DNA of 64,000 nt from Candidatus Tectimicrobiota bacterium. Lineage in GTDB: Bacteria; JACPUC01. Positions 1 through 64,000 of the stretch are shown piece after piece. The position numbers and the translations under genes are program-made. Within the stretch, counting starts at the first letter, position 1. Each line of letters begins with the position of its first letter. The notes beneath the pieces were generated by a model. It did not search any database and was not told the DNA's origin. It was given only the letters and a program-made list of their open reading frames with translations. The stretch is taken from assembly GCA_016192455.1 (NCBI GenBank), contig JACPUC010000003.1, positions 186,001 to 250,000 on the forward strand, read 5' to 3'.

Positions 1-357
1 GATCGCCTCCAGGTTCTCCTCGCCGCCGCCTTGAAGCCGCGTCGTAAGCTGGTCGAGCTGGTCCAGGATGCGGAGATGCTCCTTCTTCAGATGAAGGAGC
101 TTGCGCTCTTCAGTCGGACGCTGCTCCTGGATGTCCTCGAAGAGACCTCGCGGCCCCTCTTCTATGTGGAAGAGGCTCGTGAGGTGCTTCTGCAGGTTCA
201 GAACCTGCGCCATGGTGCTGGCTCGGCGCGCCGCCGCGTCGTTCGCGCCCCCTCCATCGTCGAGAAGTTTCCCCAACTCCTTCAGCGTCCTCAGCAGATG
301 TCTATTCTCTTCCAGGAAGCGGCGAGCTAAGGTGTGGCTGGCGCCTTCTCGTGTCAT
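1..357 (-). CDS. Hemerythrin/HHE-like helical protein, cut by the left edge
   Basis: Only the first 119 codons are inside the window; the frame is still open at base 1. The ATG at 357 is preceded by GAGGAG at a normal distance. The frame continues up to an ATG at 435, but that one lacks a Shine-Dalgarno. The product is hydrophilic and helical. Residues 56-68 (QKHLTSLFHIEEG) and 91-95 (KKEHL) place His and Glu the way HHE/hemerythrin proteins place their di-iron ligands. Proteins of this kind bind oxygen, NO or iron in the cytoplasm. The assignment rests on this local pattern only, because the rest of the domain is missing. Confidence 0.55.
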   Translation of the reverse strand, partial: MTREGASHTLARRFLEENRHLLRTLKELGKLLDDGGGANDAAARRASTMAQVLNLQKHLTSLFHIEEGPRGLFEDIQEQRPTEERKLLHLKKEHLRILDQLDQLTTRLQGGGEENLEAI

Positions 358-770
358 GGCGAGCTCCTCAGTCGTGGGGCTGGTGCCTGGCGTGAGCACG
401 CCCCCTGTTCGCACATCTGTATTGTATACCTTCATTTTCGAGGCCCGCAACGTCAATCTAGGGGTTGATCCAGCCGGGAGCAGGCGGCGCGGGGCCGGCT
501 CGCGGGGATCACCCCGCCTGCCCCCCGCTGGCCTCGCGCTTCCCCTCGAAAGCAGGAATTTCTCCGCCATCCCTACGAGATGTGGTGGCTTTTCCAGGAT
601 GGGCCCCCACATATTGTGGAAAAGCTGTGGATTCTGTTGAAAGCGCGCCGCTCACCCAGCCCGGCATCGCGACAGTTCGGCGGCGGCGGTTTGGAGGCGG
701 CCCGGCGGCGGCCAGGTCGAGCGCGGGGCGCGAGTCGGTTGGCGGGGCGCTGCCGTTCTCGGCGATTTCC
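358..770. other. Non-coding interval upstream of the first transporter gene
   Basis: No convincing gene is seen. At 606-640 there are two TGTGGA motifs in the same orientation about a dozen bases apart and a nearby TTTTCCA, loosely like degenerate DnaA boxes. They match the TTATCCACA consensus poorly and no dnaA-type gene is near. The rest is GC-rich sequence with short inverted repeats around 480-530. Confidence 0.4.
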
Positions 771-798
771 TTGCCGCCCCTGCCAGTCGGGGTATAAT
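771..798 (+). promoter_or_regulatory. Sigma70-type promoter of the solute-binding protein gene at 873
   Basis: TTGCCG at 771-776 is followed after 16 bases by a perfect TATAAT at 793-798. The start codon lies 75 bases downstream. The -10 match is complete; the -35 matches 5 of 6. Confidence 0.6.
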
Positions 799-872
799 AG
801 GGGCGCTGCTGCGTGCGCCGCTGGGCACGGCGCGTTGCTGGACCGCAGCACCGATTGGGGAGGAGGAAAGAG

Positions 873-1832
873 ATGGCACGGAGGTTCTCTTTGAGCGCGC
901 TGTGGGTGATCGCGCTTGCCACCCTGCTGCTGAGCTCGGCGGGTCAAGCGCAGGAGAAGATTGTCTATGGCTCGTCGACCGGCGGAGGCATTCGCCTCGT
1001 CACGGACATCATTAAGGCGCAGCGGCTTGACGAAAAGAACGGCATCGTGCTCGACTTGAAGTACTTTGCCGGCCCCAAGGGGCAGCAAGCCCTGATCCTG
1101 GGCAAGGTCGACGCCACCTACTTCTCACCGTTAACCTCCGCCTTGCAGCTTGCGGAGGGAAATCATTTCGTCAACTTCGAGATCATGATGGACAGCCACA
1201 TCTCCCTGCTGAAGCCGAAAGGCTCGCCGCTCAAATCGCTTGCCGACGTGCGGGGGAAACGTCTCGGCTTCATCCCGCGCACCTCCGCCGCCTACATGAC
1301 GTTTCGCATCCTCAATGCCATGCAAGGCCGGGACGCCGACAAGGATTTCCAGCTCATCGTCGGCAACCCCATGGCGCTGATGGCGTTTATCGCGCGGGGC
1401 GAGGTGGATGCTTCGATTCACTACGAGCCCTTCTCGACCATGCTGCTGGTGAACGGCCAGGCGGAGCAGATCGCCTGGTACGAAGACCTCTGGCGCGAGA
1501 CCACGAAGACGCCGCTGCTCTTCTCCACGCTGGCGGCCAGTCAGTCCTGGATCGACGCGCACCCGAAGGCGGCCCGCACCCTTGCCCGCATCGTCGGCGC
1601 GACGCGCGCCTGGATTGTGGCGCACCCGGACGAAGCCCTCGAGATCGGCCGCAAGGCTCTGGAGATCACCGACCCACGCGTCATCGCGGCGCTGAAGGAA
1701 CGGATGCTGCGTATCTACCGGACGCCCTGGAATGAGAAAGCGCTGGAAGCCGGACGCTGGCAAGTCGAGAAGGCTGTTGAGCTGGGGCTGGTGCCGAAAC
1801 CCACCAAGGAGATTCTCGCCCTCCTCAACTGA
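873..1832 (+). CDS. NMT1/SsuA-like ABC transporter solute-binding protein
   Basis: Predicted periplasmic binding protein of the NMT1/THI5/SsuA superfamily, 319 residues, a usual length. The ATG at 873 follows AGGAGGAAAG at 861. It opens with a basic n-region, a hydrophobic core and a cleavage site near SAGQAQ, so it is exported. The mature part begins with the family's EKIVYGSSTGGG and continues with the alternating lobes of a type II periplasmic fold. Relatives bind sulfonates, nitrate, thiamine precursors or aromatic acids; the ligand cannot be read here. No permease or ATPase gene adjoins it, so it is an orphan receptor. The next gene is an unrelated epimerase. Confidence 0.8.
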   Translation: MARRFSLSALWVIALATLLLSSAGQAQEKIVYGSSTGGGIRLVTDIIKAQRLDEKNGIVLDLKYFAGPKGQQALILGKVDATYFSPLTSALQLAEGNHFVNFEIMMDSHISLLKPKGSPLKSLADVRGKRLGFIPRTSAAYMTFRILNAMQGRDADKDFQLIVGNPMALMAFIARGEVDASIHYEPFSTMLLVNGQAEQIAWYEDLWRETTKTPLLFSTLAASQSWIDAHPKAARTLARIVGATRAWIVAHPDEALEIGRKALEITDPRVIAALKERMLRIYRTPWNEKALEAGRWQVEKAVELGLVPKPTKEILALLN

Positions 1833-1994
1833 CGGTGCCGCGGGCGTGCCTCGCAGCCGCCGAGCCGACGCCGCTGGTCCGAGAGATCGAGGCAGGGGAG
1901 CCGTGCCGGCCGCCGCCCGCGGGGGTGGAGCCTGCACCCCGCCGCCCGGCGCGGCGAAGCATCCCGCCGCCTCTTCACGCCGCTGGAAGGAACG

Positions 1995-2993
1995 ATGCGC
2001 ATACTCATCACGGGAGGCAAGGGAGTCATCGGTTCGTTCGTCGCCCGCTATATGCTGGAACACGGCGATGACATCATCGTCTACGACCCCATGCCGGACA
2101 CCTCGCTCATTGCGGACCTCCTCGAGCACATCACCGTCGTTGACGGCGACGTGCTCGACCTCCCCCTCCTCCTCAACACCATCAAGCTCAACAAGGTGCG
2201 CAAGATTCTCCATCTGGCGGCGCTCATCGTGCCGGCGGCGCAGATCAATCCCTACCGCGGCTTCCAGGTGAACGCCCTGGGCACCATGAACGTGCTGGAA
2301 GCAAGCCGCATCACCAACTGCGAGCGCCTCGTCTTCACCAGCAGCAAGGCGGTCTATGACGAGATCGGCGGCGCGCACGCCCACCCGACCTACGCCCCGA
2401 TCACCGAGGAGTACCCGAAGAACCCGGTGAACGTCTACGGCGCCACGAAGCTGGCGAGCGAGCACATGTGCTTCAACTACATCGGCAACTACGGCATGGA
2501 TATCGTCATCCTGCGCTTCTCCAGCCTCTATGGACCCGGCCGGCTGCTGCGCCACGGCGGCCTCGCCATGCATAGCGTCATCCTCGAGAACGCCATGCTC
2601 GGCCAGCCGGTGCGCATCCCCTCGGGCGGCGATCAGCGCGAGGATATGACGTACGTGCGCGATGTCGCCCGCGCCATCGCCCTGGCGACGCACGCCGAGA
2701 ACCTCGGCCACCACGTCTTCAACATCGGCAGCGGCCGCGGCGTCACGCTCCACGATACGGCGGAGGTCGTGCGCCGCCTCTACCCGAATGCCGAGATTCA
2801 GATCGGCCCGGGGCTCGACTGCTTCCAGGTGGGGTACAACCTTTACGCCGTCATGGATATCAGCCGCGCGCGCGCCGAGCTGGGCTATCAGCCGGAGTTC
2901 GAGCTGGAGACAGGCATCAAGGATTACATCGCTTTCCTCGATCGCCTCGGCATCGGGCCGCTCTTCACCCCCACCGAGGAGGCGGCGGAGTAA
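1995..2993 (+). CDS. NAD-dependent epimerase/dehydratase (extended SDR)
   Basis: 332-residue extended short-chain dehydrogenase. The Rossmann glycine motif is at the very N-terminus (ITGGKGVIGSF, residues 5-15). The catalytic Tyr-Lys pair is in NVYGATKLA, preceded by the active-site serine region FTSSKAVY. The C-terminal half holds the substrate-binding segment (RFSSLYGPG, REDMTYVRDVA) typical of UDP-sugar 4-epimerases and related nucleotide-sugar dehydratases. ATG at 1995 with GGAAGGA just upstream. It lies alone between a transporter receptor and a secreted protein, so the substrate is not indicated. Cytoplasmic, NAD(P)-dependent. Confidence 0.85.
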   Translation: MRILITGGKGVIGSFVARYMLEHGDDIIVYDPMPDTSLIADLLEHITVVDGDVLDLPLLLNTIKLNKVRKILHLAALIVPAAQINPYRGFQVNALGTMNVLEASRITNCERLVFTSSKAVYDEIGGAHAHPTYAPITEEYPKNPVNVYGATKLASEHMCFNYIGNYGMDIVILRFSSLYGPGRLLRHGGLAMHSVILENAMLGQPVRIPSGGDQREDMTYVRDVARAIALATHAENLGHHVFNIGSGRGVTLHDTAEVVRRLYPNAEIQIGPGLDCFQVGYNLYAVMDISRARAELGYQPEFELETGIKDYIAFLDRLGIGPLFTPTEEAAE

Positions 2994-3049
2994 CCTCGCC
3001 GCGGCCCCCGTGATGCGCCGCGCGGCGGCGCAGGAAAGGACCACCCCGC

Positions 3050-3625
3050 ATGGCGGCGCTCCCGTGCCGGCACGCTGCTCCCAGCGCCTGGTATCTGTGC
3101 CGGGCCGTCCTGGTCGCCTGCCTCGGCCTGTTGGCGGCCGCGCCGGGCGCGCCGGCGACGCAGCTTGACCTGCCGGCGTGCACGCCGGGGCCGTTCGCCA
3201 GGGAGACGCTCCTCTACCGCACCCCACCCGACGCCGGCGGCTACCGCTTGGAGGTCTGGTGCCGGCGCAAGTTCCTCTGGAGCGCCTTCAACTACGTGTT
3301 CCGCATGGCGCGCGCGGGAGAGGAGGGGCGCGTCATCGGCGGCTGCTTCTTCCGCAAAGGCAGCAGCACCGCCTGGTATGATCGGGATGAGCGCGCCAAC
3401 CGCTTCACGAGCGCCCGTTGGCTCACCACCGAATCAGCCGAGGCGGGGGCGGCGTGGTACGAGCTGCGCTATGACGTGCGCGCAAGGAAGCTGCGGATCA
3501 CGAAGGTGATCGGCGGCAGAACGAGCACCCTGCTCGTCGATGCCCCCCGAACCGTCGACGAGCTCGACGATCTCCTCTTCGGCGCCCCCACCGACGCGCC
3601 CCAGTCTGTCTGGGGAAACATGTAG
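3050..3625 (+). CDS. Hypothetical secreted protein
   Basis: 191 residues, no family recognised. The N-terminus has a long signal-like segment (basic and polar start, hydrophobic stretch around CRAVLVACLGLLAA, small residues before TQLDLP), so export is likely. The mature part contains alternating beta-strand-like segments (YRLEVWCRRKFLW, YELRYDVRARKLRITKV) and four Cys. AGGAAAGGA lies about 12 bases before the ATG, slightly far. It follows the epimerase by 56 bases on the same strand and may be co-transcribed. It reads like a small lipocalin-like or beta-barrel protein, but that is a guess. Confidence 0.6.
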   Translation: MAALPCRHAAPSAWYLCRAVLVACLGLLAAAPGAPATQLDLPACTPGPFARETLLYRTPPDAGGYRLEVWCRRKFLWSAFNYVFRMARAGEEGRVIGGCFFRKGSSTAWYDRDERANRFTSARWLTTESAEAGAAWYELRYDVRARKLRITKVIGGRTSTLLVDAPRTVDELDDLLFGAPTDAPQSVWGNM

Positions 3626-3770
3626 CCCCCGCCGCCCGCCGCCGTTTCGTTGCCAGCGGCGTCCAGCCTGCCGCCTGGGCCACCTGCGGCTTGGAAAAAA
3701 GCCCCCCGAAGTAATAGATTTCTTGTGATGGTGAGGCTGACGTTCGCGCGGCCAGCGTCCTCCACCTCGG

Positions 3771-3903
3771 CGCTCTCCGCGCCTCCGCGGTTCAATGAAT
3801 TGCACCGCGGAGCCGCAGAGGGCGCGGAGAAGGTAGGGGAAGGAACCACCGCTCGACACGGGTTCACACAAATATCAGTGTCCATCCGTGTTCATCAGTG
3901 GTT
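3771..3903. repeat. Tandem-spaced hairpin repeat, unit 1
   Basis: First of two 133-base units lying 210 bases apart. Each unit holds two inverted repeats. One is a GC-rich stem around CCTCCGCGGTTC / ACCGCGGAG. The other is an AT-richer stem ending in CATCAGTGGTT. This type of compound intergenic repeat is common in environmental bacterial genomes. No protein is supported here, although an open frame runs through both units. Confidence 0.8.
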
Positions 3904-3921
3904 CTGTGCCTCCCGCTGGTC

Positions 3922-3943
3922 GGGGCGGTTCGCGAACCGCCCC
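3922..3943. repeat. Copy of the perfect GGGGCGGTTCGCGAACCGCCCC palindrome
   Basis: The core hairpin shared by many intergenic spaces of this window (see the copy at 16802-16829) sits between the two hairpin units. Both arms are intact. Confidence 0.85.
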
Positions 3944-3980
3944 TACGGCCGAGGGCATGGATGCCTGGCCGACCTCTCTG

Positions 3981-4113
3981 CGTTCTCCGCGCCTCCGCGG
4001 TTCAATGAAGTGCACCGCGGAGACGGAGAGGGCGCGGAGAAGGTAGGGGAAGGAACCACTGATGGACACAGATGCACACAGATATCAGTGTCCATCCGTG
4101 TTCATCAGTGGTT
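3981..4113. repeat. Tandem-spaced hairpin repeat, unit 2
   Basis: Second unit, aligned base for base with 3771-3903. In this unit the second stem is better preserved: ACCACTGATGGACAC at the left pairs with the GTGTTCATCAGTGGT side. Directly downstream (4130-4151) is a variant palindrome of the GGGGCGGGG/CCCCGCCC type. Confidence 0.8.
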
Positions 4114-4254
4114 GTGTGCATTCCGTTGGTAGGGGCGGGGCTTGCCCCGCCCGCTGAGCCGCTGGGGCAGAGAGGCGCCACCTCCAGGCAGGCCCACCCG
4201 GCGCGGGAGGTGGGGATGAGCGTCCCTCCACCTCCTCCACGCCCAGGCATCAGC

Positions 4255-4776
4255 TTAGCGCACCGCATCGATGAGGACGAAGGCGATGACACAAGGCGCC
4301 TTGCCGCGATTGGCCCAGGCGTGGTTGGTCCCCTGCTGAATGACCACGTCCCCTTGCTTCACATGAATTTCAGAGTCATCCATGAGCATGTCGATCTCGC
4401 CGGACAAGACAAGGGCGTAATCGAGGGTGTCGGTTCGGTGCATGCCCGGGTGGCGTGGCTTCTGGCCGGGCGGGAGCACCGGCGCAACGCCCATCGCCTT
4501 GAACGCCTCCTGGGAGCTCCAGTCGAGCTCCCCCTGTTGGGGCAGGAACTCCACAATGCGGAAGTTCGAACCGTTGGCGGGCGGTGGGATGCCGATGGTG
4601 CGCAGCGCTTCATCCTTGTCGTTCGAGAATTGGACGGGTGTGCCATCGGTCACCCACAAGAGGGTGGAGCAGGAACCGCCGCGGGCGACCACATTGCTCG
4701 CCGCCCCATCCATCAGGACGACCGCTTTCCCGTTGGCGTCATGCCCCGTAACAACGCGGCGGATCGGGTTCGGCAT
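4255..4776 (-). CDS. Cupin-domain protein
   Basis: 173 residues. The ATG at 4776 has GAGGAGAG just upstream; the frame is open further to 4848 but without a ribosome site. One cupin barrel is present: HPGMHRTDTLDYALVLSGEIDMLMD supplies motif 1 (His, Asp/Glu and the trailing Gly) and QQGTNHAWANRG supplies motif 2 with its His. Homologous small cupins are often found beside catabolic genes, with no agreed reaction. It is probably a metal-binding cytoplasmic enzyme or ligand sensor. It is followed on the same strand by an MFS exporter, which it precedes by transcription order only from the other side, so no operon is evident. Confidence 0.8.
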   Translation of the reverse strand: MPNPIRRVVTGHDANGKAVVLMDGAASNVVARGGSCSTLLWVTDGTPVQFSNDKDEALRTIGIPPPANGSNFRIVEFLPQQGELDWSSQEAFKAMGVAPVLPPGQKPRHPGMHRTDTLDYALVLSGEIDMLMDDSEIHVKQGDVVIQQGTNHAWANRGKAPCVIAFVLIDAVR

Positions 4777-4884
4777 ACGCGCTCTCCTCTGCGGAAAGAA
4801 TGAACGAAATGCGGGCCCGCGGGTGGACGCCTTCGCCCACTCCCGCACACCCCGTCGCTCTCCTCCGGCGCCGCGCGCGGCCGC

Positions 4885-6267
4885 CTACGCCTTCAGCCCA
4901 ACCTTCGCCGGGGCGCCCTCCGCCTCGGTCACCGCGGCCGCCTCCGCGGGCCCCGGCGCGCGGGCGGACTCGGCCAGGTAGAACAGCAGGCCCACGGTGA
5001 TGAAGAACAGGGTGGCGGCGCTCAGACCCAGAGACCAAGAGATGCCGATGAGGCTCCCCAGCACGCCGACGGTGACGCCGCTGAAGGTGCGCAGGCCGAG
5101 CTGGGCGACGTTGAACAGCCCGATGACGCCGCCGCGAATCGCCGCCGGCGCCTGAATCTGCACCAGGGTCAGCGCCATGGAGTAGAACGCCAGGCTGAAG
5201 ACGCCAGCGATGAAGAGCAACGCCAGGGCCGGCAGATAACTGGACACAAGGGTGAAGCCGATGACGCTCAGCGAGAAGAGGCCGGCGCAGATCACCGCGG
5301 TGCGCGCCCTGGCGGCCAGGAGGCCGCCGCTTTCGAGGAGCAGGCCGCCGACCACGGCGCCGCCGGCGTTGGCCGCCAGCAGGAGGCTGTAGCGCAGGCC
5401 CCCGTCTTCGGCCCCGAGGTTGTGGGCGAACTCCGGCATCTGCGCCTGGTACGCATTCCCCACCAGCAGGGAAGCGAAGCCGCCGAGCAAGATCATGGCG
5501 AGAATGACGCGGTTGCCGGCCACCTCGCGGAAGATCGCCACCGCGTCCCCCAGGCCCAGGCCAAGGCGGCCTCCCTTAGGCCCTTGCTGGGCAGCGGGGT
5601 TGTGGCCGGTGTAGGGGACCGTCTGCAGCCAGAGCGTGAACGGCAGGTAGATGGCAGCATTGACGAAGAGGCTGAGGCTGGGACCGAGGGCCACCAGCAG
5701 GCCGCCGCCCACCGCCGGCCCCAGCAGCAGCCCGAGTTGCAGCGCGGTGGCGTTCAAGCGGATGGCGCTCTGCAGGTGCTTAGGCCCGACGATCTCGTGG
5801 ATGATGAGCTGGCTCGCCGGCATCCAGATCGTCCCCGCCAACCCGTGGAGAATGAGGAGCACCGCCGCGTGCCACACCTGTAGGCTGTTCGTCAAAAGGA
5901 GCGCCGCCCAGCCGACGGAGACCCCCATGAAGATGAACTGGGCGATCTGGATGAGGCGGCGGCAATCGAAGCGATCGGCCAGCGCCCCGGCGTGCACCGA
6001 GAAGAGCAGGAACGGCAGCCAGTGGCTGATGACCGCGAATCCCGCCAGCGCCGGGGAGTGGAAGATTTTGTAGATCGCCCAGTAGCTGACGATGTGTTCG
6101 ATGCTGTCCGCCATCATGGAGAGCATGCGCGTGGTGAAGAACCAGCGGAAGTCTCGATGATGCAGCGCCGCGAAGGCGATGTCGCCGATCTCCTGCCGTT
6201 GGCGGGGGAGCGGCGCGGAGCCCGCGGCCGGAGATATGGGTGGGGTGTCGCGTCCTGTGGCAGCCAC
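4885..6267 (-). CDS. MFS transporter, EntS/MFS_3-like
   Basis: 460 residues with twelve predicted membrane helices in two halves and a loop between helices 2 and 3 carrying GALADRFDCRR, the major facilitator signature. The N-terminus carries about 30 polar residues before helix 1, as in the enterobactin-exporter-like MFS_3 group. Start is GTG at 6267 with AAAGGAT a few bases before it. Members export small molecules or drugs; the substrate is not shown by context. The C-terminal tail is Ala/Pro/Glu-rich and cytoplasmic. It reads toward the cupin gene at 4255-4776, 108 bases away. Confidence 0.85.
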   Translation of the reverse strand: MAATGRDTPPISPAAGSAPLPRQRQEIGDIAFAALHHRDFRWFFTTRMLSMMADSIEHIVSYWAIYKIFHSPALAGFAVISHWLPFLLFSVHAGALADRFDCRRLIQIAQFIFMGVSVGWAALLLTNSLQVWHAAVLLILHGLAGTIWMPASQLIIHEIVGPKHLQSAIRLNATALQLGLLLGPAVGGGLLVALGPSLSLFVNAAIYLPFTLWLQTVPYTGHNPAAQQGPKGGRLGLGLGDAVAIFREVAGNRVILAMILLGGFASLLVGNAYQAQMPEFAHNLGAEDGGLRYSLLLAANAGGAVVGGLLLESGGLLAARARTAVICAGLFSLSVIGFTLVSSYLPALALLFIAGVFSLAFYSMALTLVQIQAPAAIRGGVIGLFNVAQLGLRTFSGVTVGVLGSLIGISWSLGLSAATLFFITVGLLFYLAESARAPGPAEAAAVTEAEGAPAKVGLKA

Positions 6268-6893
6268 GTGGATATCCTTTATGTGAATGCGGCGTCGGCA
6301 GAGGTCTTACGAGGTGACGATGCCGGGCGGCGCTCGGCCTCGGTCGCTTTCCGGTCACTCTTCTTGACGGGGTATCATACAGGAAGCGCCCGCGAAGGTG
6401 GTACTGGCTGGCGCCGCAGGCGTCCGCCCCTCCCGGCTCCGCGACGGAGGCGGCAGGTGGCGGGCGGCGCCCTTCTCGGCGGCGGCGCGGACACGCTTGC
6501 AAGGGATCATCTCCTCACGCGCTCTGCGTCAGGCCTACGGCTGGTTTCGTCCTGGCATGGCGAGGCGGCGCCCCAGGACGGGCCTGCCGGTCGGCGGGCA
6601 GGTGGCGCGCGCCGATGCGACGTTGCCTGAACATGCCGAGAAACTCCACGCTGGCGTGGTTGCCGGGCATCTTGCTTTGGCGGGAGATGTTGCGCGCCCG
6701 GCGAGGCAGAGGAAGAGTCCTGCCCGGCTGCGCGGGGAGGGAGAGCCGGCGCGGGCAGGGGCGGGGCTGGCGACGCAACGTTGATCGCGGCGGGACCGCG
6801 GCGAAGCGCCACCGCGCGCCGCCCACGCTCTGCCGGCGCCGGACATGAGGGTCTCCCCGCCGTACCCCTGAGGGCAGGCGGGGAGTCCGCGCC
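6268..6893. other. 626-base interval with no supported gene
   Basis: Short frames on both strands overlap each other, are dominated by Arg/Ala/Pro codons and lack ribosome sites. No palindrome copy of the common family is present. It may hold the promoter of the MFS gene, but no clear -35/-10 pair was found near 6280-6400. Confidence 0.4.
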
Positions 6894-7916
6894 TCACTTC
6901 GCGGCTTGCTCGATGAAGCTGTTGTCGATGTAGCGCTCCGCTGGAATGATCTCCTCGATGTAGCCCATCTCCTTGTAGAAGCGCTGCACCTCCTGCATGG
7001 ACGCTGTATCAACGCGCCCATCAGCGGCGAACACCGGCGGGATCGAGCGCTTGATCATGTCCGGCGGCACCTTGGTCCACTTCGAGACGATGGTCACGAT
7101 CTCGTCATGCTTCAAGCCCTTCTCGTGATAGTAGCGCAGCCCCTTCAGGGAAGCGTTGACCCAGCTTTGGGCCAACGGCCGCCGCTGGGTGATGAACTCG
7201 TAGCTGAACATGATCGTGGCCACTTGAAAGACGCGGTCCTTCAGCCAATCCGTCTGCCCCGGCAGGGTGACGCCGACGCCTTCCAGCTCCATGCGGGTGG
7301 CCCACGGCTCGACGGTCATGGAGGCCTTGATGGCGCCGGTCTTCATGGCCGTGTACTGCTTCGGCGGGTCCAGGTAGCTGAGATCGAGGTCCTTGTAATT
7401 GACGCCGTACGGCTCGACAAGCTTCCACAGGGCGTAGTCGCTGATGGTGGCGCGGCCGAACTGACCGATCTTCACCTTCAGGAGGTCCCGCGTGGTGCGG
7501 AACTGACCCTTGTCCCACAGCTCCTTGCTCACCGACAGCGGCACGTAGTTGTACTGCTTGTTGATCTGTCCCTTGTCGAGCACCACCTTGACCCGGGCGC
7601 CCTTGGCGATGGTATTGAAGAAGCCGCCGCTGGACGACCCCGCCGACACCTGGATTTCATCCTTGGTGAGCGGCAAGATCGCTTTCGAGCCGCCGCCAAG
7701 CTGCAGCATCTCCCACTCCTGGTTCTGTTCCTTCACGAACCCCTTCTCGAGGGTGACGAACATCGGCGCAAACGAGATGGCCGGGATGTAGGCCACCCGC
7801 ACCTTGTCCACGGCGCCCGCCGGGGCAAGCGGGGCCGCCAAAAGGGCGAGCAGCGCGAGCAGCCCCACGCCTCCCCTCGCCGCGCCCAGGACCCAAGCTC
7901 TGCGAAGACCCTTCAT
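6894..7916 (-). CDS. NMT1/SsuA-like ABC transporter solute-binding protein
   Basis: 340 residues. A signal peptide (MKGLRRAWVLG, then a leucine/alanine-rich core, cleavage near APAGAVDK) is followed by VRVAYIPAISFAPMFVTLEKG, a classic NMT1/SsuA opening strand-helix. Length and the lobes match the family. ATG at 7916 has GGAGGAGA before it. No ATPase or permease is adjacent; the next gene on the same strand is transcribed before it and is a molybdopterin subunit. It is not closely similar to the receptor at 873, and resembles the one at 61352 only at family level. Ligand unknown. Confidence 0.8.
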   Translation of the reverse strand: MKGLRRAWVLGAARGGVGLLALLALLAAPLAPAGAVDKVRVAYIPAISFAPMFVTLEKGFVKEQNQEWEMLQLGGGSKAILPLTKDEIQVSAGSSSGGFFNTIAKGARVKVVLDKGQINKQYNYVPLSVSKELWDKGQFRTTRDLLKVKIGQFGRATISDYALWKLVEPYGVNYKDLDLSYLDPPKQYTAMKTGAIKASMTVEPWATRMELEGVGVTLPGQTDWLKDRVFQVATIMFSYEFITQRRPLAQSWVNASLKGLRYYHEKGLKHDEIVTIVSKWTKVPPDMIKRSIPPVFAADGRVDTASMQEVQRFYKEMGYIEEIIPAERYIDNSFIEQAAK

Positions 7917-8099
7917 GTCTCCTCCTCCTCTCTGCGTCGCCTGCGTGACCGCTGCTGAAAAAAACCCCTTCCCACGAAGCCACTCCCCGCCCGCCGCCCG
8001 CCCGTGCCGCTCGACGCGCCGATGCGGGCAGGCTCCCCGTGGGCGGCGGCACGCCGGCGCGAGTGGCCCGCGCCTCCCCGGCCCGCATCCCGCCCCGCC

Positions 8100-10421
8100 T
8101 CACGGCAGCCCGTTGATAATCCCGTGGAGGCGCTCGGGCGGGAGCGGCAGGCAGGTGATACGCACATCCCGCGGCCGCAGGGCATCCTCGATCGCCGAAG
8201 CAATGGCCGCCCCCGGGGCGATCACGCCGCTCTCGCCCACCCCCTTGATGCCGCGGGGGTTGCGCAGCGACGGCACCTCGAGGTGCCGCACCTCAACCGA
8301 GGGGAGCTCCGCGGCGCTCGGCAGCAGGTAATCCATGAAGCTGCAGGTCAGTGGCTGCCCCTCGGCATCGTAGCGGACGTCCTCGAAGAGCGCCGTGGCG
8401 ACGCCGTGCGCGATGCCGCCGATCACCTGGCCGTCGACGATGCGCGGGTTGATCATGCGGCCGCAGTCGGAGACGGCGGCGTAGCGCAGCAGCCGCACCG
8501 CGCTGCTGGCGGCATCGACCTCCAGCATGACGAGGTGCGCGCCGCTCGAGTAGGTCGCCGCCGGCGGCAGGAAATACTCGGTCGCTTCGAGGCCGGGCGA
8601 GGCCAGGTTCAGGTAGCCATGCGCGGCGCCGGCCACGTCGCGCGACAGCTCGGCGAGATCGAGCGCCCGCTCGCTCGAGCCGCGCACCACGATGCTGCCG
8701 CCGCGCAGCTCGAGGTCCCCCGGATTGGCCTCGAGCCTGGCCGCGGCGATCTCCACCAGCTTCTCGCGCAGGCGACGGGCGGCCAGCGACACGGCATTCG
8801 CGGCCACCACCGCCGTGCGGCTGGCGAAGGTGCCGACGCCGAAGGGGATGCCGGCGGTGTCCCCGACCTGCACCTCGATCTCCTCCGGATCGACGCCCAG
8901 CTCATCGGCGCACACCTGCGCCAGCGTCGTGGCGTGCCCCTGCCCCTGGCTGGCCGCGCCGCTGCACAGGATGATCCGGCCGGTGGCGTCGATGCGCACC
9001 GTCGCCCCCTCGAAGGGGCCCAGCCCCGTCGTCTCGACGTAGCACGCCACCCCGACGCCGACGGCCCGTCCCGCCCGGCGCTGCTCCTCCGCCTCGCGGC
9101 GCAGCGCGGCATAGCCGGCGGTCTCCATCACCCGCCGCAGGCAGGAGGGAAAATCGACGTTGTCGTAGCTCACCGGCACGCCGTTGTGGGCGATGCCGGT
9201 CTTGTAGGGCATGTCGCCTGGCTGCACGAAGTTCGCCAGGCGCAGCTCGGCGCGGTCCAGGCCCAGCTCATCGGCGGCCCGGTCCAGCAGGCGCTCCATC
9301 ACGAAGGTGGCCTGCGGCTGCCCCGCGCCGCGCACCGGCGCCGTGGGCGCCTTGTTCGTATACGCCAGCCGGAAGGAGAGGTCGAAGTTCGGCACGCGAT
9401 AGCACCCAGGCAGGCAGGAGAGAGAGACGAGGGGGACGACCATGCCGTACGGGGTGTAGGCGCCGGCATCGCAGATGAAGCGGTCGCGCAGGCCGAGGAT
9501 GGCGCCGTCGCGGCGCAGCGCCAGGGCGGCGTCGTGCACTTGGCGGTGCTCGTGGTAGGCGCACATGCTGTGCTCGAGGCGGTCCTCGCTCCAGCGCACC
9601 GGCGCTCCAAGCTGCATCGCGGCGAAGGGAACGAGGAACTCCTCGGGGTAGATGACGCCCTTCGGCCCAAACCCGCCGCCCACGTCGGGGGCGATGACGT
9701 GGATGCGGTGCTCCGGCAGGTTCAACAGGGCCGCCAGCACCCAGCGCACCTGGTGCGGCGCCTGCGTCGAGCTCCAGACGCGCAGCACGCCGCTGGCCGC
9801 TTCGTACGTCGCCAGCACGCCGCGCGTCTCCAGGCTTTGGGCGGTGCCGCGGGTGACGGTGAAGCGGTCGGCCACCACGAGGTCGGCGGCGGCGAAGGCG
9901 GCCTCGGCATCGCCGCTGCGGCGCGTCACCTGGGCGCCGAGGTTTCCCGGCGCGGCGTCGTGCAGGCAGGGCGCCGCGGGGCTGAGCGCCCACTCCGGGT
10001 CCACCACCGCCGGCAGCGGCTCATACTCCACCAGCACGCGCTCGGCGGCGTCCTGCGCGGTGTACGGGTCGTCCGCCACCACGAAGGCCAGCGGCTCGCC
10101 GACGTAGCGGGCGCGCTCCCCGGCGAGGAGCGGCGGGGTGCAGGAGCGCAGCTCCGGGTGCAGCACAAGTTGGGGGATGCAGCGCGGCAAGGATTCCAAG
10201 TCGGCGGGTGTGAAGATGCGCCGTACGCCGGCAAGCGCCGCGGCGCGGGCGCCGTCGATGGCGCGGATGCGGGCGTGGGCGTGGCGGCTGCGCACGACGG
10301 CGCCGTAAAGCATGCCGGGCAGCCGCAGATCGCCGACGAAGCGCCCCAACCCCGCCAGCAGCCGGGGGTCCTCCTTGCGCTTCAGGCTGGCGCCGAACGC
10401 GCGCTCTCGCGCGGCTCCCAT
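8100..10421 (-). CDS. CoxL/XdhA-like molybdopterin-binding large subunit, form II type
   Basis: 773 residues, the usual size of the xanthine oxidase large-subunit family. ATG at 10421 is preceded by GGAGGG. The N-terminal a/b-hammerhead domain begins EDPRLLAGLGRFVGD. The Mo-cofactor segments are DVGGGFGPKG (~residue 255) and APVRGAGQPQ (~365). The catalytic Glu is in GIKGVGESG near the C-terminus. The loop is RGAGQP, not the AYRCSFR of true form I CO dehydrogenase, so CO oxidation is not indicated. No FAD (CoxM) or 2Fe-2S (CoxS) subunit gene is beside it, so it is a lone catalytic subunit that must borrow partners or act differently. Confidence 0.85.
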   Translation of the reverse strand: MGAARERAFGASLKRKEDPRLLAGLGRFVGDLRLPGMLYGAVVRSRHAHARIRAIDGARAAALAGVRRIFTPADLESLPRCIPQLVLHPELRSCTPPLLAGERARYVGEPLAFVVADDPYTAQDAAERVLVEYEPLPAVVDPEWALSPAAPCLHDAAPGNLGAQVTRRSGDAEAAFAAADLVVADRFTVTRGTAQSLETRGVLATYEAASGVLRVWSSTQAPHQVRWVLAALLNLPEHRIHVIAPDVGGGFGPKGVIYPEEFLVPFAAMQLGAPVRWSEDRLEHSMCAYHEHRQVHDAALALRRDGAILGLRDRFICDAGAYTPYGMVVPLVSLSCLPGCYRVPNFDLSFRLAYTNKAPTAPVRGAGQPQATFVMERLLDRAADELGLDRAELRLANFVQPGDMPYKTGIAHNGVPVSYDNVDFPSCLRRVMETAGYAALRREAEEQRRAGRAVGVGVACYVETTGLGPFEGATVRIDATGRIILCSGAASQGQGHATTLAQVCADELGVDPEEIEVQVGDTAGIPFGVGTFASRTAVVAANAVSLAARRLREKLVEIAAARLEANPGDLELRGGSIVVRGSSERALDLAELSRDVAGAAHGYLNLASPGLEATEYFLPPAATYSSGAHLVMLEVDAASSAVRLLRYAAVSDCGRMINPRIVDGQVIGGIAHGVATALFEDVRYDAEGQPLTCSFMDYLLPSAAELPSVEVRHLEVPSLRNPRGIKGVGESGVIAPGAAIASAIEDALRPRDVRITCLPLPPERLHGIINGLP

Positions 10422-10738
10422 GGGGCACCCTCCACTGGTGAACGCAGCCAAAGCAACATCGTCACTCCGCGACCCGCTTTCGGGTGCAGCGCCCGGAAAG
10501 GCTCGTGCAGGGCAGCACCGCCCTCTGGCGCCCCTAGTTGTAGGGGCGGGGCTTGCTGCCCCGCCCGGAACCGAAGGCTGCGAGGGAGCCCTGCCCCCTC
10601 GCGCACCCTCTCATTGTAGGGGCGGTGCGCGAACCGCCCCTACCCCCGCAGGAACTGCGGCGTCGGTGAGCGAGGGTGCCGCACAAAACCATCCAGCCTG
10701 CCGCGCTCCAAACCGCCAACGAGCCTTTGGCCCTCACC
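10422..10738. other. Intergenic repeats between two divergent-function genes
   Basis: Contains two palindromes: 10540-10566 (GGGGCGGGGCTTGCTGCCCCGCCC variant with a small loop insertion) and 10616-10643 (the common GTAGGGGCGG palindrome with one arm base changed, GTGCGCGAACC). Between them lies GCGAGGGAGC / GCCCCCTCGCGC, an arm pair of the composite repeat, in reverse orientation. No gene seen. Confidence 0.7.
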
Positions 10739-11209
10739 CTAGGTCGTCTTCACCGCCTCGAGGGCGGGGTCGGCGTACTTTGGCAAGATGTTCGTACCAC
10801 CCCCCACGAGGATTTGCAACCAGAGCGGCTCGACGCCGTGGTTGCGGTAGCCGTGCATGGCGTTGGGCGGGTTGAAGATGAGGTCGAGCGGCCCCAGCTC
10901 GCGCTGACACGTCTCGCCGTTCTCCTCCCAGAAGACGGTCACGTAGCCCTTCAGGACGAAGAAGATCTCCTCGTGCGGGTGGCAGTGCATGGGGGCCCCC
11001 TGTCCCGGCGGCACGTACATGACGCTGACGTTGAAGGTCCCCTCGTCGATGGTGTTGTGCTGCCGGTTGCGGTACGTCTTCGGGCCGACGTAGCGGTAGG
11101 CCGCCCGCCGGTTGCCCTCATGCCGCGCCTCCTCGAACATCTCCCAGTCCGGCTCCTTGGCGGCGAAGCGCGCCAGGTAGCGCTCCATCTTCTCGTCAAG
11201 ACTCGCCAT
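10739..11209 (-). CDS. Single-domain cupin protein
   Basis: 156 residues; ATG at 11209 follows GAGGAGAG. The frame is open upstream to 11329 but that part has no ribosome site and odd composition. The metal-binding motif is complete: MHCHPHEEIFFVLKG gives two His and a Glu spaced as in motif 1, and NAMHGYRNHG supplies the motif 2 His. The first 45 residues form a helical arm (MERYLARFAAKEPDWEMFEEA). Probably a mononuclear metal enzyme such as a small dioxygenase or isomerase; the reaction is unknown. It reads toward the CoxL-like gene across a repeat-filled gap. Confidence 0.8.
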   Translation of the reverse strand: MASLDEKMERYLARFAAKEPDWEMFEEARHEGNRRAAYRYVGPKTYRNRQHNTIDEGTFNVSVMYVPPGQGAPMHCHPHEEIFFVLKGYVTVFWEENGETCQRELGPLDLIFNPPNAMHGYRNHGVEPLWLQILVGGGTNILPKYADPALEAVKTT

Positions 11210-11420
11210 GACGGTGGCTCTCCTCTGGGTTGTGCCAGTTGTCACAGTGCAAAGCGTCCGTCGCTTGGACGCCATGCTACCCCAACCCCCGGGCGGCGGC
11301 AATGGGGGTCTTCGGGTATGAAGCGCCACTCATAAGGCGTCAGGAAGGCGGCGACGGACTCAGGGGGGATGGCGGAGAGGGTGACAGGAGTGGGGGGCGC
11401 TCGAATCAATCAGGCGGTTT

Positions 11421-11492
11421 TCAACGGGCCTTCCACTCCTTCCAAATCCGCTCGGCGTGTATCGGCTGAAGTTCAAAAGGGTTGACAGCCAC
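11421..11492 (-). CDS. 23-codon open frame behind a perfect ribosome binding site
   Basis: AGGAGG lies six bases upstream of a GTG at 11492 and the frame ends in TGA at 11421. The peptide contains PFELQPIHAERIWKEWKAR, an amphipathic helix. It may be a real micro-gene, or the preserved start of a longer gene that has lost its 3' part; no continuation is found in the other frames. The surrounding 11210-11553 interval otherwise holds no gene. Confidence 0.35.
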   Translation of the reverse strand: MAVNPFELQPIHAERIWKEWKAR

Positions 11493-11553
11493 TCAACACC
11501 TCCTGCGTAAAGAATCGCCTCTCCACGAAACGGGGTCAATGCAGTCGTGAGCT

Positions 11554-11991
11554 TCAGAAACTTAGCGTGAATTCGCCTTGATAGCCGATATAGACCAACA
11601 CTCCGTGTTTCAAAATATCCCTGCCGATAAGCGCCTGAATATACTGGCCGACTAACGGGACAGCAATTGCCGTGACTTGACTCAGTTTAACCCTACTGGG
11701 AATGAAGAATAGGTCAATGTCATAAAGATGGAAGGGAACCGGAGAGGTTGTTGAGGGTGTACGGACGTTCTGGATGCCGGTTGGCTGAATCCCAAGGGAA
11801 TGAATAACTGATTGTTGAATCGCCGTCCGGCTTGCGCCGGTGTCAATAATAGCTGTCACCTTTACCGGCTCTGGAACCGCCAAGCCCTGCGATTGAAGCT
11901 TGCGTGTCAACGCCATGGTTGGGCCAATCAGTATTTCTAAAATCGGCCCACTTATTTCAAGATTGCTTAACCTGGTGGTGAACGACGGCAT
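11554..11991 (-). CDS. Retropepsin-like aspartyl protease
   Basis: 145 residues, AT-richer than the flanks. It carries VTAIIDTGASRTAI (residues ~46-60), the D-T/S-G active-site motif of single-domain aspartyl proteases with the hydrophobic-Gly partner loop later in ALIGRDILKHG. Like viral retropepsins it would have to dimerise. The first gene of the pair ends four bases before this one begins (11995/11991), so the two are co-transcribed. Cytoplasmic, no signal peptide. Such protease plus DUF5678-like pairs recur in environmental genomes; the substrate is unknown, and a toxin-antitoxin-like relationship is only a possibility. Confidence 0.75.
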   Translation of the reverse strand: MPSFTTRLSNLEISGPILEILIGPTMALTRKLQSQGLAVPEPVKVTAIIDTGASRTAIQQSVIHSLGIQPTGIQNVRTPSTTSPVPFHLYDIDLFFIPSRVKLSQVTAIAVPLVGQYIQALIGRDILKHGVLVYIGYQGEFTLSF

Positions 11992-11994
11992 AGA

Positions 11995-12237
11995 TCAAAT
12001 AGCGATGTAGTGTGAAGCGAACTCAGCCGGCACGTCCATTTCGAGCACCTCTTTTACCAGGAACGGCTCATTGCCGAACTCCTCATATCCACGCCCTACC
12101 GCGTCAGGCCTGGTATCGAAAGTTCCAATGATGCGTTCGCCCTTGATCAAAACGAATTTCCCCTCGGCGCTGGCGAGGAGTGCGCCCTTGTTGGCTTCAA
12201 AGGTGCTAAGTTCCTTGTCTAAGAGCGTAGCTCTCAT
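11995..12237 (-). CDS. DUF5678-like small protein
   Basis: 80 residues. The core LLASAEGKFVLIKGERIIGTFDTRPDAVGRGYE matches the short beta-hairpin plus helix pattern of DUF5678: a protein 'kept' sequence, a strand carrying Lys-Gly-Glu, then an Asp/Ala helix. It ends PAEFASHYIAI. ATG at 12237 is preceded by AGAGGGCA. It is the upstream member of an operon with the retropepsin-like gene, three bases apart. It may be the protease's partner or substrate; function unknown. Confidence 0.65.
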   Translation of the reverse strand: MRATLLDKELSTFEANKGALLASAEGKFVLIKGERIIGTFDTRPDAVGRGYEEFGNEPFLVKEVLEMDVPAEFASHYIAI

Positions 12238-12503
12238 GTGCTTGCCCTCTGCTCATGCTTACTGCACCGCGTCACGGTGGACACGCAGGTCGTCTTCGTC
12301 CTCGCGCTTTTCGCCCTCCGCGGCTGACGCCCTGCCCGGCAGAACATCCGTGGTGCGCTTTTCTTCCGAACCTCCAGCCCCTGTTAGCCTCTAGCACAAA
12401 TCTGTGACAATGGAAAGGCAACGTCAATGCCTGTGCATGCAGCAACACTGCCCCCATTGAGAAAGGACGTTGCCGTTCGTGACGGTATTTCTACACCAGG
12501 GCG

Positions 12504-12645
12504 TCACACCCCCTCGATCTCGTAGGCGCTGAGGTCGACGGGCTTCATGGTGGCGCGCTCGAACTGCGGCTGGCGGGGCAGGGGGACGGTGGCGTCGATG
12601 CCGAGGCGGGTCCACTTGCGTGCTCCACCATGGGGTTGAGGCGGT
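12504..12645 (-). pseudogene. Detached copy of a ubiD 3' end
   Basis: These 140 bases match the last 141 bases of the intact ubiD gene at 13472-13612 with four substitutions and one deleted base. The copy keeps the final codons up to EIEGV and has its own stop (TGA, versus TAG in the intact gene). The single-base deletion falls in the DKWTRLG region and breaks the frame. The MNT-HEPN gene pair lies exactly between the two copies. No upstream ubiD coding sequence accompanies this fragment. Confidence 0.9.
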
Positions 12646-12708
12646 CACGAGCGCCCCTTCATTCCTGCGGATGCGGAGGTTTCCTCCTCTCTTCCTCAAG
12701 CTTCCCCG

Positions 12709-13122
12709 TCATGGCCGCGCCACTTCAGGCAGTCGAGCAAGAATGGTCTCGTAGACCGCCGTCGCCAATATCCGGGCCCGCGCGGCGTCTTCAAGAGATG
12801 GTTCCCCCGGCTCCTGGGGGTAGCGGAACTGCCACGCATAGGGCGTCAGCTCTTCGGCCTGCTCGCACACCGGCTGCAGCGAGGCGTCAATCGCCGCGCT
12901 CTCTCGCCCGAGCTCGCGCAGGTCGTGGGTTTTCCGAAACGGCACGTCGTGCCAAGTGAGAAAGGCTTTGAGGGCCTTCTCGGCGGCCTGCTGGGCATGG
13001 AAGAGGACGTCTTCGAGGAACGGCGGGGTAGCGGAGAGGGCGATGTCAACGCCGCGCAGGTCTTTGCCGGCCCGTACGAGCCATGCCCGCGTGTCTTCGA
13101 CAAGTCGCGGGTCATGCGCCAT
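12709..13122 (-). CDS. HEPN-domain toxin of an MNT-HEPN pair
   Basis: 137 residues, all helical. FHAQQAAEKALKAFL is the HEPN core helix, and FRKTHDLREL provides the Arg...His of the HEPN RNase motif. ATG at 13122 overlaps the end of the MNT gene by 11 bases, so translation is coupled. In characterised pairs (for example HepT/MntA) the HEPN protein is an RNase and the MNT partner adenylylates and silences it. The open frame extends upstream to 13401, but that region is the MNT gene in another frame. Type VII toxin-antitoxin is the likely class. Confidence 0.88.
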   Translation of the reverse strand: MAHDPRLVEDTRAWLVRAGKDLRGVDIALSATPPFLEDVLFHAQQAAEKALKAFLTWHDVPFRKTHDLRELGRESAAIDASLQPVCEQAEELTPYAWQFRYPQEPGEPSLEDAARARILATAVYETILARLPEVARP

Positions 13123-13444
13123 ACAGCAGCTTCCCCTCGCGGACGACGGTTGACGGGAAGGATGCCTTGAGGTGGAGACGGCCATCGAAGGCCTCGCGCG
13201 TCCACACCTGCACGTCCACCGCCGCGCCGATGCCTCGCAGGGCGAGGTACCCTTGCTGCGAGCGCCGGTGCGGTGGATCGGGAGAGGAGGCCACCACGAC
13301 CATGATGTCGAAGTCGCTGTCCGCTCCAGCGTCGCCCCGGGCCTTCGAGCCGAAGAGATAGATTCGCTCGGGAGCGAACACTTCCACGAGCCGGCGCACA
13401 ATCTCTTCGAGGATCGCGTCCTGTTCCGCGGTCGGATTGGTCAT
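13112..13444 (-). CDS. MNT-type nucleotidyltransferase antitoxin
   Basis: 110 residues, small nucleotidyltransferase. LFGSKARGDAGADSDFDIMV carries the GSxARG...DxD signature: Gly-Ser for nucleotide binding and the two Asp for metal. A third Asp is expected in AAVDVQVWTRE. ATG at 13444 chosen because MTNPTAEQD begins the conserved first helix; the ribosome site is weak. First gene of the pair, overlapping the HEPN gene. It would transfer AMP to the HEPN toxin. Confidence 0.88.
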   Translation of the reverse strand: MTNPTAEQDAILEEIVRRLVEVFAPERIYLFGSKARGDAGADSDFDIMVVVASSPDPPHRRSQQGYLALRGIGAAVDVQVWTREAFDGRLHLKASFPSTVVREGKLLYGA

Positions 13445-13469
13445 CAGCGTGCCTTGACGAACCGCCCCG

Positions 13470-14837
13470 CTACACCCCCTCAATCTCATAGGCGCCGAGG
13501 TCGACGGGCTTCATGGTGGCGCGCTCGAACTGCGGCTGGCGGGGCAGGGGGACGGTGGCGTCGATGCCGAGGCGGGTCCACTTGTCGTGCTCCACCATGG
13601 GGTTAAGGCGGTGGCCGATGGCGTCGTGGACGAAGAGGAGGTCCTTCTCGAAGCGGCAGCGCGTGGCGACGGCCCACTCCACGTCGGCCAGGCTGAAGAT
13701 GTTGACGTCGCGGTCCACCACCGTGACGATCTTCAGGAAGGGGAGGGCCACGAAGGCGGCCATGATGGCGTTGCGCTGGCTGCCTTCGACGCGTTTCTCC
13801 ATCTGCACCACGAGGTGGTAGGGGACGCTGCCGTCGGAGAGGTGCACCGCCGTCACCTCCGGCACCAGGCTGTGCACCTTCTCGTAGATGCCGGCCTCGG
13901 TGATCAGGGAGAAGGCGTTGTACACCTCCTTGCCGGAGAGGATGGAGTGGAAGATCGGCTCGCGCCGGCGGGTGATGGCGCTGACCTCGAAGACCCAGCG
14001 CTGGTCGCGGTTGGCGTAGTAGCCGGTGACCTCGGCGTAGGGGCCTTCCGGCTCGCGGCGGTTCGGCAGGAGGCGGCCCTCGAGCACGAACTGAGCGTTG
14101 GCGATGGCCTCCACGCCGACGGTCTGCGCCTCGAGGAGCTGCAGCGGCTCGCCGAGGAGCTGGCTGGAGATGCCCAGCTCATCCATCTCCAGGGGAGCCG
14201 CCGAGGCAGGCGCCGCCGCGGCCATGTTGACGCAGTAGTCAACGCCGTTGTTCACCGTGATCTCAAGCGGCGCCCCCTTCGCCTCGGCGCGCTTGAAGTA
14301 GTCCATCAGGTGCCCCAGCTCCTCGAGCAGGAGCGCGAAGCGCTTCTTGCCGGTCACCATCATGCGGTGGATGGAGGCGTTGCGCACGCCGGTGTCAGGG
14401 TCCTTGGCGATGACGACGCTGGAGGTGAGGTACGGCCCGCCGTCCTTCTCGGCATGGTGCGGAATGGGAAGCTTCGAGACGTCGGGCAGCCGCTCGACGA
14501 CCTCGTTCGCCGGCCCGCGCTTCAGCACCACCGGTTCCATGGGCGCCCGGCGCCAGGCTTTGATCTCCTCGCTGAGCAGGAAGGGAAGCCGCTCGCTGGT
14601 GCTGTTGAAGAAGGACGCCAGGATGTCGCGGTTCCAGTACAAGCCGATCAGCACCGGGTAGGCGCGCCGTTCCACCTTCTCGAAGAGGACGACTTTGCCG
14701 CCCTCGAACTTCTTGGCGATGCCCGCCAGCTCGTGCTTCAGGGAGACGGGGCTCTTCACGCGCACGAGCTGGTTCTGCTTCTCGAGGTGGGCGATATACG
14801 CCTGCAGGTCGATCAAGCCGCGTTTCGCCAGGTCCAT
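13470..14837 (-). CDS. UbiD-family decarboxylase (first of three)
   Basis: 455 residues. ATG at 14837 starts MDLAKRGLIDLQAYIAHLEK; the long upstream extension of the frame is low complexity. UbiD proteins use prenylated FMN made by UbiX to (de)carboxylate aromatic or alpha,beta-unsaturated acids. The prFMN-interacting Arg segment is NASIHRMMVTGKKRF, and the catalytic Glu segment is REPEGPYAEVTGYY followed by the conserved strand ITRRREPIFH. Ends with EIEGV. No ubiX in the window. Substrate undetermined. Its 3' 141 bases are duplicated at 12504-12645. Confidence 0.88.
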   Translation of the reverse strand: MDLAKRGLIDLQAYIAHLEKQNQLVRVKSPVSLKHELAGIAKKFEGGKVVLFEKVERRAYPVLIGLYWNRDILASFFNSTSERLPFLLSEEIKAWRRAPMEPVVLKRGPANEVVERLPDVSKLPIPHHAEKDGGPYLTSSVVIAKDPDTGVRNASIHRMMVTGKKRFALLLEELGHLMDYFKRAEAKGAPLEITVNNGVDYCVNMAAAAPASAAPLEMDELGISSQLLGEPLQLLEAQTVGVEAIANAQFVLEGRLLPNRREPEGPYAEVTGYYANRDQRWVFEVSAITRRREPIFHSILSGKEVYNAFSLITEAGIYEKVHSLVPEVTAVHLSDGSVPYHLVVQMEKRVEGSQRNAIMAAFVALPFLKIVTVVDRDVNIFSLADVEWAVATRCRFEKDLLFVHDAIGHRLNPMVEHDKWTRLGIDATVPLPRQPQFERATMKPVDLGAYEIEGV

Positions 14838-15081
14838 GCTCGTCCCGCCCTTTCCGCCCTCGGCCCGCCCGCGCCGCAAGCAAAAGGCCGGGAACGTTGG
14901 CCCCCGGCCCCCAACGACCCTTGAGTCCGCGGTGGCGTCGCAGCCGCTCACGGCACCGCCCTGCTCCGCGCGGCACCCCTCGCGCGGCTTTCGCGCGCCG
15001 GCGCTTGCGGCGCGACGCAACCCCCGCCGCAGCCGCGGCCAGTCGCCACCCCTCCCTCTCGGCCCAGGGGCTTCGTTCTTG

Positions 15082-16494
15082 CTACTTGCTCATGCCGGCG
15101 AGGGCCGCGGCGATCTCCTCGGTGCGCGGCTGCGACTCGATATCCTTCAGGGTGCGCCGGATTTCCTCCTCCGGCAGATCGTACGGCTGCATGCGGCCGT
15201 TGTTGAACTCGTCGTAGGCGCTGAGATCGAAGAGGCCGTGGCCGCTCATGTTGAAGAGGATGACCTCGGCCCGCCCCGCCGCCTTGCAGCGCAGCGCCTC
15301 ATCGATGGCGGCGCGCAGGCCGTGGGCGCTCTCCGGGGCGGGGATGAAGCCTTCGCACTGGGCGAACAGGCGCGCCGACTCGAAGACCTTCATCTGATTG
15401 TAGGCGCGCGGCTCCATGTGGCCGAGGTTGTAGAGGTGGCTGATGAGCGGCCCCATGCCGTGGTGCCGCAGGCCGCCGGCGTGAATCTTGGCCGGGATGA
15501 AGGTGTGCCCCAGGGTGTGCATGGGGATCAGCGGCGTGAGCTTGTTGCTGTCGCCGTAGTCATAGCGGAACTCGCCGCGCGTCAGGCTCGGGCAGGCCGT
15601 CGGCTCCACCGGCATGAAGCGCGTCTTGGCGCCGTTCACCAGCCGATCCCGCAGGAACGGGAAAGCCAGGCCGCCGAAGCTGCTGCCGCCGGCGCAGCAG
15701 CCGATGATGATGTCCGGGTAGTCTCCGGCCATCTCCATCTGTTTGCGCGCCTCCTGCCCGATCACCGTCTGGTGCATGATGACGTGGTTCAGCAGGCTGC
15801 CGAGGAGGTACTTGGACCCCTTGGTGTTCAGGGCGTCTTCCATGCCCTCGGCAATGGCCATGCTGAGGCTTCCCGGGGTATCGGGGTCCTTCGCCAGGAT
15901 GGCGCGGCCCGCCGCGGTGAGGGGGCTGGGGCTGGCGTCGACCTTGGCGCCCCAGGTCTCCATGAGGATGCGGCGGTACGGTTTCTGGTCGTAGCTGATG
16001 CGCACCATGTAGACCTGGCAGGCAAGGCCGAAGAGCTTCGCGGCCATGGCCATGGAGCTGCCCCACTGGCCGGCGCCGGTCTCGGTGGTGCAGCGCGTCC
16101 CCCCCTCCTTCTTCAGGTAGTACGCCTGCGCCACCGCCGTGTTCAGCTTGTGGCTGCCGGCGGGGCTGACCCCTTCGTACTTGTAGTAAATTCTCGCCGG
16201 CGTATCGAGGACCTTCTCGAGCCGCCGCGCCCGGTGCAGAGGCGTGGGCCGCCAGATCGCCAGCTTGTCGCGCACCTCGTCGGGAATCTCGATCCAGCGC
16301 TCGCTGCTCACCTCCTGGGCCACGCACTCCGCCGGAAAGATCGCCGTCATCTTCGCCAGGTCGACCGGCATCTTGGTGGCGGGGTCGATCGGCGGCAGCA
16401 GCGGCTGGGGGAGATCGGCCTGGACGTTGTACCAATGGGTGGGGATGGCTGACTCGTCGAGAATGTACTTGTAGCGCTCCAAGGGTGCCTCCAC
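15082..16494 (-). CDS. trpB: TrpB2-like PLP-dependent tryptophan synthase beta chain
   Basis: 470 residues, longer than TrpB1 and typical of the TrpB2 group. The PLP lysine is in GSHKLNTAVAQAYY and the glycine-rich phosphate loop in GCCAGGSSFGG. The N-terminal segment THWYNVQADLPQPLLPPI is diagnostic of TrpB2. GTG at 16494 is used because the preceding sequence is low complexity; its ribosome site is weak. TrpB condenses indole with serine. There is no trpA or other trp gene here, so this stand-alone form may make tryptophan from free indole or use another nucleophile. Confidence 0.88.
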   Translation of the reverse strand: MEAPLERYKYILDESAIPTHWYNVQADLPQPLLPPIDPATKMPVDLAKMTAIFPAECVAQEVSSERWIEIPDEVRDKLAIWRPTPLHRARRLEKVLDTPARIYYKYEGVSPAGSHKLNTAVAQAYYLKKEGGTRCTTETGAGQWGSSMAMAAKLFGLACQVYMVRISYDQKPYRRILMETWGAKVDASPSPLTAAGRAILAKDPDTPGSLSMAIAEGMEDALNTKGSKYLLGSLLNHVIMHQTVIGQEARKQMEMAGDYPDIIIGCCAGGSSFGGLAFPFLRDRLVNGAKTRFMPVEPTACPSLTRGEFRYDYGDSNKLTPLIPMHTLGHTFIPAKIHAGGLRHHGMGPLISHLYNLGHMEPRAYNQMKVFESARLFAQCEGFIPAPESAHGLRAAIDEALRCKAAGRAEVILFNMSGHGLFDLSAYDEFNNGRMQPYDLPEEEIRRTLKDIESQPRTEEIAAALAGMSK

Positions 16495-16990
16495 GAGATG
16501 CGGCCCGCCGGCGGCGCAAGCCTGCGCCCCTGCCCTGTTCTCGTGCGCGCTCCATGGCGCGCTCACAGGGGCACGACGGCCACGGCAAGCCGCTGGCTGG
16601 GAAGTGGGGCTCCTTGCCGACGGCGACGGGGGCTGCAAGGAGCATGTCCGAGGATTTGTTTACCGGCGCATTGTGCTAAGTTGGACCCCTGATGTCAACG
16701 TGAATTCATCTTACGGCGCGACGCCGTTGCCGGAACGACGTCGAACGTTCCGGGGTGCGCCTCAGTTCGTCGAAGAGGAGAACCGTGGGTGAGCACCGCT
16801 GGTAGGGGCGGTTCGCGAACCGCCCCTACGAGATGATCCGCGTGCAACCGTGGTTCCCATCGCTGTCGCGTCCATCGGCGGTCTTGATGCATCGCAGAGG
16901 CGCGGAGGTCATGTTCGAGGCAGGTCAACCAGAAGAGGCCTTTTTCTATCCACATCGCTTCAAGGTCATCGAGAGCCTGGAACGTCTAGC
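16495..16990. other. Intergenic interval with a palindrome copy
   Basis: Between trpB2 and the toxin-antitoxin-like cluster. The only recognised element is the palindrome at 16802-16829, listed separately. The short frames crossing it are produced by the repeat itself. A weak inverted repeat with ACGTCGAACGTTCCGG is seen near 16735-16755. Confidence 0.5.
16802..16829. repeat. 28-base perfect palindrome, type copy
   Basis: GTAGGGGCGGTTCG on the left reads identically on the other strand, so the whole 28 bases equal their own reverse complement. The same sequence recurs at 20892-20912 (partial), 25791-25816, 26815-26840, 29340-29367, 30653-30680, 38687-38714 and 41539-41563. It is always intergenic and often inside the larger composite repeat. 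Confidence 0.95.
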
Positions 16991-17173
16991 TTACTTGAGC
17001 CATCTCGCCATCCGCCGCCGGGCCTCTTCCTGGCTGATCAGCTCACCACGGTCCGCTTGGCGAAGGCCTCTCTCAATCTTGAAGAAGAGGTAGAGCCGGT
17101 CGATGGCGTCCTCGACGCTCGCGTCGTCCGGTAGCTTTTCGATTGCCTTCAAGATCTGCTGCTTGGTTTCCAC
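16991..17173 (-). CDS. Small antitoxin-like protein
   Basis: 60 residues: a helical N-terminus (KQQILKAIEKLPDDASVEDAIDRLYLFFKIERGL), then the acidic/basic tail ISQEEARRRMARWLK. This is the pattern of short RelB/Phd-like antitoxins normally followed by a RelE/ParE toxin. Here no toxin is recognisable downstream at 16500-16990, so it looks orphaned. The start lies three bases after the stop of the upstream gene at 17177, so it is the last gene of the cluster that begins at 18233. Confidence 0.6.
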   Translation of the reverse strand: METKQQILKAIEKLPDDASVEDAIDRLYLFFKIERGLRQADRGELISQEEARRRMARWLK

Positions 17174-17176
17174 GCC

Positions 17177-17584
17177 TTACCCTCCAATCAACGTTTCAAC
17201 GGCATCGTACCATAAGCTCTCTGCAAGACCAATCCCGCCGACCGGAATGACACAACGCGGGGGCGGCGCGTAGAGACGCGATTTCATAACCAGACCGGGA
17301 AAAGTTGTTCGCCTTTGTCTGTCGATCTTCAACTTCTTGAACTCGTCTTGAGAGCATCTGGGATCAATCATAATCTGGTCGATGAATGTAGCAGGATCAA
17401 TTCCATAGCGGAAAAGGTCGTTGCCCTTTTTTTGTTCTCGCCATACAGCAGCCGGACTTCCCGCTCGTGGCTGAACGCCCGCCGCGCGCGAAACCGACAG
17501 GCCAAACTCGTCGTGAATCTCGGCGCGGACAAAAGCACCTAGGCAGGAAGGCTTCATGCCGATTTTTGCCGATTCTCCACTCAT
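17177..17584 (-). CDS. Chimeric protein: HigA-like start joined to an unrecognised segment
   Basis: 135 residues. Residues 10-36 (from MKPSCLGAFVRAEIH to LSVSRAA) match the opening of HigA-type XRE antitoxins (MKP..G.F.R.E...GLSV..AA). The expected helix-turn-helix continuation is missing; from ~40 on the sequence is unrelated, including YGIDPATFIDQIM and FKKLKIDRQRRTTFPGLVMKSRLYAPP. The ATG at 17584 overlaps the preceding antitoxin stop by ATGA. Either a higA truncated by a frameshift or deletion near 17460 and fused to a downstream frame, or a decayed gene. The tail is not assigned. Confidence 0.45.
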   Translation of the reverse strand: MSGESAKIGMKPSCLGAFVRAEIHDEFGLSVSRAAGVQPRAGSPAAVWREQKKGNDLFRYGIDPATFIDQIMIDPRCSQDEFKKLKIDRQRRTTFPGLVMKSRLYAPPPRCVIPVGGIGLAESLWYDAVETLIGG

Positions 17585-17907
17585 CGGCGGGCCGGACGGA
17601 CTTCCAGCCGCACGCCTTCCTTCTTCTGGAGATAGGCCACGATGTCGAACAGGTTACGGGCCTGCGGATTGCCCTTCGGGCCAAGCATGCCCATGAGGCT
17701 CTTCGGCGATTTGTGCATGGCCGCGCCAAGTTCTTCGAATCCGACCGTCGCGTTGATATAGTCACGCAAGACGGTCTTGCCGGTTTCCACGTCGCCGGCA
17801 AGAAAGCTTTCGACGCCTTCGCGGAGAAGCGCCTTGCGAAAAGCGGCGTCACGCTGAGCGCGCGCCCGAATCGTTTCCTTGAAATCGCGGGTCAATGCCA
17901 TCGTCAT
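17581..17907 (-). CDS. Antitoxin, putative addiction-module antidote (DNA-binding)
   Basis: 108 residues. TRDFKETIRARAQRDAAFRKALLREGVESFLAGDVETGKTVLRDYINATVGF and SPKSLMGMLGPKGNPQARNLF are the helix-turn-helix of the antidote family paired with HigB-like/Gp49-like killers. It ends ARR. ATG at 17907 overlaps the toxin stop by ATGA, and the order toxin then antitoxin is that of higBA-type loci. It should bind the toxin and repress the operon through the palindrome at 18237-18262. Confidence 0.85.
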   Translation of the reverse strand: MTMALTRDFKETIRARAQRDAAFRKALLREGVESFLAGDVETGKTVLRDYINATVGFEELGAAMHKSPKSLMGMLGPKGNPQARNLFDIVAYLQKKEGVRLEVRPARR

Positions 17908-18233
17908 GGCTCCTGCTTCTTGCGTCGTCGGTAGTCCTGCCAGTAAGTCCGGGCCGCATCGATGTCTCTCTGCTGCCGCTTTTTCGTGCCGCCGCCGAGC
18001 AAGATCACAAGACGGTCGCCGTCCTTGCCAAAATACACCCGCCAGCCAGGGCCGAAGTCGATCCGGCATTCAAGGACGCCGCCCCCAACGCCCTTGATGG
18101 TGGAGAAGTTGCCTTGCCCCATCCGGGTAACAGCCACCGCAACCTTCGCCGCTGCCCGCGCGCTAAGGCTATCGAACCATTTCTCGTAGGGGCTGGCGCC
18201 TTTCTGGTCGAGATACTCCCGGACTTCGATCAT
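17904..18233 (-). CDS. RelE/HigB-type toxin, addiction module killer
   Basis: 109 residues. YEKWFDSLSARAAAKVAVAVTRMGQGNFSTIKGVGGGVLECRIDFGPGWRVYFGKDG... is the RelE-fold killer family: central strands, the GWRVYF strand, and a basic C-terminal tail (TKKRQQRDI, RRRKKQEP). These toxins cleave mRNA on the ribosome. ATG at 18233 lies only about six bases after a probable -10, so the message may be leaderless. First gene of the cluster ending at 16991. Confidence 0.88.
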   Translation of the reverse strand: MIEVREYLDQKGASPYEKWFDSLSARAAAKVAVAVTRMGQGNFSTIKGVGGGVLECRIDFGPGWRVYFGKDGDRLVILLGGGTKKRQQRDIDAARTYWQDYRRRKKQEP

Positions 18234-18236
18234 CTA

Positions 18237-18266
18237 CAATAGTACCATATATGTTACTATTGTCAA
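18237..18266 (-). promoter_or_regulatory. Promoter and palindromic operator of the toxin-antitoxin cluster
   Basis: Reading leftward, TTGACA (18266-18261) is followed after 16 bases by TACTAT (18244-18239). The interval 18237-18262 is a near-perfect palindrome (CAATAGTA...TACTATTG with an ATATAT centre) overlying the promoter, as expected for an autoregulated antitoxin. The transcript would begin within a base or so of the toxin's ATG. Confidence 0.7.
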
Positions 18267-18436
18267 CCCTGCGGGGACAGAGGTGCTGTACCGTTTTGTG
18301 GGGAGAGATCGCGGGCGGGCAGGAGGTGAAAGCGGTCTTTGAGGAGGAGCGGCCGGGTCGGCGGTGAAGAGCCTGTTGGAGCGGCTGAGGCTGGAGGCGC
18401 CGCGCGGCGGTGGCGAACAGCCACGCGGGGCCCGCG

Positions 18437-18970
18437 CTACGCCTCCTCGCTCTCGTCGTACTCTTCACCCAAATCGGGGTACTGTGGCGGGCTTTCGCCG
18501 ACGCGCTGGGTGATGCGTGGATACTTGCCGGCCGGGGCTACCTCGTCCACCGCCACCACGTTGACCTGGTGCCACCAATCATCACCGAAGTCGAACCAGT
18601 AGGCGAACGCCGACGCGATCTCGATCCCCAGGGAGCCGATCGTGGTGTGATTGGCGTTTTCCTCCCCCTCGTCCCTGCCGAACGCCGGCGACATGGCCAT
18701 CGGCGGCAGGAATCGCCGCACTTTCCCTGACCCCTCTTCAAGGCGAAACTCGTAGAGGTGCTCGTCCATGCGATCAAAGGCCGCGAAGATGGCGCGATGA
18801 AGCTGGTCCAGGGTCTGGTCGCCGCGCATCTGGATCGTGCGCGACACCACCGGGTTGCGCGCCGCGAATTCTTCCGTGATCAGGCCGCTGGTGAGGACGA
18901 CCTCGAGGGTGAAGAGCCGATTGTCCTGAGTGCCGGTCGCCTTCCTATTCTTCTGGGCTTTGCGCTTCAC
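18437..18970 (-). CDS. Plasmid pRiA4b ORF-3 family protein
   Basis: 177 residues from a GTG at 18970 with GGAAGG upstream; the open frame goes further to 19147 but that part is repetitive. TLDQLHRAIFAAFDRMDEHLYEFRL is the family's signature helix and strand. FAYWFDFGDDWWHQVNVV gives the conserved YDFGD-type segment, followed by an acidic tail (DLGEEYDESEEA). The family is widespread on chromosomes and plasmids with no established activity. It stands alone between the toxin-antitoxin cluster and a divergent ubiD gene. Confidence 0.85.
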   Translation of the reverse strand: MKRKAQKNRKATGTQDNRLFTLEVVLTSGLITEEFAARNPVVSRTIQMRGDQTLDQLHRAIFAAFDRMDEHLYEFRLEEGSGKVRRFLPPMAMSPAFGRDEGEENANHTTIGSLGIEIASAFAYWFDFGDDWWHQVNVVAVDEVAPAGKYPRITQRVGESPPQYPDLGEEYDESEEA

Positions 18971-19403
18971 AACCCAAACCTTCCACGACAGCCGCCGTTC
19001 GGTGTTGCGCTTGCGCGGCCCCTCTCCGGCGCCGCGCCTGAGCCATGGCGGAGCAGGAGGGAGTGTAGCGCATTTTCGCTGCAAGCACCACCGGAACGAG
19101 CACGGCGCTTGCGCCGGCGCATTCCGTGGCGATAGTCCCCCGCTCATTGGTCGAGAAGGCCGCGCAACCGTTCCCTGGCGAGAGAGAAGGCGCGAGGGTG
19201 AGGAGCGATTTCACTTGCTCGGCTGTCGGCATGGCGCGATCCCCCCCGTCCTACCCGGCAGACCCGGCCCACGCTTGATCACCACGCGGCATTGCGCTAT
19301 GACGTACGCACGCTCCCCTGCGGTGGAGAAGGCGGCGCCTCTCCCCGCGGCGCCTGGCGATCGAGTGCCACGCACCCCAGCGACGACACGGAAAGGGCAG
19401 CCC
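18971..19403. other. Divergent intergenic region
   Basis: Separates a leftward gene from the rightward ubiD gene at 19404. A leftward frame from 19232 starts MPTAEQVKSLL, like the first residues of a longer cytoplasmic protein, but continues as low-complexity sequence; it could be a gene-start remnant. Nothing else is supported. Confidence 0.35.
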
Positions 19404-20801
19404 ATGGCAACGACGGCATCGACCCAGACCCCCGACCTGAGCTTCCGCGAGGCGCTGCGCCGCCTCGATGCGGCGGGCCTCCTGCTGAAGGTGGAGGATG
19501 AGGTCGACACCGACCTCGAGGTCACGGGCATCATGTTCACGCAGCCGGAGCGGGCCATGCTCTTCCAGCGCGTGCGGGGCTACGGCATGCAGATGATCGG
19601 CAACTTCATGGGCAGCGAGGAGAACGTCCTGGCCATCTACCAGAAGGACGTCTCCGAGGTGCGCCGCTACATCGCCGAGGGGCTGGGATCGCCGATGCCG
19701 CCGACGCGCGTCGCCTCCGGCCCGGTGCAGGAGGTCGTGCACGACAACCCCGACCTGCTCGAGCACCTGCCGCTGCCGAAGTACGCCCCGCAAGACGGCG
19801 GGCGCTACATCTCCGCCGGCGTCGTCATCGCCAAGGACGCCGAGACCGGCGTCTACAACGCCTCGTTCCACCGCTTCATGCACGTCGAGCGCAACCGCCT
19901 CCTTATCCGGCTCGACTTCGGGCGCCACCTGCGCGCCCTGTGGGAGCGGGCCAAGGCGAAAGGGGAGCCGCTGCCGATCGCCATCGTCCTGGGGCCGGAC
20001 ATCGGCACGCTCTACGCCGCCGCCATCATGGGGGCGCAGCTCCCCTTGGAGATGGACGAGTACCACGTCGCTTCCGGCATCCGCCGCAAGCCGGTCGAGC
20101 TCATCGACTGCCGCACCGTGCCGCTGCAGGTGCCGGCCGACGCCGAGGTAGTCATGGAGGGCTATATCTCACCCACGGAGGAGATGCAGGAGGGGCCGTT
20201 CCTCGACTTCACCACCCTCTACTCGGAAGTCGAGCCGGCGCCGGTGGTGACGATCACCTGCCTCTACCACCGCAAGAACCCGATCTGGCACGTCATCATG
20301 ACCAACGAGGCGCCGCTCTTCCGCAAGCACCTCCTCGAGGGGGCGATTCTCAAGGCGGTGAAGGCGGCGGCGCCCTGCGTCACCGACGTGGTCCTGACCG
20401 CCGGCGGCCTCTACCGCTTTCACCTCCACATCGCCGTGCGCAAGCGCAGCGCCGCCGACGAGGGCTACCAGCGCAACGCCATCTACGCCGCCATCACCGC
20501 CCTGAAGGACCTCGACCTGATCATCGTCGTCGATGACGACATCGACATCCGCAATTGGACCGACGTGGAGTGGGCCCTGGCCATGCGCTGGGACGCCTCG
20601 CGGGGCATCATCCTTCTGCCGGCCTCGCGGGGGCACGAGATCGCGCCGATCTCCGAGGCGGGCGTGCGCGCCAAGGTCGGCATCGACGCCACCCTCCCCT
20701 TCGGTTTCACCAAGCGCCACAAGCGCATCCCCATCCCGCCGGCCGACCTCAGCCGCTACCGCACCAGCCTGGCGCCGGGGTTCTCGCCTTCCAGCTCATA
20801 A
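19404..20801 (+). CDS. UbiD-family decarboxylase (second of three)
   Basis: 465 residues from an ATG at 19404 preceded by AAAGGGC; the frame's long 5' extension is not coding in character. Arg segment: VYNASFHRFMHVERNR. Glu segment: EMQEGPFLDFTTLY, followed by TCLYHRKNPIWHVIM. The C-terminal IDATLPFGFTKRHKRIPIPP is the conserved UbiD tail. Would require prFMN and act as a reversible non-oxidative decarboxylase. Only distantly similar to the other two UbiD proteins here, so it is not a recent duplicate. Followed by a composite repeat, not by a partner gene. Confidence 0.88.
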   Translation: MATTASTQTPDLSFREALRRLDAAGLLLKVEDEVDTDLEVTGIMFTQPERAMLFQRVRGYGMQMIGNFMGSEENVLAIYQKDVSEVRRYIAEGLGSPMPPTRVASGPVQEVVHDNPDLLEHLPLPKYAPQDGGRYISAGVVIAKDAETGVYNASFHRFMHVERNRLLIRLDFGRHLRALWERAKAKGEPLPIAIVLGPDIGTLYAAAIMGAQLPLEMDEYHVASGIRRKPVELIDCRTVPLQVPADAEVVMEGYISPTEEMQEGPFLDFTTLYSEVEPAPVVTITCLYHRKNPIWHVIMTNEAPLFRKHLLEGAILKAVKAAAPCVTDVVLTAGGLYRFHLHIAVRKRSAADEGYQRNAIYAAITALKDLDLIIVVDDDIDIRNWTDVEWALAMRWDASRGIILLPASRGHEIAPISEAGVRAKVGIDATLPFGFTKRHKRIPIPPADLSRYRTSLAPGFSPSSS

Positions 20802-21005
20802 GTTCTCTCTATAATTTCAACACCTTCCTCGTGCTCGGTAAAAGGGGGATTTTTGTGGGGGACCCTTGCTCCCCCCACACCCCCATCCCATAGGGGCGGT
20901 TCGCGAACCGCCCTGGCAAGGCGGGGTGCGCCTGCCGGCCGGCAGGCAGGCGAGGGGGCAAGGCTCCCTCGCGGATTGATACGATTAAATTTAAGAAACA
21001 GCATA
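20797..21005. repeat. Composite repeat copy A1
   Basis: Begins at the 3' end of the ubiD gene. Left module TAATTTCAACACCTTCCTCG, then GTGGGGGACCCTTGCTCCCC, the palindrome (20892-20912, partly lost on its right arm), an inserted CTGCCGGCCGGCAG palindrome, then GCGAGGGGGCAAGGCTCCCTCGC. The right end ATTAAATTTAAGAAACAGCATA matches other copies. Its left terminus is degraded. Confidence 0.8.
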
Positions 21006-21071
21006 GATAAGAAGGGCCGGGATTCCTGCGCGGACCGCCAGCAGGGCGCGATCCGAGCCGCCGTCCGCGCC

Positions 21072-21518
21072 TCAGCGGGCAACGGGCACGGCGGTCGGCG
21101 GGTGCGCGAAGTGCCGGATCGAGTCGCGCACCTCGTCGGGGATGTCGCGCGCGCCGATCTTCCCCCCCTCGGTGCTGACGCAGATGCGCTGCAGCCAGCC
21201 CTTGGCGACGAGCTCCCGCGTGTCGCCGCGATAGACCTCGTGCACCAGGTAGTAGGTCTTCTCGCGCAGGTCCTCGAGGCGCGACTCCACCCGCAGAACC
21301 TCGTCATAGGAGGCCGTGGCGAACACCTCCCAGTGCACGCCCAGGCAGACGTAAGCCATCTTGTACTTCTCGCGGAAGATGCGTTTGCTCCCTTTCTCGG
21401 TGCGGAACAGCTCCTCCTCTCCCTGTTGGAAGAAGACGTTGACAGCGCCGTAGTAGAGCTGTCCCGTCTCGTCGCAGTCGTGTTTCGAGACGCGCATCGT
21501 GATCGTCGATGTTTCCAT
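21072..21518 (-). CDS. Acyl-CoA thioesterase, 4-hydroxybenzoyl-CoA/YbgC type hotdog
   Basis: 148 residues. METSTITMRVSKHDCDETGQLYYGAVNVFFQQGEE contains the hotdog active-site Asp (D..G..Y) and the following helix; the middle has MAYVCLGVHWEVF and the later strand ETYYLVHEVY. This matches the YbgC/4HBT thioesterases that hydrolyse acyl-CoA or aromatic-CoA esters. ATG at 21518 has GAGGT seven bases upstream; upstream extension is low complexity. It faces the composite repeat A1 and diverges from the sdh operon. Fits recycling of CoA esters made by the ligases in the window. Confidence 0.8.
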   Translation of the reverse strand: METSTITMRVSKHDCDETGQLYYGAVNVFFQQGEEELFRTEKGSKRIFREKYKMAYVCLGVHWEVFATASYDEVLRVESRLEDLREKTYYLVHEVYRGDTRELVAKGWLQRICVSTEGGKIGARDIPDEVRDSIRHFAHPPTAVPVAR

Positions 21519-22032
21519 CCTTGGGACCTCGGCAAAGCGTGAGAAGCGCGCGGCGCGTCCGTCCTCGGCGCGGACGTGACGTGCCTGACCGACGCGACGG
21601 GCGCCACGGCGGCGCCGCTCGCCGCACGCAGTGGTCGCCGCCGCGCTGAGCCGGACGCCTGGCCACGCGGCGCCTCTGGCTCTCGAAGTCCGGCGTCCGG
21701 CGCCGTCATGGCCTCTTCCTTCTAGCTGTCGCGGAGCCACACGTCAAGCCTCCTGCCCGCTCTGCCGGCGCGCTCCCGTCCGCCGGCGCGGATTCGCTCT
21801 GGAATCTAGCTGCGCAATTTTGTACAGTTGTTATACTGCCAAACGTATACGGCGGACGCGGCTCCGGCGGCAAGGCGACAAGCGTCGTGGGTCGCTGTCG
21901 CGTCCCGCCGCAACGCCGCGGAATGGATGCGGCAGCCTGGAGCGTGCCAGGCGACGGCGTTCGAGAGGACCATGGTGGACAGGAGTGCGCTGATCAGTCG
22001 GGAGGCTGGATAGCGGGGCCGGGGAGGGAATC
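21519..22032. other. Divergent intergenic region upstream of the sdh operon
   Basis: GC-rich apart from an AT patch at 21810-21855 (TTGTACAGTTGTTATACTG, then CGTATACG), which contains -10-like TATACT and a small inverted repeat GTATA/TATAC. It could carry the sdh promoter, although no well-spaced -35 was found. No gene seen. Confidence 0.4.
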
Positions 22033-23709
22033 ATGCCGCGACATGAGGTCGTCGTCGTTGGCGGGGGCGTGGCGGGCATGCGGGCGGCGCTGGCGGCGGG
22101 GCGGCAGGGGCGCGGCGTGGCCCTCATCTCGAAGACGCAGCCGCTGCGCAGCCATTCGGTGACGGCGCAAGACGGGATCAATGCAGCGCTGCGGCAGGGC
22201 GATTCCTGGGACGCCCACGCGCTTGACACCATCGCGGCGGGCGAGCATCTCTGCGACCAGGACGCCGTGGAGGCGCTCTGCCAGGGAGCGGAGGCCGCCG
22301 TCTTCGAGCTCGATCACTGGGGCGTGCCGTTCCACCGCAACGCCGAGGGCAAGCTGGACACCCGGCAGCTCGCCGCCGCGGCCGCTCCGCGCGCCTGCTA
22401 CGTGGGCGACCTGACGGGACACAGCATCCTCACCGTCCTCTACGAGCAGCTCCTGAAGCAGGGCATCCCCACCTACGACGAATTCCACGTCACCTCGCTC
22501 ATCCTCCAGGATGGCGCCTGCCGCGGCGTCCTCGCCCTGGAGCTGGCGACGGGCGCGCTGCACGCCTTCGAAGCCGGCGCCGTCGTCCTGGCCAGCGGCG
22601 GGTTTGGGCGCGCTTACGCCGGCAGCGCCGCCTCGGAGTATTGCAGCGGCGACGGGCCGGCGCTCGCCTATGCCGGCGGCGCCGCGCTCCGCGACATGGA
22701 GATGATCCAGTTCCACCCCTGCGGGCTGAAGGGGCGCCCGCTGGCCGTGGGGGAAGCCGTGTTCGGCCTTGGCGCGCAGCTCAAGAACGCCGCCGGCGAC
22801 CGCTTCCTGGAGCGCAGCGAGCCCGAGCGCCGGGAGCTGGCGCCGCGTCACCTCAGCGCCCGGGCCGCGGCCGAGGAGATTGCCGCCGGTCGCGGCGAGG
22901 CGGGCTGCGTCTTCCTCGACGCCACCGGCCTCGAGGCCGCGCTCGTGGAGCGTCATCTCGCCAAGACCCGCGAGCTGACGAAGACCCTCCTGGGTCTCGA
23001 TCTGCACAAAGATCGCCTGCCGGTCGCCCCCATCATGTATCGCTCGATGGGCGGCGTGGCGGTGAGCCTCGACGGCGCGACGGAGATTTCCGGCCTCTTC
23101 GCCGCCGGCGAGTGCGCCAGCATCAACGTGCACGGCGCAAGCTGCCTGGGGGGCAACACTCTGTTGAGCTGCCTCGTCTTCGGCAGCCGGGCGGGCGCCG
23201 CCGCCGCGGCCCACGCCGGCTCGCAGCCGGCCTCCGGCCCTCTGCCGGCCAGCCTGGCGCAGGATGAGGAGCGCCGCCTGCTGGCGATCCTCGCCCGCCC
23301 CGCCAACCACGACCGCCCGGCAGCCGTCCGCCAGGAGTTGGGGCGCCTGCTGCAGGCGAAGGCGGGGATCGTCCGCGATGCCGGCGGGCTGGCCGAGGCG
23401 CGCCGGGCGATCGCCGGCTTGCGCGAACGCTACGACAGGATGGGCCTGCGGGCGAAGAACCGCGCCTTCAACTTCGACCTCACGGCGCACCTCGACCTTG
23501 GCAACCTCCTCGTCGTCGGGGAGGCCATCGTGGCGGCGGCGGCCTGCCGCGAGGAGAGCCGCGGCTGTCACTGCCGCAGTGATTTCCCCGCCCGCGATGA
23601 TGACGCATGGCTGAAGCACACCCTCGTGAAGCTCGACGCCGGGACCCCCAGCGTGACCAGCCGGCCGGTTACGGTGACCCGTTGGCGCGCCGAGAGGAGG
23701 ACCTTGTGA
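22033..23709 (+). CDS. sdhA: Succinate dehydrogenase/fumarate reductase flavoprotein subunit
   Basis: 558 residues. [19 protein letters not shown] is the FAD-binding Rossmann motif. [14 protein letters not shown] contains the Ser-His-Ser region where FAD attaches covalently through His in classical enzymes. [17 protein letters not shown] and [20 protein letters not shown] are the active-site Arg and dicarboxylate segments. Slightly short of E. coli SdhA. ATG at 22033 follows GGGAGGGAATC. First gene of a three-gene operon with overlapping ends. Cytoplasmic face of the membrane complex, oxidising succinate or reducing fumarate. Confidence 0.88.
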
Positions 23710-24674
23710 TGCAGGTGACGTTCAACGTATCTCGCTCTGCCGCGGCGGGCAACGGCGCCGCCGGCGCCGCCGTCTCCACCTACGAGGTGGAGCTTGCCGA
23801 GGCGGCCACGGTCCTCGATGGGCTGCTGAAAATCCGCGATGAGCAGGACGGCTCGCTGGCGTTCCGCTCCTCCTGCGATCGCGGGCTGTGCGGCGGCTGC
23901 GCCATGCGCATCAACAAGAAAGGCCGCCTCGCCTGCGTCCTCCCGGTGCGCAGCATCTCGAAGAACAACATCGTCAACGTGGAACCGGTGCGCTGCGCCC
24001 CCGTGGCCCAGGATGTGCGGCTCGACATGGAGCGCTTTCACTGGCGGAAGATGAAGAAGGTGCAGCCCTGGCTGAGCCCGCGGCAGACGCCGTCGCGGGA
24101 GCACCTCCTGCGCGACGAGGAGCTGGAGGAGACGCGCGCGGCGATGCGCTGCAACAACTGCGGCCTGTGCGACGAAGGCTGCACGGTCATCGTGGTGGAC
24201 TCCGAGTTCCTCGGCCCCGCGGCACTCACCAAAGGCTTCCGCTTCGCCAGCGACCCGCGCGACGGCGCGCGGCTGCAGCGGCTCCGCCAGCTCTCGGAAC
24301 CGGGGGGCGTCTGGGACTGCACCCACTGCTTCGAGGCCAACGGCCATTGCCCGCAGAACATCGCCCCCACCGACCGCATCTTTCAGATGCGGGACGAGGC
24401 CATCCTCAACGGCATCAAGTCGGGGATCACCAACCCGAAGGTGGCGCGCCACTATGACAGCTTCGCCAAGTCCGTGCGCCAGAGCGGCTGGCTGGATGAG
24501 ACGCGCCTCGCCATCGAGTCGGAGGGCTACGGCAACCTCAAGGGTCTCCTCAAGCTCCTTCCCACCGCCATCAAGGCGATGAAGCGCGGCAAGGCGCCGC
24601 TGCCCTACCTGCATGCCAAACGGCCGGGCGCCGAGCACATCACCCGCATCTTCGAGAAGGCAGAGGAAAAATGA
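23709..24674 (+). CDS. sdhB: Iron-sulfur subunit of SDH/FRD with HdrC-like second half
   Basis: 321 residues from an ATG at 23709 that shares one base with the sdhA stop (TGATG). SSCDRGLCGGCAMRINKKGRLAC holds the four Cys of the plant-type [2Fe-2S] cluster. CNNCGLCDEGC and CTHCFEANGHCP supply the further cluster ligands. The protein is longer than SdhB (about 240) and its tail (SIKSGITNPKV..., LPTAIKAMKRGKAPLPYL) is like HdrC. It passes electrons from the flavin toward the third subunit. Confidence 0.85.
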   Translation: MQVTFNVSRSAAAGNGAAGAAVSTYEVELAEAATVLDGLLKIRDEQDGSLAFRSSCDRGLCGGCAMRINKKGRLACVLPVRSISKNNIVNVEPVRCAPVAQDVRLDMERFHWRKMKKVQPWLSPRQTPSREHLLRDEELEETRAAMRCNNCGLCDEGCTVIVVDSEFLGPAALTKGFRFASDPRDGARLQRLRQLSEPGGVWDCTHCFEANGHCPQNIAPTDRIFQMRDEAILNGIKSGITNPKVARHYDSFAKSVRQSGWLDETRLAIESEGYGNLKGLLKLLPTAIKAMKRGKAPLPYLHAKRPGAEHITRIFEKAEEK

Positions 24675-25549
24675 CCATGCAGTATGCTTTCTACCCCGGC
24701 TGCGTCTCCAAGGGGGGCTGTCCGGAACTCTACCCCGCGGCCCTGAAGGTGTGCGAGCGCCTGGGGATCGACTTGGTGGAGATGACGGACGTGGGCTGCA
24801 CGGGCGCCGGCGTCCTTCCCGCCGAGATTTCGGACCCGATCAATGCCCGCACCTTTGCGCAGGCGGAGGCCCAGGGTCTGCCGATCATGACCATCTGCAG
24901 CACCTGCACGGGGGTGATGACGCAGGCCAACGCCCGCCTGCAGGAGGAGCGCTACCGCGAGGCTATCAACGCGGAGCACCTGGCCGAAGAGGGCTTGCGC
25001 TACCGCGGCGCCACGAAAGTGAAGCACCTCCTCTGGGTGCTCTTCGAGGATTACGGCTTGGAGAAGCTGAAGGAGCACCTCACCACCTCCCTCGAAGGGC
25101 TGCGCGTGGCGCCGTTCTACGGCTGCTACATCCGCCGTCCGTCCGACCTCATCACGAAGGACTTCAAGGGCCGCAAGGAGTACCTTGACGAGCTCATCGA
25201 GGCGCTGGGCGCCGAGGTGACCGAGTACAGCGGCAAAGGGAAATGCTGCGGCTTCCCCATCCTCACCTCGAACGAGCGCAACTCCCTGGCGATGGCCGGC
25301 AACCACACCCACGAGGCGAAGAGCAAGGGCGCGGACTGCATGGTGACGCCATGCCCCCTCTGCCACCTCAACCTGGACGGCAATCAGGACCGGGCCGGGG
25401 CGCAGAAAGGGGTGGAGATCGACCTGCCGGTGCTGCACCTGCCGCAGCTCCTCGGCCTCGCCATGGGGTTCAGCCCGGATGAGCTGCAGCTCCAGCGGCA
25501 CCTGGTGGATACCCGGCCGCTGCGCGAGAAGATGTCGGTGCTGGCCTGA
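24671..25549 (+). CDS. HdrB/SdhE-type CCG-domain subunit
   Basis: 292 residues from an ATG at 24671 overlapping the sdhB stop by ATGA. It has two cysteine-rich CCG domains: YPGCVSKGGCPELYP at the start, CSTCTGVMT in the first domain, and GKCCGFPILTSNE with TPCPLCHLNL in the second. These bind the noncubane [4Fe-4S] cluster of heterodisulfide reductase HdrB. Together with sdhA and sdhB this is the non-classical type E complex (as in archaea, some Epsilonproteobacteria and cyanobacteria). No membrane cytochrome b subunit is present. The acceptor is thiol or quinone; the sequence does not decide. Confidence 0.85.
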   Translation: MTMQYAFYPGCVSKGGCPELYPAALKVCERLGIDLVEMTDVGCTGAGVLPAEISDPINARTFAQAEAQGLPIMTICSTCTGVMTQANARLQEERYREAINAEHLAEEGLRYRGATKVKHLLWVLFEDYGLEKLKEHLTTSLEGLRVAPFYGCYIRRPSDLITKDFKGRKEYLDELIEALGAEVTEYSGKGKCCGFPILTSNERNSLAMAGNHTHEAKSKGADCMVTPCPLCHLNLDGNQDRAGAQKGVEIDLPVLHLPQLLGLAMGFSPDELQLQRHLVDTRPLREKMSVLA

Positions 25550-25639
25550 CGCCGGGGCCGCCGCGCCTCCCGACGCCGCACCGGCAGCCGCGAGGATACG
25601 GCATGGGGATGGCTAGCATCGTATCCCCTACGTTCCATC

Positions 25640-25912
25640 ACCTAATTCTGAGAGGGGACCTTCTCCCCAACCGCGCCCGCGGGGGCTGATCGTAGGGGAG
25701 GGGCTTGCCCCGCCCGGCGCCTACGTCCGCGAGGGAACCTTGTCCCCTCGCCTGCCTGCCGGCCGGCAGGCAGGCGCACCCCGCCTGGTAGGGGCGGTTC
25801 GCGAACCGCCCCTACGGGATGGGCGTGTGGGGAGCATGGGTCCCTCACAAGCCCCTTGCCAATGCAGCGAGCAGCGCCGCAATGATGTGAGCGAACTTCT
25901 GAGACGCAACAC
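25640..25912. repeat. Composite repeat copy A2, reverse orientation
   Basis: Read from right to left it opens CTAGTGTTGCGTCTCAGAAG (25915 leftward), the family's left end. It continues through the GTGTGGGGAGCATGGG module, the palindrome at 25791-25816, a CTGCCGGCCGGCAG palindrome (25753-25768) and a second, GGGGAGGGGCTTGCCCC-type palindrome (25693-25716). The far end is ill-defined near 25640. The remaining gap 25550-25640 holds nothing recognised. Confidence 0.75.
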
Positions 25913-25947
25913 TAGCCACGACGGTCCCGTGCCGAAGCATTTCTTAG

Positions 25948-25976
25948 TTGCGGGACGTGAGCAGGGAAGTTATAAT
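25948..25976 (+). promoter_or_regulatory. Sigma70-type promoter of the gene at 26042
   Basis: TTGCGG at 25948-25953, 17 bases, then TATAAT at 25971-25976. The next start codon on this strand is 66 bases downstream. The -10 is perfect; the -35 matches four of six. Confidence 0.55.
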
Positions 25977-26041
25977 TAGTCCAGTGGCTAGTGTGCTCGC
26001 TGTGGCAACTGGGAGTATTCCCAACTGCTGGGATGCAGGTC

Positions 26042-26707
26042 ATGCCGTACAGGGGAAGATCACGAACGGGTAAGCGCACCGGCCCCTCGCGGCACCTCGG
26101 CACGCGCCATAGTACGCGGGGGATCCTGCGCAAGAACCTGCTGAGCGGCGGGGCGCGCTTCTTCACCTACCCGATCTTGTCGATCTGCGTGCTCACCGCG
26201 GCCGCCAGCGTGCTGGGGCTGATCCACCCCGAGGTCTTCGATTTCATGCGGGGGCAAGCTATCTTCAGGGCATTGACAGGCGAGACCAAGACGGTGGAAG
26301 GCAGGGCGTACGGGAATATCAATGTCGAAAAGTTCGTCGCCAAAGCGGTGGACCTGCACCGCCAAGAGGTGCCGCCGAATAAGATCGTTGGCTACCTGGA
26401 ACAGCAGTTTGCCATGAGCAAGCAAATGAAGAACGAATTGGAGGCCATCGGGGTGCCTGTTGACCGCGCCCTGGACTACTGGGGGAACAAAGGGCTGACC
26501 GCTGATCAGACCCTGTCGCGCTTGCAGCAGGAGGGGGTGAATATCCAGCTTGGCTACGACATCCTGAAGCGCCGCGGCGTGCCCGTGCAGTCGCTCATCG
26601 AGCGCGCCCAGGTTGACCGCGGCGTCGAAGTGAACAACATGAAGCAGAGCGCTACCCAGACCGAGCGCGGCAAGAGCTTCGCCTCGGCGAATGCGCTCGG
26701 CAACTAG
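26042..26707 (+). CDS. Hypothetical protein with one membrane segment
   Basis: About 221 residues from ATG 26042 (CAGGTC just before); an in-frame ATG at 26033 is equally possible, and the frame is open to 25991. After a basic tail comes one predicted membrane helix, FTYPILSICVLTAAASVLGLI. The rest is a soluble helical domain with LEQQFAMSKQMKNELEAIGVPVDRAL and LSRLQQEGVNIQLGYDILKRRGVPV. No family recognised. Its stop TAG is shared with the first base of composite repeat A3. Confidence 0.6.
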   Translation: MPYRGRSRTGKRTGPSRHLGTRHSTRGILRKNLLSGGARFFTYPILSICVLTAAASVLGLIHPEVFDFMRGQAIFRALTGETKTVEGRAYGNINVEKFVAKAVDLHRQEVPPNKIVGYLEQQFAMSKQMKNELEAIGVPVDRALDYWGNKGLTADQTLSRLQQEGVNIQLGYDILKRRGVPVQSLIERAQVDRGVEVNNMKQSATQTERGKSFASANALGN

Positions 26708-26910
26708 TGTTGCGTCTCACAAGCTCCATCCTAAATTCGACGCCTTCTTCGTGCCATCTGCGGGGGGAAATTTGGGGGGGCCTTGCTCCCCCACACCCTC
26801 AGACCCTGCGAGCTGTAGGGGCGGTTCGCGAACCGCCCTACGATTAGGGGTGTGCGAGGGGGCGAGGCTCCCTCGCAAATCTAGGCGATCTAATTTGAGA
26901 AACAGCACAC
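26707..26910. repeat. Composite repeat copy A3, complete
   Basis: Runs from GTGTTGCGTCTCACAAG to GAGAAACAGCACAC. The ends form a degenerate terminal inverted repeat (13 of 19 positions agree). Inside: the conserved left module, a GGGGGG.CCTTGCTCCCCC stem, the 28-base palindrome at 26815-26840, and GCGAGGGGGCGAGGCTCCCTCGC. Preceded by CTA, which includes the upstream gene's stop. Confidence 0.9.
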
Positions 26911-27022
26911 GAGCAGGCGCCAAAGCCGGCGGCGGCCCGCAAAACTCCGCCTGCCGCGAAGGAAGCGTCCTCATGCCGCGGCGCTCCTCTCCCGCCCCTT
27001 CTTCCCTCCTTGCATGAGCTGA

Positions 27023-27829
27023 TCAGGCGAACCGCGCCACCAGCCGCCCCAGGCCGGAGTAGGCCGCCTCGAAGCGGTCCCCTGCCGCCGCCATGTAGGT
27101 CGTGGTGAACGATCCGCAGAGGACGCACTCCCCCGCTTCCAGGGCGCGGTCGAACTCCGCCAGCTTGTTCACGAGCCAGGCCACCGAGTTCGCCGGATGC
27201 CCCAGGATCGCCGCGCCGCGCGCCCGTCCCACCTCGACGCCGTTCTTCTCCAGCGCCATCTCCAGCTCCACCAGGTTCAGCCCGAGCGCCGCCTCGTCGC
27301 CGCCGCCCAACACCGCGCCGGCGTTGAAGCCGTTATCGGCGATGCAGTCGGCGGCGCTGAACTTCCAGGTCGGGAAGCGGCAGTCCACCAGCTCGAAGGC
27401 CGGGGCGACGCGCTGGGTGGCGGCAAGCGCCTGCTCCGCCGTGACGCCGGGACCCCGCAGGCGCCGCGACAACACGAACAGCAGTTCCGGCTCGATGCCG
27501 GGGTGAATGAAGGCGCGGCGCGGAATCGTCGCCCCATCCCGGTAGACGGCGCCGTCGAGGAGATGGCCGAAGATCGGCTCGTGGACGCCGAACGCCTCTT
27601 GGATGCCGCGGCTGGCGAACCCCACCTTGTAGCCCAGGCGGCGCCGGCCGGCGGCCTGCTTGCGGGCGGTCGCGGCAAGCTGCACGGCGTACGCCTCCGC
27701 CACCGAGAAGGCCGGCTGCTGCTGGCTCACGAGGGGGCGGGGCGCCGCCTCCTCTTCGGCTCGACAGAAGCTCTCCGCCAGGGCGGCGATGACGGCGGCA
27801 TCGAGGGAGTCCCCGGCAGCGGCCGCCAT
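27023..27829 (-). CDS. 2-keto-4-pentenoate hydratase / FAH-family hydratase
   Basis: 268 residues from an ATG at 27829 with GGAGGAGAAG upstream. The fold of the MhpD/2-oxopent-4-dienoate hydratase branch is visible: LGYKVGFASRGIQEAFGVHEPIFGHLL, then IHPGIEPELLFVL (metal-binding Glu pair), ADCIADNGFNAGAVLGG and ILGHPANSVAWLVNKLAEF. These enzymes hydrate 2-hydroxypentadienoate in meta-cleavage pathways of aromatic degradation. No meta-cleavage dioxygenase gene is in the window. Separate unit, reading toward composite repeat A3. Confidence 0.85.
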   Translation of the reverse strand: MAAAAGDSLDAAVIAALAESFCRAEEEAAPRPLVSQQQPAFSVAEAYAVQLAATARKQAAGRRRLGYKVGFASRGIQEAFGVHEPIFGHLLDGAVYRDGATIPRRAFIHPGIEPELLFVLSRRLRGPGVTAEQALAATQRVAPAFELVDCRFPTWKFSAADCIADNGFNAGAVLGGGDEAALGLNLVELEMALEKNGVEVGRARGAAILGHPANSVAWLVNKLAEFDRALEAGECVLCGSFTTTYMAAAGDRFEAAYSGLGRLVARFA

Positions 27830-28212
27830 GATCTTCTCCTCCATCCGCGGCAGCCACGGCACTGCGGCGCGCCGCGGGGTCTCGTGGTCTGGCTCACGGC
27901 TTCAAGGAGAAATTGGCTGCGTTGCAAGCAACATTTTCTTGCGGGAGGCCCTTGCCGCCCCACCTGCCGACCGCCGGGGCAGGCAGGCGCCTCACAGTCG
28001 GGCGGGGCAAGCCCCGCCCCTACGAGCCACCCGCCGACCGCCTCAGCGGGGCAGGCAGGCGCCCCCAGACCCTCCCTCACCCGTTCCCTCTCCAATTGGG
28101 AGAGGGGCCAGGGGTGAGGGGTGCGCGAGGCGGCGCGGCTGCCGCGCGGAAAAACTGCCTCGGAGCTGCAACGACCTCTCCCTCGTCATGTGGTACTTCA
28201 CTCGACGCTCCA
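27830..28212. other. Intergenic repeats between two leftward genes
   Basis: Contains GGGGCAAGCCCC palindrome at 28000-28024 flanked by two GGGGCAGGCAGGCG boxes (27975-27991 and 28046-28061). It also has a hairpin with CCCTCTCCAATTGGGAGAGGG near 28085-28106, which could end transcription of the methyltransferase message's neighbour but lacks a T run. No gene supported. Confidence 0.6.
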
Positions 28213-29262
28213 TTAGGTCTCGCCGGGCTTGACGCCGACGGTGAGGGTGAAGGCGCCCTGGTTGAACGGGTGCTGCTCAAGGTCGCGGAAGCCGCAGCGC
28301 TCCACCAGCGCCCGCACCTCCGGGATGCTGAGGTGCCGATTCCCCCAGACCATCTCCATGTACTGGTCCATGACGCCGTAGGAGAACTCCGGTTGGCGCA
28401 GCTCTTCGCGCCTCGCCGGGTAGGAGAAGTCCAGGTTCAGGAACACCCCTCCCGGCCGCAGCACGCGGTGGGCGTTGCGCAGCACGGCCTCCTTGTCGTC
28501 GGCCCGCACCTCGTGCAGCGTCACCACCATGCTGACGTAGTCGAAGCTCGCCGCCTCGCCGAACGCGGCGCCGTTCGCCACGAGCAGCGTCACCCGGTCG
28601 CCCAACCCCTCGGCGGCGATGCCCTCCCGCCCACGTTGGATTGCGTGGCGATCGGAATCGACGCCTGTGAACCGGCTGGCCGGATAACGTTTCGCCAGCT
28701 CGCGCGGCAGCGCCCCGGCGCCGCAGCCGATCTCCAGGAAGCGCGCGCCGGCGCCGAGGCGTTCGCGCATGCCGCGCACGCGCTTCGTCACCCCGCCGAC
28801 GAAGACAACGTAGAAGTTCTTCGTGATGTCCGCCACGGCATGCGACAGCGAGGCATCGTGATCCTGGTACGTGAAGGTGGCGCCGCTACGGAAGAACTCC
28901 GGGAAGCGCACCAGGTCCTTGTACACCTCGAGGCCTGAGAAGCGCAGGCTGGCGGCGAGGTTGCGGGGATTGCTCTCGTCCACGAGCACCTCGCCGAGGT
29001 TCGGCTGAAGCTGGAAGCGGCCGGCCGCATCGGCGTCGAGGAGCTCCAGCGCGTAGGCGGTCTCGCACCAGAAGCGCACGTAGGGAGCGTGCAGGCCGAG
29101 CCGAGCCGCCAGCTCCGCGGCCGTCAACCCCGGCGCGCCGGCGCGCTCCAGGGCGGCAAACAGGCCGAGCTCCGTTCCGGTAAGGATGACGAGCACGCCG
29201 ATGAAGCCGCGCTCGAAGGTGCGCACCTTCTGCATCTGTTCGTCGGTGGTTGGTTCCGGCAT
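28213..29262 (-). CDS. SAM-dependent methyltransferase with N-terminal winged helix
   Basis: 349 residues. The N-terminal third is a dimerisation winged helix as in plant-type/small-molecule O-methyltransferases (GTELGLFAALERAG...LTAAELAARLGLHAPYVR). The SAM site follows: FLEIGCGAGALPRELAKRYPASRFTGVDSD with the motif II Asp (TGVDSD). MVVTLHEVRADDKE and the R-P-G-G loop complete the class I fold. Start ATG 29262 (GTG 29265 alternative), GGAAGGG upstream. Substrate not indicated. Cytoplasmic. Confidence 0.8.
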   Translation of the reverse strand: MPEPTTDEQMQKVRTFERGFIGVLVILTGTELGLFAALERAGAPGLTAAELAARLGLHAPYVRFWCETAYALELLDADAAGRFQLQPNLGEVLVDESNPRNLAASLRFSGLEVYKDLVRFPEFFRSGATFTYQDHDASLSHAVADITKNFYVVFVGGVTKRVRGMRERLGAGARFLEIGCGAGALPRELAKRYPASRFTGVDSDRHAIQRGREGIAAEGLGDRVTLLVANGAAFGEAASFDYVSMVVTLHEVRADDKEAVLRNAHRVLRPGGVFLNLDFSYPARREELRQPEFSYGVMDQYMEMVWGNRHLSIPEVRALVERCGFRDLEQHPFNQGAFTLTVGVKPGET

Positions 29263-29339
29263 CACGAACGTCCCTTCCTGCTCCTCGGCCTCGGAGGCTG
29301 GTCAGATGGCAGGCTGGCGCGCGAGGGGGCACCTGGGTC

Positions 29340-29367
29340 GTAGGGGCGGTTCGCGAACCGCCCCTAA
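29340..29367. repeat. Copy of the 28-base palindrome
   Basis: Intact arms with one base changed at the right end (CCCCTAAC). Flanked by GCGCGAGGGGGCA on both sides (29319 and 29375), two arms of the composite repeat in direct orientation. Confidence 0.85.
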
Positions 29368-29437
29368 CGCGCTGGCGCGCGAGGGGGCAGCCGGCGGAGG
29401 CGGCGTGATCGGCTCCGCCCCAGGCCCGCTGAGCCGC

Positions 29438-30319
29438 CTACTCGCCGATGATGTTGCCGTTGGCGTCGTACTCGAAGAAGCCCTTGCCGCTCTTGCGGCC
29501 CAGGCGACCCGCCGCCACGTACGTGCGGTGGATCGGCGTGGGGCGGTAGCGCTCGCCGAGGTGCTGGTGCATGAACTCGAGGGCGTTGAGGCGGGTGTCG
29601 AGGCCCACCAGATCGACCAGCTCGAACGGCCCCATGGGGAAGTTGAGCCCCAGCCGCACCGCCTTGTCGATGTCGCGCGCCGACGCCACCCCCTCCTCCA
29701 GCATGCGGAACGCCTCGTTGCCGATGGCGGCGTTGATGCGCGAGGTGATGAAGCCCGCCTTGTCGTTCACCGCCACGGTCTCCTTGCCCATGCGCCGGGA
29801 GACCTCCTCGGCGAGGCGCAGGCTCTCGTCGCTGGTCTCCAGGCCCCTGACGATCTCGATCAGGCGCATGATGTGCGGCGGGTTGAAGAAGTGCATGCCG
29901 ATGACCTGCGCCGGACGCTTCGTGGCGGCGGCGATGGCGGTGATGCTGAGGGCCGAGGTGTTGGTGGCGAGCAGCGTGCGCGGCGGGCAGAGCTCGTCGA
30001 GCCGCGCGAAGAGGGCGCGCTTCAGCTCCAGGTTCTCGGTGACGGCTTCGATGACGACGTCGGCGTCCCCCACCGCCTCGCGCAGGTCGGTCGTGTAGCT
30101 GAGGTTGCCCAAGGCGCGCCGCATGTCCGCCTCTTCGTACTTGCCGCGCTCGATCCCCTTGCGCAGGTTCGCCTCGATGGTCTTGCGCGCCTTCGCCAGC
30201 GCCTCGGACGAGATGTCCTGCAGGCGCGTCGCGTAGCCGCCGAAGGCGCCGATCTGGGCGATGCCGTTCCCCATGATGCCGGAGCCGATCACCGCCAGGC
30301 GCGTCATCTCCTTCGCCAT
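29438..30319 (-). CDS. hbd: 3-hydroxyacyl-CoA dehydrogenase (3-hydroxybutyryl-CoA type)
   Basis: 293 residues, the usual length. LAVIGSGIMGNGIAQIGAFGGY is the NAD-binding motif. The catalytic dyad is seen as His in GMHFFNPP and Glu in EIVRGLETSD; Asn is in TSRINAAIGNEA. The C-terminal domain ends with GRKSGKGFFEY. It oxidises (S)-3-hydroxybutyryl-CoA or reduces acetoacetyl-CoA. No other beta-oxidation gene is adjacent; it fits with the CoA-ester enzymes elsewhere in the window. Confidence 0.9.
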   Translation of the reverse strand: MAKEMTRLAVIGSGIMGNGIAQIGAFGGYATRLQDISSEALAKARKTIEANLRKGIERGKYEEADMRRALGNLSYTTDLREAVGDADVVIEAVTENLELKRALFARLDELCPPRTLLATNTSALSITAIAAATKRPAQVIGMHFFNPPHIMRLIEIVRGLETSDESLRLAEEVSRRMGKETVAVNDKAGFITSRINAAIGNEAFRMLEEGVASARDIDKAVRLGLNFPMGPFELVDLVGLDTRLNALEFMHQHLGERYRPTPIHRTYVAAGRLGRKSGKGFFEYDANGNIIGE

Positions 30320-30813
30320 CGTCTCTCTCCCTCATCCACCCCGCTGCTTCATCCTCGCAGACAGCGGCCCAGCATATCCGCCGTGCTGTCCCTCTCCCGG
30401 CGCCGCGTCGCGCTTGGCTTGAACCCTCGAAGATGATCACGATAGCAGGAGAGACCGGCAGGGGCAAGCGCCTCCCCGGCGCGGCGGCGAAGGCGCGAAA
30501 GCGTTTCCGAGGCAGTTCCCCATAGGCACGCCGCCTGCCCGCGAAGGGATGAACATGAGGTAGGCTCGGCGGGATTGTCCCCCGACGACGCGAGCCGTTC
30601 CTTGGTCCGCGACGGTCTGTAAAGGTGAAGCGCCGTGGATGGCCGGCCGTTGTAAGGGCGGTTCGCGAACCGCCCCTACGCCTGACCTGGTATCTCACAC
30701 GTACGCGGAGGGTCGAGCCTCGTGGGGCAGGGCTTGCCCTGCGCGCCTGTACCTCCCCTCAGGCATGCGGGATCGAGCCGGCGCGGCAGAAGGGCGGCAG
30801 TATGGCTCGGGGA
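30320..30813. other. Intergenic region upstream of the dehydrogenase
   Basis: The only recognised element is a palindrome copy at 30653-30680, whose left arm is GTAAGGGCGG (one base changed). The stretch 30421-30460 has GATGATCACGATAGC, a mixed AT patch with no strong promoter. No gene. Confidence 0.5.
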
Positions 30814-31131
30814 TCACTCAGCGTCGCTCGTCGCGTCGCCGCCGCCCGGCGGCGTCCGCGCCCGCCACTGCTCCCGGCACTCGCTGATAACCTCGGCGGG
30901 GATCATCTTCACCGCCAGGTAGACCAGGAGCGGCACGATCACCGCGTCATCGAGATGCCCAATGATCGGGATAAAGTCCGGAATGATGTCGAACGGCAGC
31001 AGCAGGTAGCCCACCGCCAGCCCCAACAGCCACTTCGCCCGCCGCGGCGTGCGCGGGTGCCGCAGCACAAGCCGGTAGACGCCAAGCTCGGTCTTCAGGC
31101 CGCGGGCGAGAGATTGGAGGTGGGGGAGCAT
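30814..31131 (-). CDS. YkvA/DUF1232 small membrane protein
   Basis: 105 residues. AVGYLLLPFDIIPDFIPIIGHLDDAVIVPLLVYLAVKM is the DUF1232 signature (PxDxIPDxIPxxGxxDD), two short membrane or reentrant segments joined by the conserved DDA. YkvA-family proteins are widespread and of unknown activity. ATG at 31131 lacks a strong ribosome site. The tail (TPPGGGDATSDAE) is polar. It diverges from the SEFIR gene downstream of it by a repeat-bearing gap. Confidence 0.85.
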   Translation of the reverse strand: MLPHLQSLARGLKTELGVYRLVLRHPRTPRRAKWLLGLAVGYLLLPFDIIPDFIPIIGHLDDAVIVPLLVYLAVKMIPAEVISECREQWRARTPPGGGDATSDAE

Positions 31132-31184
31132 GGGGGGGTGGTCTTTGCTGGGGGCGAGGGGGAAGCGAATTTGATAAGCGAAGT

Positions 31185-31270
31185 TCTTGTGGGGGACCCT
31201 TGCTCCCCCCCACCCCCATTCCGCGCGAGCTGCTCAGCAGCTCGCGTAGGGGGGGTGCGCCATGGCCAAG
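31185..31270. repeat. Composite repeat copy A4, partial, left of the SEFIR islet
   Basis: GTGGGGGACCCTTGCTCCCC module, then a second-class internal hairpin with arms CGCGAGCTGCT and AGCAGCTCGCG around a single base (31218-31240), then GGGGTGCGC. It does not contain the GTAGGGGCGG palindrome. The left and right termini are missing. Confidence 0.8.
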
Positions 31271-31395
31271 ATTTCGCTTAGGTCTTGCATTCCTCAATAT
31301 AGGCCCTATCACTTTGGAGTAGGAGCACGCATGACCTTCGTGGGGTGACCACGTAGCCGCGTCCTGCACCACGTCTTGTTGGCCTGTCAGGCTAC

Positions 31396-31424
31396 TTGAC
31401 GAGGCGTATCTGGAGGATTATGCT
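31396..31424 (+). promoter_or_regulatory. Promoter of the SEFIR gene
   Basis: TTGACG at 31396-31401, exactly 17 bases, then TATGCT at 31419-31424. The coding region begins 43 bases downstream. GC content falls sharply at about this point. Confidence 0.55.
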
Positions 31425-31466
31425 AAATAGACTACTTATTTCTCTGCTCAAAGGTAAACATGACAA

Positions 31467-32897
31467 ATGACGGCGCCAAAGTTGTTCATATCATATAGTT
31501 GGTCAAGTCCGGACCACGAACAATGGGTCGCGGATTTCGCTACCGAGTTGCGTGAATCTGGCGTTGATGTGATCCTAGATAAGTGGGATTTGAGAGAAGG
31601 CCATGATGCTATCGCATTTATGGAGAAGATGGTTACAGACCCAGAGGTTAAGAAAGTCGTGATTGTTTCTGATCGCATCTACGCGGCGAAAGCTGATGGC
31701 AGGGCAGGTGGAGTTGGAAAAGAGACGCAAATAATTTCCAAAGAGGTGTATGAAAAACAAACGCAGGATAAATTTGTTGCGGTTGTTCGAGAAAAAGACG
31801 AAGAAGGCAAGCCTTATCTTCCAACCTATTATAAGTCAAGAATCCATATCGATCTGAGTGAGCCAGAAACATATGGCGCGAACTTCGAAAGGCTTCTGAG
31901 GTGGGCCTTCGATAAGCCACTTTATGTTAAACCTGAACTTGGCAACAAGCCCTCTTTCCTGGAAGAGGGTGAGCATGTGTCTCTCGGTACAACAGTAAGC
32001 TTTAGAAGAGCTATTGATGCCATAAAAAATAACAAGACTTACGCAGCAGGTGCATTAGACGAATATCTAAATACCTTTGTTCGCAACCTTGAACGATTTA
32101 GGCTTGAGAAGCCCATCGGAGAGTTCGATGATGCCGTGGTTAAGAATATCGAAGAATTCCTGCCTTTCCGCAATGAAGCCATTCAACTCTTTATTACAAT
32201 TAGTCAGTACTCTCAAGGCGGTGCATTCCTGTGGAGCATTCACCGATTCTTCGAGAACCTAATTCCATATATGGACAGGCCTCCCCATATTTCTACATGG
32301 CGCGATGAGGATTACGATAACTTCAGATTCATTGTTCACGAGTTGTTCTTATACACCTTGGGGATTTTAATCAAATTCGAATGTTTCGAACAAGCCAGAT
32401 ATATGCTGGAACAACGATATTACTTCCCCGGAAATTCTGAGTCTGGCCGGGACTCAATGGTTAAGTATTTGATTTTCCACCAACGCACGTCATCTCTCAC
32501 ACACCGCAGCAAGCGTCTCAATCGCCTTTCTGTTCGAGCTGATCTTTTGAATGAGCGTTGCACAGGGGTAGGTATCGAGTTCTTGCATCTCATGCAAGCT
32601 GACTTTGTAATATTTATGCGAGCGGAAATAGAATCTACGGATGATTACCCCCGGTGGTGGCCGGAGACTTTGTTATATATTCGTTACTCCCGTAGGCCAT
32701 TCGAAATATTTGCACGTTCGATATCGAAAAGCTATTTCGAGTTAGTTAAAGGACTTTTAGGAATTACATCTCCTACTGACCTGCAGCCATTGCTTACTAG
32801 TTATAGTGAAAGAAGGAGGCAGTTACCCAGGTGGGATTTCGACTCAATCAATCCTGGGGTACTACTGGGATCCGATAAATTGGCTTCAAAGTCATAA
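31467..32897 (+). CDS. SEFIR-domain protein, defence candidate
   Basis: 476 residues, AT-rich. Residues 4-140 are a SEFIR (TIR-like) domain: PKLFISYSWSSPDHEQWVADFATELRESG (box 1 and helix A), VILDKWDLREGHD (box 2 with Trp-Asp), VVIVSDRIYAAKADGRAGGVGKE (Ala-Asp-Gly-Arg/Gly-Val-Gly segment). The remaining ~330 residues are a helical region without recognised family (YLNTFVRNLERF, FLWSIHRFF, RWWPETLLY). SEFIR and TIR proteins act in antiphage NAD-depleting or signalling systems. ATG at 31467 is preceded by AAAGG; an overlapping start at 31460 is out of frame. No membrane segment. Confidence 0.85.
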   Translation: MTAPKLFISYSWSSPDHEQWVADFATELRESGVDVILDKWDLREGHDAIAFMEKMVTDPEVKKVVIVSDRIYAAKADGRAGGVGKETQIISKEVYEKQTQDKFVAVVREKDEEGKPYLPTYYKSRIHIDLSEPETYGANFERLLRWAFDKPLYVKPELGNKPSFLEEGEHVSLGTTVSFRRAIDAIKNNKTYAAGALDEYLNTFVRNLERFRLEKPIGEFDDAVVKNIEEFLPFRNEAIQLFITISQYSQGGAFLWSIHRFFENLIPYMDRPPHISTWRDEDYDNFRFIVHELFLYTLGILIKFECFEQARYMLEQRYYFPGNSESGRDSMVKYLIFHQRTSSLTHRSKRLNRLSVRADLLNERCTGVGIEFLHLMQADFVIFMRAEIESTDDYPRWWPETLLYIRYSRRPFEIFARSISKSYFELVKGLLGITSPTDLQPLLTSYSERRRQLPRWDFDSINPGVLLGSDKLASKS

Positions 32898-32920
32898 CTC
32901 GCGATCGGGGTTTGGTAAAG

Positions 32921-33022
32921 ATGTTACTTCAAAAAGACAGACGTGAGATTCGGCAGATCATTTGTGAGCATTTCCAGTATATCGAGCAACAATGGGATGA
33001 TTTTCAAAAGAGGCGCCACTAA
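32921..33022 (+). CDS. 33-residue protein of the SEFIR islet
   Basis: ATG at 32921, 23 bases after the SEFIR stop; its TAA shares one base with the next ATG (TAATG), so it is translated in the operon. The peptide is a single charged helix, LLQKDRREIRQIICEH then YIEQQWDDFQKRRH. This resembles the last helix of DUF4160 proteins, which are commonly paired with DUF2442 proteins, so it may be a trimmed DUF4160 partner. Too short for most annotation pipelines. Confidence 0.55.
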   Translation: MLLQKDRREIRQIICEHFQYIEQQWDDFQKRRH

Positions 33023-33279
33023 TGCCACGCCACCACGAGATAGCAGACCTGTATTTTGAAGGCGAGTTGATGGTCATGACCATTGACGGAGAAGTGAGAC
33101 GGTTCCCTCTCCACGAGGTATCGCCCGCTCTCGCGAAAGCCACGGAAAGAGAGCGAAACACGTTTGCAATCTCCCCATCGGGATATGGAATCCATTGGCC
33201 CTTGCTTGATGAAGATGTGTCCGTCGATGGTTTGCTGGGAGTCATTCATTCTCCTGACGTTCAACACAAGACCTCCTGA
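33022..33279 (+). CDS. DUF2442-family protein
   Basis: 85 residues. DLYFEGELMVMTIDGEVRRFPL and PSGYGIHWPLLDEDVSVDGLLGV are characteristic of DUF2442, a small beta-rich protein found in toxin-antitoxin-like pairs. Overlaps the preceding 33-residue gene by one base. It is the last gene of the AT-rich islet; GC rises again right after its stop. Confidence 0.8.
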   Translation: MPRHHEIADLYFEGELMVMTIDGEVRRFPLHEVSPALAKATERERNTFAISPSGYGIHWPLLDEDVSVDGLLGVIHSPDVQHKTS

Positions 33280-33356
33280 CACCTCTCTCCCACCGCGACA
33301 CGCTAACCCGCGCCCCTGGCTTCACCCCCCCTTGTCATTTCCCCCCGCTGGTGCTA

Positions 33357-33530
33357 GTGTCACGTATCAGAAGCTCTATCACCAATTCGGCGCCATTCTC
33401 ATTCATATGAAGGGGGGATTTTTTTGTGTGGGACCCTTGCTTCCCCACACCCCCAGCTCCCGCGAGCTGCGCGGCAGCTCGCGACGTCGGGGTGCGCGAG
33501 GGGGCACTGCTCCCTCGCAGAATTATTAGA
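33357..33530. repeat. Composite repeat copy A5, right of the SEFIR islet
   Basis: Opens CTAGTGTCACGTATCAGAAG, the family's left end, followed by diverged left module, GTGTGGGACCCTTGCTTCCCC, a second-class hairpin (CGCGAGCTGC / GCAGCTCGCG, loop of 3, at 33468-33490) and GCGAGGGGGCACTGCTCCCTCGC. The right terminus is not recognised; the AEC gene begins at once. Confidence 0.85.
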
Positions 33531-33538
33531 ACCCGACG

Positions 33539-34435
33539 TTGCGCGAGGATCGACCCATTCTCGGACCCATCGTCGCCACGGTCTTTCCGGTCTACTTTGT
33601 CGCCGCGCTTGGTTTTGTGTATGGGCGGCTGCGTCCCATCCGCACCGATCTTCTCGCCGACCTCATCGTCTACATCAGCTCGCCCTGCCTGGCCTTCGTG
33701 TTTCTCACCCAGCGCCCCATTCGCCTGGAGGAGGTGAGCATCGTCGTCGGCTCGGGGCTGGCCGTCACCCTCTGCGTCGGCGCGCTGGCCCTGCCGATCC
33801 TGCGGCTGCTGAAGGCGCCCAGCACGGTCTTTTTGCCGCCGGTGATGTTCATGAACGCCGGCAACATGGGCATGCCGTTCGCCCTCTACGCTTTCGGCGA
33901 GGCGGGGCTGTCGCGCCAGGTGCTCCTCTTCGTGCTGGGGAGTTTCCTGCACAGCTCCCTCGGCGTCTACCTGGTGAGCCGCAAGCAGGGGACGTGGGAG
34001 TTCCTGCGCCTGCCGATCGTCTATGCCACGTTCCTGGGAGTCGCCGTCAACTTCCTCGGCTGGCGTCCGCCGGCGACGCTCATGCGGCCGCTGGAGCTCC
34101 TCGGCGGCATCACCATCCCGCTGATGATCCTCACCCTGGGGCTGAAACTCTCGACCGTCCGTCTGCGCGCGGTGAAGCTGCCGCTCCTCGCCGCCTCCCT
34201 GCGCCTGGGGCTCGGCTTCCTGGTGGGGGTGGTCCTCTTCTTCCTGCTGGGTCCCGAACGGCTGGAAAGCAAGGTCATCCTCCTCTACTCCGTCCTGCCG
34301 CCGGCGGTGGCGAACTTCATCTACGCCGAGAAGTTCAGGCAGAACGCCGACCAGGTGGCCGCCACGATCATGCTCGGCACGCTCATCAGCATGCTCACCT
34401 CGCCCCTCGTGCTCTACCTCGCCTACCGGTTCTGA
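33539..34435 (+). CDS. AEC-family (auxin efflux carrier) permease
   Basis: 298 residues, about ten membrane helices in the AEC arrangement. PVYFVAALGFVYGRLRP opens the first helix; AGNMGMPFALYAFGEAGL is the Asn-Met-Gly helix break characteristic of the family, and LPPAVANFIYAEKF the second crossover loop. AEC proteins export organic acids, malate or auxin-like acids. Start TTG 33539 is uncertain: no ribosome site, and it is immediately after a composite repeat, which may have replaced the native leader. Followed by a CoxL-like gene in the same direction after 304 bases. Confidence 0.78.
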   Translation: MREDRPILGPIVATVFPVYFVAALGFVYGRLRPIRTDLLADLIVYISSPCLAFVFLTQRPIRLEEVSIVVGSGLAVTLCVGALALPILRLLKAPSTVFLPPVMFMNAGNMGMPFALYAFGEAGLSRQVLLFVLGSFLHSSLGVYLVSRKQGTWEFLRLPIVYATFLGVAVNFLGWRPPATLMRPLELLGGITIPLMILTLGLKLSTVRLRAVKLPLLAASLRLGLGFLVGVVLFFLLGPERLESKVILLYSVLPPAVANFIYAEKFRQNADQVAATIMLGTLISMLTSPLVLYLAYRF

Positions 34436-34739
34436 GGCGCCGCCGCAAGCGCCGCCGCGCCGCCGCGTTGGCCGCGAGCCGCCGACCCGGCGCCGCGCCC
34501 TGGCGCGACAGATAGTTCACATATTGACAATCTCCGTGGAGCGCGCTAAGCTGAGGCCATATCGAGGCCATGGGCGTGGCGGAGCGTCGTCGGTCGGCCC
34601 GCGGCAGCGTTGTTCGGTAGGCGGCCGCCGCGCCACGGCATGAAACCGAGAGCCCCCTGCCCGCGGCCGTCTTCCTGCCCATGGGAAGCCTCTCTGCTTG
34701 CGCCTCCAGCGCCCCTGCACCTGCCCGGGAGATCGAGCC
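34436..34739. other. Leader interval of the second CoxL-like gene
   Basis: Contains the promoter at 34524-34552. From 34560 to 34720 GC-rich sequence with no supported gene; short leftward frames are shadows. Confidence 0.4.
34524..34552 (+). promoter_or_regulatory. Promoter of the CoxL-like gene at 34740
   Basis: A perfect TTGACA at 34524-34529, 17 bases, then TAAGCT at 34547-34552 (three of six). It is 188 bases before the start codon, leaving a long leader. Confidence 0.45.
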
Positions 34740-37172
34740 ATGTCACACGCCTCCCAGAACTGGGTTGGGAAACCAGTTCACCGCAAGGAAGACCCGCGCC
34801 TGTTGACCGGCAAGGGGACCTACGTCGATGACCTGCCGATCAGCCACCTCTGCCATGCCGCCATTCTGCGTTCGCCCTACCCGCACGCCCGCATCCGCGG
34901 CATCGACACGAGCGCCGCGGAGGCCATGCCGGGGGTGGTCGCGGTGCTGACCGGCGAGGATGTGAAGCGCATGGCCCGGCCCTTCCCCCTGGGCGTGGCG
35001 GCGCCGGTGAAGTACTACTGCATGGCGGTGGACAAGGCGCGCTTCGTGGGCGAAGCGGTGGCGCTGGTGGTGGCGCGCAGCCGCTACGCGGCGGAGGACG
35101 CTTGCGACGCCCTGGTGGTGGACTACGAACCGCTGCCGCCGGTGGTGGACATCGAGAAGGCCATGGCCGACGACGCGCCGATTCTGCACGAGAGCGTCGG
35201 CAGCAACGTGGCGAATCACCGCGTCCTGAACTACGGCGACATCGAGCAGGCCTTCGCCGAGGCGGACCTCGTCGTGCGCGAGAAGTTCGTCTTCCCGAAG
35301 TACAGCTCGACGCCGATGGAGACCTACGCCGTCATCGCCAAGTACCAGCCGGCGGAGAACCTTTACACCATTTGGTCGAACTTCCAGGGGCCGTTCATCA
35401 TGCACCCGGTGGTCTCCATGACCCTCGGCGTGCCGGAGACCAACCTGCGCTTCCTGGTGCCGTCGGACGTGGGCGGCGGCTTCGGCATCAAGTCGAGCAT
35501 CTACCCGTACCTCACCCTGCTGGCCTTGGCGGCGCGCAAATCCGGCGAGACGGTGAAGTGGATCGAGGATCGGCGCGAGCACCTGCTGGCCAGTTCCAGC
35601 GGCACCGACCGCGTCTCCTACCTCGAGGCGGCGGTGAAGAAGGACGGCACCATCCTGGGCCTGAAGACGAAGATCATGGACAACGTCGGCGGCTACCTGC
35701 GCACCCCCGAGCCGGCCTGCCTCTACAGCCGCACCGGCAGCTCCGTCGGCGCCTACAAGTTCCAGAACCTGCGGATCGACGCCTACGCCGTGATGACCAA
35801 CAAGTGCCCCACCGGCCCGAACCGCGGCTATGGCTGCCAGCAGCTCTACTTCAGCATGGAGCGCATGGTCGATCTCGTGGCGCGCGAGCTTGACATGGAC
35901 CCCGCCGCCATCCGCATGAAGAACTTCATCCAGCCGGAGGATTTCCCCTACACCACGCCGGCCGGCGGCGTCTACGACAGCGGCGACTACCCGGCGGTGC
36001 TGCGGAAGGCGCTGGACAGCGCCGACTACAAGGGGCTGCGCGAGCAGCAGGCGAAGGCGCGCGCCGCCGGCAAGCTGTTCGGCATCGGCATCGCCTGCGC
36101 GGTGGACCCCTCGGTCACCAACATCGCCTACATCACCGTCGCCTGGACCCCGGAGGAGCGCGCCGCGAAGAACTACCACGCCAAGTCCGGCTCCGGCGAG
36201 ACGGCGGTGGTGAAGATTGATCCCCTCGGCAACGTGACGGCCATCGCCAACACGGTGCCGGAAGGCCAGGGGCACGAGACGATCATCGCGCAGATCGTCG
36301 CCGATGAGCTGGGCCTCACCCCGGAAGACGTGCACGTCGTTACCGAGATGGACACCTTCACCCGCTTGTGGAGCATCACCACCGGCAGCTACTCCAGCCG
36401 ATTTGCGTCGGTGGGTTCGAGCGCCTTCGTCATGGCGGCGCGCAACCTGCGCCGCAAGATCATCAAGATCGGCGCGCACCTCCTGGAAGTCTCGGAGGAT
36501 GATGTCTACCTCGAGGAGGGCAAGGTGAAGGTGCGCGGCGCGCCGCAGCGCTCCGCCGAGCTGCGGCACATCGCCGGCACGGCCCACTGGAACCTCGCCT
36601 CCCTGCCGCCGGGCACCATGCCCGGCCTGCTGGAGACCTACGTCTACAACTTCCCCACCGCCGTGCCGCCGGACGAGAAGGATCGCATCGACTCGCAGCA
36701 GACCTACGGCTTCATCGCCGAAGTCCTCGCCGTGGAGATCGACCCGCAAACCGGCGAGATCGAGCTGAAGACTTACGTCTCGTCCCACGACGCCGGCAAC
36801 CTCCTCAACCCCCTCATCGTCGACGGGCAGGTATGGGGCGCCCAGGTTCACGGCGTCGCCGGGGCGCTCTACGAAGAGCTGGCCTACGGCGAGGACGGGC
36901 AGATGCTGGCGGCGACCTTCATGGACTACCTCTGCCCCACCGCCATGGAGCAGCCGCGCGTGAAGTTCGAGCACACCGAGACGCCCTCGCCCTTCTCGGT
37001 CCTCGGCTCGAAAGGGCTGGGCGAGAGCAGCACGATGGTGGCCCCGGCAACCATCGCCAACGCCGTGGACGACGCCCTGCAGCCGCTCGGCATCAGCATC
37101 ACCCAACTGCCCCTGCCGCCGACCCGCGTTTGGGAGCTGCTGCGGCGCGCCAAGTCAGCCTCGAGCGCGTAG
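34740..37172 (+). CDS. CoxL/XdhA-like molybdopterin-binding large subunit (second)
   Basis: 810 residues from an ATG at 34740 with GGGAGA upstream; the frame extends to 34698 but that part is not conserved. N-terminal hammerhead begins KEDPRLLTGKGTYVDDL. Mo-cofactor loops: DVGGGFGIKSS and GPNRGYGCQQ (the catalytic loop, again lacking the AYRCSFR of CO dehydrogenase). The catalytic Glu is in GLGESSTMVAPATIANAV. Form II-like relatives oxidise aldehydes, hypoxanthine or unsaturated acids. No CoxM or CoxS gene beside it. Divergent from the other two such proteins here, so not a local duplication. Confidence 0.85.
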   Translation: MSHASQNWVGKPVHRKEDPRLLTGKGTYVDDLPISHLCHAAILRSPYPHARIRGIDTSAAEAMPGVVAVLTGEDVKRMARPFPLGVAAPVKYYCMAVDKARFVGEAVALVVARSRYAAEDACDALVVDYEPLPPVVDIEKAMADDAPILHESVGSNVANHRVLNYGDIEQAFAEADLVVREKFVFPKYSSTPMETYAVIAKYQPAENLYTIWSNFQGPFIMHPVVSMTLGVPETNLRFLVPSDVGGGFGIKSSIYPYLTLLALAARKSGETVKWIEDRREHLLASSSGTDRVSYLEAAVKKDGTILGLKTKIMDNVGGYLRTPEPACLYSRTGSSVGAYKFQNLRIDAYAVMTNKCPTGPNRGYGCQQLYFSMERMVDLVARELDMDPAAIRMKNFIQPEDFPYTTPAGGVYDSGDYPAVLRKALDSADYKGLREQQAKARAAGKLFGIGIACAVDPSVTNIAYITVAWTPEERAAKNYHAKSGSGETAVVKIDPLGNVTAIANTVPEGQGHETIIAQIVADELGLTPEDVHVVTEMDTFTRLWSITTGSYSSRFASVGSSAFVMAARNLRRKIIKIGAHLLEVSEDDVYLEEGKVKVRGAPQRSAELRHIAGTAHWNLASLPPGTMPGLLETYVYNFPTAVPPDEKDRIDSQQTYGFIAEVLAVEIDPQTGEIELKTYVSSHDAGNLLNPLIVDGQVWGAQVHGVAGALYEELAYGEDGQMLAATFMDYLCPTAMEQPRVKFEHTETPSPFSVLGSKGLGESSTMVAPATIANAVDDALQPLGISITQLPLPPTRVWELLRRAKSASSA

Positions 37173-37314
37173 CGGCAGCATCGGCGCGCCGCCGCGCCCT
37201 GCTCACGTCCTGCGTGGGAGGGAAGCGGAGGAAGTTGTTGTCGGCGGAGTGGATTTGCGGAGGAGAGGCGAGGCGGGGGATCAGGCGCGGCGGCGCCGCT
37301 CCCCCCGCTCTCAA

Positions 37315-37470
37315 GAGTTACGTCGCACAAGTTCCAGCCTAAATTCGACGCCCTCTTCGCGCCATGTGGCGGGGAAGTTTTTGCGGGGGACCCCTTCCTT
37401 CCCCGCACCGCCAATCCCCGCACGCGGTAGGGGTCTGGGGGATCAATGGTCCCCCAGAAAATCCTCACCA
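37315..37470. repeat. Composite repeat copy A6, rearranged
   Basis: Left end GAGTTACGTCGCACAAGTTCCAG and the left module are clear. The stem reads GCGGGGGACCCCTTCCTTCCCC. The interior palindrome has been replaced: GGTAGGGG is followed by CTGGGGGATCAATGGTCCCCCAG (37436-37458), a nested hairpin also seen inside the palindrome at 38444-38488. The right end is lost. Confidence 0.7.
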
Positions 37471-37479
37471 TCGACCCGC

Positions 37480-38181
37480 CTACGTCGCCCCGCCCTGCCA
37501 GGCCATGTCCCAGAAGAGCAGCTCGTAGCGGCAGCTTGCCAGGAAGTGGTCGGTCAGGCGCGCCTGCTGCTCGGCTGGCAGCGCCGCGGCCTGGAAGCGT
37601 TCATCGAGGAGGCGACGGCACCACTCCGCCAGCTCGCCGAAGGCGGGGTCGCTGTAGGTGGTGATCCAGGCGGCGTAGCGGCGATCGCCCGCCGCGGCGT
37701 CCGCCCCCCGCGCGGCACGCTCCCTCGCCAGCGTCGCGCCGATCTCCCAGTAGCCCCACATGCACGGCAGGAGCGCCGCGATCACCTCGACGAGGGGGGC
37801 GCTCCAGGCGACCGCCAGGAGGTGCCGGGTGTAGGCGCGCGTCGTCTCGTGCACCTCCGCCCCGGCCATCTCCGCCTCGCTCAACCCGAACTCGGCGGCG
37901 TAGGCGCGGTGCAGCGCCATCTCTTGCGTCAGCGTGCTCGACAGCAGGCCGGCGAAGCGCCGCATGAGGTCGAGGTCCGCCGCCTTGGCGCAGCAGAGCG
38001 CGAAGACGCGGCAGTAGTCGATGAGGAAGAGGTAGTCCTGGCCGAGGTAGAACGTGAACTTCCGCGCCGGCAGGGAGCCGTCGGCGATGCCGCGCACGAA
38101 GGGATGACGCAGCTCCGCTTCCCAGACGGGCGCCGCGGCCTGGCGCAGCCGGTCGGTGAACCGCGCCGGTCGATCGGGCAT
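37480..38181 (-). CDS. tenA: TenA-family thiaminase/aminopyrimidine aminohydrolase
   Basis: 233 residues, all helical. ATG at 38181 follows GGAGGTTCAG; the frame's upstream part is low complexity. TenA features: DYCRVFALCCAKAADLDLM (Cys-bearing helix), ALLPCMWGYWEIG (Cys nucleophile region), TYSDPAFGEL, and ELLFWDMAWQ at the C-terminus with the Glu. TenA hydrolyses aminomethyl-pyrimidine in thiamine salvage, or splits thiamine. NMT1/THI5-like receptors in the window belong to a superfamily that includes pyrimidine binders, but no direct link is seen. No TPP riboswitch upstream. Confidence 0.85.
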   Translation of the reverse strand: MPDRPARFTDRLRQAAAPVWEAELRHPFVRGIADGSLPARKFTFYLGQDYLFLIDYCRVFALCCAKAADLDLMRRFAGLLSSTLTQEMALHRAYAAEFGLSEAEMAGAEVHETTRAYTRHLLAVAWSAPLVEVIAALLPCMWGYWEIGATLARERAARGADAAAGDRRYAAWITTYSDPAFGELAEWCRRLLDERFQAAALPAEQQARLTDHFLASCRYELLFWDMAWQGGAT

Positions 38182-38571
38182 CGGCTGAACCTCCGCCGGC
38201 GCCGGCGAGGAGGTCTCGCGCCTTTCCTCCCTGCACCCGACGCCACGCTCGCGGCACTGAACCCAACCTGGTAGGGGCGGGGCTTGCCCCGCCCGCTCGC
38301 AGGGGCCGCCCCCTCGCTCGCGGCTCCGAAACGCAACCCGCCGCCGGACGCGCGCGGGCGGGGGGAGGTAGGACCGCCGGAGGCGGGCGGGGCAAGCCCC
38401 GCCCCTACATGATGGCTTGGGGCGGCGGGCGAGGCGCGGTCTGGTAGGGGCGGTTCGCGAAGGGATCAATGATCCCAACCGCCCCTACGGGGTCCGCGGG
38501 CCAGGCCATGAATAGGCGCCGGCCAGTTTACGAGGCCGCGAGGTCCTGGCTGGCGGGCCACCCGGCTTCTA
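38182..38571. other. Repeat-rich intergenic region upstream of tenA
   Basis: Contains three palindromes: 38272-38295 (GGGGCGGGGCTTGCCCC type), a second such pair near 38393-38408, and 38444-38488 (the 28-base palindrome split by GGGATCAATGATCCC). No gene is supported in 390 bases. Confidence 0.7.
38444..38488. repeat. 28-base palindrome split by a nested hairpin
   Basis: GTAGGGGCGGTT at 38444-38455, then CGCGAA, then the small palindrome GGGATCAATGATCCC (38462-38476), then AACCGCCCCTAC. Both halves of the original are present, with the centre replaced. The insert resembles 37436-37458. Confidence 0.85.
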
Positions 38572-38781
38572 GTGTTACGTCTCACAAGTTCCATCCTAAC
38601 TTCGACGCCTTCTTCGTGCCATCTGCAGGGGGAAAATTTTTTGTGGGGGACCCTTCCTTCCCCACACCCCCACTCCCCGCACGCGGTAGGGGCGGTTCGC
38701 GAACCGCCCCTACGATGAGGGGTGCGCGAGGGGGCGAGGCTCCCTCGCAAATCTAGGCGATCTAATTTGAGAAACCGCACA
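38572..38781. repeat. Composite repeat copy A7, complete, with CTA flanks
   Basis: Runs from GTGTTACGTCTCACAAGTT to GAGAAACCGCACA. It is flanked on the left by CTA at 38569-38571 and on the right by CTA at 38782-38784, a possible 3-base target duplication. The right-hand CTA is the stop codon of the isochorismatase-family gene. Internal order: left module, GTGGGGGACCCTTCCTTCCCC, palindrome 38687-38714, GCGAGGGGGCGAGGCTCCCTCGC, right module. Confidence 0.9.
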
Positions 38782-39486
38782 CTACCGCTTCGGCAGCCCG
38801 GCGAAGTAGTCCTTCGCCGCCTGCAGGGAGATCACGTCGGCATACTTGGCGTTCATATCCCACAGGTTGATGGCGTGGCTGGCCTGGCCGCGGTCGAAGG
38901 TGCACTCCTCCACCACGCCGACGTAGAGGTTGTAAGAGAAGGCGTCGATCACGGTGCCGCGCACGCAGCCGCTCGTCGTGGTGCCGCAGACGATCAGGGT
39001 GTCGATCTCCATCTCGGTGAGGTAGCTCATCAGCGGCGTGCCGAAGAAGACGCTCGGCTTTTGTTTGCGGATGACGATATCCTCGTCCTTCGGCTCGATG
39101 TCCTTGACGATCTGCACGCCCAGGTGGCCGGCGGTGTCCGTCACCTCACCGGCGCGCGCGTTCTTCGTCGCCCAGCGGCCGTAGTCGCGCAGCGTCTGGC
39201 GCCCCTCGCTGGTCGAGTAGAGGACCGGCGCCTTCGCCGCCCGCGCCGCCTCCAGCAGCTCGCGGATGTAGCCCACGGCCACCCAGCCCTCCTCGCCGCA
39301 ACTGTTGCGGAAGCGCTTGATCGACTCGAGGATCGGCTCCGGGCGGTCGCCCACGAAGTTGTAGTTCACGTCCACAATCAGCAGCGCCGGGCGCGCGCCG
39401 AGCTTTCCCTGCCGCCCGTACCCGGCCGCCTCGAAGACCTTGCGGTCGCGTTCGGTGATGAAGTCATCCCACACACGCTTCGCCAT
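38782..39486 (-). CDS. Isochorismatase-family cysteine hydrolase
   Basis: 234 residues from an ATG at 39486 with GGAGAG upstream. Catalytic triad: Asp in ALLIVDVNYNF, Lys in VIRKQKPSVFFGT, Cys in TTTSGCVRGTVID. The N-terminal part carries an extra RVWDDFITERDRKVFEAAGYGRQGKLG segment, typical of N-carbamoylsarcosine amidohydrolase and maleamate amidohydrolase branch. Removes ammonia or carbamoyl groups from an amide. Substrate not indicated by neighbours. Its stop codon is immediately at composite repeat A7. Confidence 0.85.
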   Translation of the reverse strand: MAKRVWDDFITERDRKVFEAAGYGRQGKLGARPALLIVDVNYNFVGDRPEPILESIKRFRNSCGEEGWVAVGYIRELLEAARAAKAPVLYSTSEGRQTLRDYGRWATKNARAGEVTDTAGHLGVQIVKDIEPKDEDIVIRKQKPSVFFGTPLMSYLTEMEIDTLIVCGTTTSGCVRGTVIDAFSYNLYVGVVEECTFDRGQASHAINLWDMNAKYADVISLQAAKDYFAGLPKR

Positions 39487-39691
39487 GGCGCTCTCCTTCA
39501 ACCCTTGCCTTCCACGACCTGGACAATCCGGCCACGCACGAAAAGGTTTTCATCCTTCGATATCCTGGGTAGCCCCGCGTGAGCCGCAGCGAGGAGCTAC
39601 CGCGCACCATGCCCATTCCTGGGGAGCCAGTATACGGTAGCGCCGCCATGATGCAACGGCAACCGGATGCAGGAGCATTCACGTCCAGTCA

Positions 39692-39979
39692 TTACTCGTA
39701 GCTCGCAAAACAATAGATAACCTTCATCTGATCGATTTTGAAATACACATATAACGGTGGGTTGACTCGAATCGTCGCAATTCTGTAACTCGTCCGCCCA
39801 ACGACAGGAAAAAGGTTAGGATGATTCCTAAGCACATCGTCTAAAGCACCTCTTATTTCGTCCCAGCGTTCAATCGAACCAGCAAATTCCGCAATGGTTT
39901 GCGTAAATTGCCGAGACTCAATTATTTCATAGTAGCCGCTATTCAACCGCCTAATCTCTTCCTTGGTCGAGCTTTTCAA
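39692..39979 (-). CDS. RelE/ParE-like toxin partner of the Panacea antitoxin
   Basis: 95 residues from a TTG at 39979 just after GGCGAGGGAG; the frame opens to 40027 inside the upstream gene. RWDEIRGALDDVLRNHPNLFPVV...TSYRIATIRVNPPLYVYFKIDQMKVIYCFA is the helix-strand-strand-strand order of RelE/ParE toxins. It overlaps the last 29 bases of the Panacea gene, indicating co-translation. The TTG start is an inference; an ATG does not occur in the N-terminal region. Confidence 0.65.
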   Translation of the reverse strand: MKSSTKEEIRRLNSGYYEIIESRQFTQTIAEFAGSIERWDEIRGALDDVLRNHPNLFPVVGRTSYRIATIRVNPPLYVYFKIDQMKVIYCFASYE

Positions 39980-40490
39980 GCTCCCTCGCCTTGGCAATTT
40001 GCCTGTCGGTCGGCGGGGCGGCGGCAATCCAACTATACGTATACGGTATCTCCTCTCCTGTGGAGGTTGCCATCCAGCCGATCTCTTGATGAGATAAAGC
40101 GCTCACCTGTGAAGCGTTGAGATGCCAGAGACGATCAATGACGCAGTCCACAATTTCCAGCTCATCCTTTGTAAATAAATCCGTTCTCGGTTGCCTCTTG
40201 GTAATAATCCTGTGTTGCTGATAATTGTGGTATTGGATGTACTCATAGACGATCGCCTCTTCTTCTATGAGAGCATCTTTAATACCCAGAAACTCGATTG
40301 GCGCTGGCCCTTCATCCAGATGCTGATAGATGGCCCATGTTATTGAGTTGCCAAGACGCCGGTATGCCTCAAAATCGGAATAATAGAGGATCTTGTTAAG
40401 TTTCACAGCCCCAAATGTATCATCATCTTTACATCTGTGGGCAATGTATAAAACCAATTCCTTAAACTTGCGTGTATTAAGACCAGCCAT
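39951..40490 (-). CDS. Panacea (PanA/SocA-like, DUF4065) antitoxin
   Basis: 179 residues from ATG 40490 (GTG 40505 alternative). FKELVLYIAHRCKDD, VKLNKILYYSDFEAYRRLGNSITWA and HLDEGPAP are the Panacea core. The remainder (DELEIVDCVIDRLWHLNASQVSALSHQEIGWMAT) is the family's C-terminal helical part. Panacea is a hyper-promiscuous antitoxin domain that pairs with many unrelated toxins. Here the partner is the RelE-like gene downstream. AT-richer than the flanks. Confidence 0.88.
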   Translation of the reverse strand: MAGLNTRKFKELVLYIAHRCKDDDTFGAVKLNKILYYSDFEAYRRLGNSITWAIYQHLDEGPAPIEFLGIKDALIEEEAIVYEYIQYHNYQQHRIITKRQPRTDLFTKDELEIVDCVIDRLWHLNASQVSALSHQEIGWMATSTGEEIPYTYSWIAAAPPTDRQIAKARELEKLDQGRD

Positions 40491-40702
40491 GTCTTTTACC
40501 GCCACCTAGATGCAATGCTCTTCGAGGTACGACCACCAAATTATTATTATACAGGGTGTATGACTTGTCAATATGAATTTACACACGTCTCGGGCAATAT
40601 CTATGCCAAGGAAGGATCAAAATATACGTCCGCCAGACATGATGGGCGCGGGGGAGCCAAGAGTAAGGAAGCCGCCATGACGTGCATCACGACGACGACG
40701 CC

Positions 40703-41428
40703 TCACCCCGTCAGCTCCGGGTAGCGCTCCAAGGCATCCTGCCACGCGGCGTCGTGGGTGGCCTGGTCGAGGGCGCCGCGCAGCAGCTCGACGCGCAGCA
40801 GCAGCAGGTAGGTCAGCAGCACATCCCGCCTGCAGTAGGCGGCGATTTCCGTCAGGCGGCCGCTCTCCCAATACTCCTGGACGAGTCCCCCGTGCAGGTC
40901 GGAGGCGCCCGGCATGCCCAGGAGCTTCGCCAGGGCCTTCAGCCCGCCCCGCAGCCGCACCGCGCCGTAGTTCGAGAGGAAGTCCTGCAGGTCGTAGTGG
41001 CCCTCTTGCGAAAAGCGGTAGCGGGCGCCGTACCGCTCCTTGAAGTAGGCCGGCGCGCTCAGTCCCAGCCGCAGCGCCTGCAGCTCCAACACCGGCAGGT
41101 CGAAGTTGCGACCGTTGTAGGTGACGATGGCGCCGCTGAAACTGGTGAGCCGCTTCCAGAACTCCCGCGCCAGGGCGGCCTCGTCCAACTCCGGCGCGCC
41201 GAGGGCCTCGATGCTGAAGAGCTTCCAGCTTCCGCCGACGCTGCCGACGCAGATGACGAAGGGACGGTGGTAGACGACCGGGAAGAACTCGCTGCCGCTG
41301 CTCGCCAGGAGTTCCTGGCGGTAGCGCGCGTAGGCCTCGTCATCGTTCAGCCCCTGGCCGGCATAGTTCACCTCGTTGACGAGCTGCTTGTCGATGCGGG
41401 TCTCAATGTCCACGATGGCGTAGGCCAT
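40703..41428 (-). CDS. Predicted 3'-5' exonuclease (PolB exonuclease-like, RNase H fold)
   Basis: 241 residues. MAYAIVDIETRID has the Asp-x-Glu metal site of Exo I; SGAIVTYNGRNFDLPVLELQALRLG is Exo II (Asn...Asp); AAYCRRDVLLTYLLLLR is Exo III (YxxxD). It lacks a polymerase domain, as in the family of stand-alone DNA polymerase B exonucleases. Probably a DNA processing or repair nuclease. ATG at 41428, ribosome site not strong. No neighbour suggests a complex. Confidence 0.85.
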   Translation of the reverse strand: MAYAIVDIETRIDKQLVNEVNYAGQGLNDDEAYARYRQELLASSGSEFFPVVYHRPFVICVGSVGGSWKLFSIEALGAPELDEAALAREFWKRLTSFSGAIVTYNGRNFDLPVLELQALRLGLSAPAYFKERYGARYRFSQEGHYDLQDFLSNYGAVRLRGGLKALAKLLGMPGASDLHGGLVQEYWESGRLTEIAAYCRRDVLLTYLLLLRVELLRGALDQATHDAAWQDALERYPELTG

Positions 41429-41494
41429 GGGTGCGCCTCTTTCCCGTGGAGGAAACCGCCGAGGGCGAACCAGCGTACGGGCGAGCCACGCCGC

Positions 41495-41620
41495 GCGTCT
41501 CGAGGGGGTGTCTCTGCTCCCTCACAACCCGGTCCGCAGGGGCGGTTCGCGAACCGCCCCTGCCAGCCGGGGTGCGCGAGGGGGCACGGCTCCCTCGCCT
41601 CAAATCTCTCAGAAGAAGTA
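41495..41620. repeat. Composite repeat copy A8, partial
   Basis: GAGGGGGTGTCTCTGCTCCCTC, then the palindrome at 41539-41563 (with CAGGGGCGG in place of TAGGGGCGG and CCCCTGCC on the other arm, a matched change on both arms), then GGGGTGCGCGAGGGGGCACGGCTCCCTCGC and CAAATCTCTCAG. Left and right termini diverged. Lies between the exonuclease start and the PaaK-like gene. Confidence 0.8.
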
Positions 41621-41655
41621 ACCGCCGAAGCCGCGGCTTACTCTGCCGCGGCCTC

Positions 41656-43101
41656 CTACGAGCCGCCCGCCGGCTGGCGGCGCAGGTCCTTCAGGCGCTT
41701 GGCCTTGAACTCAGTCTTCGGCAGGGTGCCCCGCGGTACGAGCTGCACGCTGAAGCGCACGCCGATATGGTTGCGCAGGCTGTCCGCCAAGCGCCGTTGC
41801 AGCGCCGGCCAGTCGCTCTGCGGCACGCTTGAGAGCGGCTCCGCCTGGACGCTGATCTCGTCGAGCTCCTTGACGCGCTCGACGATGAGCTGAAACTCGT
41901 CTCCCAGCTCCTTGAAGCTGCGCACCACGTCCTCGACGCCGCTGGGGAAGACCACCAGGCCGCGGATGAGGAGCATGTCGTCGGCCCGCCCCACCAGGCC
42001 GCCGACGGCGCGCGCCAGGGTGCGCCCGCACTCGCAGGGCGCGGTGCTGATGGCGGAGTAGTCCCCCATCTCGTAGCGCGGGATGCAGGTGGCCTCGCTG
42101 TAGAGGTTCGTCACCAGGGTGATGCCGCGCTCCCCCTCCGGCAGCGGCTCGAAGGTCTGCGGATCGACGATCTCGACGATGTACATATCCTCCGGGATAT
42201 GCGGGCTGATGGGCTGCTCGGCGTAGGCCGCCTGGGGTTCGCAGGTGTAGCCGAGCATCGCCATGCCCACCTCGGTGCAGCCGAAAAAGTCGAAGCTCTT
42301 GGCGTTCCACAGGGCGTCCAGGCGGCGCTTGGTGGCCGGCACGCAGATGCCCGGCTCGCCGCCGGTGACGACGCGCGCGACGGCGCTGGCCGCCGGATCG
42401 AGGCCCATCTCCTTCATCGTCTCGCCCATGTAGAGGGCGTAGCTTGGCGTGCCGCCCCACACCGTCGGCCGGAACCAGTCGATGAAGCTGACGCGGCGCT
42501 TCGTGTCCATGCCGCCGGTGGGGATGATGGTGCAGCCGAGGAGCTGGGCGCCGTAGTGGATGCCCCAAAACCCGACGTGCGGCCCGTAGCCGAAGCAGAT
42601 GATGAACACGTCCTCCGGGCGCACCCCCATGGCCCAGAGGCCGCGGGCGTTGATGTACGGCCACACCTCCTTGTCGTGGCGCGTGTGCCAGAAGGGACGC
42701 GGCGCCATCGTCGTGCCCGAGGAGGCAAAGGCCATCCAGCCGCGTTCGCGGCGCGTCTCGGCATCCACCGGCGAGAAGTTCCCCCACGGCGGGTGCTCCT
42801 GCTGGTTCCGCACGTACTCCTTCTTCAGGGTGACGGGAATCTTCCGCAGGTCATCCACGGAGCGGATGTCGCTGGGCGTCAGGCCGGCGCGCTTGAACTT
42901 GTCGCGGTAGAAGGGGCTGCACTCGTAGAGGTAGCGGAAACTCACCTCCAGCTTCTCGCTCTGGACCTCTTTGTACTTGTCGCGGTCCGCGCACTCGAGC
43001 TCCGGGGCCCACGAGCTGCCGTCCTCGACCGCCGGCCCGGCCGGGTAGAGCATCCACTTGCGCACCACCTCCCGCCACTGCCGCCGCACGTCCGCCGCCA
43101 T
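41656..43101 (-). CDS. Phenylacetate-CoA ligase-like acyl-adenylate enzyme
   Basis: 481 residues from ATG 43101 with GGGGAGAAG upstream; the open frame runs on to 43239 without support. The P-loop SSGTT segment is in FASSGTTMAPRPFW. GCTEVGMAMLGYTCEP is the acyl-binding motif, IPRYEMGDYSAI the A8-like hinge, and GRADDMLLIRGLVVFPSGVED the C-terminal core. The paaK branch activates phenylacetate or related aryl acids as CoA thioesters. Substrate is not certain. Single gene, no paa operon. Confidence 0.82.
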   Translation of the reverse strand: MAADVRRQWREVVRKWMLYPAGPAVEDGSSWAPELECADRDKYKEVQSEKLEVSFRYLYECSPFYRDKFKRAGLTPSDIRSVDDLRKIPVTLKKEYVRNQQEHPPWGNFSPVDAETRRERGWMAFASSGTTMAPRPFWHTRHDKEVWPYINARGLWAMGVRPEDVFIICFGYGPHVGFWGIHYGAQLLGCTIIPTGGMDTKRRVSFIDWFRPTVWGGTPSYALYMGETMKEMGLDPAASAVARVVTGGEPGICVPATKRRLDALWNAKSFDFFGCTEVGMAMLGYTCEPQAAYAEQPISPHIPEDMYIVEIVDPQTFEPLPEGERGITLVTNLYSEATCIPRYEMGDYSAISTAPCECGRTLARAVGGLVGRADDMLLIRGLVVFPSGVEDVVRSFKELGDEFQLIVERVKELDEISVQAEPLSSVPQSDWPALQRRLADSLRNHIGVRFSVQLVPRGTLPKTEFKAKRLKDLRRQPAGGS

Positions 43102-43338
43102 ACGCTTCTCCCCGCGGGGGCGCCGAGCGCCAACCCAAACACCCCCCTCTCCTCGAGGGAAACCCACGCCTCCGTGCCGATCGAGTTGCTGATCCGACCG
43201 CCCACCGACCCGCCGCGCCAACCCCCCAAATCCCCTCACGACACGAGTCTAAGGGGAGCGCCGCCACAGCGTCAAGGTGTGGGACCTGAAACTCGATCAC
43301 TACCATGGGGTGATTTGAGGATTCGAGGGAAGGAGCGA
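43102..43338. other. Intergenic, nothing recognised
   Basis: Non-coding upstream of the ligase gene. A palindrome or repeat is not seen before the tandem array at 43339; the sequence is proline-codon rich in every frame and matches no family. Confidence 0.4.
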
Positions 43339-43398
43339 GGGAAGAAGGCAGGGAAGAAGGCAGGGAAGAAGGCAGGGAAGAAGGCAGGGAAGAAGGCA
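43339..43398. repeat. 12-base tandem repeat, five units
   Basis: GGGAAGAAGGCA is repeated five times without change (43339-43398). In one rightward frame it would encode repeated Gly-Lys-Lys-Ala, but the frame has no ribosome site or protein-like flanks. It touches the start of composite repeat copy A9. Confidence 0.95.
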
Positions 43399-43470
43399 AA
43401 TGCGAGGGAGCCGCGCCCCCTCGCGCACCCCACTCGCGCGAACTGCTACGCAGTTCGCGGGGGGAGCTTC
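43399..43470. repeat. Composite repeat copy A9, reverse and partial
   Basis: Reads GCGAGGGAGCCGCGCCCCCTCGC, then a second-class hairpin with arms CGCGAACTGC and GCAGTTCGCG (43434-43458). Compared with A4/A5 the arm bases differ in matched pairs. It ends GGGGAGC. The 43471-43675 stretch to the next gene is AT-richer and holds no gene seen. Confidence 0.75.
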
Positions 43471-43675
43471 TGGCTTTGCTTCTGGGAAAGCTTGATCTAA
43501 GGTATTGGAATTACAGAGTTATGAGGCTTCCTGAAGGCTTACGACCCCTGTTCGAAGGTAATCATTACTGGCCGCACTGTAACAACGCCTTCCCCAATTA
43601 ACGCCCGCCCAAAGGAGTCTTTCTCACGCCCTAGGCAATTAGACCCTGTGTGAACTCTCCACATCCTTAAACGTT

Positions 43676-44464
43676 TTATCTTTTTGCCTCTTCAACTCGG
43701 TTCGCCAGTAAGCTTAGCAGTGCGATATATTCCCGAGCTCGACCTGCTGAGTCAACCTGAACGGCATGCGCTCTGGGGTTACGGACTGCGAGCACTGCTC
43801 CCAAAAAGAGATACATTGTACCTTCCTGCTCATCTTGGTCAGTCTTATTATTGAGACCGTTAAGAGCTAAAATTGGGTTTTTTGCCGAAAACACAGTGCG
43901 CATCAGATCGGCTCCATCAAGGTCATCTCTTCCTGATTTCTCCTTAACAAGAGTTATTAAAGCTACACAGCCATCAAATACCGCATTAGAGTAATGCTCA
44001 TCTTCGTAGAGCTTTGAACAAGCTTGAGCAATACGCGGATGGAGAACAAGTGTCTCGGACAAAGAGCCAGAAAGTATACTATTGCCCTTTAGAAGATCTC
44101 CCTGTTTTTCTTCCAAGCGAGCGATGAGACCCTCCAACATTTCTACAGTTCTCGGGATTCCTATCTCAAAGTTTCGCTGGTGGCGACTTTCAGTCATGCC
44201 TATGTATACTCCGCCATACTCTATTTTATAATATTGATACTGAAGGAATTCTGGCGATGCTGTCCCAAATACCTCTCTGATTGCCTCTCGAATGTCGAAT
44301 TCGAGATTCGCGACTTTCACATCATCATGTCTTATATTCTGAAACTTCAGAGTTTTCACTTCATCAAGGCGACGACGTAATTTGGTAATACCGCTCTCAA
44401 TCTCTTTAGGTGTCAACATTTTGATCTCCACCCTGGGCCTCTCAGCTCGCATAGATTTTGCCAT
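43676..44464 (-). CDS. TIGR02391/Ymh-family HEPN protein, defence candidate
   Basis: 262 residues, AT-rich. The C-terminal 130 residues are the Ymh domain: LHPRIAQACSKLYEDEHYSNAVFDGCVALITLVKEKSG, then RNPRAH (residues 228-233), an RNxxxH HEPN nuclease motif, and a final helix YIALLSLLANRVEEAKR. The first 130 residues are helical with FQYYKIEYGG, unassigned. Ymh proteins occur in abortive-infection and toxin-like settings. ATG at 44464 has GGAG at a slightly long spacing. Stand-alone: no partner gene. Confidence 0.85.
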   Translation of the reverse strand: MAKSMRAERPRVEIKMLTPKEIESGITKLRRRLDEVKTLKFQNIRHDDVKVANLEFDIREAIREVFGTASPEFLQYQYYKIEYGGVYIGMTESRHQRNFEIGIPRTVEMLEGLIARLEEKQGDLLKGNSILSGSLSETLVLHPRIAQACSKLYEDEHYSNAVFDGCVALITLVKEKSGRDDLDGADLMRTVFSAKNPILALNGLNNKTDQDEQEGTMYLFLGAVLAVRNPRAHAVQVDSAGRAREYIALLSLLANRVEEAKR

Positions 44465-44521
44465 AGGGCTCAGCTCCTAGCCAACCTAAGCAATTTCGCC
44501 GCGAAGAAAAAGAACCGTCAT

Positions 44522-44552
44522 TTTATAGGTATATGTAAACTAACAGTTGCAA
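44522..44552 (-). promoter_or_regulatory. Possible promoter of the HEPN/Ymh gene
   Basis: Reading leftward, TTGCAA (44552-44547), 19 bases, then TATAAA (44527-44522). Start codon 58 bases downstream. Spacing is on the long side. Confidence 0.35.
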
Positions 44553-44782
44553 CTCTGTACTGGGATATCTGTCCGTAGCCGCAACTAGAACGTATATGTT
44601 ACCACAAATCGAACCCTGCGGCGAGTCCCAATTTGTGATCAGTCGTCCTGGCAGGAAGGAGAAGGATCTCGTCATCCTGAAGGCTTCCCTCGGCCGCCCT
44701 TGCCTCTTTAACGTGATGTCCAGGTCGTACCCACCCCCGCCCCTCCCCTCCACGTAAGGCCCAAGGCTCCCCTTCTTCCCCC

Positions 44783-44895
44783 CTAATGCCCATGCTTGAG
44801 CCTTCGGTTGAGGTTGTAGGCGGCGCGGATGAGGCCGAGGTGGGTGAAGGCTTGGGGGAGGTTGACCAGGGCCGCTCCGGCGTCGGCTGCCGCGC
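44783..44895 (-). pseudogene. C-terminal remnant of a GH15-type glycoside hydrolase
   Basis: Leftward frame ending in TAG at 44783 reads ALVNLPQAFTHLGLIRAAYNLNRRL, the closing helix of GH15 (glucoamylase/trehalase-like) proteins. About 37 codons are recognisable; beyond 44895 upstream there is no homology and the region is GC-rich filler before the CoA-transferase start. The gene was lost except for its end. The rest of the interval 44896-45091 holds nothing supported. Confidence 0.75.
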
Positions 44896-45091
44896 GCGCC
44901 GCCTGCCCTGCCTTTGCCGCGCCTGCCGGCCTGTGCTATCCTCTTGGCGGCTCGCGGCAAGCCGCGTCCGTCCACGGCAGGAGGGGAGGCTGGCCGCGTC
45001 GCGCCCGCGGCCGGGCTCGCCTCCGCCGCGCCGCGCCCCCATGTCCAGACCTCGGATTCCTCCTCCTCGCCAGCCAAGGGAGAGCCTCCTC

Positions 45092-46303
45092 GTGCCCGTT
45101 CCGCCCCTGCGCGGCGTGCGCGTCCTCGATCTCACGCGCATGCTCGCCGGACCCCACTGCACGCTCATCCTCGGCGATCTCGGCGCCGAGGTCATCAAGG
45201 TCGAAGCGCCGCCGGACGGCGACTTCACGCGCACCATCGGGCCGCCCTTCGCCGCCGGCGAGAGCGGCTACTTCATGAGCGTCAACCGCAACAAGCAGAG
45301 CCTCGTGCTCGACCTCAAGCAGCCCGCCGGCCGCGAGGTCTTCTTCGACCTGGTGGACGTCTGCGACGTGCTGGTGGAGAACTTCCGCGTCGGCGTCACG
45401 CGGCGCCTGGGCATCGACGCGGAGGCGGTGCGCGCCCGCAACCCGCGTCTCGTCTACTGCTCGATCTCCGGCTTCGGCCAGCACGGCCCGCTGCGCGATT
45501 TCCCCGCCTATGACCTGAGCATCCAGGCGCTGAGCGGCGGCATGAGCATCACCGGCGAGCCGCGGGGGCCGCTGGTGAAGATGGGCATCCCCATCGGCGA
45601 CCTGGGGGCCTCGCTCTACGGCGCCATCGGCATCCTCGCCGCCCTGCAGGCGCGCTCGGTCAGCGGCGAGGGGCGCACCGTCGACGTGGCGATGTTCGAC
45701 GCGAACCTGGCCCTCCTCACCTACCTGGCGGGGCCGTACTTCCTCGACGGCGAAACGAACAAGCGCCCCGAGGGCACCGGCCACCCCAACATCGTCCCCT
45801 ACCGCATGTACCCCACCCGCGACGGCCAGATCACCGTCGCCTTCATCGGCGAGGGCTTCTGGCCGATCCTCTGCGCGGCGCTGGGGCGGCCGGAACTGGC
45901 CGACGACCCGCGCTTCGCCACCAACGCCGCGCGCGTGGCGCACCGCGAGGAGGTGGACCGCTTCCTCGAAGAAGCCTTCGCCGCCTACGACGCGGAGGAG
46001 TTGGCGCAAACGCTGCTGGAGCGCGGCCTGCCCGTCGCCAAGGTGAACACCATCGACGAGGCGCTCTCCTTGCCGCACGTCGCCGAGCGCGCCATGGCGA
46101 TCGTGCTGCGGCACCCGCGCAGCGGGCCGATCACCGCCCTCGGCAACCCCGTGAAGATGGCGGGGATCGAGGAGGCGGACTTCGCCCCGCCGCCGCTCCT
46201 CGGCCAGCACACGCGGCGCATCCTCGGCGAGCTGCTCCACTACGACGCCGCCCGCATCGAGGAGCTCGAAGCGGGCGGCGTCATCCGTTGCGCGGCGTCC
46301 TGA
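45092..46303 (+). CDS. CaiB/BaiF family CoA-transferase (family III)
   Basis: 403 residues from a GTG at 45092 with AAGGGAGA eight bases upstream; the earlier ATG at 44786 lies in non-coding sequence. LRGVRVLDLTRMLAGPHCTLILGDLGAEVIKVEAPPDGD is the family's opening with the Asp nucleophile region, followed by VNRNKQSLVLDLKQP and GFGQHGP. HREEVDRFLEEAF and the GIEEADFAPPPLLGQH tail are typical. It transfers CoA between carboxylates such as formyl, succinyl or acyl acids. Reads toward a convergent ubiD gene, 12 bases apart at their stops. Confidence 0.88.
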   Translation: MPVPPLRGVRVLDLTRMLAGPHCTLILGDLGAEVIKVEAPPDGDFTRTIGPPFAAGESGYFMSVNRNKQSLVLDLKQPAGREVFFDLVDVCDVLVENFRVGVTRRLGIDAEAVRARNPRLVYCSISGFGQHGPLRDFPAYDLSIQALSGGMSITGEPRGPLVKMGIPIGDLGASLYGAIGILAALQARSVSGEGRTVDVAMFDANLALLTYLAGPYFLDGETNKRPEGTGHPNIVPYRMYPTRDGQITVAFIGEGFWPILCAALGRPELADDPRFATNAARVAHREEVDRFLEEAFAAYDAEELAQTLLERGLPVAKVNTIDEALSLPHVAERAMAIVLRHPRSGPITALGNPVKMAGIEEADFAPPPLLGQHTRRILGELLHYDAARIEELEAGGVIRCAAS

Positions 46304-46315
46304 GCGCCGGCGTCG

Positions 46316-47734
46316 TCAGTCGCTGAAGCCGTAGCCCTCCCAGACCTCGTCGACGCGCTCCATGTGCGCCTTCGGCGGCAGGGAGACGGGGGGATAGCGG
46401 TGCTTCTTGGTGGCGTCGATGCCCACCTTCGAGCCGAGCATCTTCTGCTTCGCGTCCTGCCTCACGTCGAGGTCGCCGATCGAGGGATCGAGGCGCACCG
46501 CCACGGTGTCGCGCGCCACGTAGACATCCCGCTCCGGCTGCATGCGGAAGCTCATCGCCCACTCGAGCTGGAAGGTGTCGCGCACGTCGATGTCGTCATC
46601 GACGATGACCGTGATCTTGCCCAGCGACGGCTCGATGGCCCACGCCCCCCACATCGCTTGCCGCGCCTGGCCGTCGTAGTCCTTCTTCATCGAGATGGCG
46701 AGGAAGGCCGCCGAGCCGCCGCTGTGCTTCAGGTGCACGTCGCGCACCTGCAGCCCGAGCTCCTGCCGCAGGTGCTTGTAGATGCCCATCTCCCGCCCGA
46801 AGCCGCGGATGGTGCTGCTCTCCGACGGCGGCATCTGGCTGATGAAGGCGTGGTAGATCGGCTCGTTGCGGTGGGTGATGCAGCTCACCTCGATGACGTG
46901 CGAGGCGCCGGGCGGGCCCATGTAGCCGGTGTACTCGCCGAAGGGGCCCTCCTCCTCGCGGAAGGCCGGGTCGATCCAGCCTTCGATGACGATCTCCGCG
47001 TGCGCCGGCACCTGCAGGGGCACGGTCTCGCAGCGCACGAGTTGCAGCGGCTTGCCGCGCAGACCGCCGGCGACGGCGAACTCGTCCTGCCGCACCGGCA
47101 CCTTGGCCACCGAGCAGAGGCCGATGCAGGGCTCCGTGCCGAGCACCACCGCCACCGGCACGCGCTCGCCACGCGCCTCGTACTTCCTCAGGTGGAGCTG
47201 CATGTTCTGCGTCTCCCCCACCCACAGGCCGGTGCGGTTCTTGCCCTTGATCTGCACCCGGTAGGTGCCGACGTTGCGCTGCTTCGTCTCCGGGTCGATG
47301 GAGCAGACCTGCGGCGCCGTCAAGTAGGGGCCGGGGTCTTCGCCGACGGTCCAGACCGGCACCGGAAACTTGCCGAGATCGACGGCATCGCCGGTGAGGA
47401 TGTTCTCCTTGCAGGGGCCGCTGTCGACGATCTCCGGCGGGATGGGGTTGCGCAGGGCCTGCTCCCAGCGCTCCATGATCTGCTGCGGCTCGGCGGAGAG
47501 CGCCATGGCGTAGACGGCCCGCGAGGCCCCCAGCACCCCGGCGGCGATCGGGATGGAGTAGCCCTTGACGTTCTCGAACAGCAGGGCCGGTCGCTTCTCA
47601 TCCGGGATACGCTGGAAGACGCGCTTGCCGACCGCGGAGACCTCCCAATCCTTATCGACGGCACGCTTGATGTGGTGCAGCTTACCGGCCGCATCGAGGG
47701 CCCGCAGATAGTGGCGCAGATCGTCGTAGGCCAT
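46316..47734 (-). CDS. UbiD-family decarboxylase (third)
   Basis: 472 residues. ATG at 47734 with GGAGAACGACC. Arg segment NVGTYRVQIKGKNRTG; Glu segment EEEGPFGEYTGYMGPPG followed by SCITHRNEPIYHA; conserved C-terminus IDATKKHRYPP. Of the three UbiD proteins this is closest to the textbook motif (EGPFGEYTG). Acts with prFMN. Reads toward the convergent CoA-transferase, and the molybdopterin gene follows the same strand from the other side, 169 bases upstream. The product could carboxylate or decarboxylate an unsaturated acid. Confidence 0.88.
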   Translation of the reverse strand: MAYDDLRHYLRALDAAGKLHHIKRAVDKDWEVSAVGKRVFQRIPDEKRPALLFENVKGYSIPIAAGVLGASRAVYAMALSAEPQQIMERWEQALRNPIPPEIVDSGPCKENILTGDAVDLGKFPVPVWTVGEDPGPYLTAPQVCSIDPETKQRNVGTYRVQIKGKNRTGLWVGETQNMQLHLRKYEARGERVPVAVVLGTEPCIGLCSVAKVPVRQDEFAVAGGLRGKPLQLVRCETVPLQVPAHAEIVIEGWIDPAFREEEGPFGEYTGYMGPPGASHVIEVSCITHRNEPIYHAFISQMPPSESSTIRGFGREMGIYKHLRQELGLQVRDVHLKHSGGSAAFLAISMKKDYDGQARQAMWGAWAIEPSLGKITVIVDDDIDVRDTFQLEWAMSFRMQPERDVYVARDTVAVRLDPSIGDLDVRQDAKQKMLGSKVGIDATKKHRYPPVSLPPKAHMERVDEVWEGYGFSD

Positions 47735-47903
47735 GGTCGTTCTCCAGGCTGAGAGACGCCGTGCTCAAAATCCCGCGCTTCATGCCGCGGGGCGTGTTGG
47801 AATCGTCCCCCGGCCGCGCGGCTACGTCGGGGCAATCCGCGAGATCGGCGAAATCTGCGGACGAACCTCCCGCCTACGTGGGAATCGCTCCCCAGCCGCG
47901 CGG

Positions 47904-50249
47904 CTACTTCGGGGAGGCGCGCTTCGCCTCGCGCAGCGCCCGCAGGACGCGCTCCGGGGTGAGCGGCAGCTCGAAGACGCGCGCCCCGGTGGCGTGGTAG
48001 ACGGCGTTGGCGATGGCCGGGGCGGGCGGGATGATGGCCGGCTCGGCGATCCCCTTGGCGCCGTATGGTCCCTCCGGGTCCTCGGTGATGATCCAGTGCG
48101 CCGTAACCTCGGGGACATCCAGCACGGTGGGGAACTTGTAGTCGAGGAAGTTGCTGTTCAGCGTCGTGCCGCCGCCGAACCGCATCTCCTCCATCAGCCC
48201 AAAGCCCATCCCCTGCACGGCGCCGCCCTCGACCTGCCCCTCGGCCCCCTGGGGGTTGATCGGGAAGCCGATGTCGTGCGAGGCGGTGAGGCGCACCACG
48301 CGCACGATGCCGGTCTCCTCGTCCACCTCCACCTCGGCGGCGTGGGTGCCGAAGGCGTAGGCGGCGGAGCTGTTGCCGCCGTGCCGCCCGGGAAGCTGCG
48401 TCGGCGGATCATAGAAGGCTTCCGCCATGAGCGTCGTGCCGCCTTCGCGGTAGTGCGCCGCGCGCGCCACCTCGGCCAGGCTGACGGAGCGGTCGGGCGC
48501 GCCCTGCACGAAGACGCGGCCGTCGGCGGCGCGCAGGTCGGCGGCATCGGCCTCGAGCAGCTCGGCGGCGAAGGCGAAGAGTTTCTCCCGCAGCTTGCGG
48601 CCGGCGAGGCGCACGGCGTTGCCGGCCACGAAGGTGCCGCGGCTGGCGTGGATGCCGACGTCCCACGGCGTCAGGTCGGTATCGCCGGAGAAGAAGCGGA
48701 TGTGGTCCAGCGGCACCCCCAGCTCCTCGGCGGCCACCTGCGTCTGCACGGTGGCGAGGCCCTGGCCGAGGTCGCCGGCGCCGGAGATGAGACTGAGGCT
48801 GCCGTCGTCGTCGAGCTTCAGGATGACGCCGCAGCCGTCGGTGTCGCCGTGAAAGCGCGCCCCGCCGCCGACGTGGAAGAGGCAGGCAAGCCCGAGGCCG
48901 CGCCGCGTGAAGCGCCGCCCGTTGCTGCGCGCCGCCTCGGAACCGGCGGCGGGCCGGGCGGCGTCGAGGGCGGGACCAAGGCTCGCGCTGCCGCGGCCCT
49001 GGGCGTCGTCAAGGCTCTCGCGCAGGCCGCAGGAGGTGATGACGTGGCCCAGCGGCGTCGTCTCGTTCGGCCCGTTGGCGTTGCGGCGGCGCAGCTCCGC
49101 CGGCTCGATGCCCAGCTCGCAGGCGATGATGTCCATCTGCGACTCGATGGCGAAGGTCACCTGCGGGTTGCCGTAGCCGCGGAAGGCGCCGCCGTAGGGC
49201 TTGTTGGTGTAGACCATCTTAGCCTCGAAGCGCGTATGCGGCACGCGGTAGAGCGCCAACCCCAGGCCGCCGGCCACCGAGGTGACGCCGGGCGCCTGGC
49301 TGAGGTAAGCGCCGCTGTCCACCACCACGCTGAAGTGGCGCGCCGTCAGTGTGCCGTCGCGCTTTACGCCGCTGCGGAGGGTCATGCGGAAGGGATGGCG
49401 GGTGCGCGTGGCGACGAACTCCTCCTCGCGGTCGTAGACGATCTTCACGGGGCGGTTGGTGAGCTGCGCCAGGCGGCCGCAGATGGGGTCGATACAGTGC
49501 ATCTCCATGCGCGAGCCGAAACCGGCGCCGAGGTGGGTCTTGATGACGCGCACCCGGCTGTCGGGCAGGCCGAGGGCGTGGGCCAGCTCGTGGCGCAGGA
49601 TGAAGGGCATCTGCGTGCTGGCCCAGAGGGTGAGGCGGCCGTCGGGCTCCGGGCGGATGACGCTCTGGCGTGGCTCCAGGCAGCAGTGCGCCTGCGCCTG
49701 CGTGGAGAAGGTGTGCTCGAAGACGCGCTCGGCGGCGCGCAGGCCCTCGTCGAGGTCGCCGCCCCCCATGGTGAGCGAGGCGGCGATGTTGCGGGCGCGG
49801 TGCTCGTGCACCAGCGGCGCCCCCTCCGCCATGGCGGCGAGGGGGTCGTAGACCGGCTCCAGTTCCTCGTACTCGACCTCGATGAGATCCAGGGCCTCCT
49901 CGGCGATGTCGGCGTCGATGGCGGCCACGGCGGCCACCTCGTCGCCGCGGTAGCGCACCTTGTCGCTCTTCAGCGGCAGGCAGTCGGCCCAGGACTCCCG
50001 GACGAAGTCCATGAACCCCATCGGGATGCCGGGCATGTCGGCGGCGGTGATGACGGCCTTCACCCCCGGCAGGGCGCGGGCCTTGGCAGTGTCGATGTGC
50101 AAAATGCGGGCGTGCGGCAGGCGGCTGCGCAGAATCTTGCCGTGCAGCATGCGCGGCAGCGTCACGTCCACCCCGTACACCGCAGCCCCCGTCACCTTCT
50201 CTATGGCATCAACGCGGAGCGCCGTCCGCCCCACCACGGCATGCTGCAT
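47904..50249 (-). CDS. XdhA/HcrA-like molybdopterin-binding subunit (third)
   Basis: 781 residues from ATG 50249 with AAGGAGACACCC. The opening VGRTALRVDAIEKVTGAAVYGVDV is the hammerhead start. Mo-cofactor loops: HLGAGFGSRMEMH, and PYGGAFRGYGNPQVTFAIESQMD, the AFRGYGNPQ form found in xanthine and 4-hydroxybenzoyl-CoA reductase-type enzymes. The catalytic Glu region reads GAKGIAEPAII, diverged from the other two proteins here. No FAD or FeS partner subunit gene is beside it. Confidence 0.85.
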   Translation of the reverse strand: MQHAVVGRTALRVDAIEKVTGAAVYGVDVTLPRMLHGKILRSRLPHARILHIDTAKARALPGVKAVITAADMPGIPMGFMDFVRESWADCLPLKSDKVRYRGDEVAAVAAIDADIAEEALDLIEVEYEELEPVYDPLAAMAEGAPLVHEHRARNIAASLTMGGGDLDEGLRAAERVFEHTFSTQAQAHCCLEPRQSVIRPEPDGRLTLWASTQMPFILRHELAHALGLPDSRVRVIKTHLGAGFGSRMEMHCIDPICGRLAQLTNRPVKIVYDREEEFVATRTRHPFRMTLRSGVKRDGTLTARHFSVVVDSGAYLSQAPGVTSVAGGLGLALYRVPHTRFEAKMVYTNKPYGGAFRGYGNPQVTFAIESQMDIIACELGIEPAELRRRNANGPNETTPLGHVITSCGLRESLDDAQGRGSASLGPALDAARPAAGSEAARSNGRRFTRRGLGLACLFHVGGGARFHGDTDGCGVILKLDDDGSLSLISGAGDLGQGLATVQTQVAAEELGVPLDHIRFFSGDTDLTPWDVGIHASRGTFVAGNAVRLAGRKLREKLFAFAAELLEADAADLRAADGRVFVQGAPDRSVSLAEVARAAHYREGGTTLMAEAFYDPPTQLPGRHGGNSSAAYAFGTHAAEVEVDEETGIVRVVRLTASHDIGFPINPQGAEGQVEGGAVQGMGFGLMEEMRFGGGTTLNSNFLDYKFPTVLDVPEVTAHWIITEDPEGPYGAKGIAEPAIIPPAPAIANAVYHATGARVFELPLTPERVLRALREAKRASPK

Positions 50250-50334
50250 GGGTGTCTCCTTAGCTGGCTTGGCGTCAATCGCAGGCGTAGTTTGGGGGAA
50301 AGCGAGGGGAAAGGCAAGGGGGGGGAGAAGGGTC

Positions 50335-50440
50335 AGTTTTCGCTTAGTGGGGTATTTAGGTGCGAGGGAGCAATGCCCCCTCGCGCACCCCAACTACGCA
50401 AGCCGCTGCGCAGCTTGCGGGGAGGTGTGGGAGACCAAGG
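50335..50440. repeat. Composite repeat copy A10, reverse and partial
   Basis: GCGAGGGAGCAATGCCCCCTCGC, then arms CGCAAGCCGC and GCAGCTTGCG (nine of ten pair), then GGGGAGGTGTGGGAGACCAAGGG. Lies between the molybdopterin gene and the AT-rich PD-(D/E)XK-like gene, on the downstream side of the latter. Confidence 0.75.
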
Positions 50441-50447
50441 GTAAAAC

Positions 50448-52073
50448 TCAAGAGGGTTCAGGCGGGATGAACTTGTTTCGCTGGCTTGATGGAAATCCAA
50501 GCGAACAAAAAAACGCATCCTCATAAACTGCCAATAAGGACCTCTCTATGCCAAACGAAGTAAGACATTTGAGATCGTTCAGAACTAATGCAACTGACTG
50601 GCAGCGCAGTTTGTCTAGCGTTGCAGAGAGTGAAATGCCGGCCGTAATATAAGGCTCTAGCATAGCAAGCTGTTCAAATGACATAATCTGCCAGTCAAAA
50701 TCAATCGCTGCACCATCGTTAAGTCTCCTCAACAGATGGCTTCTGAGCAGTTCGCAAGTATCACCCATCAATGTATCAAAGACAAGCGCAACAGTTGTAA
50801 CCCTTTGGACTTCGTGAAAATCTTCCAAGCCAGGCTGCCTCTCCATCACTGCGCGGCTGAAATCATTAAGTTGCCTCAGGGCCCCCATCACCTGCTCCAT
50901 ACTATTATCAATAGCCTCTTCACTGGCCGAAGTCATGGCATCCGCAAGCAGATACGTTGACTTGCACTCGATTAAAATAAGCGTTGAACCCTCCAGAATA
51001 GCAAAATCTGGGCATTTCCCACTACCGCTAGGATATGATCTACGAATTTCACCTTCTCGGAACAGTAGATACGTATCATCAAGGCGCTCCAGCATTACTT
51101 CAGTAGCAGCTTCAAACAAATGGCCGAAGTAGTTAGTGAAGGCAGTCTTAAACCTGTGCATCATCAAGTAGAATATGCCGGCCGTAAATGTATAGAATAC
51201 CAAGTTGGGTATGGGGGCAATGAGCCTCACGTTATCCGAGCTGCCAAAAAAGTTTTCTTCCCATGGCTTTATTAACGGACATACAAGTAAAGGGTTAAAA
51301 GAATACATTCGAAATCTGCGATCAGAAACTTGTTGATCTTCATAAATCCTTCGAAATTTCTCGCGATCTGCCGAAACAAGATCCATAATTTGATGGATGG
51401 CCTGATCGGTAACACGCCATTGTGACTCATCGCGAGATACTTTCACTAGGCCAAGAGCAAATCCATTCTCCGTTCGACATTGGCCGGAAATGAATAGCCC
51501 TATTTTTAAGAATTCTCTTAGACTTGTTCCTACAAGACTTTCAAATTGCTCTGCCAGATCAAAATGAGCGATATTTTCCTTCCGACTAAGTCGCTTGGGC
51601 GCTATTTCGTAAAAGAGCAATGCTTGTCCGAGCTTCAGAGTTGGAGAAATAAGAAAAGGAACCTGCTGGCATAATAATCGAAAGGGAAGGAACTCATGAT
51701 CGGAGTGATGATAATATTCCCTTACCCCTCCATCGAACGAGACCGGATCAGCTTGGAGGTACGCTACTATATGCTTGTAAGTATTTAGGAATTGGTCGTC
51801 AGAAATGCTATTCGCAACCCCAGAATATATTATCGGACTTGTATTTCTGATAACGAAAGATGCCAACCCTGCCAAGTAAGGAGGATAGAATATGGTATCC
51901 TCCCCAACCTCCTCGATGGCCAAGCATTTGTTATGAATCTTGAGCAGCCACTGATCGAGCTTGTAGCGAAGAACCTGAGACTGTAAGCGCGCTTCGAGAT
52001 CCGCCAAATCGCCTGCGGAATTCACGGGGAAGAAGCAAGGCAAAACCTTAAAGTTGCCGACATTGTGAGCCAT
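50448..52073 (-). CDS. PD-(D/E)XK-like protein of unknown family, defence candidate
   Basis: 541 residues, AT-rich. Near residues 357-374 it has CPDFAILEGSTLILIECKST: Asp, then Glu-x-Lys thirteen residues later, on two beta strands, the PD-(D/E)XK nuclease core. Upstream lies a long helical region (FYPPYLAGLASFVI, LPFRLLCQQVPFLI); downstream helices with MEQVMGALRQLNDFSRAVM. I know no named family. ATG at 52073 lies 20 bases after the alaC stop, so it may be read from the alaC message. A restriction-like or abortive nuclease is suggested, not proven. Confidence 0.6.
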   Translation of the reverse strand: MAHNVGNFKVLPCFFPVNSAGDLADLEARLQSQVLRYKLDQWLLKIHNKCLAIEEVGEDTIFYPPYLAGLASFVIRNTSPIIYSGVANSISDDQFLNTYKHIVAYLQADPVSFDGGVREYYHHSDHEFLPFRLLCQQVPFLISPTLKLGQALLFYEIAPKRLSRKENIAHFDLAEQFESLVGTSLREFLKIGLFISGQCRTENGFALGLVKVSRDESQWRVTDQAIHQIMDLVSADREKFRRIYEDQQVSDRRFRMYSFNPLLVCPLIKPWEENFFGSSDNVRLIAPIPNLVFYTFTAGIFYLMMHRFKTAFTNYFGHLFEAATEVMLERLDDTYLLFREGEIRRSYPSGSGKCPDFAILEGSTLILIECKSTYLLADAMTSASEEAIDNSMEQVMGALRQLNDFSRAVMERQPGLEDFHEVQRVTTVALVFDTLMGDTCELLRSHLLRRLNDGAAIDFDWQIMSFEQLAMLEPYITAGISLSATLDKLRCQSVALVLNDLKCLTSFGIERSLLAVYEDAFFCSLGFPSSQRNKFIPPEPS

Positions 52074-52093
52074 CACAAGTTTCTCTTAACGTT

Positions 52094-53260
52094 TCACAAC
52101 GCCCTCTTCATCCCCTGCAGCGCCTGGCGGGTGCGGTGTTCGTTCTCGACGAGGGCGAAGCGGACGTACTCGTTGCCCAGCTCGCCGAAACCGACGCCGG
52201 GGGAGACAGCTACCTTGGCCTCCCGCAGCAGGAACTTCGAGAACTCGAGGGAGCCCTTCTGGCGGTGCGGATCGGGGATGCGCGCCCAGACGAACATCGT
52301 CCCCTTCGGCTTCTCCACCTCCCAGCCGATGCGGTTCAAGCCGTCCACCAGCACGTCGCGCCGGTGCTGGTACATGAGGCGGATGTCCTCGACATCCTTG
52401 TCCCCCTCGTTCAGGGCGATGATGGCGGCAATCTGCAGGGGCTGGAAGATGCCGTAGTCGAGGTAGCTCTTCAGGCGGGTGAGGGCGGCGATGATCTGTG
52501 GATTGCCAGCCACAAATCCAATGCGCCACCCCGGCATGTTGTAGCTTTTAGACAGCGAACGCAGCTCGACGCCCACCTCCTTCGCCCCCGGCGCCTGCAG
52601 CAGGCTGGGCGCCTGGTAGCCGTCGAACACCAGGTCGCTGTAGGCGAAATCGTGCACCACGATGAGCTTGTTGGCGCGCGCGAAGCTCACCACGTTGCGG
52701 AAGAAGTCGAGGTCCACGCAGGCGGTGGTGGGGTTGTGCGGGAAGCTGAGGACGATCATGCGCGGCGACGGCCAGACCATCTTGTAGATGCTGGAGAGCA
52801 TCTCGAAGAAATCGGCGTCGCCGGTCATCGGCACGTGGATAATGTCACCGTTGGCGAGGTAGACGCCGTAGGTGTGGATGGGGTAGGTGGGCGACGGCAC
52901 CATGACGAGGTCGCCCGGGCCGATGGTGGCGAAGACGAGGTGCGAGTACCCCTCCTTCGAGCCGATGGTGGCGATGACCTCGGTCTCCGGGTCGAGCTCG
53001 ACGCCGTAGACGCGCCGGTAGCGGTCGGCCATGGCGCGGCGCAGGTTTTTGATGCCGCGCGACACCGAGTAGCGGTGGTTTGTCGGCCGCTGCACCGCCT
53101 CCACAAGCTTATCGATGATGTGCTGCGGCGGCGGCTGGTCGGGGTTGCCCATGCCGAAGTCGATGATGTCCTCGCCGCGGTGCCGGGCTTCCATCTTGAG
53201 GGCATCGACGACACTGAAGACATACGGCGGCAGGCGCTTCATGCGATGAAACTCGAACAT
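52094..53260 (-). CDS. alaC: AlaC-like class I/II aminotransferase
   Basis: 388 residues. The PLP Lys is in [15 protein letters not shown], the Asn-Pro motif in [13 protein letters not shown], the Asp/Tyr in [12 protein letters not shown] and the Arg in YVRFALVEN. The AlaC branch transaminates alanine/pyruvate with glutamate; LL-DAP aminotransferase is the other close subgroup. ATG at 53260, TRP-type start [19 protein letters not shown] typical of the family. The AT-rich nuclease-like gene follows within 20 bases. Cytoplasmic. Confidence 0.85.
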
Positions 53261-53421
53261 ACTACATCCTCATTGTCAGCGGCATCGTTCCGCCCCCTGG
53301 AAGGCGACGCGGCGGGGGTTTCGGCCTGTGTTTGAACATGCTTGGTTTTCGCGGAAAAATCAAGACCCGCGTGGCCGCGCTCCGCGGCTGGCCGGGGAGA
53401 TGAGGCGCTGCGTCGGCGCGC

Positions 53422-53718
53422 TCATGGGTGGCGCGCGAGCAGCAGGTAGCCGAGGAGCGTGACGAGGATTCCCGCCGCGACGAGCGCGAGTCCGGCGGCC
53501 ACGCCGGCCCGCTTGAACGGCGCCAGCCCCAGGCTCCAGAGGATACCGACCATGACCAGGAGAAGGCCGAGGGTCGTGGGCAGCGCCACGATGTCCGGCA
53601 GGGTGCTGGTGGGGTGGGAGGCGAGGGCGGGCGCGGGCCAAGCCAGCACTCCAGCCGCCAGGTGGAGGAGCGGCCGGCGGACCAGGCAGGCGGCGCGGCG
53701 CGCGAGGCCCAGTCTCAT
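53422..53718 (-). CDS. Small membrane protein of the oxidase cluster
   Basis: 98 residues. A signal-like start (RRPLLHLAAGVLAWPAPALA) and two predicted membrane helices (VALPTTLGLLLVMVGILWSL, AAGLALVAAGILVTLLGYLLL). No family recognised. It is the last gene of the cbb3 group, 25 bases after the small subunit gene, so probably co-transcribed. It could be an assembly or anchoring factor; the role is not shown by sequence. Confidence 0.6.
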   Translation of the reverse strand: MRLGLARRAACLVRRPLLHLAAGVLAWPAPALASHPTSTLPDIVALPTTLGLLLVMVGILWSLGLAPFKRAGVAAGLALVAAGILVTLLGYLLLARHP

Positions 53719-53743
53719 GGCTGAGCGCCTTGGCGCGCCGGCA

Positions 53744-53884
53744 CTACAGTTTCCAGTAAAGGATCAGGTAGATGATCCCCCACGCCGCCAGGCCGACGTA
53801 GGTGAGCTTCAGCCAGAGCGGGATTTTCGGCTCAGTGACGCCGTACTGGGGATGATCCGTTTCCGGAAGCTGTGTGTTCGGCAT
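53744..53884 (-). CDS. 46-residue CcoQ-like cbb3 small subunit
   Basis: ATG at 53884 with GAGGTG just upstream; ends TAG at 53744. Reads TEPKIPLWLKLTYVGLAAWGIIYL: a short polar N-terminus and a single membrane helix that resembles the N-terminal anchor of CcoP and small CcoQ-like subunits. Overlaps the previous gene by 53 bases in another frame, so ordinary gene finders would discard it. Its codons and the following helix argue that it is real. Confidence 0.6.
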   Translation of the reverse strand: MPNTQLPETDHPQYGVTEPKIPLWLKLTYVGLAAWGIIYLILYWKL

Positions 53885-54107
53885 CGGTCACCTCATGGTC
53901 ATCGTCGCCGGTCGCCGCGTCGCGGTCCGGGCCGGGGCGCCGCTCCTCTTCCCGCAGCGCCCGCTCCAGCATGCGGTACTTGATCCCTTCGATATCGTCA
54001 AACTGCCGCGTCCGCCGGCACCAGAGGAAGATGAGCGCCGCGCCGCAGCCCATGAGGGCGAAGAAGATCACGACGATCAGCGCGCTGTCGAAGATGCTGC
54101 CCGACAT
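53832..54107 (-). CDS. CcoS-like oxidase maturation protein
   Basis: 91 residues. One membrane helix (ALIVVIFFALMGCGAALIFLW), then CRRTRQFDDIEGIKYRMLE, the Gln-Phe-Asp-Asp-Leu/Ile-Glu-Gly motif of CcoS. CcoS is needed to insert haem b and copper into CcoN. Unlike the usual ~50-residue CcoS, it carries a 40-residue polar C-terminal tail. ATG at 54107. Between ccoO and the small subunit; also likely co-transcribed with ccoN. Confidence 0.65.
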   Translation of the reverse strand: MSGSIFDSALIVVIFFALMGCGAALIFLWCRRTRQFDDIEGIKYRMLERALREEERRPGPDRDAATGDDDHEVTDAEHTASGNGSSPVRRH

Positions 54108-54182
54108 GTCCCGTCCTCGGCAGGGTGCGGGGGAGGTGCGCCCGGGGGTCGAGGGTGGCGCGTGCCGGCCGACCTCCCGGCC

Positions 54183-54989
54183 CTACTTCTTGAACGACCT
54201 CACGTAGTGCGTCAGGGCGTAGATTTCCTTCGTGCTGAGCTGTTGCCCCCACGGCGGCATGGCCGTGCCAGGCACGCCCTGGGCGATGGTCTTCGCCACC
54301 TCCTGGGGACCGCCGCCGTACTTGTACTCTCCAATAGTAAAATCGCGCGGTTTCGGATTCAAGGCAACCGCCGCGGGACCGTCGCCGGCTCCCTTCATGC
54401 CGTGGCAGCCGAAGCAGTTGCGTTCATAGAGCATCTTCCCTTGCGCCAGCAGATCAGGGGTGGCCGCCGCCACCTCGGCGCCGATGCCGGGTTCCTGCGG
54501 CTGCTGTTTGCGCCACGGACCGATGTTGGTGCCGAGCTTCTGCAGGTAGGCGGTGAGCGCCTTCAGCTCCTCCTCGCCGAGCCACGGGAAGGAGGGCATG
54601 ATCGACTCCGGCACCAGGGCGCGCGGGTTGCGCAGGTGGGCGATGTGCCAGTCATCCGTGCGCAGGCCGCCCTCGCGGGCCAGGTCCGGCCCCACCCGGC
54701 GGGTGCCGAGCAGGTGCGGGCGGTCGTAAACGTACTCTCCCGCCACCGAGACCGGGCCGTAGCGCTCCGGCTCCCCCGGCACCGGGCGCACGAACTGGGT
54801 GTGGCAGTGCCAGCAGACCTCGCGGATGTAGAGCTGGCGTCCCCGCAGCTCGAGGTCGGTGTACGGCTTGGCCTGCGGGGTGGGCGTGCGGCCATAGGTC
54901 TGCGCCCAGGGGATGGCTCCCACCACCACGAAGGCGAAGAGGAAGAAGCCGAAGCCGGCGATGAACAAGATATTATTGAAGCGTTCCAT
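54183..54989 (-). CDS. ccoO: Cbb3 oxidase subunit II fused to an extra cytochrome c (CcoO-cyt c)
   Basis: 268 residues from ATG 54989 with GGAGGAAGCC. Residues 1-27 are a membrane anchor ([20 protein letters not shown]); CWHCH is the CcoO haem c site with [15 protein letters not shown] and [12 protein letters not shown] as in CcoO. A second domain, with CFGCH and the Met ligand in [11 protein letters not shown], is a type I cytochrome c. The family CcoO has one haem and a separate CcoP has two; here a one-haem C-terminal domain appears to replace CcoP. Periplasmic side. Confidence 0.85.
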
Positions 54990-55005
54990 GTCTGGCTTCC
55001 TCCTC

Positions 55006-56406
55006 CTAGGCGCCCACGACAACCCTGCCGCCAAGGTCCGAGACGGGCGCTTCGCCCGCCTGCAGGCGCCGCCCCTGGCGCTCGGTCTGGTGCAGGTTGT
55101 AGAAGAAGAGGAGCGTGCCCAGGGCCATCATGATGCCGGAGACCAGGCGAATCCACCAGAACGGCTTGGCGAAGCGGACGTAGGAGACGAACGGCAGGGA
55201 GGTCTGCCAGAAGCTCCCCTCCAGCAGCCCTACCGCCCAGAGCGTGGTGCCCATGAGGCCGAACCCCACGGCGGTGAGCCAGAAATGCCAGTGCGCCAGC
55301 TTCATGCTGTAGAGCTCCCGCCCCGTCAGGCGCGGCCACATGTAGTAGATGGCCGCGATCGACCACAGCGAGAAGACGCCGAAGAGCGCCATGTGGGCGT
55401 GCCCCACCACCCAGTCGGTGAAGTGGACGATCTGCTGCAGCGTGCGCAGGGCTTGCAGGGGGCCTTGCAGACAGGTCATGACGTAGAAGACGACGCCCAG
55501 GACGAAGAACTTCATCGGCAGGTTGCCGCTGAAGCGCCACCAGTTGCCCTTCACGGTGCCGAAGAAGTTCACCACCACCGTCCAGACGGGGATAATGAGG
55601 GCCACGCTGCTGACGATGGCCACCGTCTCCACCCAGTCGGCGATGCCGCTGTAGATGAAGTGGTGCGCCCCGGTCAGCGGGTAGAGGAAGGCCAGCGTCC
55701 AGAAGCCGATGAGGGAGAGCTTGTGACTGTAAAGGGGCGAGCGGACGCTCACCGGCAGGAAGTAGTAGATGACCGCCAGACCGATCGGCGTCACCCACAG
55801 GCCCACGACGTTGTGGATGTAGAACCCCGCGATGGCGGCGCTGTTCACCCCCGCGGCCAGGTAGACCGGCACCGAGTTCCCCACCAGGTAGTTCAGCGCC
55901 GTCCACACCAGGCCGCCCATGAGGTACCAGAGGCTGACGTAGAGCTGCTGCTCCCGGCGCTTGAAGATGGCGCCGAAGATCATCACGATGACGACGAGGA
56001 AGGCGACCACCACCAGGATATCGATCGGCCAACTAAACTCCCCGTACTCGATCCCCTGGTTGTAGCCGAGGGCAAAGCCCACCAACCCCGCCGCCACGAT
56101 CAGCGTCCAAGCCCAGAGCACCAGCTTCCCCAGCTTCTCGCCGAGGTAGAGCTCGGCGCCGGTCAAGCGGGGCACCATGTAGAACATCAGGGCGAGGTAG
56201 ATCGTGGTGATCCAGCCGAAGGCGGCGGCATTCGTGTGGATGAGCCGCACCCGCCCATAGCTCAACCAGGAGATGCCGCCAAGGAAATCCGGGGCCATGA
56301 AGCGCAGGGCGTTGAGAATCCCCGCCAGCATGGTCACGAGCAGCCAGAAAATCGCCACCTTCACATAGAGGCTCAGTAAACGAGCCTCGCGCGGCGTGCC
56401 GGTCAT
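55006..56406 (-). CDS. ccoN: Cbb3-type cytochrome c oxidase subunit I
   Basis: 466 residues, about twelve membrane helices, from ATG 56406 with GGGGGAGAGGCG. Low-spin haem b His in [12 protein letters not shown]. CuB ligands: [12 protein letters not shown] with the Tyr of VIYYFLP, and [17 protein letters not shown] (His-His). High-spin haem and second low-spin His in [16 protein letters not shown]. It reduces oxygen to water and pumps protons with high affinity for low oxygen. First gene of the cluster ccoN - ccoO - ccoS-like - small subunit - membrane protein, all leftward with short spacing. Confidence 0.92.
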
Positions 56407-56517
56407 ACGCCTCTCCCCCTCCCCGCGATGTCTTCCCGAACGCGCCCCGGGCGCGCCGCCACCCTCCCCCAACGCCGCGGGCGCGCCTCCTTGACGCAAG
56501 CTCTCCGTGCTAGCGGT

Positions 56518-56545
56518 AGGATACTCCAGAAGCAATAATTGTCAC
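56518..56545 (-). promoter_or_regulatory. Possible promoter of the cbb3 cluster
   Basis: Reading leftward, GTGACA (56545-56540), 16 bases, then TATCCT (56523-56518). It lies in an AT-richer patch, 112 bases before the ccoN start. An FNR-type box (TTGAT-N4-ATCAA) was looked for and not seen. TTATGTGA overlaps the -35. Confidence 0.4.
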
Positions 56546-56646
56546 ATAAATTGTTCTAATTCCACCTATCACTTCTGTTGAAATCGCCGCAATTTCCCCC
56601 CGCGGCCGCGCGCCACGGGGCAACCGAGGCCCGACGCCGCGTCTCG

Positions 56647-56701
56647 GCGGTGAATTAGCATAGGAAGGCGCGGGCTGGGGGCGGGGGGATGAGGAGCTGA
56701 T
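56647..56701. repeat. Direct repeat, left copy, bordering an AT-rich islet
   Basis: GGCGGTGAATTAGCATAGGAAG, a GC spacer, then GGGGCGGGGGGATGAGGAGCTGAT. The same order and orientation occurs at 57708-57748. Right after this copy the sequence turns AT-rich and the stop codon of the 39-residue gene begins. Confidence 0.85.
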
Positions 56702-56820
56702 CACCAATCATTTATCTCTTTGTCTAATTGATTTCCAACATCTTCTAGGAATTTCACGACTGCAGCACATTCAGATGCCAAATCCCATTCTATGGAATAG
56801 TCACTGCCATTGTCATTCAT
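56701..56820 (-). CDS. 39-residue acidic protein of the islet
   Basis: ATG at 56820 with GAGGA seven bases upstream; ends in TGA at 56701. The peptide is acidic and helical: SIEWDLASECAAVVKFLEDVGNQLDKEI. It starts 43 bases after the membrane protein gene stop. A small partner protein (antitoxin or immunity-like) is one reading. It is AT-rich like its neighbour. Confidence 0.6.
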   Translation of the reverse strand: MNDNGSDYSIEWDLASECAAVVKFLEDVGNQLDKEINDW

Positions 56821-56862
56821 ATATGCTTCCTCACGAAAGGAAAAACTTCTATACCTTACTTC

Positions 56863-57405
56863 TCAATAACGTCTTAACAACATCCAAAGAACGAAACCAA
56901 TAAGCACTGTGTTCGTCAATATGAGGTAGCCGACCAGTAGGATATACAACGACCCAGCATCTACAATCATTGCGTGGTCTGCCGCTGGATGGAAGAGGGC
57001 GGGGCTTGGAATCCAGCCGCCCCTAATGTGAGCGGTATCTGGACCAGAAAACCTCGCGAGAACTCTTCCCAGCTGATGAGCCAGAAGATCAAGGCTCTCG
57101 ACAAAGCTCTTGTATCGGGAGAAAGCGTAATATACGACACCAACGGTTGCGATGTCGATCAACACTTCGACGCTGCCCCGCCGGATGTCAATATTCTGCG
57201 CCTCGAATTGGGGACCGAGGAAAGACGCAACCTCCGACCTAATCTCGCTCATGAACGACTCCCTGAGGTTGGAGAGCCGCTCATATATCTGTATCGAACG
57301 ATCATCGCTTTCTGGAAACACGGATATCGCAACTATGCGTATGGTACAGATATGCCCCGAGAGCCTTACGTGTTTGCTAAAAGGTAGAGTCCCAAATATT
57401 CTCAT
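56863..57405 (-). CDS. Unknown protein with a C-terminal membrane segment
   Basis: 180 residues. N-terminal half is soluble (EIRSEVASFLGPQFEAQNI, then RRGSVEVLIDIATVGVVYYAFSRYKSFVESLDLLAHQLGRVL, an amphipathic or membrane-near segment). The last 30 residues are a strong membrane helix, ILLVGYLILTNTVLIGFVLWML, then basic. No family recognised. The ATG at 57405 is the first in the frame, ribosome site unclear. Enclosed by direct repeats together with the 39-residue gene; composition differs from the flanks, which suggests transfer. Confidence 0.6.
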   Translation of the reverse strand: MRIFGTLPFSKHVRLSGHICTIRIVAISVFPESDDRSIQIYERLSNLRESFMSEIRSEVASFLGPQFEAQNIDIRRGSVEVLIDIATVGVVYYAFSRYKSFVESLDLLAHQLGRVLARFSGPDTAHIRGGWIPSPALFHPAADHAMIVDAGSLYILLVGYLILTNTVLIGFVLWMLLRRY

Positions 57406-57789
57406 GGTGAATCACCGATTCTCTAACCGGAATTATGCAGCAACAGCCGCTCGGAGCCAGATTTCGGGCTCGTCCGCCCGCTTTCTGGCATCGTTTCTCC
57501 TGGGAGTCCAGGCATCGAAACTACCTGAAGGCGCCTCTGAGGCCCCCTTCACAGCCAAATCCTTCTCCCGCAACGAGGTCTTCTTGGTTGTTGGGCCTCC
57601 TACCCCACCCGGCCTCATGATGTCAAGTCAAATTTTACCCGCGAGACGCGGTGGACGCGGAGAGGGGGCAAGACGAATCCTGTGCGCTCTCTGCGTCTCC
57701 GCGGTGAATTAGCATAGGAAGACGGGGGCGGGGGGATGAGGAGCTGATTCGTTACGGGGCCGCGGCTGGCTCGCCGCCCGCACGACGCA
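57406..57789. other. Interval between the islet and the glycosyltransferase
   Basis: 57433-57618 on the minus strand is an open frame of 61 codons with an ATG and Arg/Lys-rich composition, not like a known protein; I do not call it a gene. The direct repeat copy at 57708-57748 and a GCGTCTCCGCGG hairpin arm (57640-57715) follow. No other gene seen. Confidence 0.4.
57708..57748. repeat. Direct repeat, right copy, bordering the islet
   Basis: CCGCGGTGAATTAGCATAGGAAG, then a shorter GC spacer (the left copy has a few extra bases), then GGGGCGGGGGGATGAGGAGCTGAT. Same direction as 56647-56701, about 1.06 kb away. Confidence 0.85.
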
Positions 57790-58455
57790 TCATGAATTCG
57801 CCAGGGCGTGTCGGCGTTTCGTGGCGTAGACGCGGCGGACGTAGCGCGCAAAGGTCCGCCAGGCGCCCCGGCGGCGCAGATGGCGGCACTTCTCCGGCGC
57901 GGCCATGATGGCCGGACGGAGCAGGGCGAATCGCGTGCATCCCTGCAAGCGCAGGCAAAGGTCGGCATTCCCCAGCACGCCGCTCTCATTGAACCCACCC
58001 ACGGATTCGAACAGACGGCGCTCGATGAAAAAGGCCTGGTCATCGGAAAGGATGTGCATGATGCGGCAGCGCACATGGTTCACCAGGCTGGCGAGGTGGA
58101 TGCCAAGCGAGTTGCCGTCGAAGCGCTGGTAGAACCCGCCGGCTCCGCACTTGCCGCGCTTCACGACGCCCTGCACGCGCTCCAGGGCGCCGCGCGGAAG
58201 CTGCGTTCCGGCATGCAGGAAGAGGAGGAGATCGCCCCGCGCGTGGCGCACGCCCTCGTTAAGCTGGCGCGCCCGCCCGCGCGGCACGCTGAACAGCTTC
58301 ACCTGATCGAATCGCTGCGCGATGGCGCAGGTGCGGTCCGTGCTGCCCCCGTCGACCACCAGCAGCTCGAACTCGCCGCTCTGGCGCAGGGCGCGCCGCA
58401 ACGTCTCGCCAAGAACCGCTTCGCAGTTGTGCGTTGGGATGATAATGGAGATCAT
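57790..58455 (-). CDS. Glycosyltransferase family 2, TIGR04283-like
   Basis: 221 residues. GT-A fold: ISIIIPTHNCEAVLGETLRRA, VVDGGSTDRTCAIA (the Asp of the first acidic loop), LFSVPRGRARQLNEGVRHARGDLLLFLHAGTQLPRGAL and DDQAFFIERRLFESVGGF. This matches the small GT2 group called arsenosugar-biosynthesis-like in databases. Start is placed at ATG 58455 (MISIIIPT); the frame opens to 58521. No strong ribosome site. Cytoplasmic, transfers a sugar from a nucleotide donor; acceptor unknown. Confidence 0.78.
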   Translation of the reverse strand: MISIIIPTHNCEAVLGETLRRALRQSGEFELLVVDGGSTDRTCAIAQRFDQVKLFSVPRGRARQLNEGVRHARGDLLLFLHAGTQLPRGALERVQGVVKRGKCGAGGFYQRFDGNSLGIHLASLVNHVRCRIMHILSDDQAFFIERRLFESVGGFNESGVLGNADLCLRLQGCTRFALLRPAIMAAPEKCRHLRRRGAWRTFARYVRRVYATKRRHALANS

Positions 58456-59021
58456 CGGGTTCAGCAGGCTCGGATGCGTCGGTTCAGGGATATCGCTGTT
58501 GCCTGGCGGGCGCCAAGGCAACGGCGGTGAGACACGCTACGACCTCCACCAACTTGGCAACGGGCGATACAATGCCAAATCCCGCCGCGCGGGTCAAGAA
58601 AAAAATCATCTCCATCCGCGGTTGACCCGACGCCGCGGCGGCTCACCTCTGCCGGCGCCAAGCCAACGGCGAGTAATATTGTCACTCGGGCGGTGCTCGG
58701 CAACTCTTTTTCAGACCTCGTCGCGGCGCCGCTGGTTTCGTCCGGCGCGGGGGCTCTCTTTACCACCCCCGCCGGCCGCCGCGCTCCTCTCCCGGCAGTT
58801 GACCGCCCCCGTGAACTCTGCTACAAGAGAACCCGGGGCGTGCCGCCCAGCTCCATGCGCGCCGAGGTCGCCTGCGCGCGCCGGGCTGTCCGCGAGCGTT
58901 GCCCAGGCAAGCCGGGCAGACAGGGGCGCCGCGCAGACAGGCCGCTCCGCCGCCTTGCGGAGCCAGCCGCAGCACTTCCTCACATCTCGCTCAGGTTGTC
59001 ACAGCACCCACCCAAGATTGT
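58456..59021. other. Interval upstream of the tRNA gene
   Basis: No protein supported in 566 bases; frames on both strands have Arg/Ala-rich composition. Its only feature is a candidate promoter at 58799-58827. A weak -35 TTGTCA is also present at 58996. Confidence 0.45.
58799..58827 (+). promoter_or_regulatory. Possible promoter upstream of tRNA-Phe
   Basis: TTGACC at 58799-58804, 17 bases, then TACAAG at 58822-58827. It would leave about 190 bases of leader before the tRNA, unusually long, so it may serve something else. Confidence 0.3.
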
Positions 59022-59097
59022 GCCGGGGTAGCTCAGTCGGTAGAGCAGGGGACTGAAAATTCCCGTGTCGGCGGTTCAATTCCGTCCCCCGGCACCA
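59022..59097 (+). tRNA. tRNA-Phe (anticodon GAA)
   Basis: 76 bases including an encoded CCA. Acceptor GCCGGGG pairs with CCCCGGC; D arm AGCTCAGTCGGTAGAGC; anticodon stem GGGAC...TCCC around CTGAAAA, giving anticodon GAA; T arm GGCGG-TTCAATT-CCGTC with one G-U pair. Folds as a complete cloverleaf. Confidence 0.97.
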
Positions 59098-59679
59098 CAA
59101 CCTTCGCGGCCACGACGCCTTCCGCGCAGCCCCGGAGAACGCGGCCGGCCGCCTCGAGCCCGCGGCTCCAAACCGCTTCTCCACCCCCGCGCCTGGGAGC
59201 GCCGCGCCGTGCGCCTTATCCGCGGTGCGAAGACCGCTGCGTTCGTCACCGCGCGATCGAGCCGGCTTCTCTCCCCTGAAGCGGACTCCCTCGAATTGCC
59301 TTGACGCAGGATTTTTATTTGCCATAGTATCCTGGGGGGGGGGAACGTTGGAGCATGCGGCCGGCGCTCGATCTGCCCGGCGGCGCTCAGGGGCAAAGCC
59401 CACCGCGTTGCGGAGGGGCGGGGGACTGCAGCGCGGCGGCAAGGGTCTTGACTCAGGTTGCGTCTGCGATTTCCCGGAGTGGACGACCAGCTTGCCGGAC
59501 CTGAGCCGGGGGCCGGCGCGGAAGGGGCGCCGCCGCCGGCAAGGCCCGGGAAGAATCGTCGCGCGCCTCCCGCGGCAAGGCCTGGAATCAGGAGAGTCGG
59601 CAGGGGATCACCCGCAGCTCTCCCGCGGGGAGCAGGCGGGCCTCGTGGCATGACCTGCATCGAGGGAGGAGGAGGCGCA
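59098..59679. other. Interval between tRNA-Phe and the VOC gene
   Basis: No gene supported. It contains a candidate promoter at 59301-59330 and a run of eleven G at 59332-59342. The open frames here are Arg/Ala/Gly-rich and lack ribosome sites. A GC-rich leader with alternating CCG/CGG occupies 59480-59600. Confidence 0.45.
59301..59330 (+). promoter_or_regulatory. Possible promoter upstream of the VOC gene
   Basis: TTGACG at 59301-59306, 18 bases of AT-rich spacer, then TAGTAT at 59325-59330 followed by a G run. It lies 350 bases before the VOC start. Confidence 0.45.
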
Positions 59680-60084
59680 GTGCTGGAGGATATCTTCGGC
59701 TTCTGTTTTCTCACCATGGATCGCCAGCGGTCCATGAAGTTCTATTGCGATCTCTTGGGTCTCGAGCATAAGGTCACTCTGGAGCGGCCACGCTACACGC
59801 TGACGATCCTTGGCGTCGGGGAGTACGACGTCGTCAATCTCTTCGAGTACAAGGACCCCAACGACATCGATCCGATCTATCCGCACGTGGCCTTCAAAGT
59901 GGGTGCGCCGCGCGACGTTGAGGCGAAGCTGGCCGAGTTGCGCAAACGTCTGGAGGGCGCCGGTCATCACGTCACCGAGGTGATGGGGAACCTCTTCGTC
60001 AAAGACCCCGATGGCAACGCAATCGAGTTGAGCAACATCCCGGTCGGCGTGCCGTATGTTATCAAGCCGACGCCGACGAGGTAG
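59680..60084 (+). CDS. VOC-superfamily (glyoxalase/dioxygenase-like) protein
   Basis: 134 residues from a GTG at 59680 directly after GGAGGAGGCGCA; an upstream ATG at 59650 has no ribosome site. VLEDIFGFCFLTMDRQRSMKFYCDLLGLEHKVTLE is the first beta-alpha-beta-beta-beta module; the second holds PHVAFKVGAP, GHHVTEVMGNLFVKDPDGNAIELSN, the typical Gly-Asn-x-Ile-Glu end with the metal Glu. Such proteins are glyoxalases, extradiol-type dioxygenases or resistance proteins. Substrate unknown; it precedes AA_synth genes by 89 bases. Confidence 0.82.
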   Translation: MLEDIFGFCFLTMDRQRSMKFYCDLLGLEHKVTLERPRYTLTILGVGEYDVVNLFEYKDPNDIDPIYPHVAFKVGAPRDVEAKLAELRKRLEGAGHHVTEVMGNLFVKDPDGNAIELSNIPVGVPYVIKPTPTR

Positions 60085-60172
60085 TGTCCGTTCTCCTATC
60101 TCGCCGCGGCGCGCTCCGTGAGGCGGGTGCATTTCCACATCCGGCGGAAATGCGGCATGCAGGGGGGGGATC

Positions 60173-60640
60173 ATGAAGCCGCGAAAGTTCGTCACGTTCG
60201 TGGAAGAGATTCACGAGGACCGCGGCGTCGCCCTGCCGCGCCCGCTGCGCATCGCCATTGCGGCGGCGGTGGTGCCGGACCCGTTGGCGGGGAAGTTCGT
60301 CGACAACCTGAACGAGATCGTTCTGACGTACTGCGAGCAGCTCAGCGACATCGAGCACGCCGCCGCGATCCTGGCGAACTACCGCTTCGCCGGCGCGGTC
60401 GAGGCAGCGACGAACGGCGCCTCGCACCTCCCCTCGGTGATCAAGGTGGCTCCGCCCGGCGCACCGTTCGACATCCCGCTGCATCACAAGATCGATGTCA
60501 CGTCGCGGCCGCACCACTTCTCGAAGACCTTCTCCATTGCCGATGCGCCGCGAGCGGAGGAGTTGGTCGTTGCGGTGGCGGTGGCGAACGGCGGGCGGCC
60601 GCACCCGCGCCTGCCGGCGTTTGGGCAGGACTTGAAGTAG
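60173..60640 (+). CDS. AA_synth-family protein with an internal deletion
   Basis: 155 residues, against about 190 for the family (PF06684). The N-terminal half matches its paralogue downstream: 142 bases, 60203-60344, are identical to 60722-60863. Then it jumps from YCEQL to DIEHAAAI, losing about 32 residues that the paralogue keeps (GKLLGARAVEALGV ... AGLGG). The end (HHKIDVTSRPHHFSKTFSI, ANGGRPHPRL) is intact. ATG at 60173 with GGGGGGAT. Function of the family is not established. Confidence 0.75.
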   Translation: MKPRKFVTFVEEIHEDRGVALPRPLRIAIAAAVVPDPLAGKFVDNLNEIVLTYCEQLSDIEHAAAILANYRFAGAVEAATNGASHLPSVIKVAPPGAPFDIPLHHKIDVTSRPHHFSKTFSIADAPRAEELVVAVAVANGGRPHPRLPAFGQDLK

Positions 60641-60691
60641 GCGGCAGCGCCCTGCCGAGGGGCGACCCCGCGGCGGCGACAGGCAGAGCCG

Positions 60692-61258
60692 ATGAACCTG
60701 TGCAAGCTTGTCACCTGCGTCGAAGAGATTCACGAGGACCGCGGCGTCGCCCTGCCGCGCCCGCTGCGCATCGCCATTGCGGCGGCGGTGGTGCCGGACC
60801 CGTTGGCGGGGAAGTTCGTCGACAACCTGAACGAGATCGTTCTGACGTACTGCGAGCAGCTCAACCTGAACGAGATCGTTCTGACGTACTGCGAGCAGCT
60901 CGGCAAGCTTCTCGGCGCCCGCGCCGTGGAGGCGCTCGGCGTGCCCGCCGCTGAGGTGGAGGCGTACGGCAAGGCGGCCATCGCCGGCCTCGGCGGCGAC
61001 ATCGAGCACGCCGCCGTCATTGTGTCGAACGTCCGCTTTGGGGGGCCGGTGCGCGCCGCGGCGGGGAACGGCGCGACGCTCCTGCCGGCGGTGATCAAGC
61101 TGGCCGCGCCCGGGGCGTCCTTCGACATCCCCCTGCACCACACCCGCGACGTCACCTTCAGCTCGCACCACCTCTCGGCGACATTCTCCATTGCCGATGC
61201 GCCGCAAGCGGCGCAGATCGTCGTCGCCGTTGCCGTGGCGAACGGCGGGCGGCGTTGA
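60692..61258 (+). CDS. AA_synth-family protein with a 13-codon tandem duplication
   Basis: 188 residues. NLNEIVLTYCEQL occurs twice in a row (60826-60903), a 39-base exact duplication not present in other family members. The rest is a full-length family protein: YGKAAIAGLGGDIEHAAVIV, PAVIKLAAPGASFDIPLHH, FSIADAPQAAQIVVAVAVANGGRR. ATG at 60692 with AGGCAGAG. It follows the first copy by 51 bases. Recent gene conversion, unequal exchange or an assembly error between copies would explain the pattern. Confidence 0.75.
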   Translation: MNLCKLVTCVEEIHEDRGVALPRPLRIAIAAAVVPDPLAGKFVDNLNEIVLTYCEQLNLNEIVLTYCEQLGKLLGARAVEALGVPAAEVEAYGKAAIAGLGGDIEHAAVIVSNVRFGGPVRAAAGNGATLLPAVIKLAAPGASFDIPLHHTRDVTFSSHHLSATFSIADAPQAAQIVVAVAVANGGRR

Positions 61259-61351
61259 GCATGGGGAGGGGCTGTCGTACACTACCAGCGCCGCAACCAC
61301 GAATGGACGGGTACACTGACACATGATCAAATGATAGAGGAGGGGGGGGCA

Positions 61352-62386
61352 ATGCAGACCCTGCGACAGTTCCCGCGGCGACACATCCATGCAGCCTTCT
61401 TGATCACCGCCTTGCTCGTGGCGCTGACGCTGGCGCACCCGGGCCCGGTTCGCGCCGAGAAGGCGGTCATCGGCTACCTCCCCATCATGGGGTTCTCGCC
61501 GATGTTCGTGGCCACGGAGCTCGGCTACTTCGCGGAGCAGGGCTTTGAGCCGCAGCTCGAGAAATTCCGCACCGGCGGGGACATCATCGCCTTGCTCGCC
61601 AGCGGCAGCGTCGATGTCGGCGCCGGCAGCATCGCCACGTCGCTCTTCAACGCGATTTATGACAAGTTGCCGATCAAGGTCGTGGGCAGCGCAACCGACC
61701 AGCCGGAGGGCTACAACTCCACGCCGCTGCTCGTCAGCAAGGCCCTGTGGGACAGCGGCAAGGTGAAGCGCATCGCCGACCTGAAGGGGATGAAGGTCGC
61801 CATCAACGCCCCGCGCGGCCTCGGCGAGTACTACCTGGCGGGCGCCCTGAAGCAGGGGGGCTTGACCATTGACGACATCGACCTGACCACCATGGCCTTC
61901 CCCACCATGCCGGAGGCGCTCAACCGCGGCGCCATCGCGGCGGCGATCCTGCCGCAGCCGCTCGCCTCGCGGGCCATCGACATGAAGGCGGCCCTACTGC
62001 TGCTGCGCGGCGACAAGATTACCGCCAGCCCCCAGGCGGGGGTCTACTACTACGGCAAGAATTACCTCACCAAGCGGGACGCCGGCAAGCGCATGATGGT
62101 GGCCCTCATCAAGGCGCACCGCGCCCTTGACGGCGACACCCACATGACGGAACCGCGCATCACCGCCGCGATCGGCAAGTGGACGAGCCTCCCCCCCAAG
62201 ATCATCACCAGCACCCGGGGCTACCATTTCGACGTCAACGGCAAGCTCTGGGAGGAGGGCCTCGCCGACATGCAGCGCTATCATGTAGGGCGCGGGTATA
62301 CGAAGTACAAGGAGCCGCTGCCGCTCTCCCAAATGTACGACCCTGAGTTCCTCGAGGCCGCCTTGGCCAAGCTGGGCCGCAAGTGA
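61352..62386 (+). CDS. NMT1/SsuA-like ABC transporter solute-binding protein, operon gene
   Basis: 344 residues from ATG 61352 with GAGGAGG; an upstream ATG at 61331 has no site. Signal peptide (basic RRHIH, hydrophobic FLITALLVALTLA, cleavage near VRAEKA), then AVIGYLPIMGFSPMFVATELGYFAEQG, the family opening. AINAPRGLGEYYLAGALKQGGL is the ligand-lobe crossover. First gene of an operon with the ATPase (41 bases later) and permease. Resembles the orphan receptor at 6894 in its start (MGFSPMF / SFAPMF). Ligand unknown. Confidence 0.85.
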   Translation: MQTLRQFPRRHIHAAFLITALLVALTLAHPGPVRAEKAVIGYLPIMGFSPMFVATELGYFAEQGFEPQLEKFRTGGDIIALLASGSVDVGAGSIATSLFNAIYDKLPIKVVGSATDQPEGYNSTPLLVSKALWDSGKVKRIADLKGMKVAINAPRGLGEYYLAGALKQGGLTIDDIDLTTMAFPTMPEALNRGAIAAAILPQPLASRAIDMKAALLLLRGDKITASPQAGVYYYGKNYLTKRDAGKRMMVALIKAHRALDGDTHMTEPRITAAIGKWTSLPPKIITSTRGYHFDVNGKLWEEGLADMQRYHVGRGYTKYKEPLPLSQMYDPEFLEAALAKLGRK

Positions 62387-62426
62387 GCCGGCCCCCCTCG
62401 CCGCGGCGCCAACTTTCGGGAGCATC

Positions 62427-63218
62427 GTGCAGGCAAAGATCAGCGCTCGTCAGATCACCAAACGCTACCCCGTGAAGGGCCAGGAGTTCACCGCCCTGGA
62501 CCGCTTCGATCTCGAGGTGGGCGAGGGGGAGTTCGTCTGCATCGTCGGTCCCAGCGGCTGCGGCAAGAGCACCTTTCTGCGCATCCTTGCCGGCCTCTAC
62601 GAGCCGACCGCCGGCGAGTTGATCATCCGCCGCTCGTCGGGGCTCAACGGCGGCGCCCCCAAGCCACTCAACTCGATGATCTTCCAGGAGTACGCCATCT
62701 TCCCGTGGCGCACGGTCCTGGACAACGTCATGTTCGGGCTGGAGATGCGCAACGTGGCGCGCCGCGAGCGGCGGGCCATCGCCAATGCCTACCTCGAAAA
62801 GGTGGGGCTTCGGCGCTACAAGGATCGCTACCCCTACCAGCTCTCCGGCGGCATGAAGCAGCGCGTCAGCATCGCGCGGGCCTTTGCCAACGACCCCGAA
62901 ATCCTCCTCATGGATGAGCCGTTCGGCGCCCTCGACGAGCAGACCAAGACCCTGCTGCAGCAAGAGCTCCTGCGCATGTGGGAAGAGGACCGGAAGACCG
63001 TCGTCTACATCACCCACAGCATCGAGGAGGCCATCCTGTTGGGCGACCGCGTGGCCGTCATGACCGCGCAACCCGGTCGGAACAAGCACCAACTGCGCGT
63101 CGAGCTGCCGCGGCCGCGCGACCCAAAGATCAAGACCACGGTGCGGTTCACGGAGCTCTGCTACGAGGTGTGGCAGGGGCTGGAGTCCGAGGTGGTCAAG
63201 AGCATGGAGACTGACTGA
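62427..63218 (+). CDS. ABC transporter ATPase, SsuB/TauB type
   Basis: 263 residues from a GTG at 62427 with GGGAGC. Walker A in IVGPSGCGKSTFLRILAGL, Q-loop in SMIFQEYAIFPW, signature LSGGMKQRVSIARA, Walker B and catalytic Glu in LLMDEPFGALDEQTK, H-loop in THSIEEA. The QxxG pattern and length match SsuB/TauB-type importers. Powers uptake through the permease that follows and overlaps it by one base. Confidence 0.92.
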   Translation: MQAKISARQITKRYPVKGQEFTALDRFDLEVGEGEFVCIVGPSGCGKSTFLRILAGLYEPTAGELIIRRSSGLNGGAPKPLNSMIFQEYAIFPWRTVLDNVMFGLEMRNVARRERRAIANAYLEKVGLRRYKDRYPYQLSGGMKQRVSIARAFANDPEILLMDEPFGALDEQTKTLLQQELLRMWEEDRKTVVYITHSIEEAILLGDRVAVMTAQPGRNKHQLRVELPRPRDPKIKTTVRFTELCYEVWQGLESEVVKSMETD

Positions 63219-64000
63219 TGGCGGTCCAGATGAGGCGCGAGCAGCCCAGCGCGGCGCTGGCTGACGAGGTGGTGATCCGGGGGTCCGGGCGCCCCTTGAA
63301 GCAATCGACCCTGCGTTACAAGCTGCTGAGCATCTTCTCGCCCATCACCGTGCTGATCTTGTGGGAAATCATGGTGCGGCTGGGGCTGCTCGACTACCGC
63401 TTCTTCCCGGCGCCGACGATGGTGAGCCTGTCGCTCGCCGAGCTGCTGATGAGCGGCGAGCTGACCGAGCACATCCTGGCCAGCCTTGGGCGGGTCATCG
63501 CCGGCTTCCTCCTCGGCTCCATCCCCGGCATCGTCATCGGCATGCTGATGGGCTGGTCGCGCACCTGCCGCGCCATCTTCGATCCCATCGTCTCCGCCAC
63601 CTTCCCGATGCCGAAGATCGCCTTGTTGCCGCTCGTGCTCCTCATCTTCGGCATCGGCGAGTTCTCGAAGATCATCCTCATCGCCATCGGGGCGTTCTTC
63701 CTGGTCACCATCAACAGCATGGCGGGAGTGATGAACATCGATCCGGTTCTGGTGGAAGCCGCCCATAACTTCGGCGCCCGCGGCGCGCGCATGTTCCGCA
63801 AGGTGGTGCTGCCCAGCACCTTGCCCTACATCTTTACGGGCCTGCGGCTCTCCCTCGGCGTCTCCCTTATCATCATCGTGGCCACCGAATTTGTCGCCGC
63901 CAATAAAGGCATTGGGTTCCTCATCTGGATTTCCTGGCAATCGCTGGTCACCGAAAAGATGTACGCCGGCCTGATCGTCATTGCCGTTCTCGGCCTGCTC
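63218..64000 (+). CDS. ABC transporter permease, SsuC/TauC type, cut by the right edge
   Basis: Starts at ATG 63218 sharing one base with the ATPase stop (TGATG). 261 codons are in the window without a stop, so the C-terminus is beyond the edge. Five or more membrane helices; the EAA loop is AAHNFGARGARMFRKVVLPSTLPYIFTGLRLS, which docks the ATPase. This completes an NMT1/SsuA-type importer. Inner membrane. Confidence 0.9.
   Translation, partial: MAVQMRREQPSAALADEVVIRGSGRPLKQSTLRYKLLSIFSPITVLILWEIMVRLGLLDYRFFPAPTMVSLSLAELLMSGELTEHILASLGRVIAGFLLGSIPGIVIGMLMGWSRTCRAIFDPIVSATFPMPKIALLPLVLLIFGIGEFSKIILIAIGAFFLVTINSMAGVMNIDPVLVEAAHNFGARGARMFRKVVLPSTLPYIFTGLRLSLGVSLIIIVATEFVAANKGIGFLIWISWQSLVTEKMYAGLIVIAVLGLL

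Follow-up and report, generated by a model that had tools for sequence, protein, structure and literature searches.

Three ORFs that lie close together on one strand of an AT-rich islet in a Candidatus Tectimicrobiota genome (G000) raise the question of whether neighboring genes constitute a defense system. We analyzed the islet within a 64,000-nucleotide stretch (C1:186001-250000; referred to here as the window), for which a first-pass annotation had proposed an undescribed three-gene SEFIR defense with a tiny middle gene. A defense gene is present, and it is of a described, single-gene kind (bSEFIR); the three-gene system did not hold up. The locus very likely represents a horizontally acquired, stand-alone bSEFIR antiphage gene that was put by recombination just 5′ of the separate remains of a dhiTA toxin-antitoxin pair. 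This reading guards against a chance juxtaposition being taken for a new defense system and places the "tiny gene" in a known toxin family.

Layout, composition, and flanking repeats of the islet

ORF, Pfam, and GC analyses confirmed the content previously noted for the islet: a SEFIR ORF of 476 aa (31467..32897), a 33-aa ORF (32921-33022), and an intact DUF2442 gene (33022..33279; 85 aa), all on the plus strand. The 33-aa ORF begins after a gap of 23 nt, and its stop codon is coupled to the DUF2442 start codon by TAATG at 33020-33024. Given the short gaps and the shared strand, cotranscription of the three ORFs is possible. The GC content of the islet was about 42 to 47%, compared with 67 to 70% in the flanks, and the GC3 values of its genes (0.44 to 0.56) were well below those of four neighboring host genes (0.89 to 0.98). 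Because overall and third-position GC are both far lower than in the surroundings, the islet is clearly of foreign origin. Further AT-rich islets of like composition are present in the 64-kb window.

The composite repeat copies reported on the two sides of the islet do exist, as copies of a GC-rich repeat at 31184-31265 (with a hairpin core) and 33421-33502 (both on the plus strand; 80% identical), but they belong to a dispersed family. The unit (about 77 to 82 nt, with the inverted-repeat core CGAGCTGC..GCAGCTCG) occurs in at least 40 copies in the genome (43 matches when 40 of the 118 candidates were scored, hence a lower bound), and other close pairs are found at C15:11062/11249, C3:17642/17828, and C6:200245/201334. 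Because of this genome-wide distribution and these additional pairs, the repeats are not specific to the islet; they are background rather than a signature of its insertion, and we ruled them out as insertion boundaries.

The bSEFIR protein and its relatives

The 476-aa protein matched the PADLOC bSEFIR profile PDLC03957 (E value, 1.5e-119) over residues 1 to 475 (profile positions 35 to 385 of 412), as well as the Pfam families SEFIR (PF08357; 1.5e-16) and TIR_2 (PF13676; 9.7e-15). It comprises an N-terminal SEFIR/TIR-like domain (residues about 1 to 150) and an all-helical C-terminal domain (about 177 to 467); accordingly, the AlphaFold model (mean pLDDT, 77) consists of an alpha/beta N-terminal domain with an almost entirely helical remainder (177 to 467). 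The prokaryotic SEFIR domains 5y8e and 5y8f were the best matches of the N-terminal part in both sequence (HMMER) and fold (Foldseek; 5y8e, 4.1e-08). They share its fold at 40 to 41% identity over approximately 150 residues, but the crystallized chains, of 144 and 154 residues, do not include a helical C-terminal domain. In Foldseek and HMMER searches against the PDB, the helical part had no significant match, and the SEFIR domain alone was matched confidently.

Ten relatives were found on viral contigs; nine were full length at 54 to 64% identity, and one had 37% identity in the search (range given for all ten, 35 to 64%). Plasmids carry further full-length or nearly full-length relatives in Pseudomonas luteola (58%), Leptospira (40%), and Deinococcus (34%), with the P. 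luteola gene adjoining phage terminase and portal genes. Among about 800 sampled genomes, four contained relatives, and a search of the host's phylum returned G000 itself as the sole genome. When the relatives were aligned, many SEFIR residues and motifs were invariant, and conserved positions extended through the C terminus. Since the profile covers residues 1 to 475 and full-length relatives exist, the C terminus, which had been described as unassigned, is by this comparison the normal second half of bSEFIR and no orphan domain. The known family to which it belongs is thus a defense family. An additional relative, on Sinorhizobium medicae pSymA (L005; 3941-4869), is divided into two annotated ORFs and shortened beside IS elements, and is likely a degraded copy.

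The gene neighborhoods of the plasmid, viral, and genome relatives vary, consistent with a stand-alone gene. As with known bSEFIR, the protein studied here matches the profile over its full length, combines a SEFIR/TIR-like N terminus with a helical C terminus, and has relatives on phage or prophage contigs and plasmids; it differs from known bSEFIR only by the decayed toxin-antitoxin pair directly downstream. In the work of Millman et al. 2022, bSEFIR reportedly works as a single gene. We consider the gene in the islet to be an ordinary bSEFIR that is probably functional.

SEFIR systems deplete NAD+ and are abortive (PMC12774641, PMC12322248, PMC12926258), and major capsid proteins are sensed by SEFIR systems (PMC11364771, PMC10884400). 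From this published work on the family, we infer that the protein encoded here may likewise sense phage and hydrolyze NAD+. Once the C-terminal helical domain had recognized a structural protein of the phage, which in the studied bSEFIR is the major capsid protein, NAD+ would be hydrolyzed by the SEFIR domain and the cell would cease to support phage growth, which amounts to abortive infection.

The 33-aa ORF and the DUF2442 gene

DUF4160/DUF2442 proteins constitute the type II toxin-antitoxin pair DhiT/DhiA, and dhiTA was shown experimentally in Dickeya (PMC8198452). On Thermus plasmids, DUF4160/DUF2442 forms a persistence module ("PEM") in which ORF2 neutralizes ORF1 and deletion of ORF2 is not tolerated with ORF1 present (PMC12724237). 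The DUF2442 protein of the islet was identified by Pfam (PF10387; E value, 5.7e-16), had weak PDB matches (2x8n and 3k8r), and was 73% identical to the DUF2442 protein of an intact pair, L008. We collected 80 close relatives with 44 to 73% identity, most of which have a DUF4160 gene of approximately 84 aa immediately 5′, with a like stop/start overlap.

The 33-aa ORF corresponds to the 3′ end of such a toxin gene. A tblastn search aligned it with DUF4160 residues 56 to 83 (79% identity; E value, 5e-12), and it was 70% identical to the L008 toxin in the alignment. When the DNA sequences are compared, the homology of the window to the L008 pair sets in abruptly at 32932 and ends at approximately 33280, just past the DUF2442 stop codon. 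The remnant therefore spans 32932..33022 (plus strand; toxin residues about 55 to 84 and the stop codon). Four nonhomologous codons precede it in the ORF, and the junction that leads from the bSEFIR stop codon to the remnant (32898..32931) is unlike the 5′ part of the toxin gene. In all, the toxin gene is short of its first ~54 codons. In a model of DUF4160 (pLDDT, 92), for which a fold search of the PDB gave no significant match, five strands (residues 3 to 51) precede two helices (55 to 67 and 69 to 83); the remnant therefore retains the two C-terminal helices only, with the predicted beta-sheet core gone. It also has C at a position where all 31 of 31 intact toxins have F or Y. Sequence for the DUF4160 N terminus was not found within window positions 30001 to 35000, including the region upstream of bSEFIR.

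The first-pass annotation had treated this ORF as a gene of its own. Considered as an independent small protein, it gave only sub-threshold, coiled-coil-like Pfam matches, and the homology to the DUF4160 C terminus was decisive against that candidate. Judging from these alignments, the ORF is a 5′-truncated DUF4160 toxin pseudogene and not an independent gene. A Shine-Dalgarno sequence for DUF2442 (AAAGAGG-like, ATTTTCAAAAGAGGCGCCACTAATG; 33006..33012, plus strand) lies inside the remnant. The ORF does not appear to act as a protein partner; its contribution would at most be a ribosome-binding site (RBS) and the coupled stop/start for DUF2442.

The toxin-first order, the overlapping stop/start, and the intact DUF2442 gene are shared with DhiT-DhiA and the Thermus PEM, and the remnant and DUF2442 are homologous to intact pairs such as L008 in both protein and DNA. 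Unlike DhiT-DhiA, a complete DUF4160 gene is missing upstream: the toxin has been cut to its C-terminal two helices, and the two genes are no longer a working pair. Not far from the start of a contig (C16:463-922; L096), the genome also carries another DUF4160-DUF2442 pair, which is divergent and in which both genes are open. The good conservation of the remnant and of DUF2442 may indicate that the decay is recent or that DUF2442 is under selection.

Toxin loss was common at other DUF2442 loci. At the 78 loci with enough upstream sequence, the toxin was intact in 43, had a broken frame in 14, was partial in 13, and was not detectable in 8; it was therefore broken, truncated, or absent at 35 of 78 loci, although some of the broken frames may be metagenome assembly errors. 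By eye, L042 (one of the 14 broken-frame loci) appears truncated, and L024 retains only the N terminus. Independent 5′ truncations of the toxin, fused to unrelated DNA, were observed at L010, L027, L028, L030, L040, L042, L044, L055, L072, and L078; DUF2442 is retained at these loci, often with an RBS. Purine-rich tracts like the DUF2442 Shine-Dalgarno sequence are retained at several other toxin-less loci. A common breakpoint, a possible sign of a selected tail peptide, was sought and rejected: the breakpoints lie anywhere between about residues 24 and 80. Because of this scatter, and because the remnant often has no usable in-frame start (L010, L028, L044, and L055), what survives tends to be the DNA end with the antitoxin's purine-rich RBS rather than a peptide. 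DUF2442 antitoxin genes thus often outlast DUF4160 toxins, with an RBS-bearing toxin fragment remaining. This explains how "tiny genes" ahead of DUF2442 may come about, and it would offer a testable case of an orphan antitoxin that persists.

How the three ORFs came together

Within the flanks available, DUF4160 or DUF2442 was found near bSEFIR at none of 20 loci (6 plasmid, 10 viral, and 4 genome loci, the last four with no more than about 1.4 kb of flank on each side), and a SEFIR gene was found at none of the 80 DUF2442 loci. The gene order is thus not conserved in this set, in which the two small genes accompany the SEFIR protein only here, and the candidate of a new three-gene SEFIR system was rejected. 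In the sample searched, the juxtaposition of bSEFIR, remnant, and DUF2442 is a one-off recombination product. Recombination would have set bSEFIR upstream of a decayed dhiTA, of which the antitoxin gene survives.

A functional operon, in which bSEFIR acts as effector and is kept silent until infection by a regulator or antidote (the 33-aa peptide, DUF2442, or both), would account for the single strand, the short gaps, and the single AT-rich islet, and DUF2442 proteins are indeed antitoxins. These features have to be set against the zero counts above, the identity of the peptide as a truncated toxin tail, and the failure of that tail to be conserved as a translated product, as the start-less remnants at four other loci illustrate. 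Moreover, bSEFIR is said in the literature to be a single-gene system, and we regard such an operon as highly improbable. Even less credence is due to a lineage-unique hybrid immunity/antitoxin operon, in which the surviving DUF2442, with or without the two-helix tail, was recruited to control bSEFIR or to protect from it. An insertion of bSEFIR that split the toxin gene of a complete dhiTA would fit the position of the junction directly 3′ of bSEFIR; however, no trace of the toxin 5′ half was found upstream within positions 30001 to 35000. This rules out a clean insertion, barring a later deletion, and we consider this route unlikely. The sharp shift in composition could also suggest an assembly chimera in which unrelated AT-rich DNA was joined into a GC-rich contig, especially as the genome is by appearance a draft (31 contigs; 88% complete). 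The islet nevertheless lies in the interior of a long contig, and islets of similar composition occur elsewhere in the window, making a chimera exceedingly doubtful.

As for the orphan DUF2442, we infer that it is either decaying or retained as an anti-addiction antitoxin. Under the latter reading, DUF2442 would counter DhiT toxins of plasmids or phages, and the tail would have been kept for the antitoxin's RBS. The intact DUF2442 gene agrees with this, as do the many independent loci that have lost the toxin yet keep DUF2442, several of them with the purine-rich tract of the toxin 3′ end. In a sample of 390 genomes from one phylum, all eight close DUF4160 genes adjoin DUF2442, but a close toxin is missing for 5 of the 13 close DUF2442 genes, an asymmetry that fits the prediction for a toxin-antitoxin pair. 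The same asymmetry is also expected from passive decay, because cells die if the antitoxin is lost first, whereas losing the toxin is neutral. Anti-addiction is therefore a tentative reading with somewhat less than an even chance; it is compatible with, and not opposed to, the recombination origin preferred here.

Elsewhere in the window, three further features were observed. A 262-aa protein encoded on the minus strand in an AT-richer stretch (43676-44464) has a C-terminal Hypoth_Ymh domain (PF09509) and PADLOC matches to PD-Lambda-3_B and Aga_HEPN, making it a possible defense gene. A 542-aa protein, also on the minus strand (50448-52076), lies in an islet of 43 to 45% GC and is matchless in Pfam and PADLOC; by eye, its PDFAILEG...LILIECKS stretch recalls a PD-(D/E)XK nuclease motif. 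Finally, two copies (93% identical) of a 30-nt self-complementary repeat, AGGGGCGGTTCGCGAACCGCCCCT, at 29337-29366 and 30649-30678 flank a putative 3-hydroxyacyl-CoA dehydrogenase-type gene, named from its sequence.
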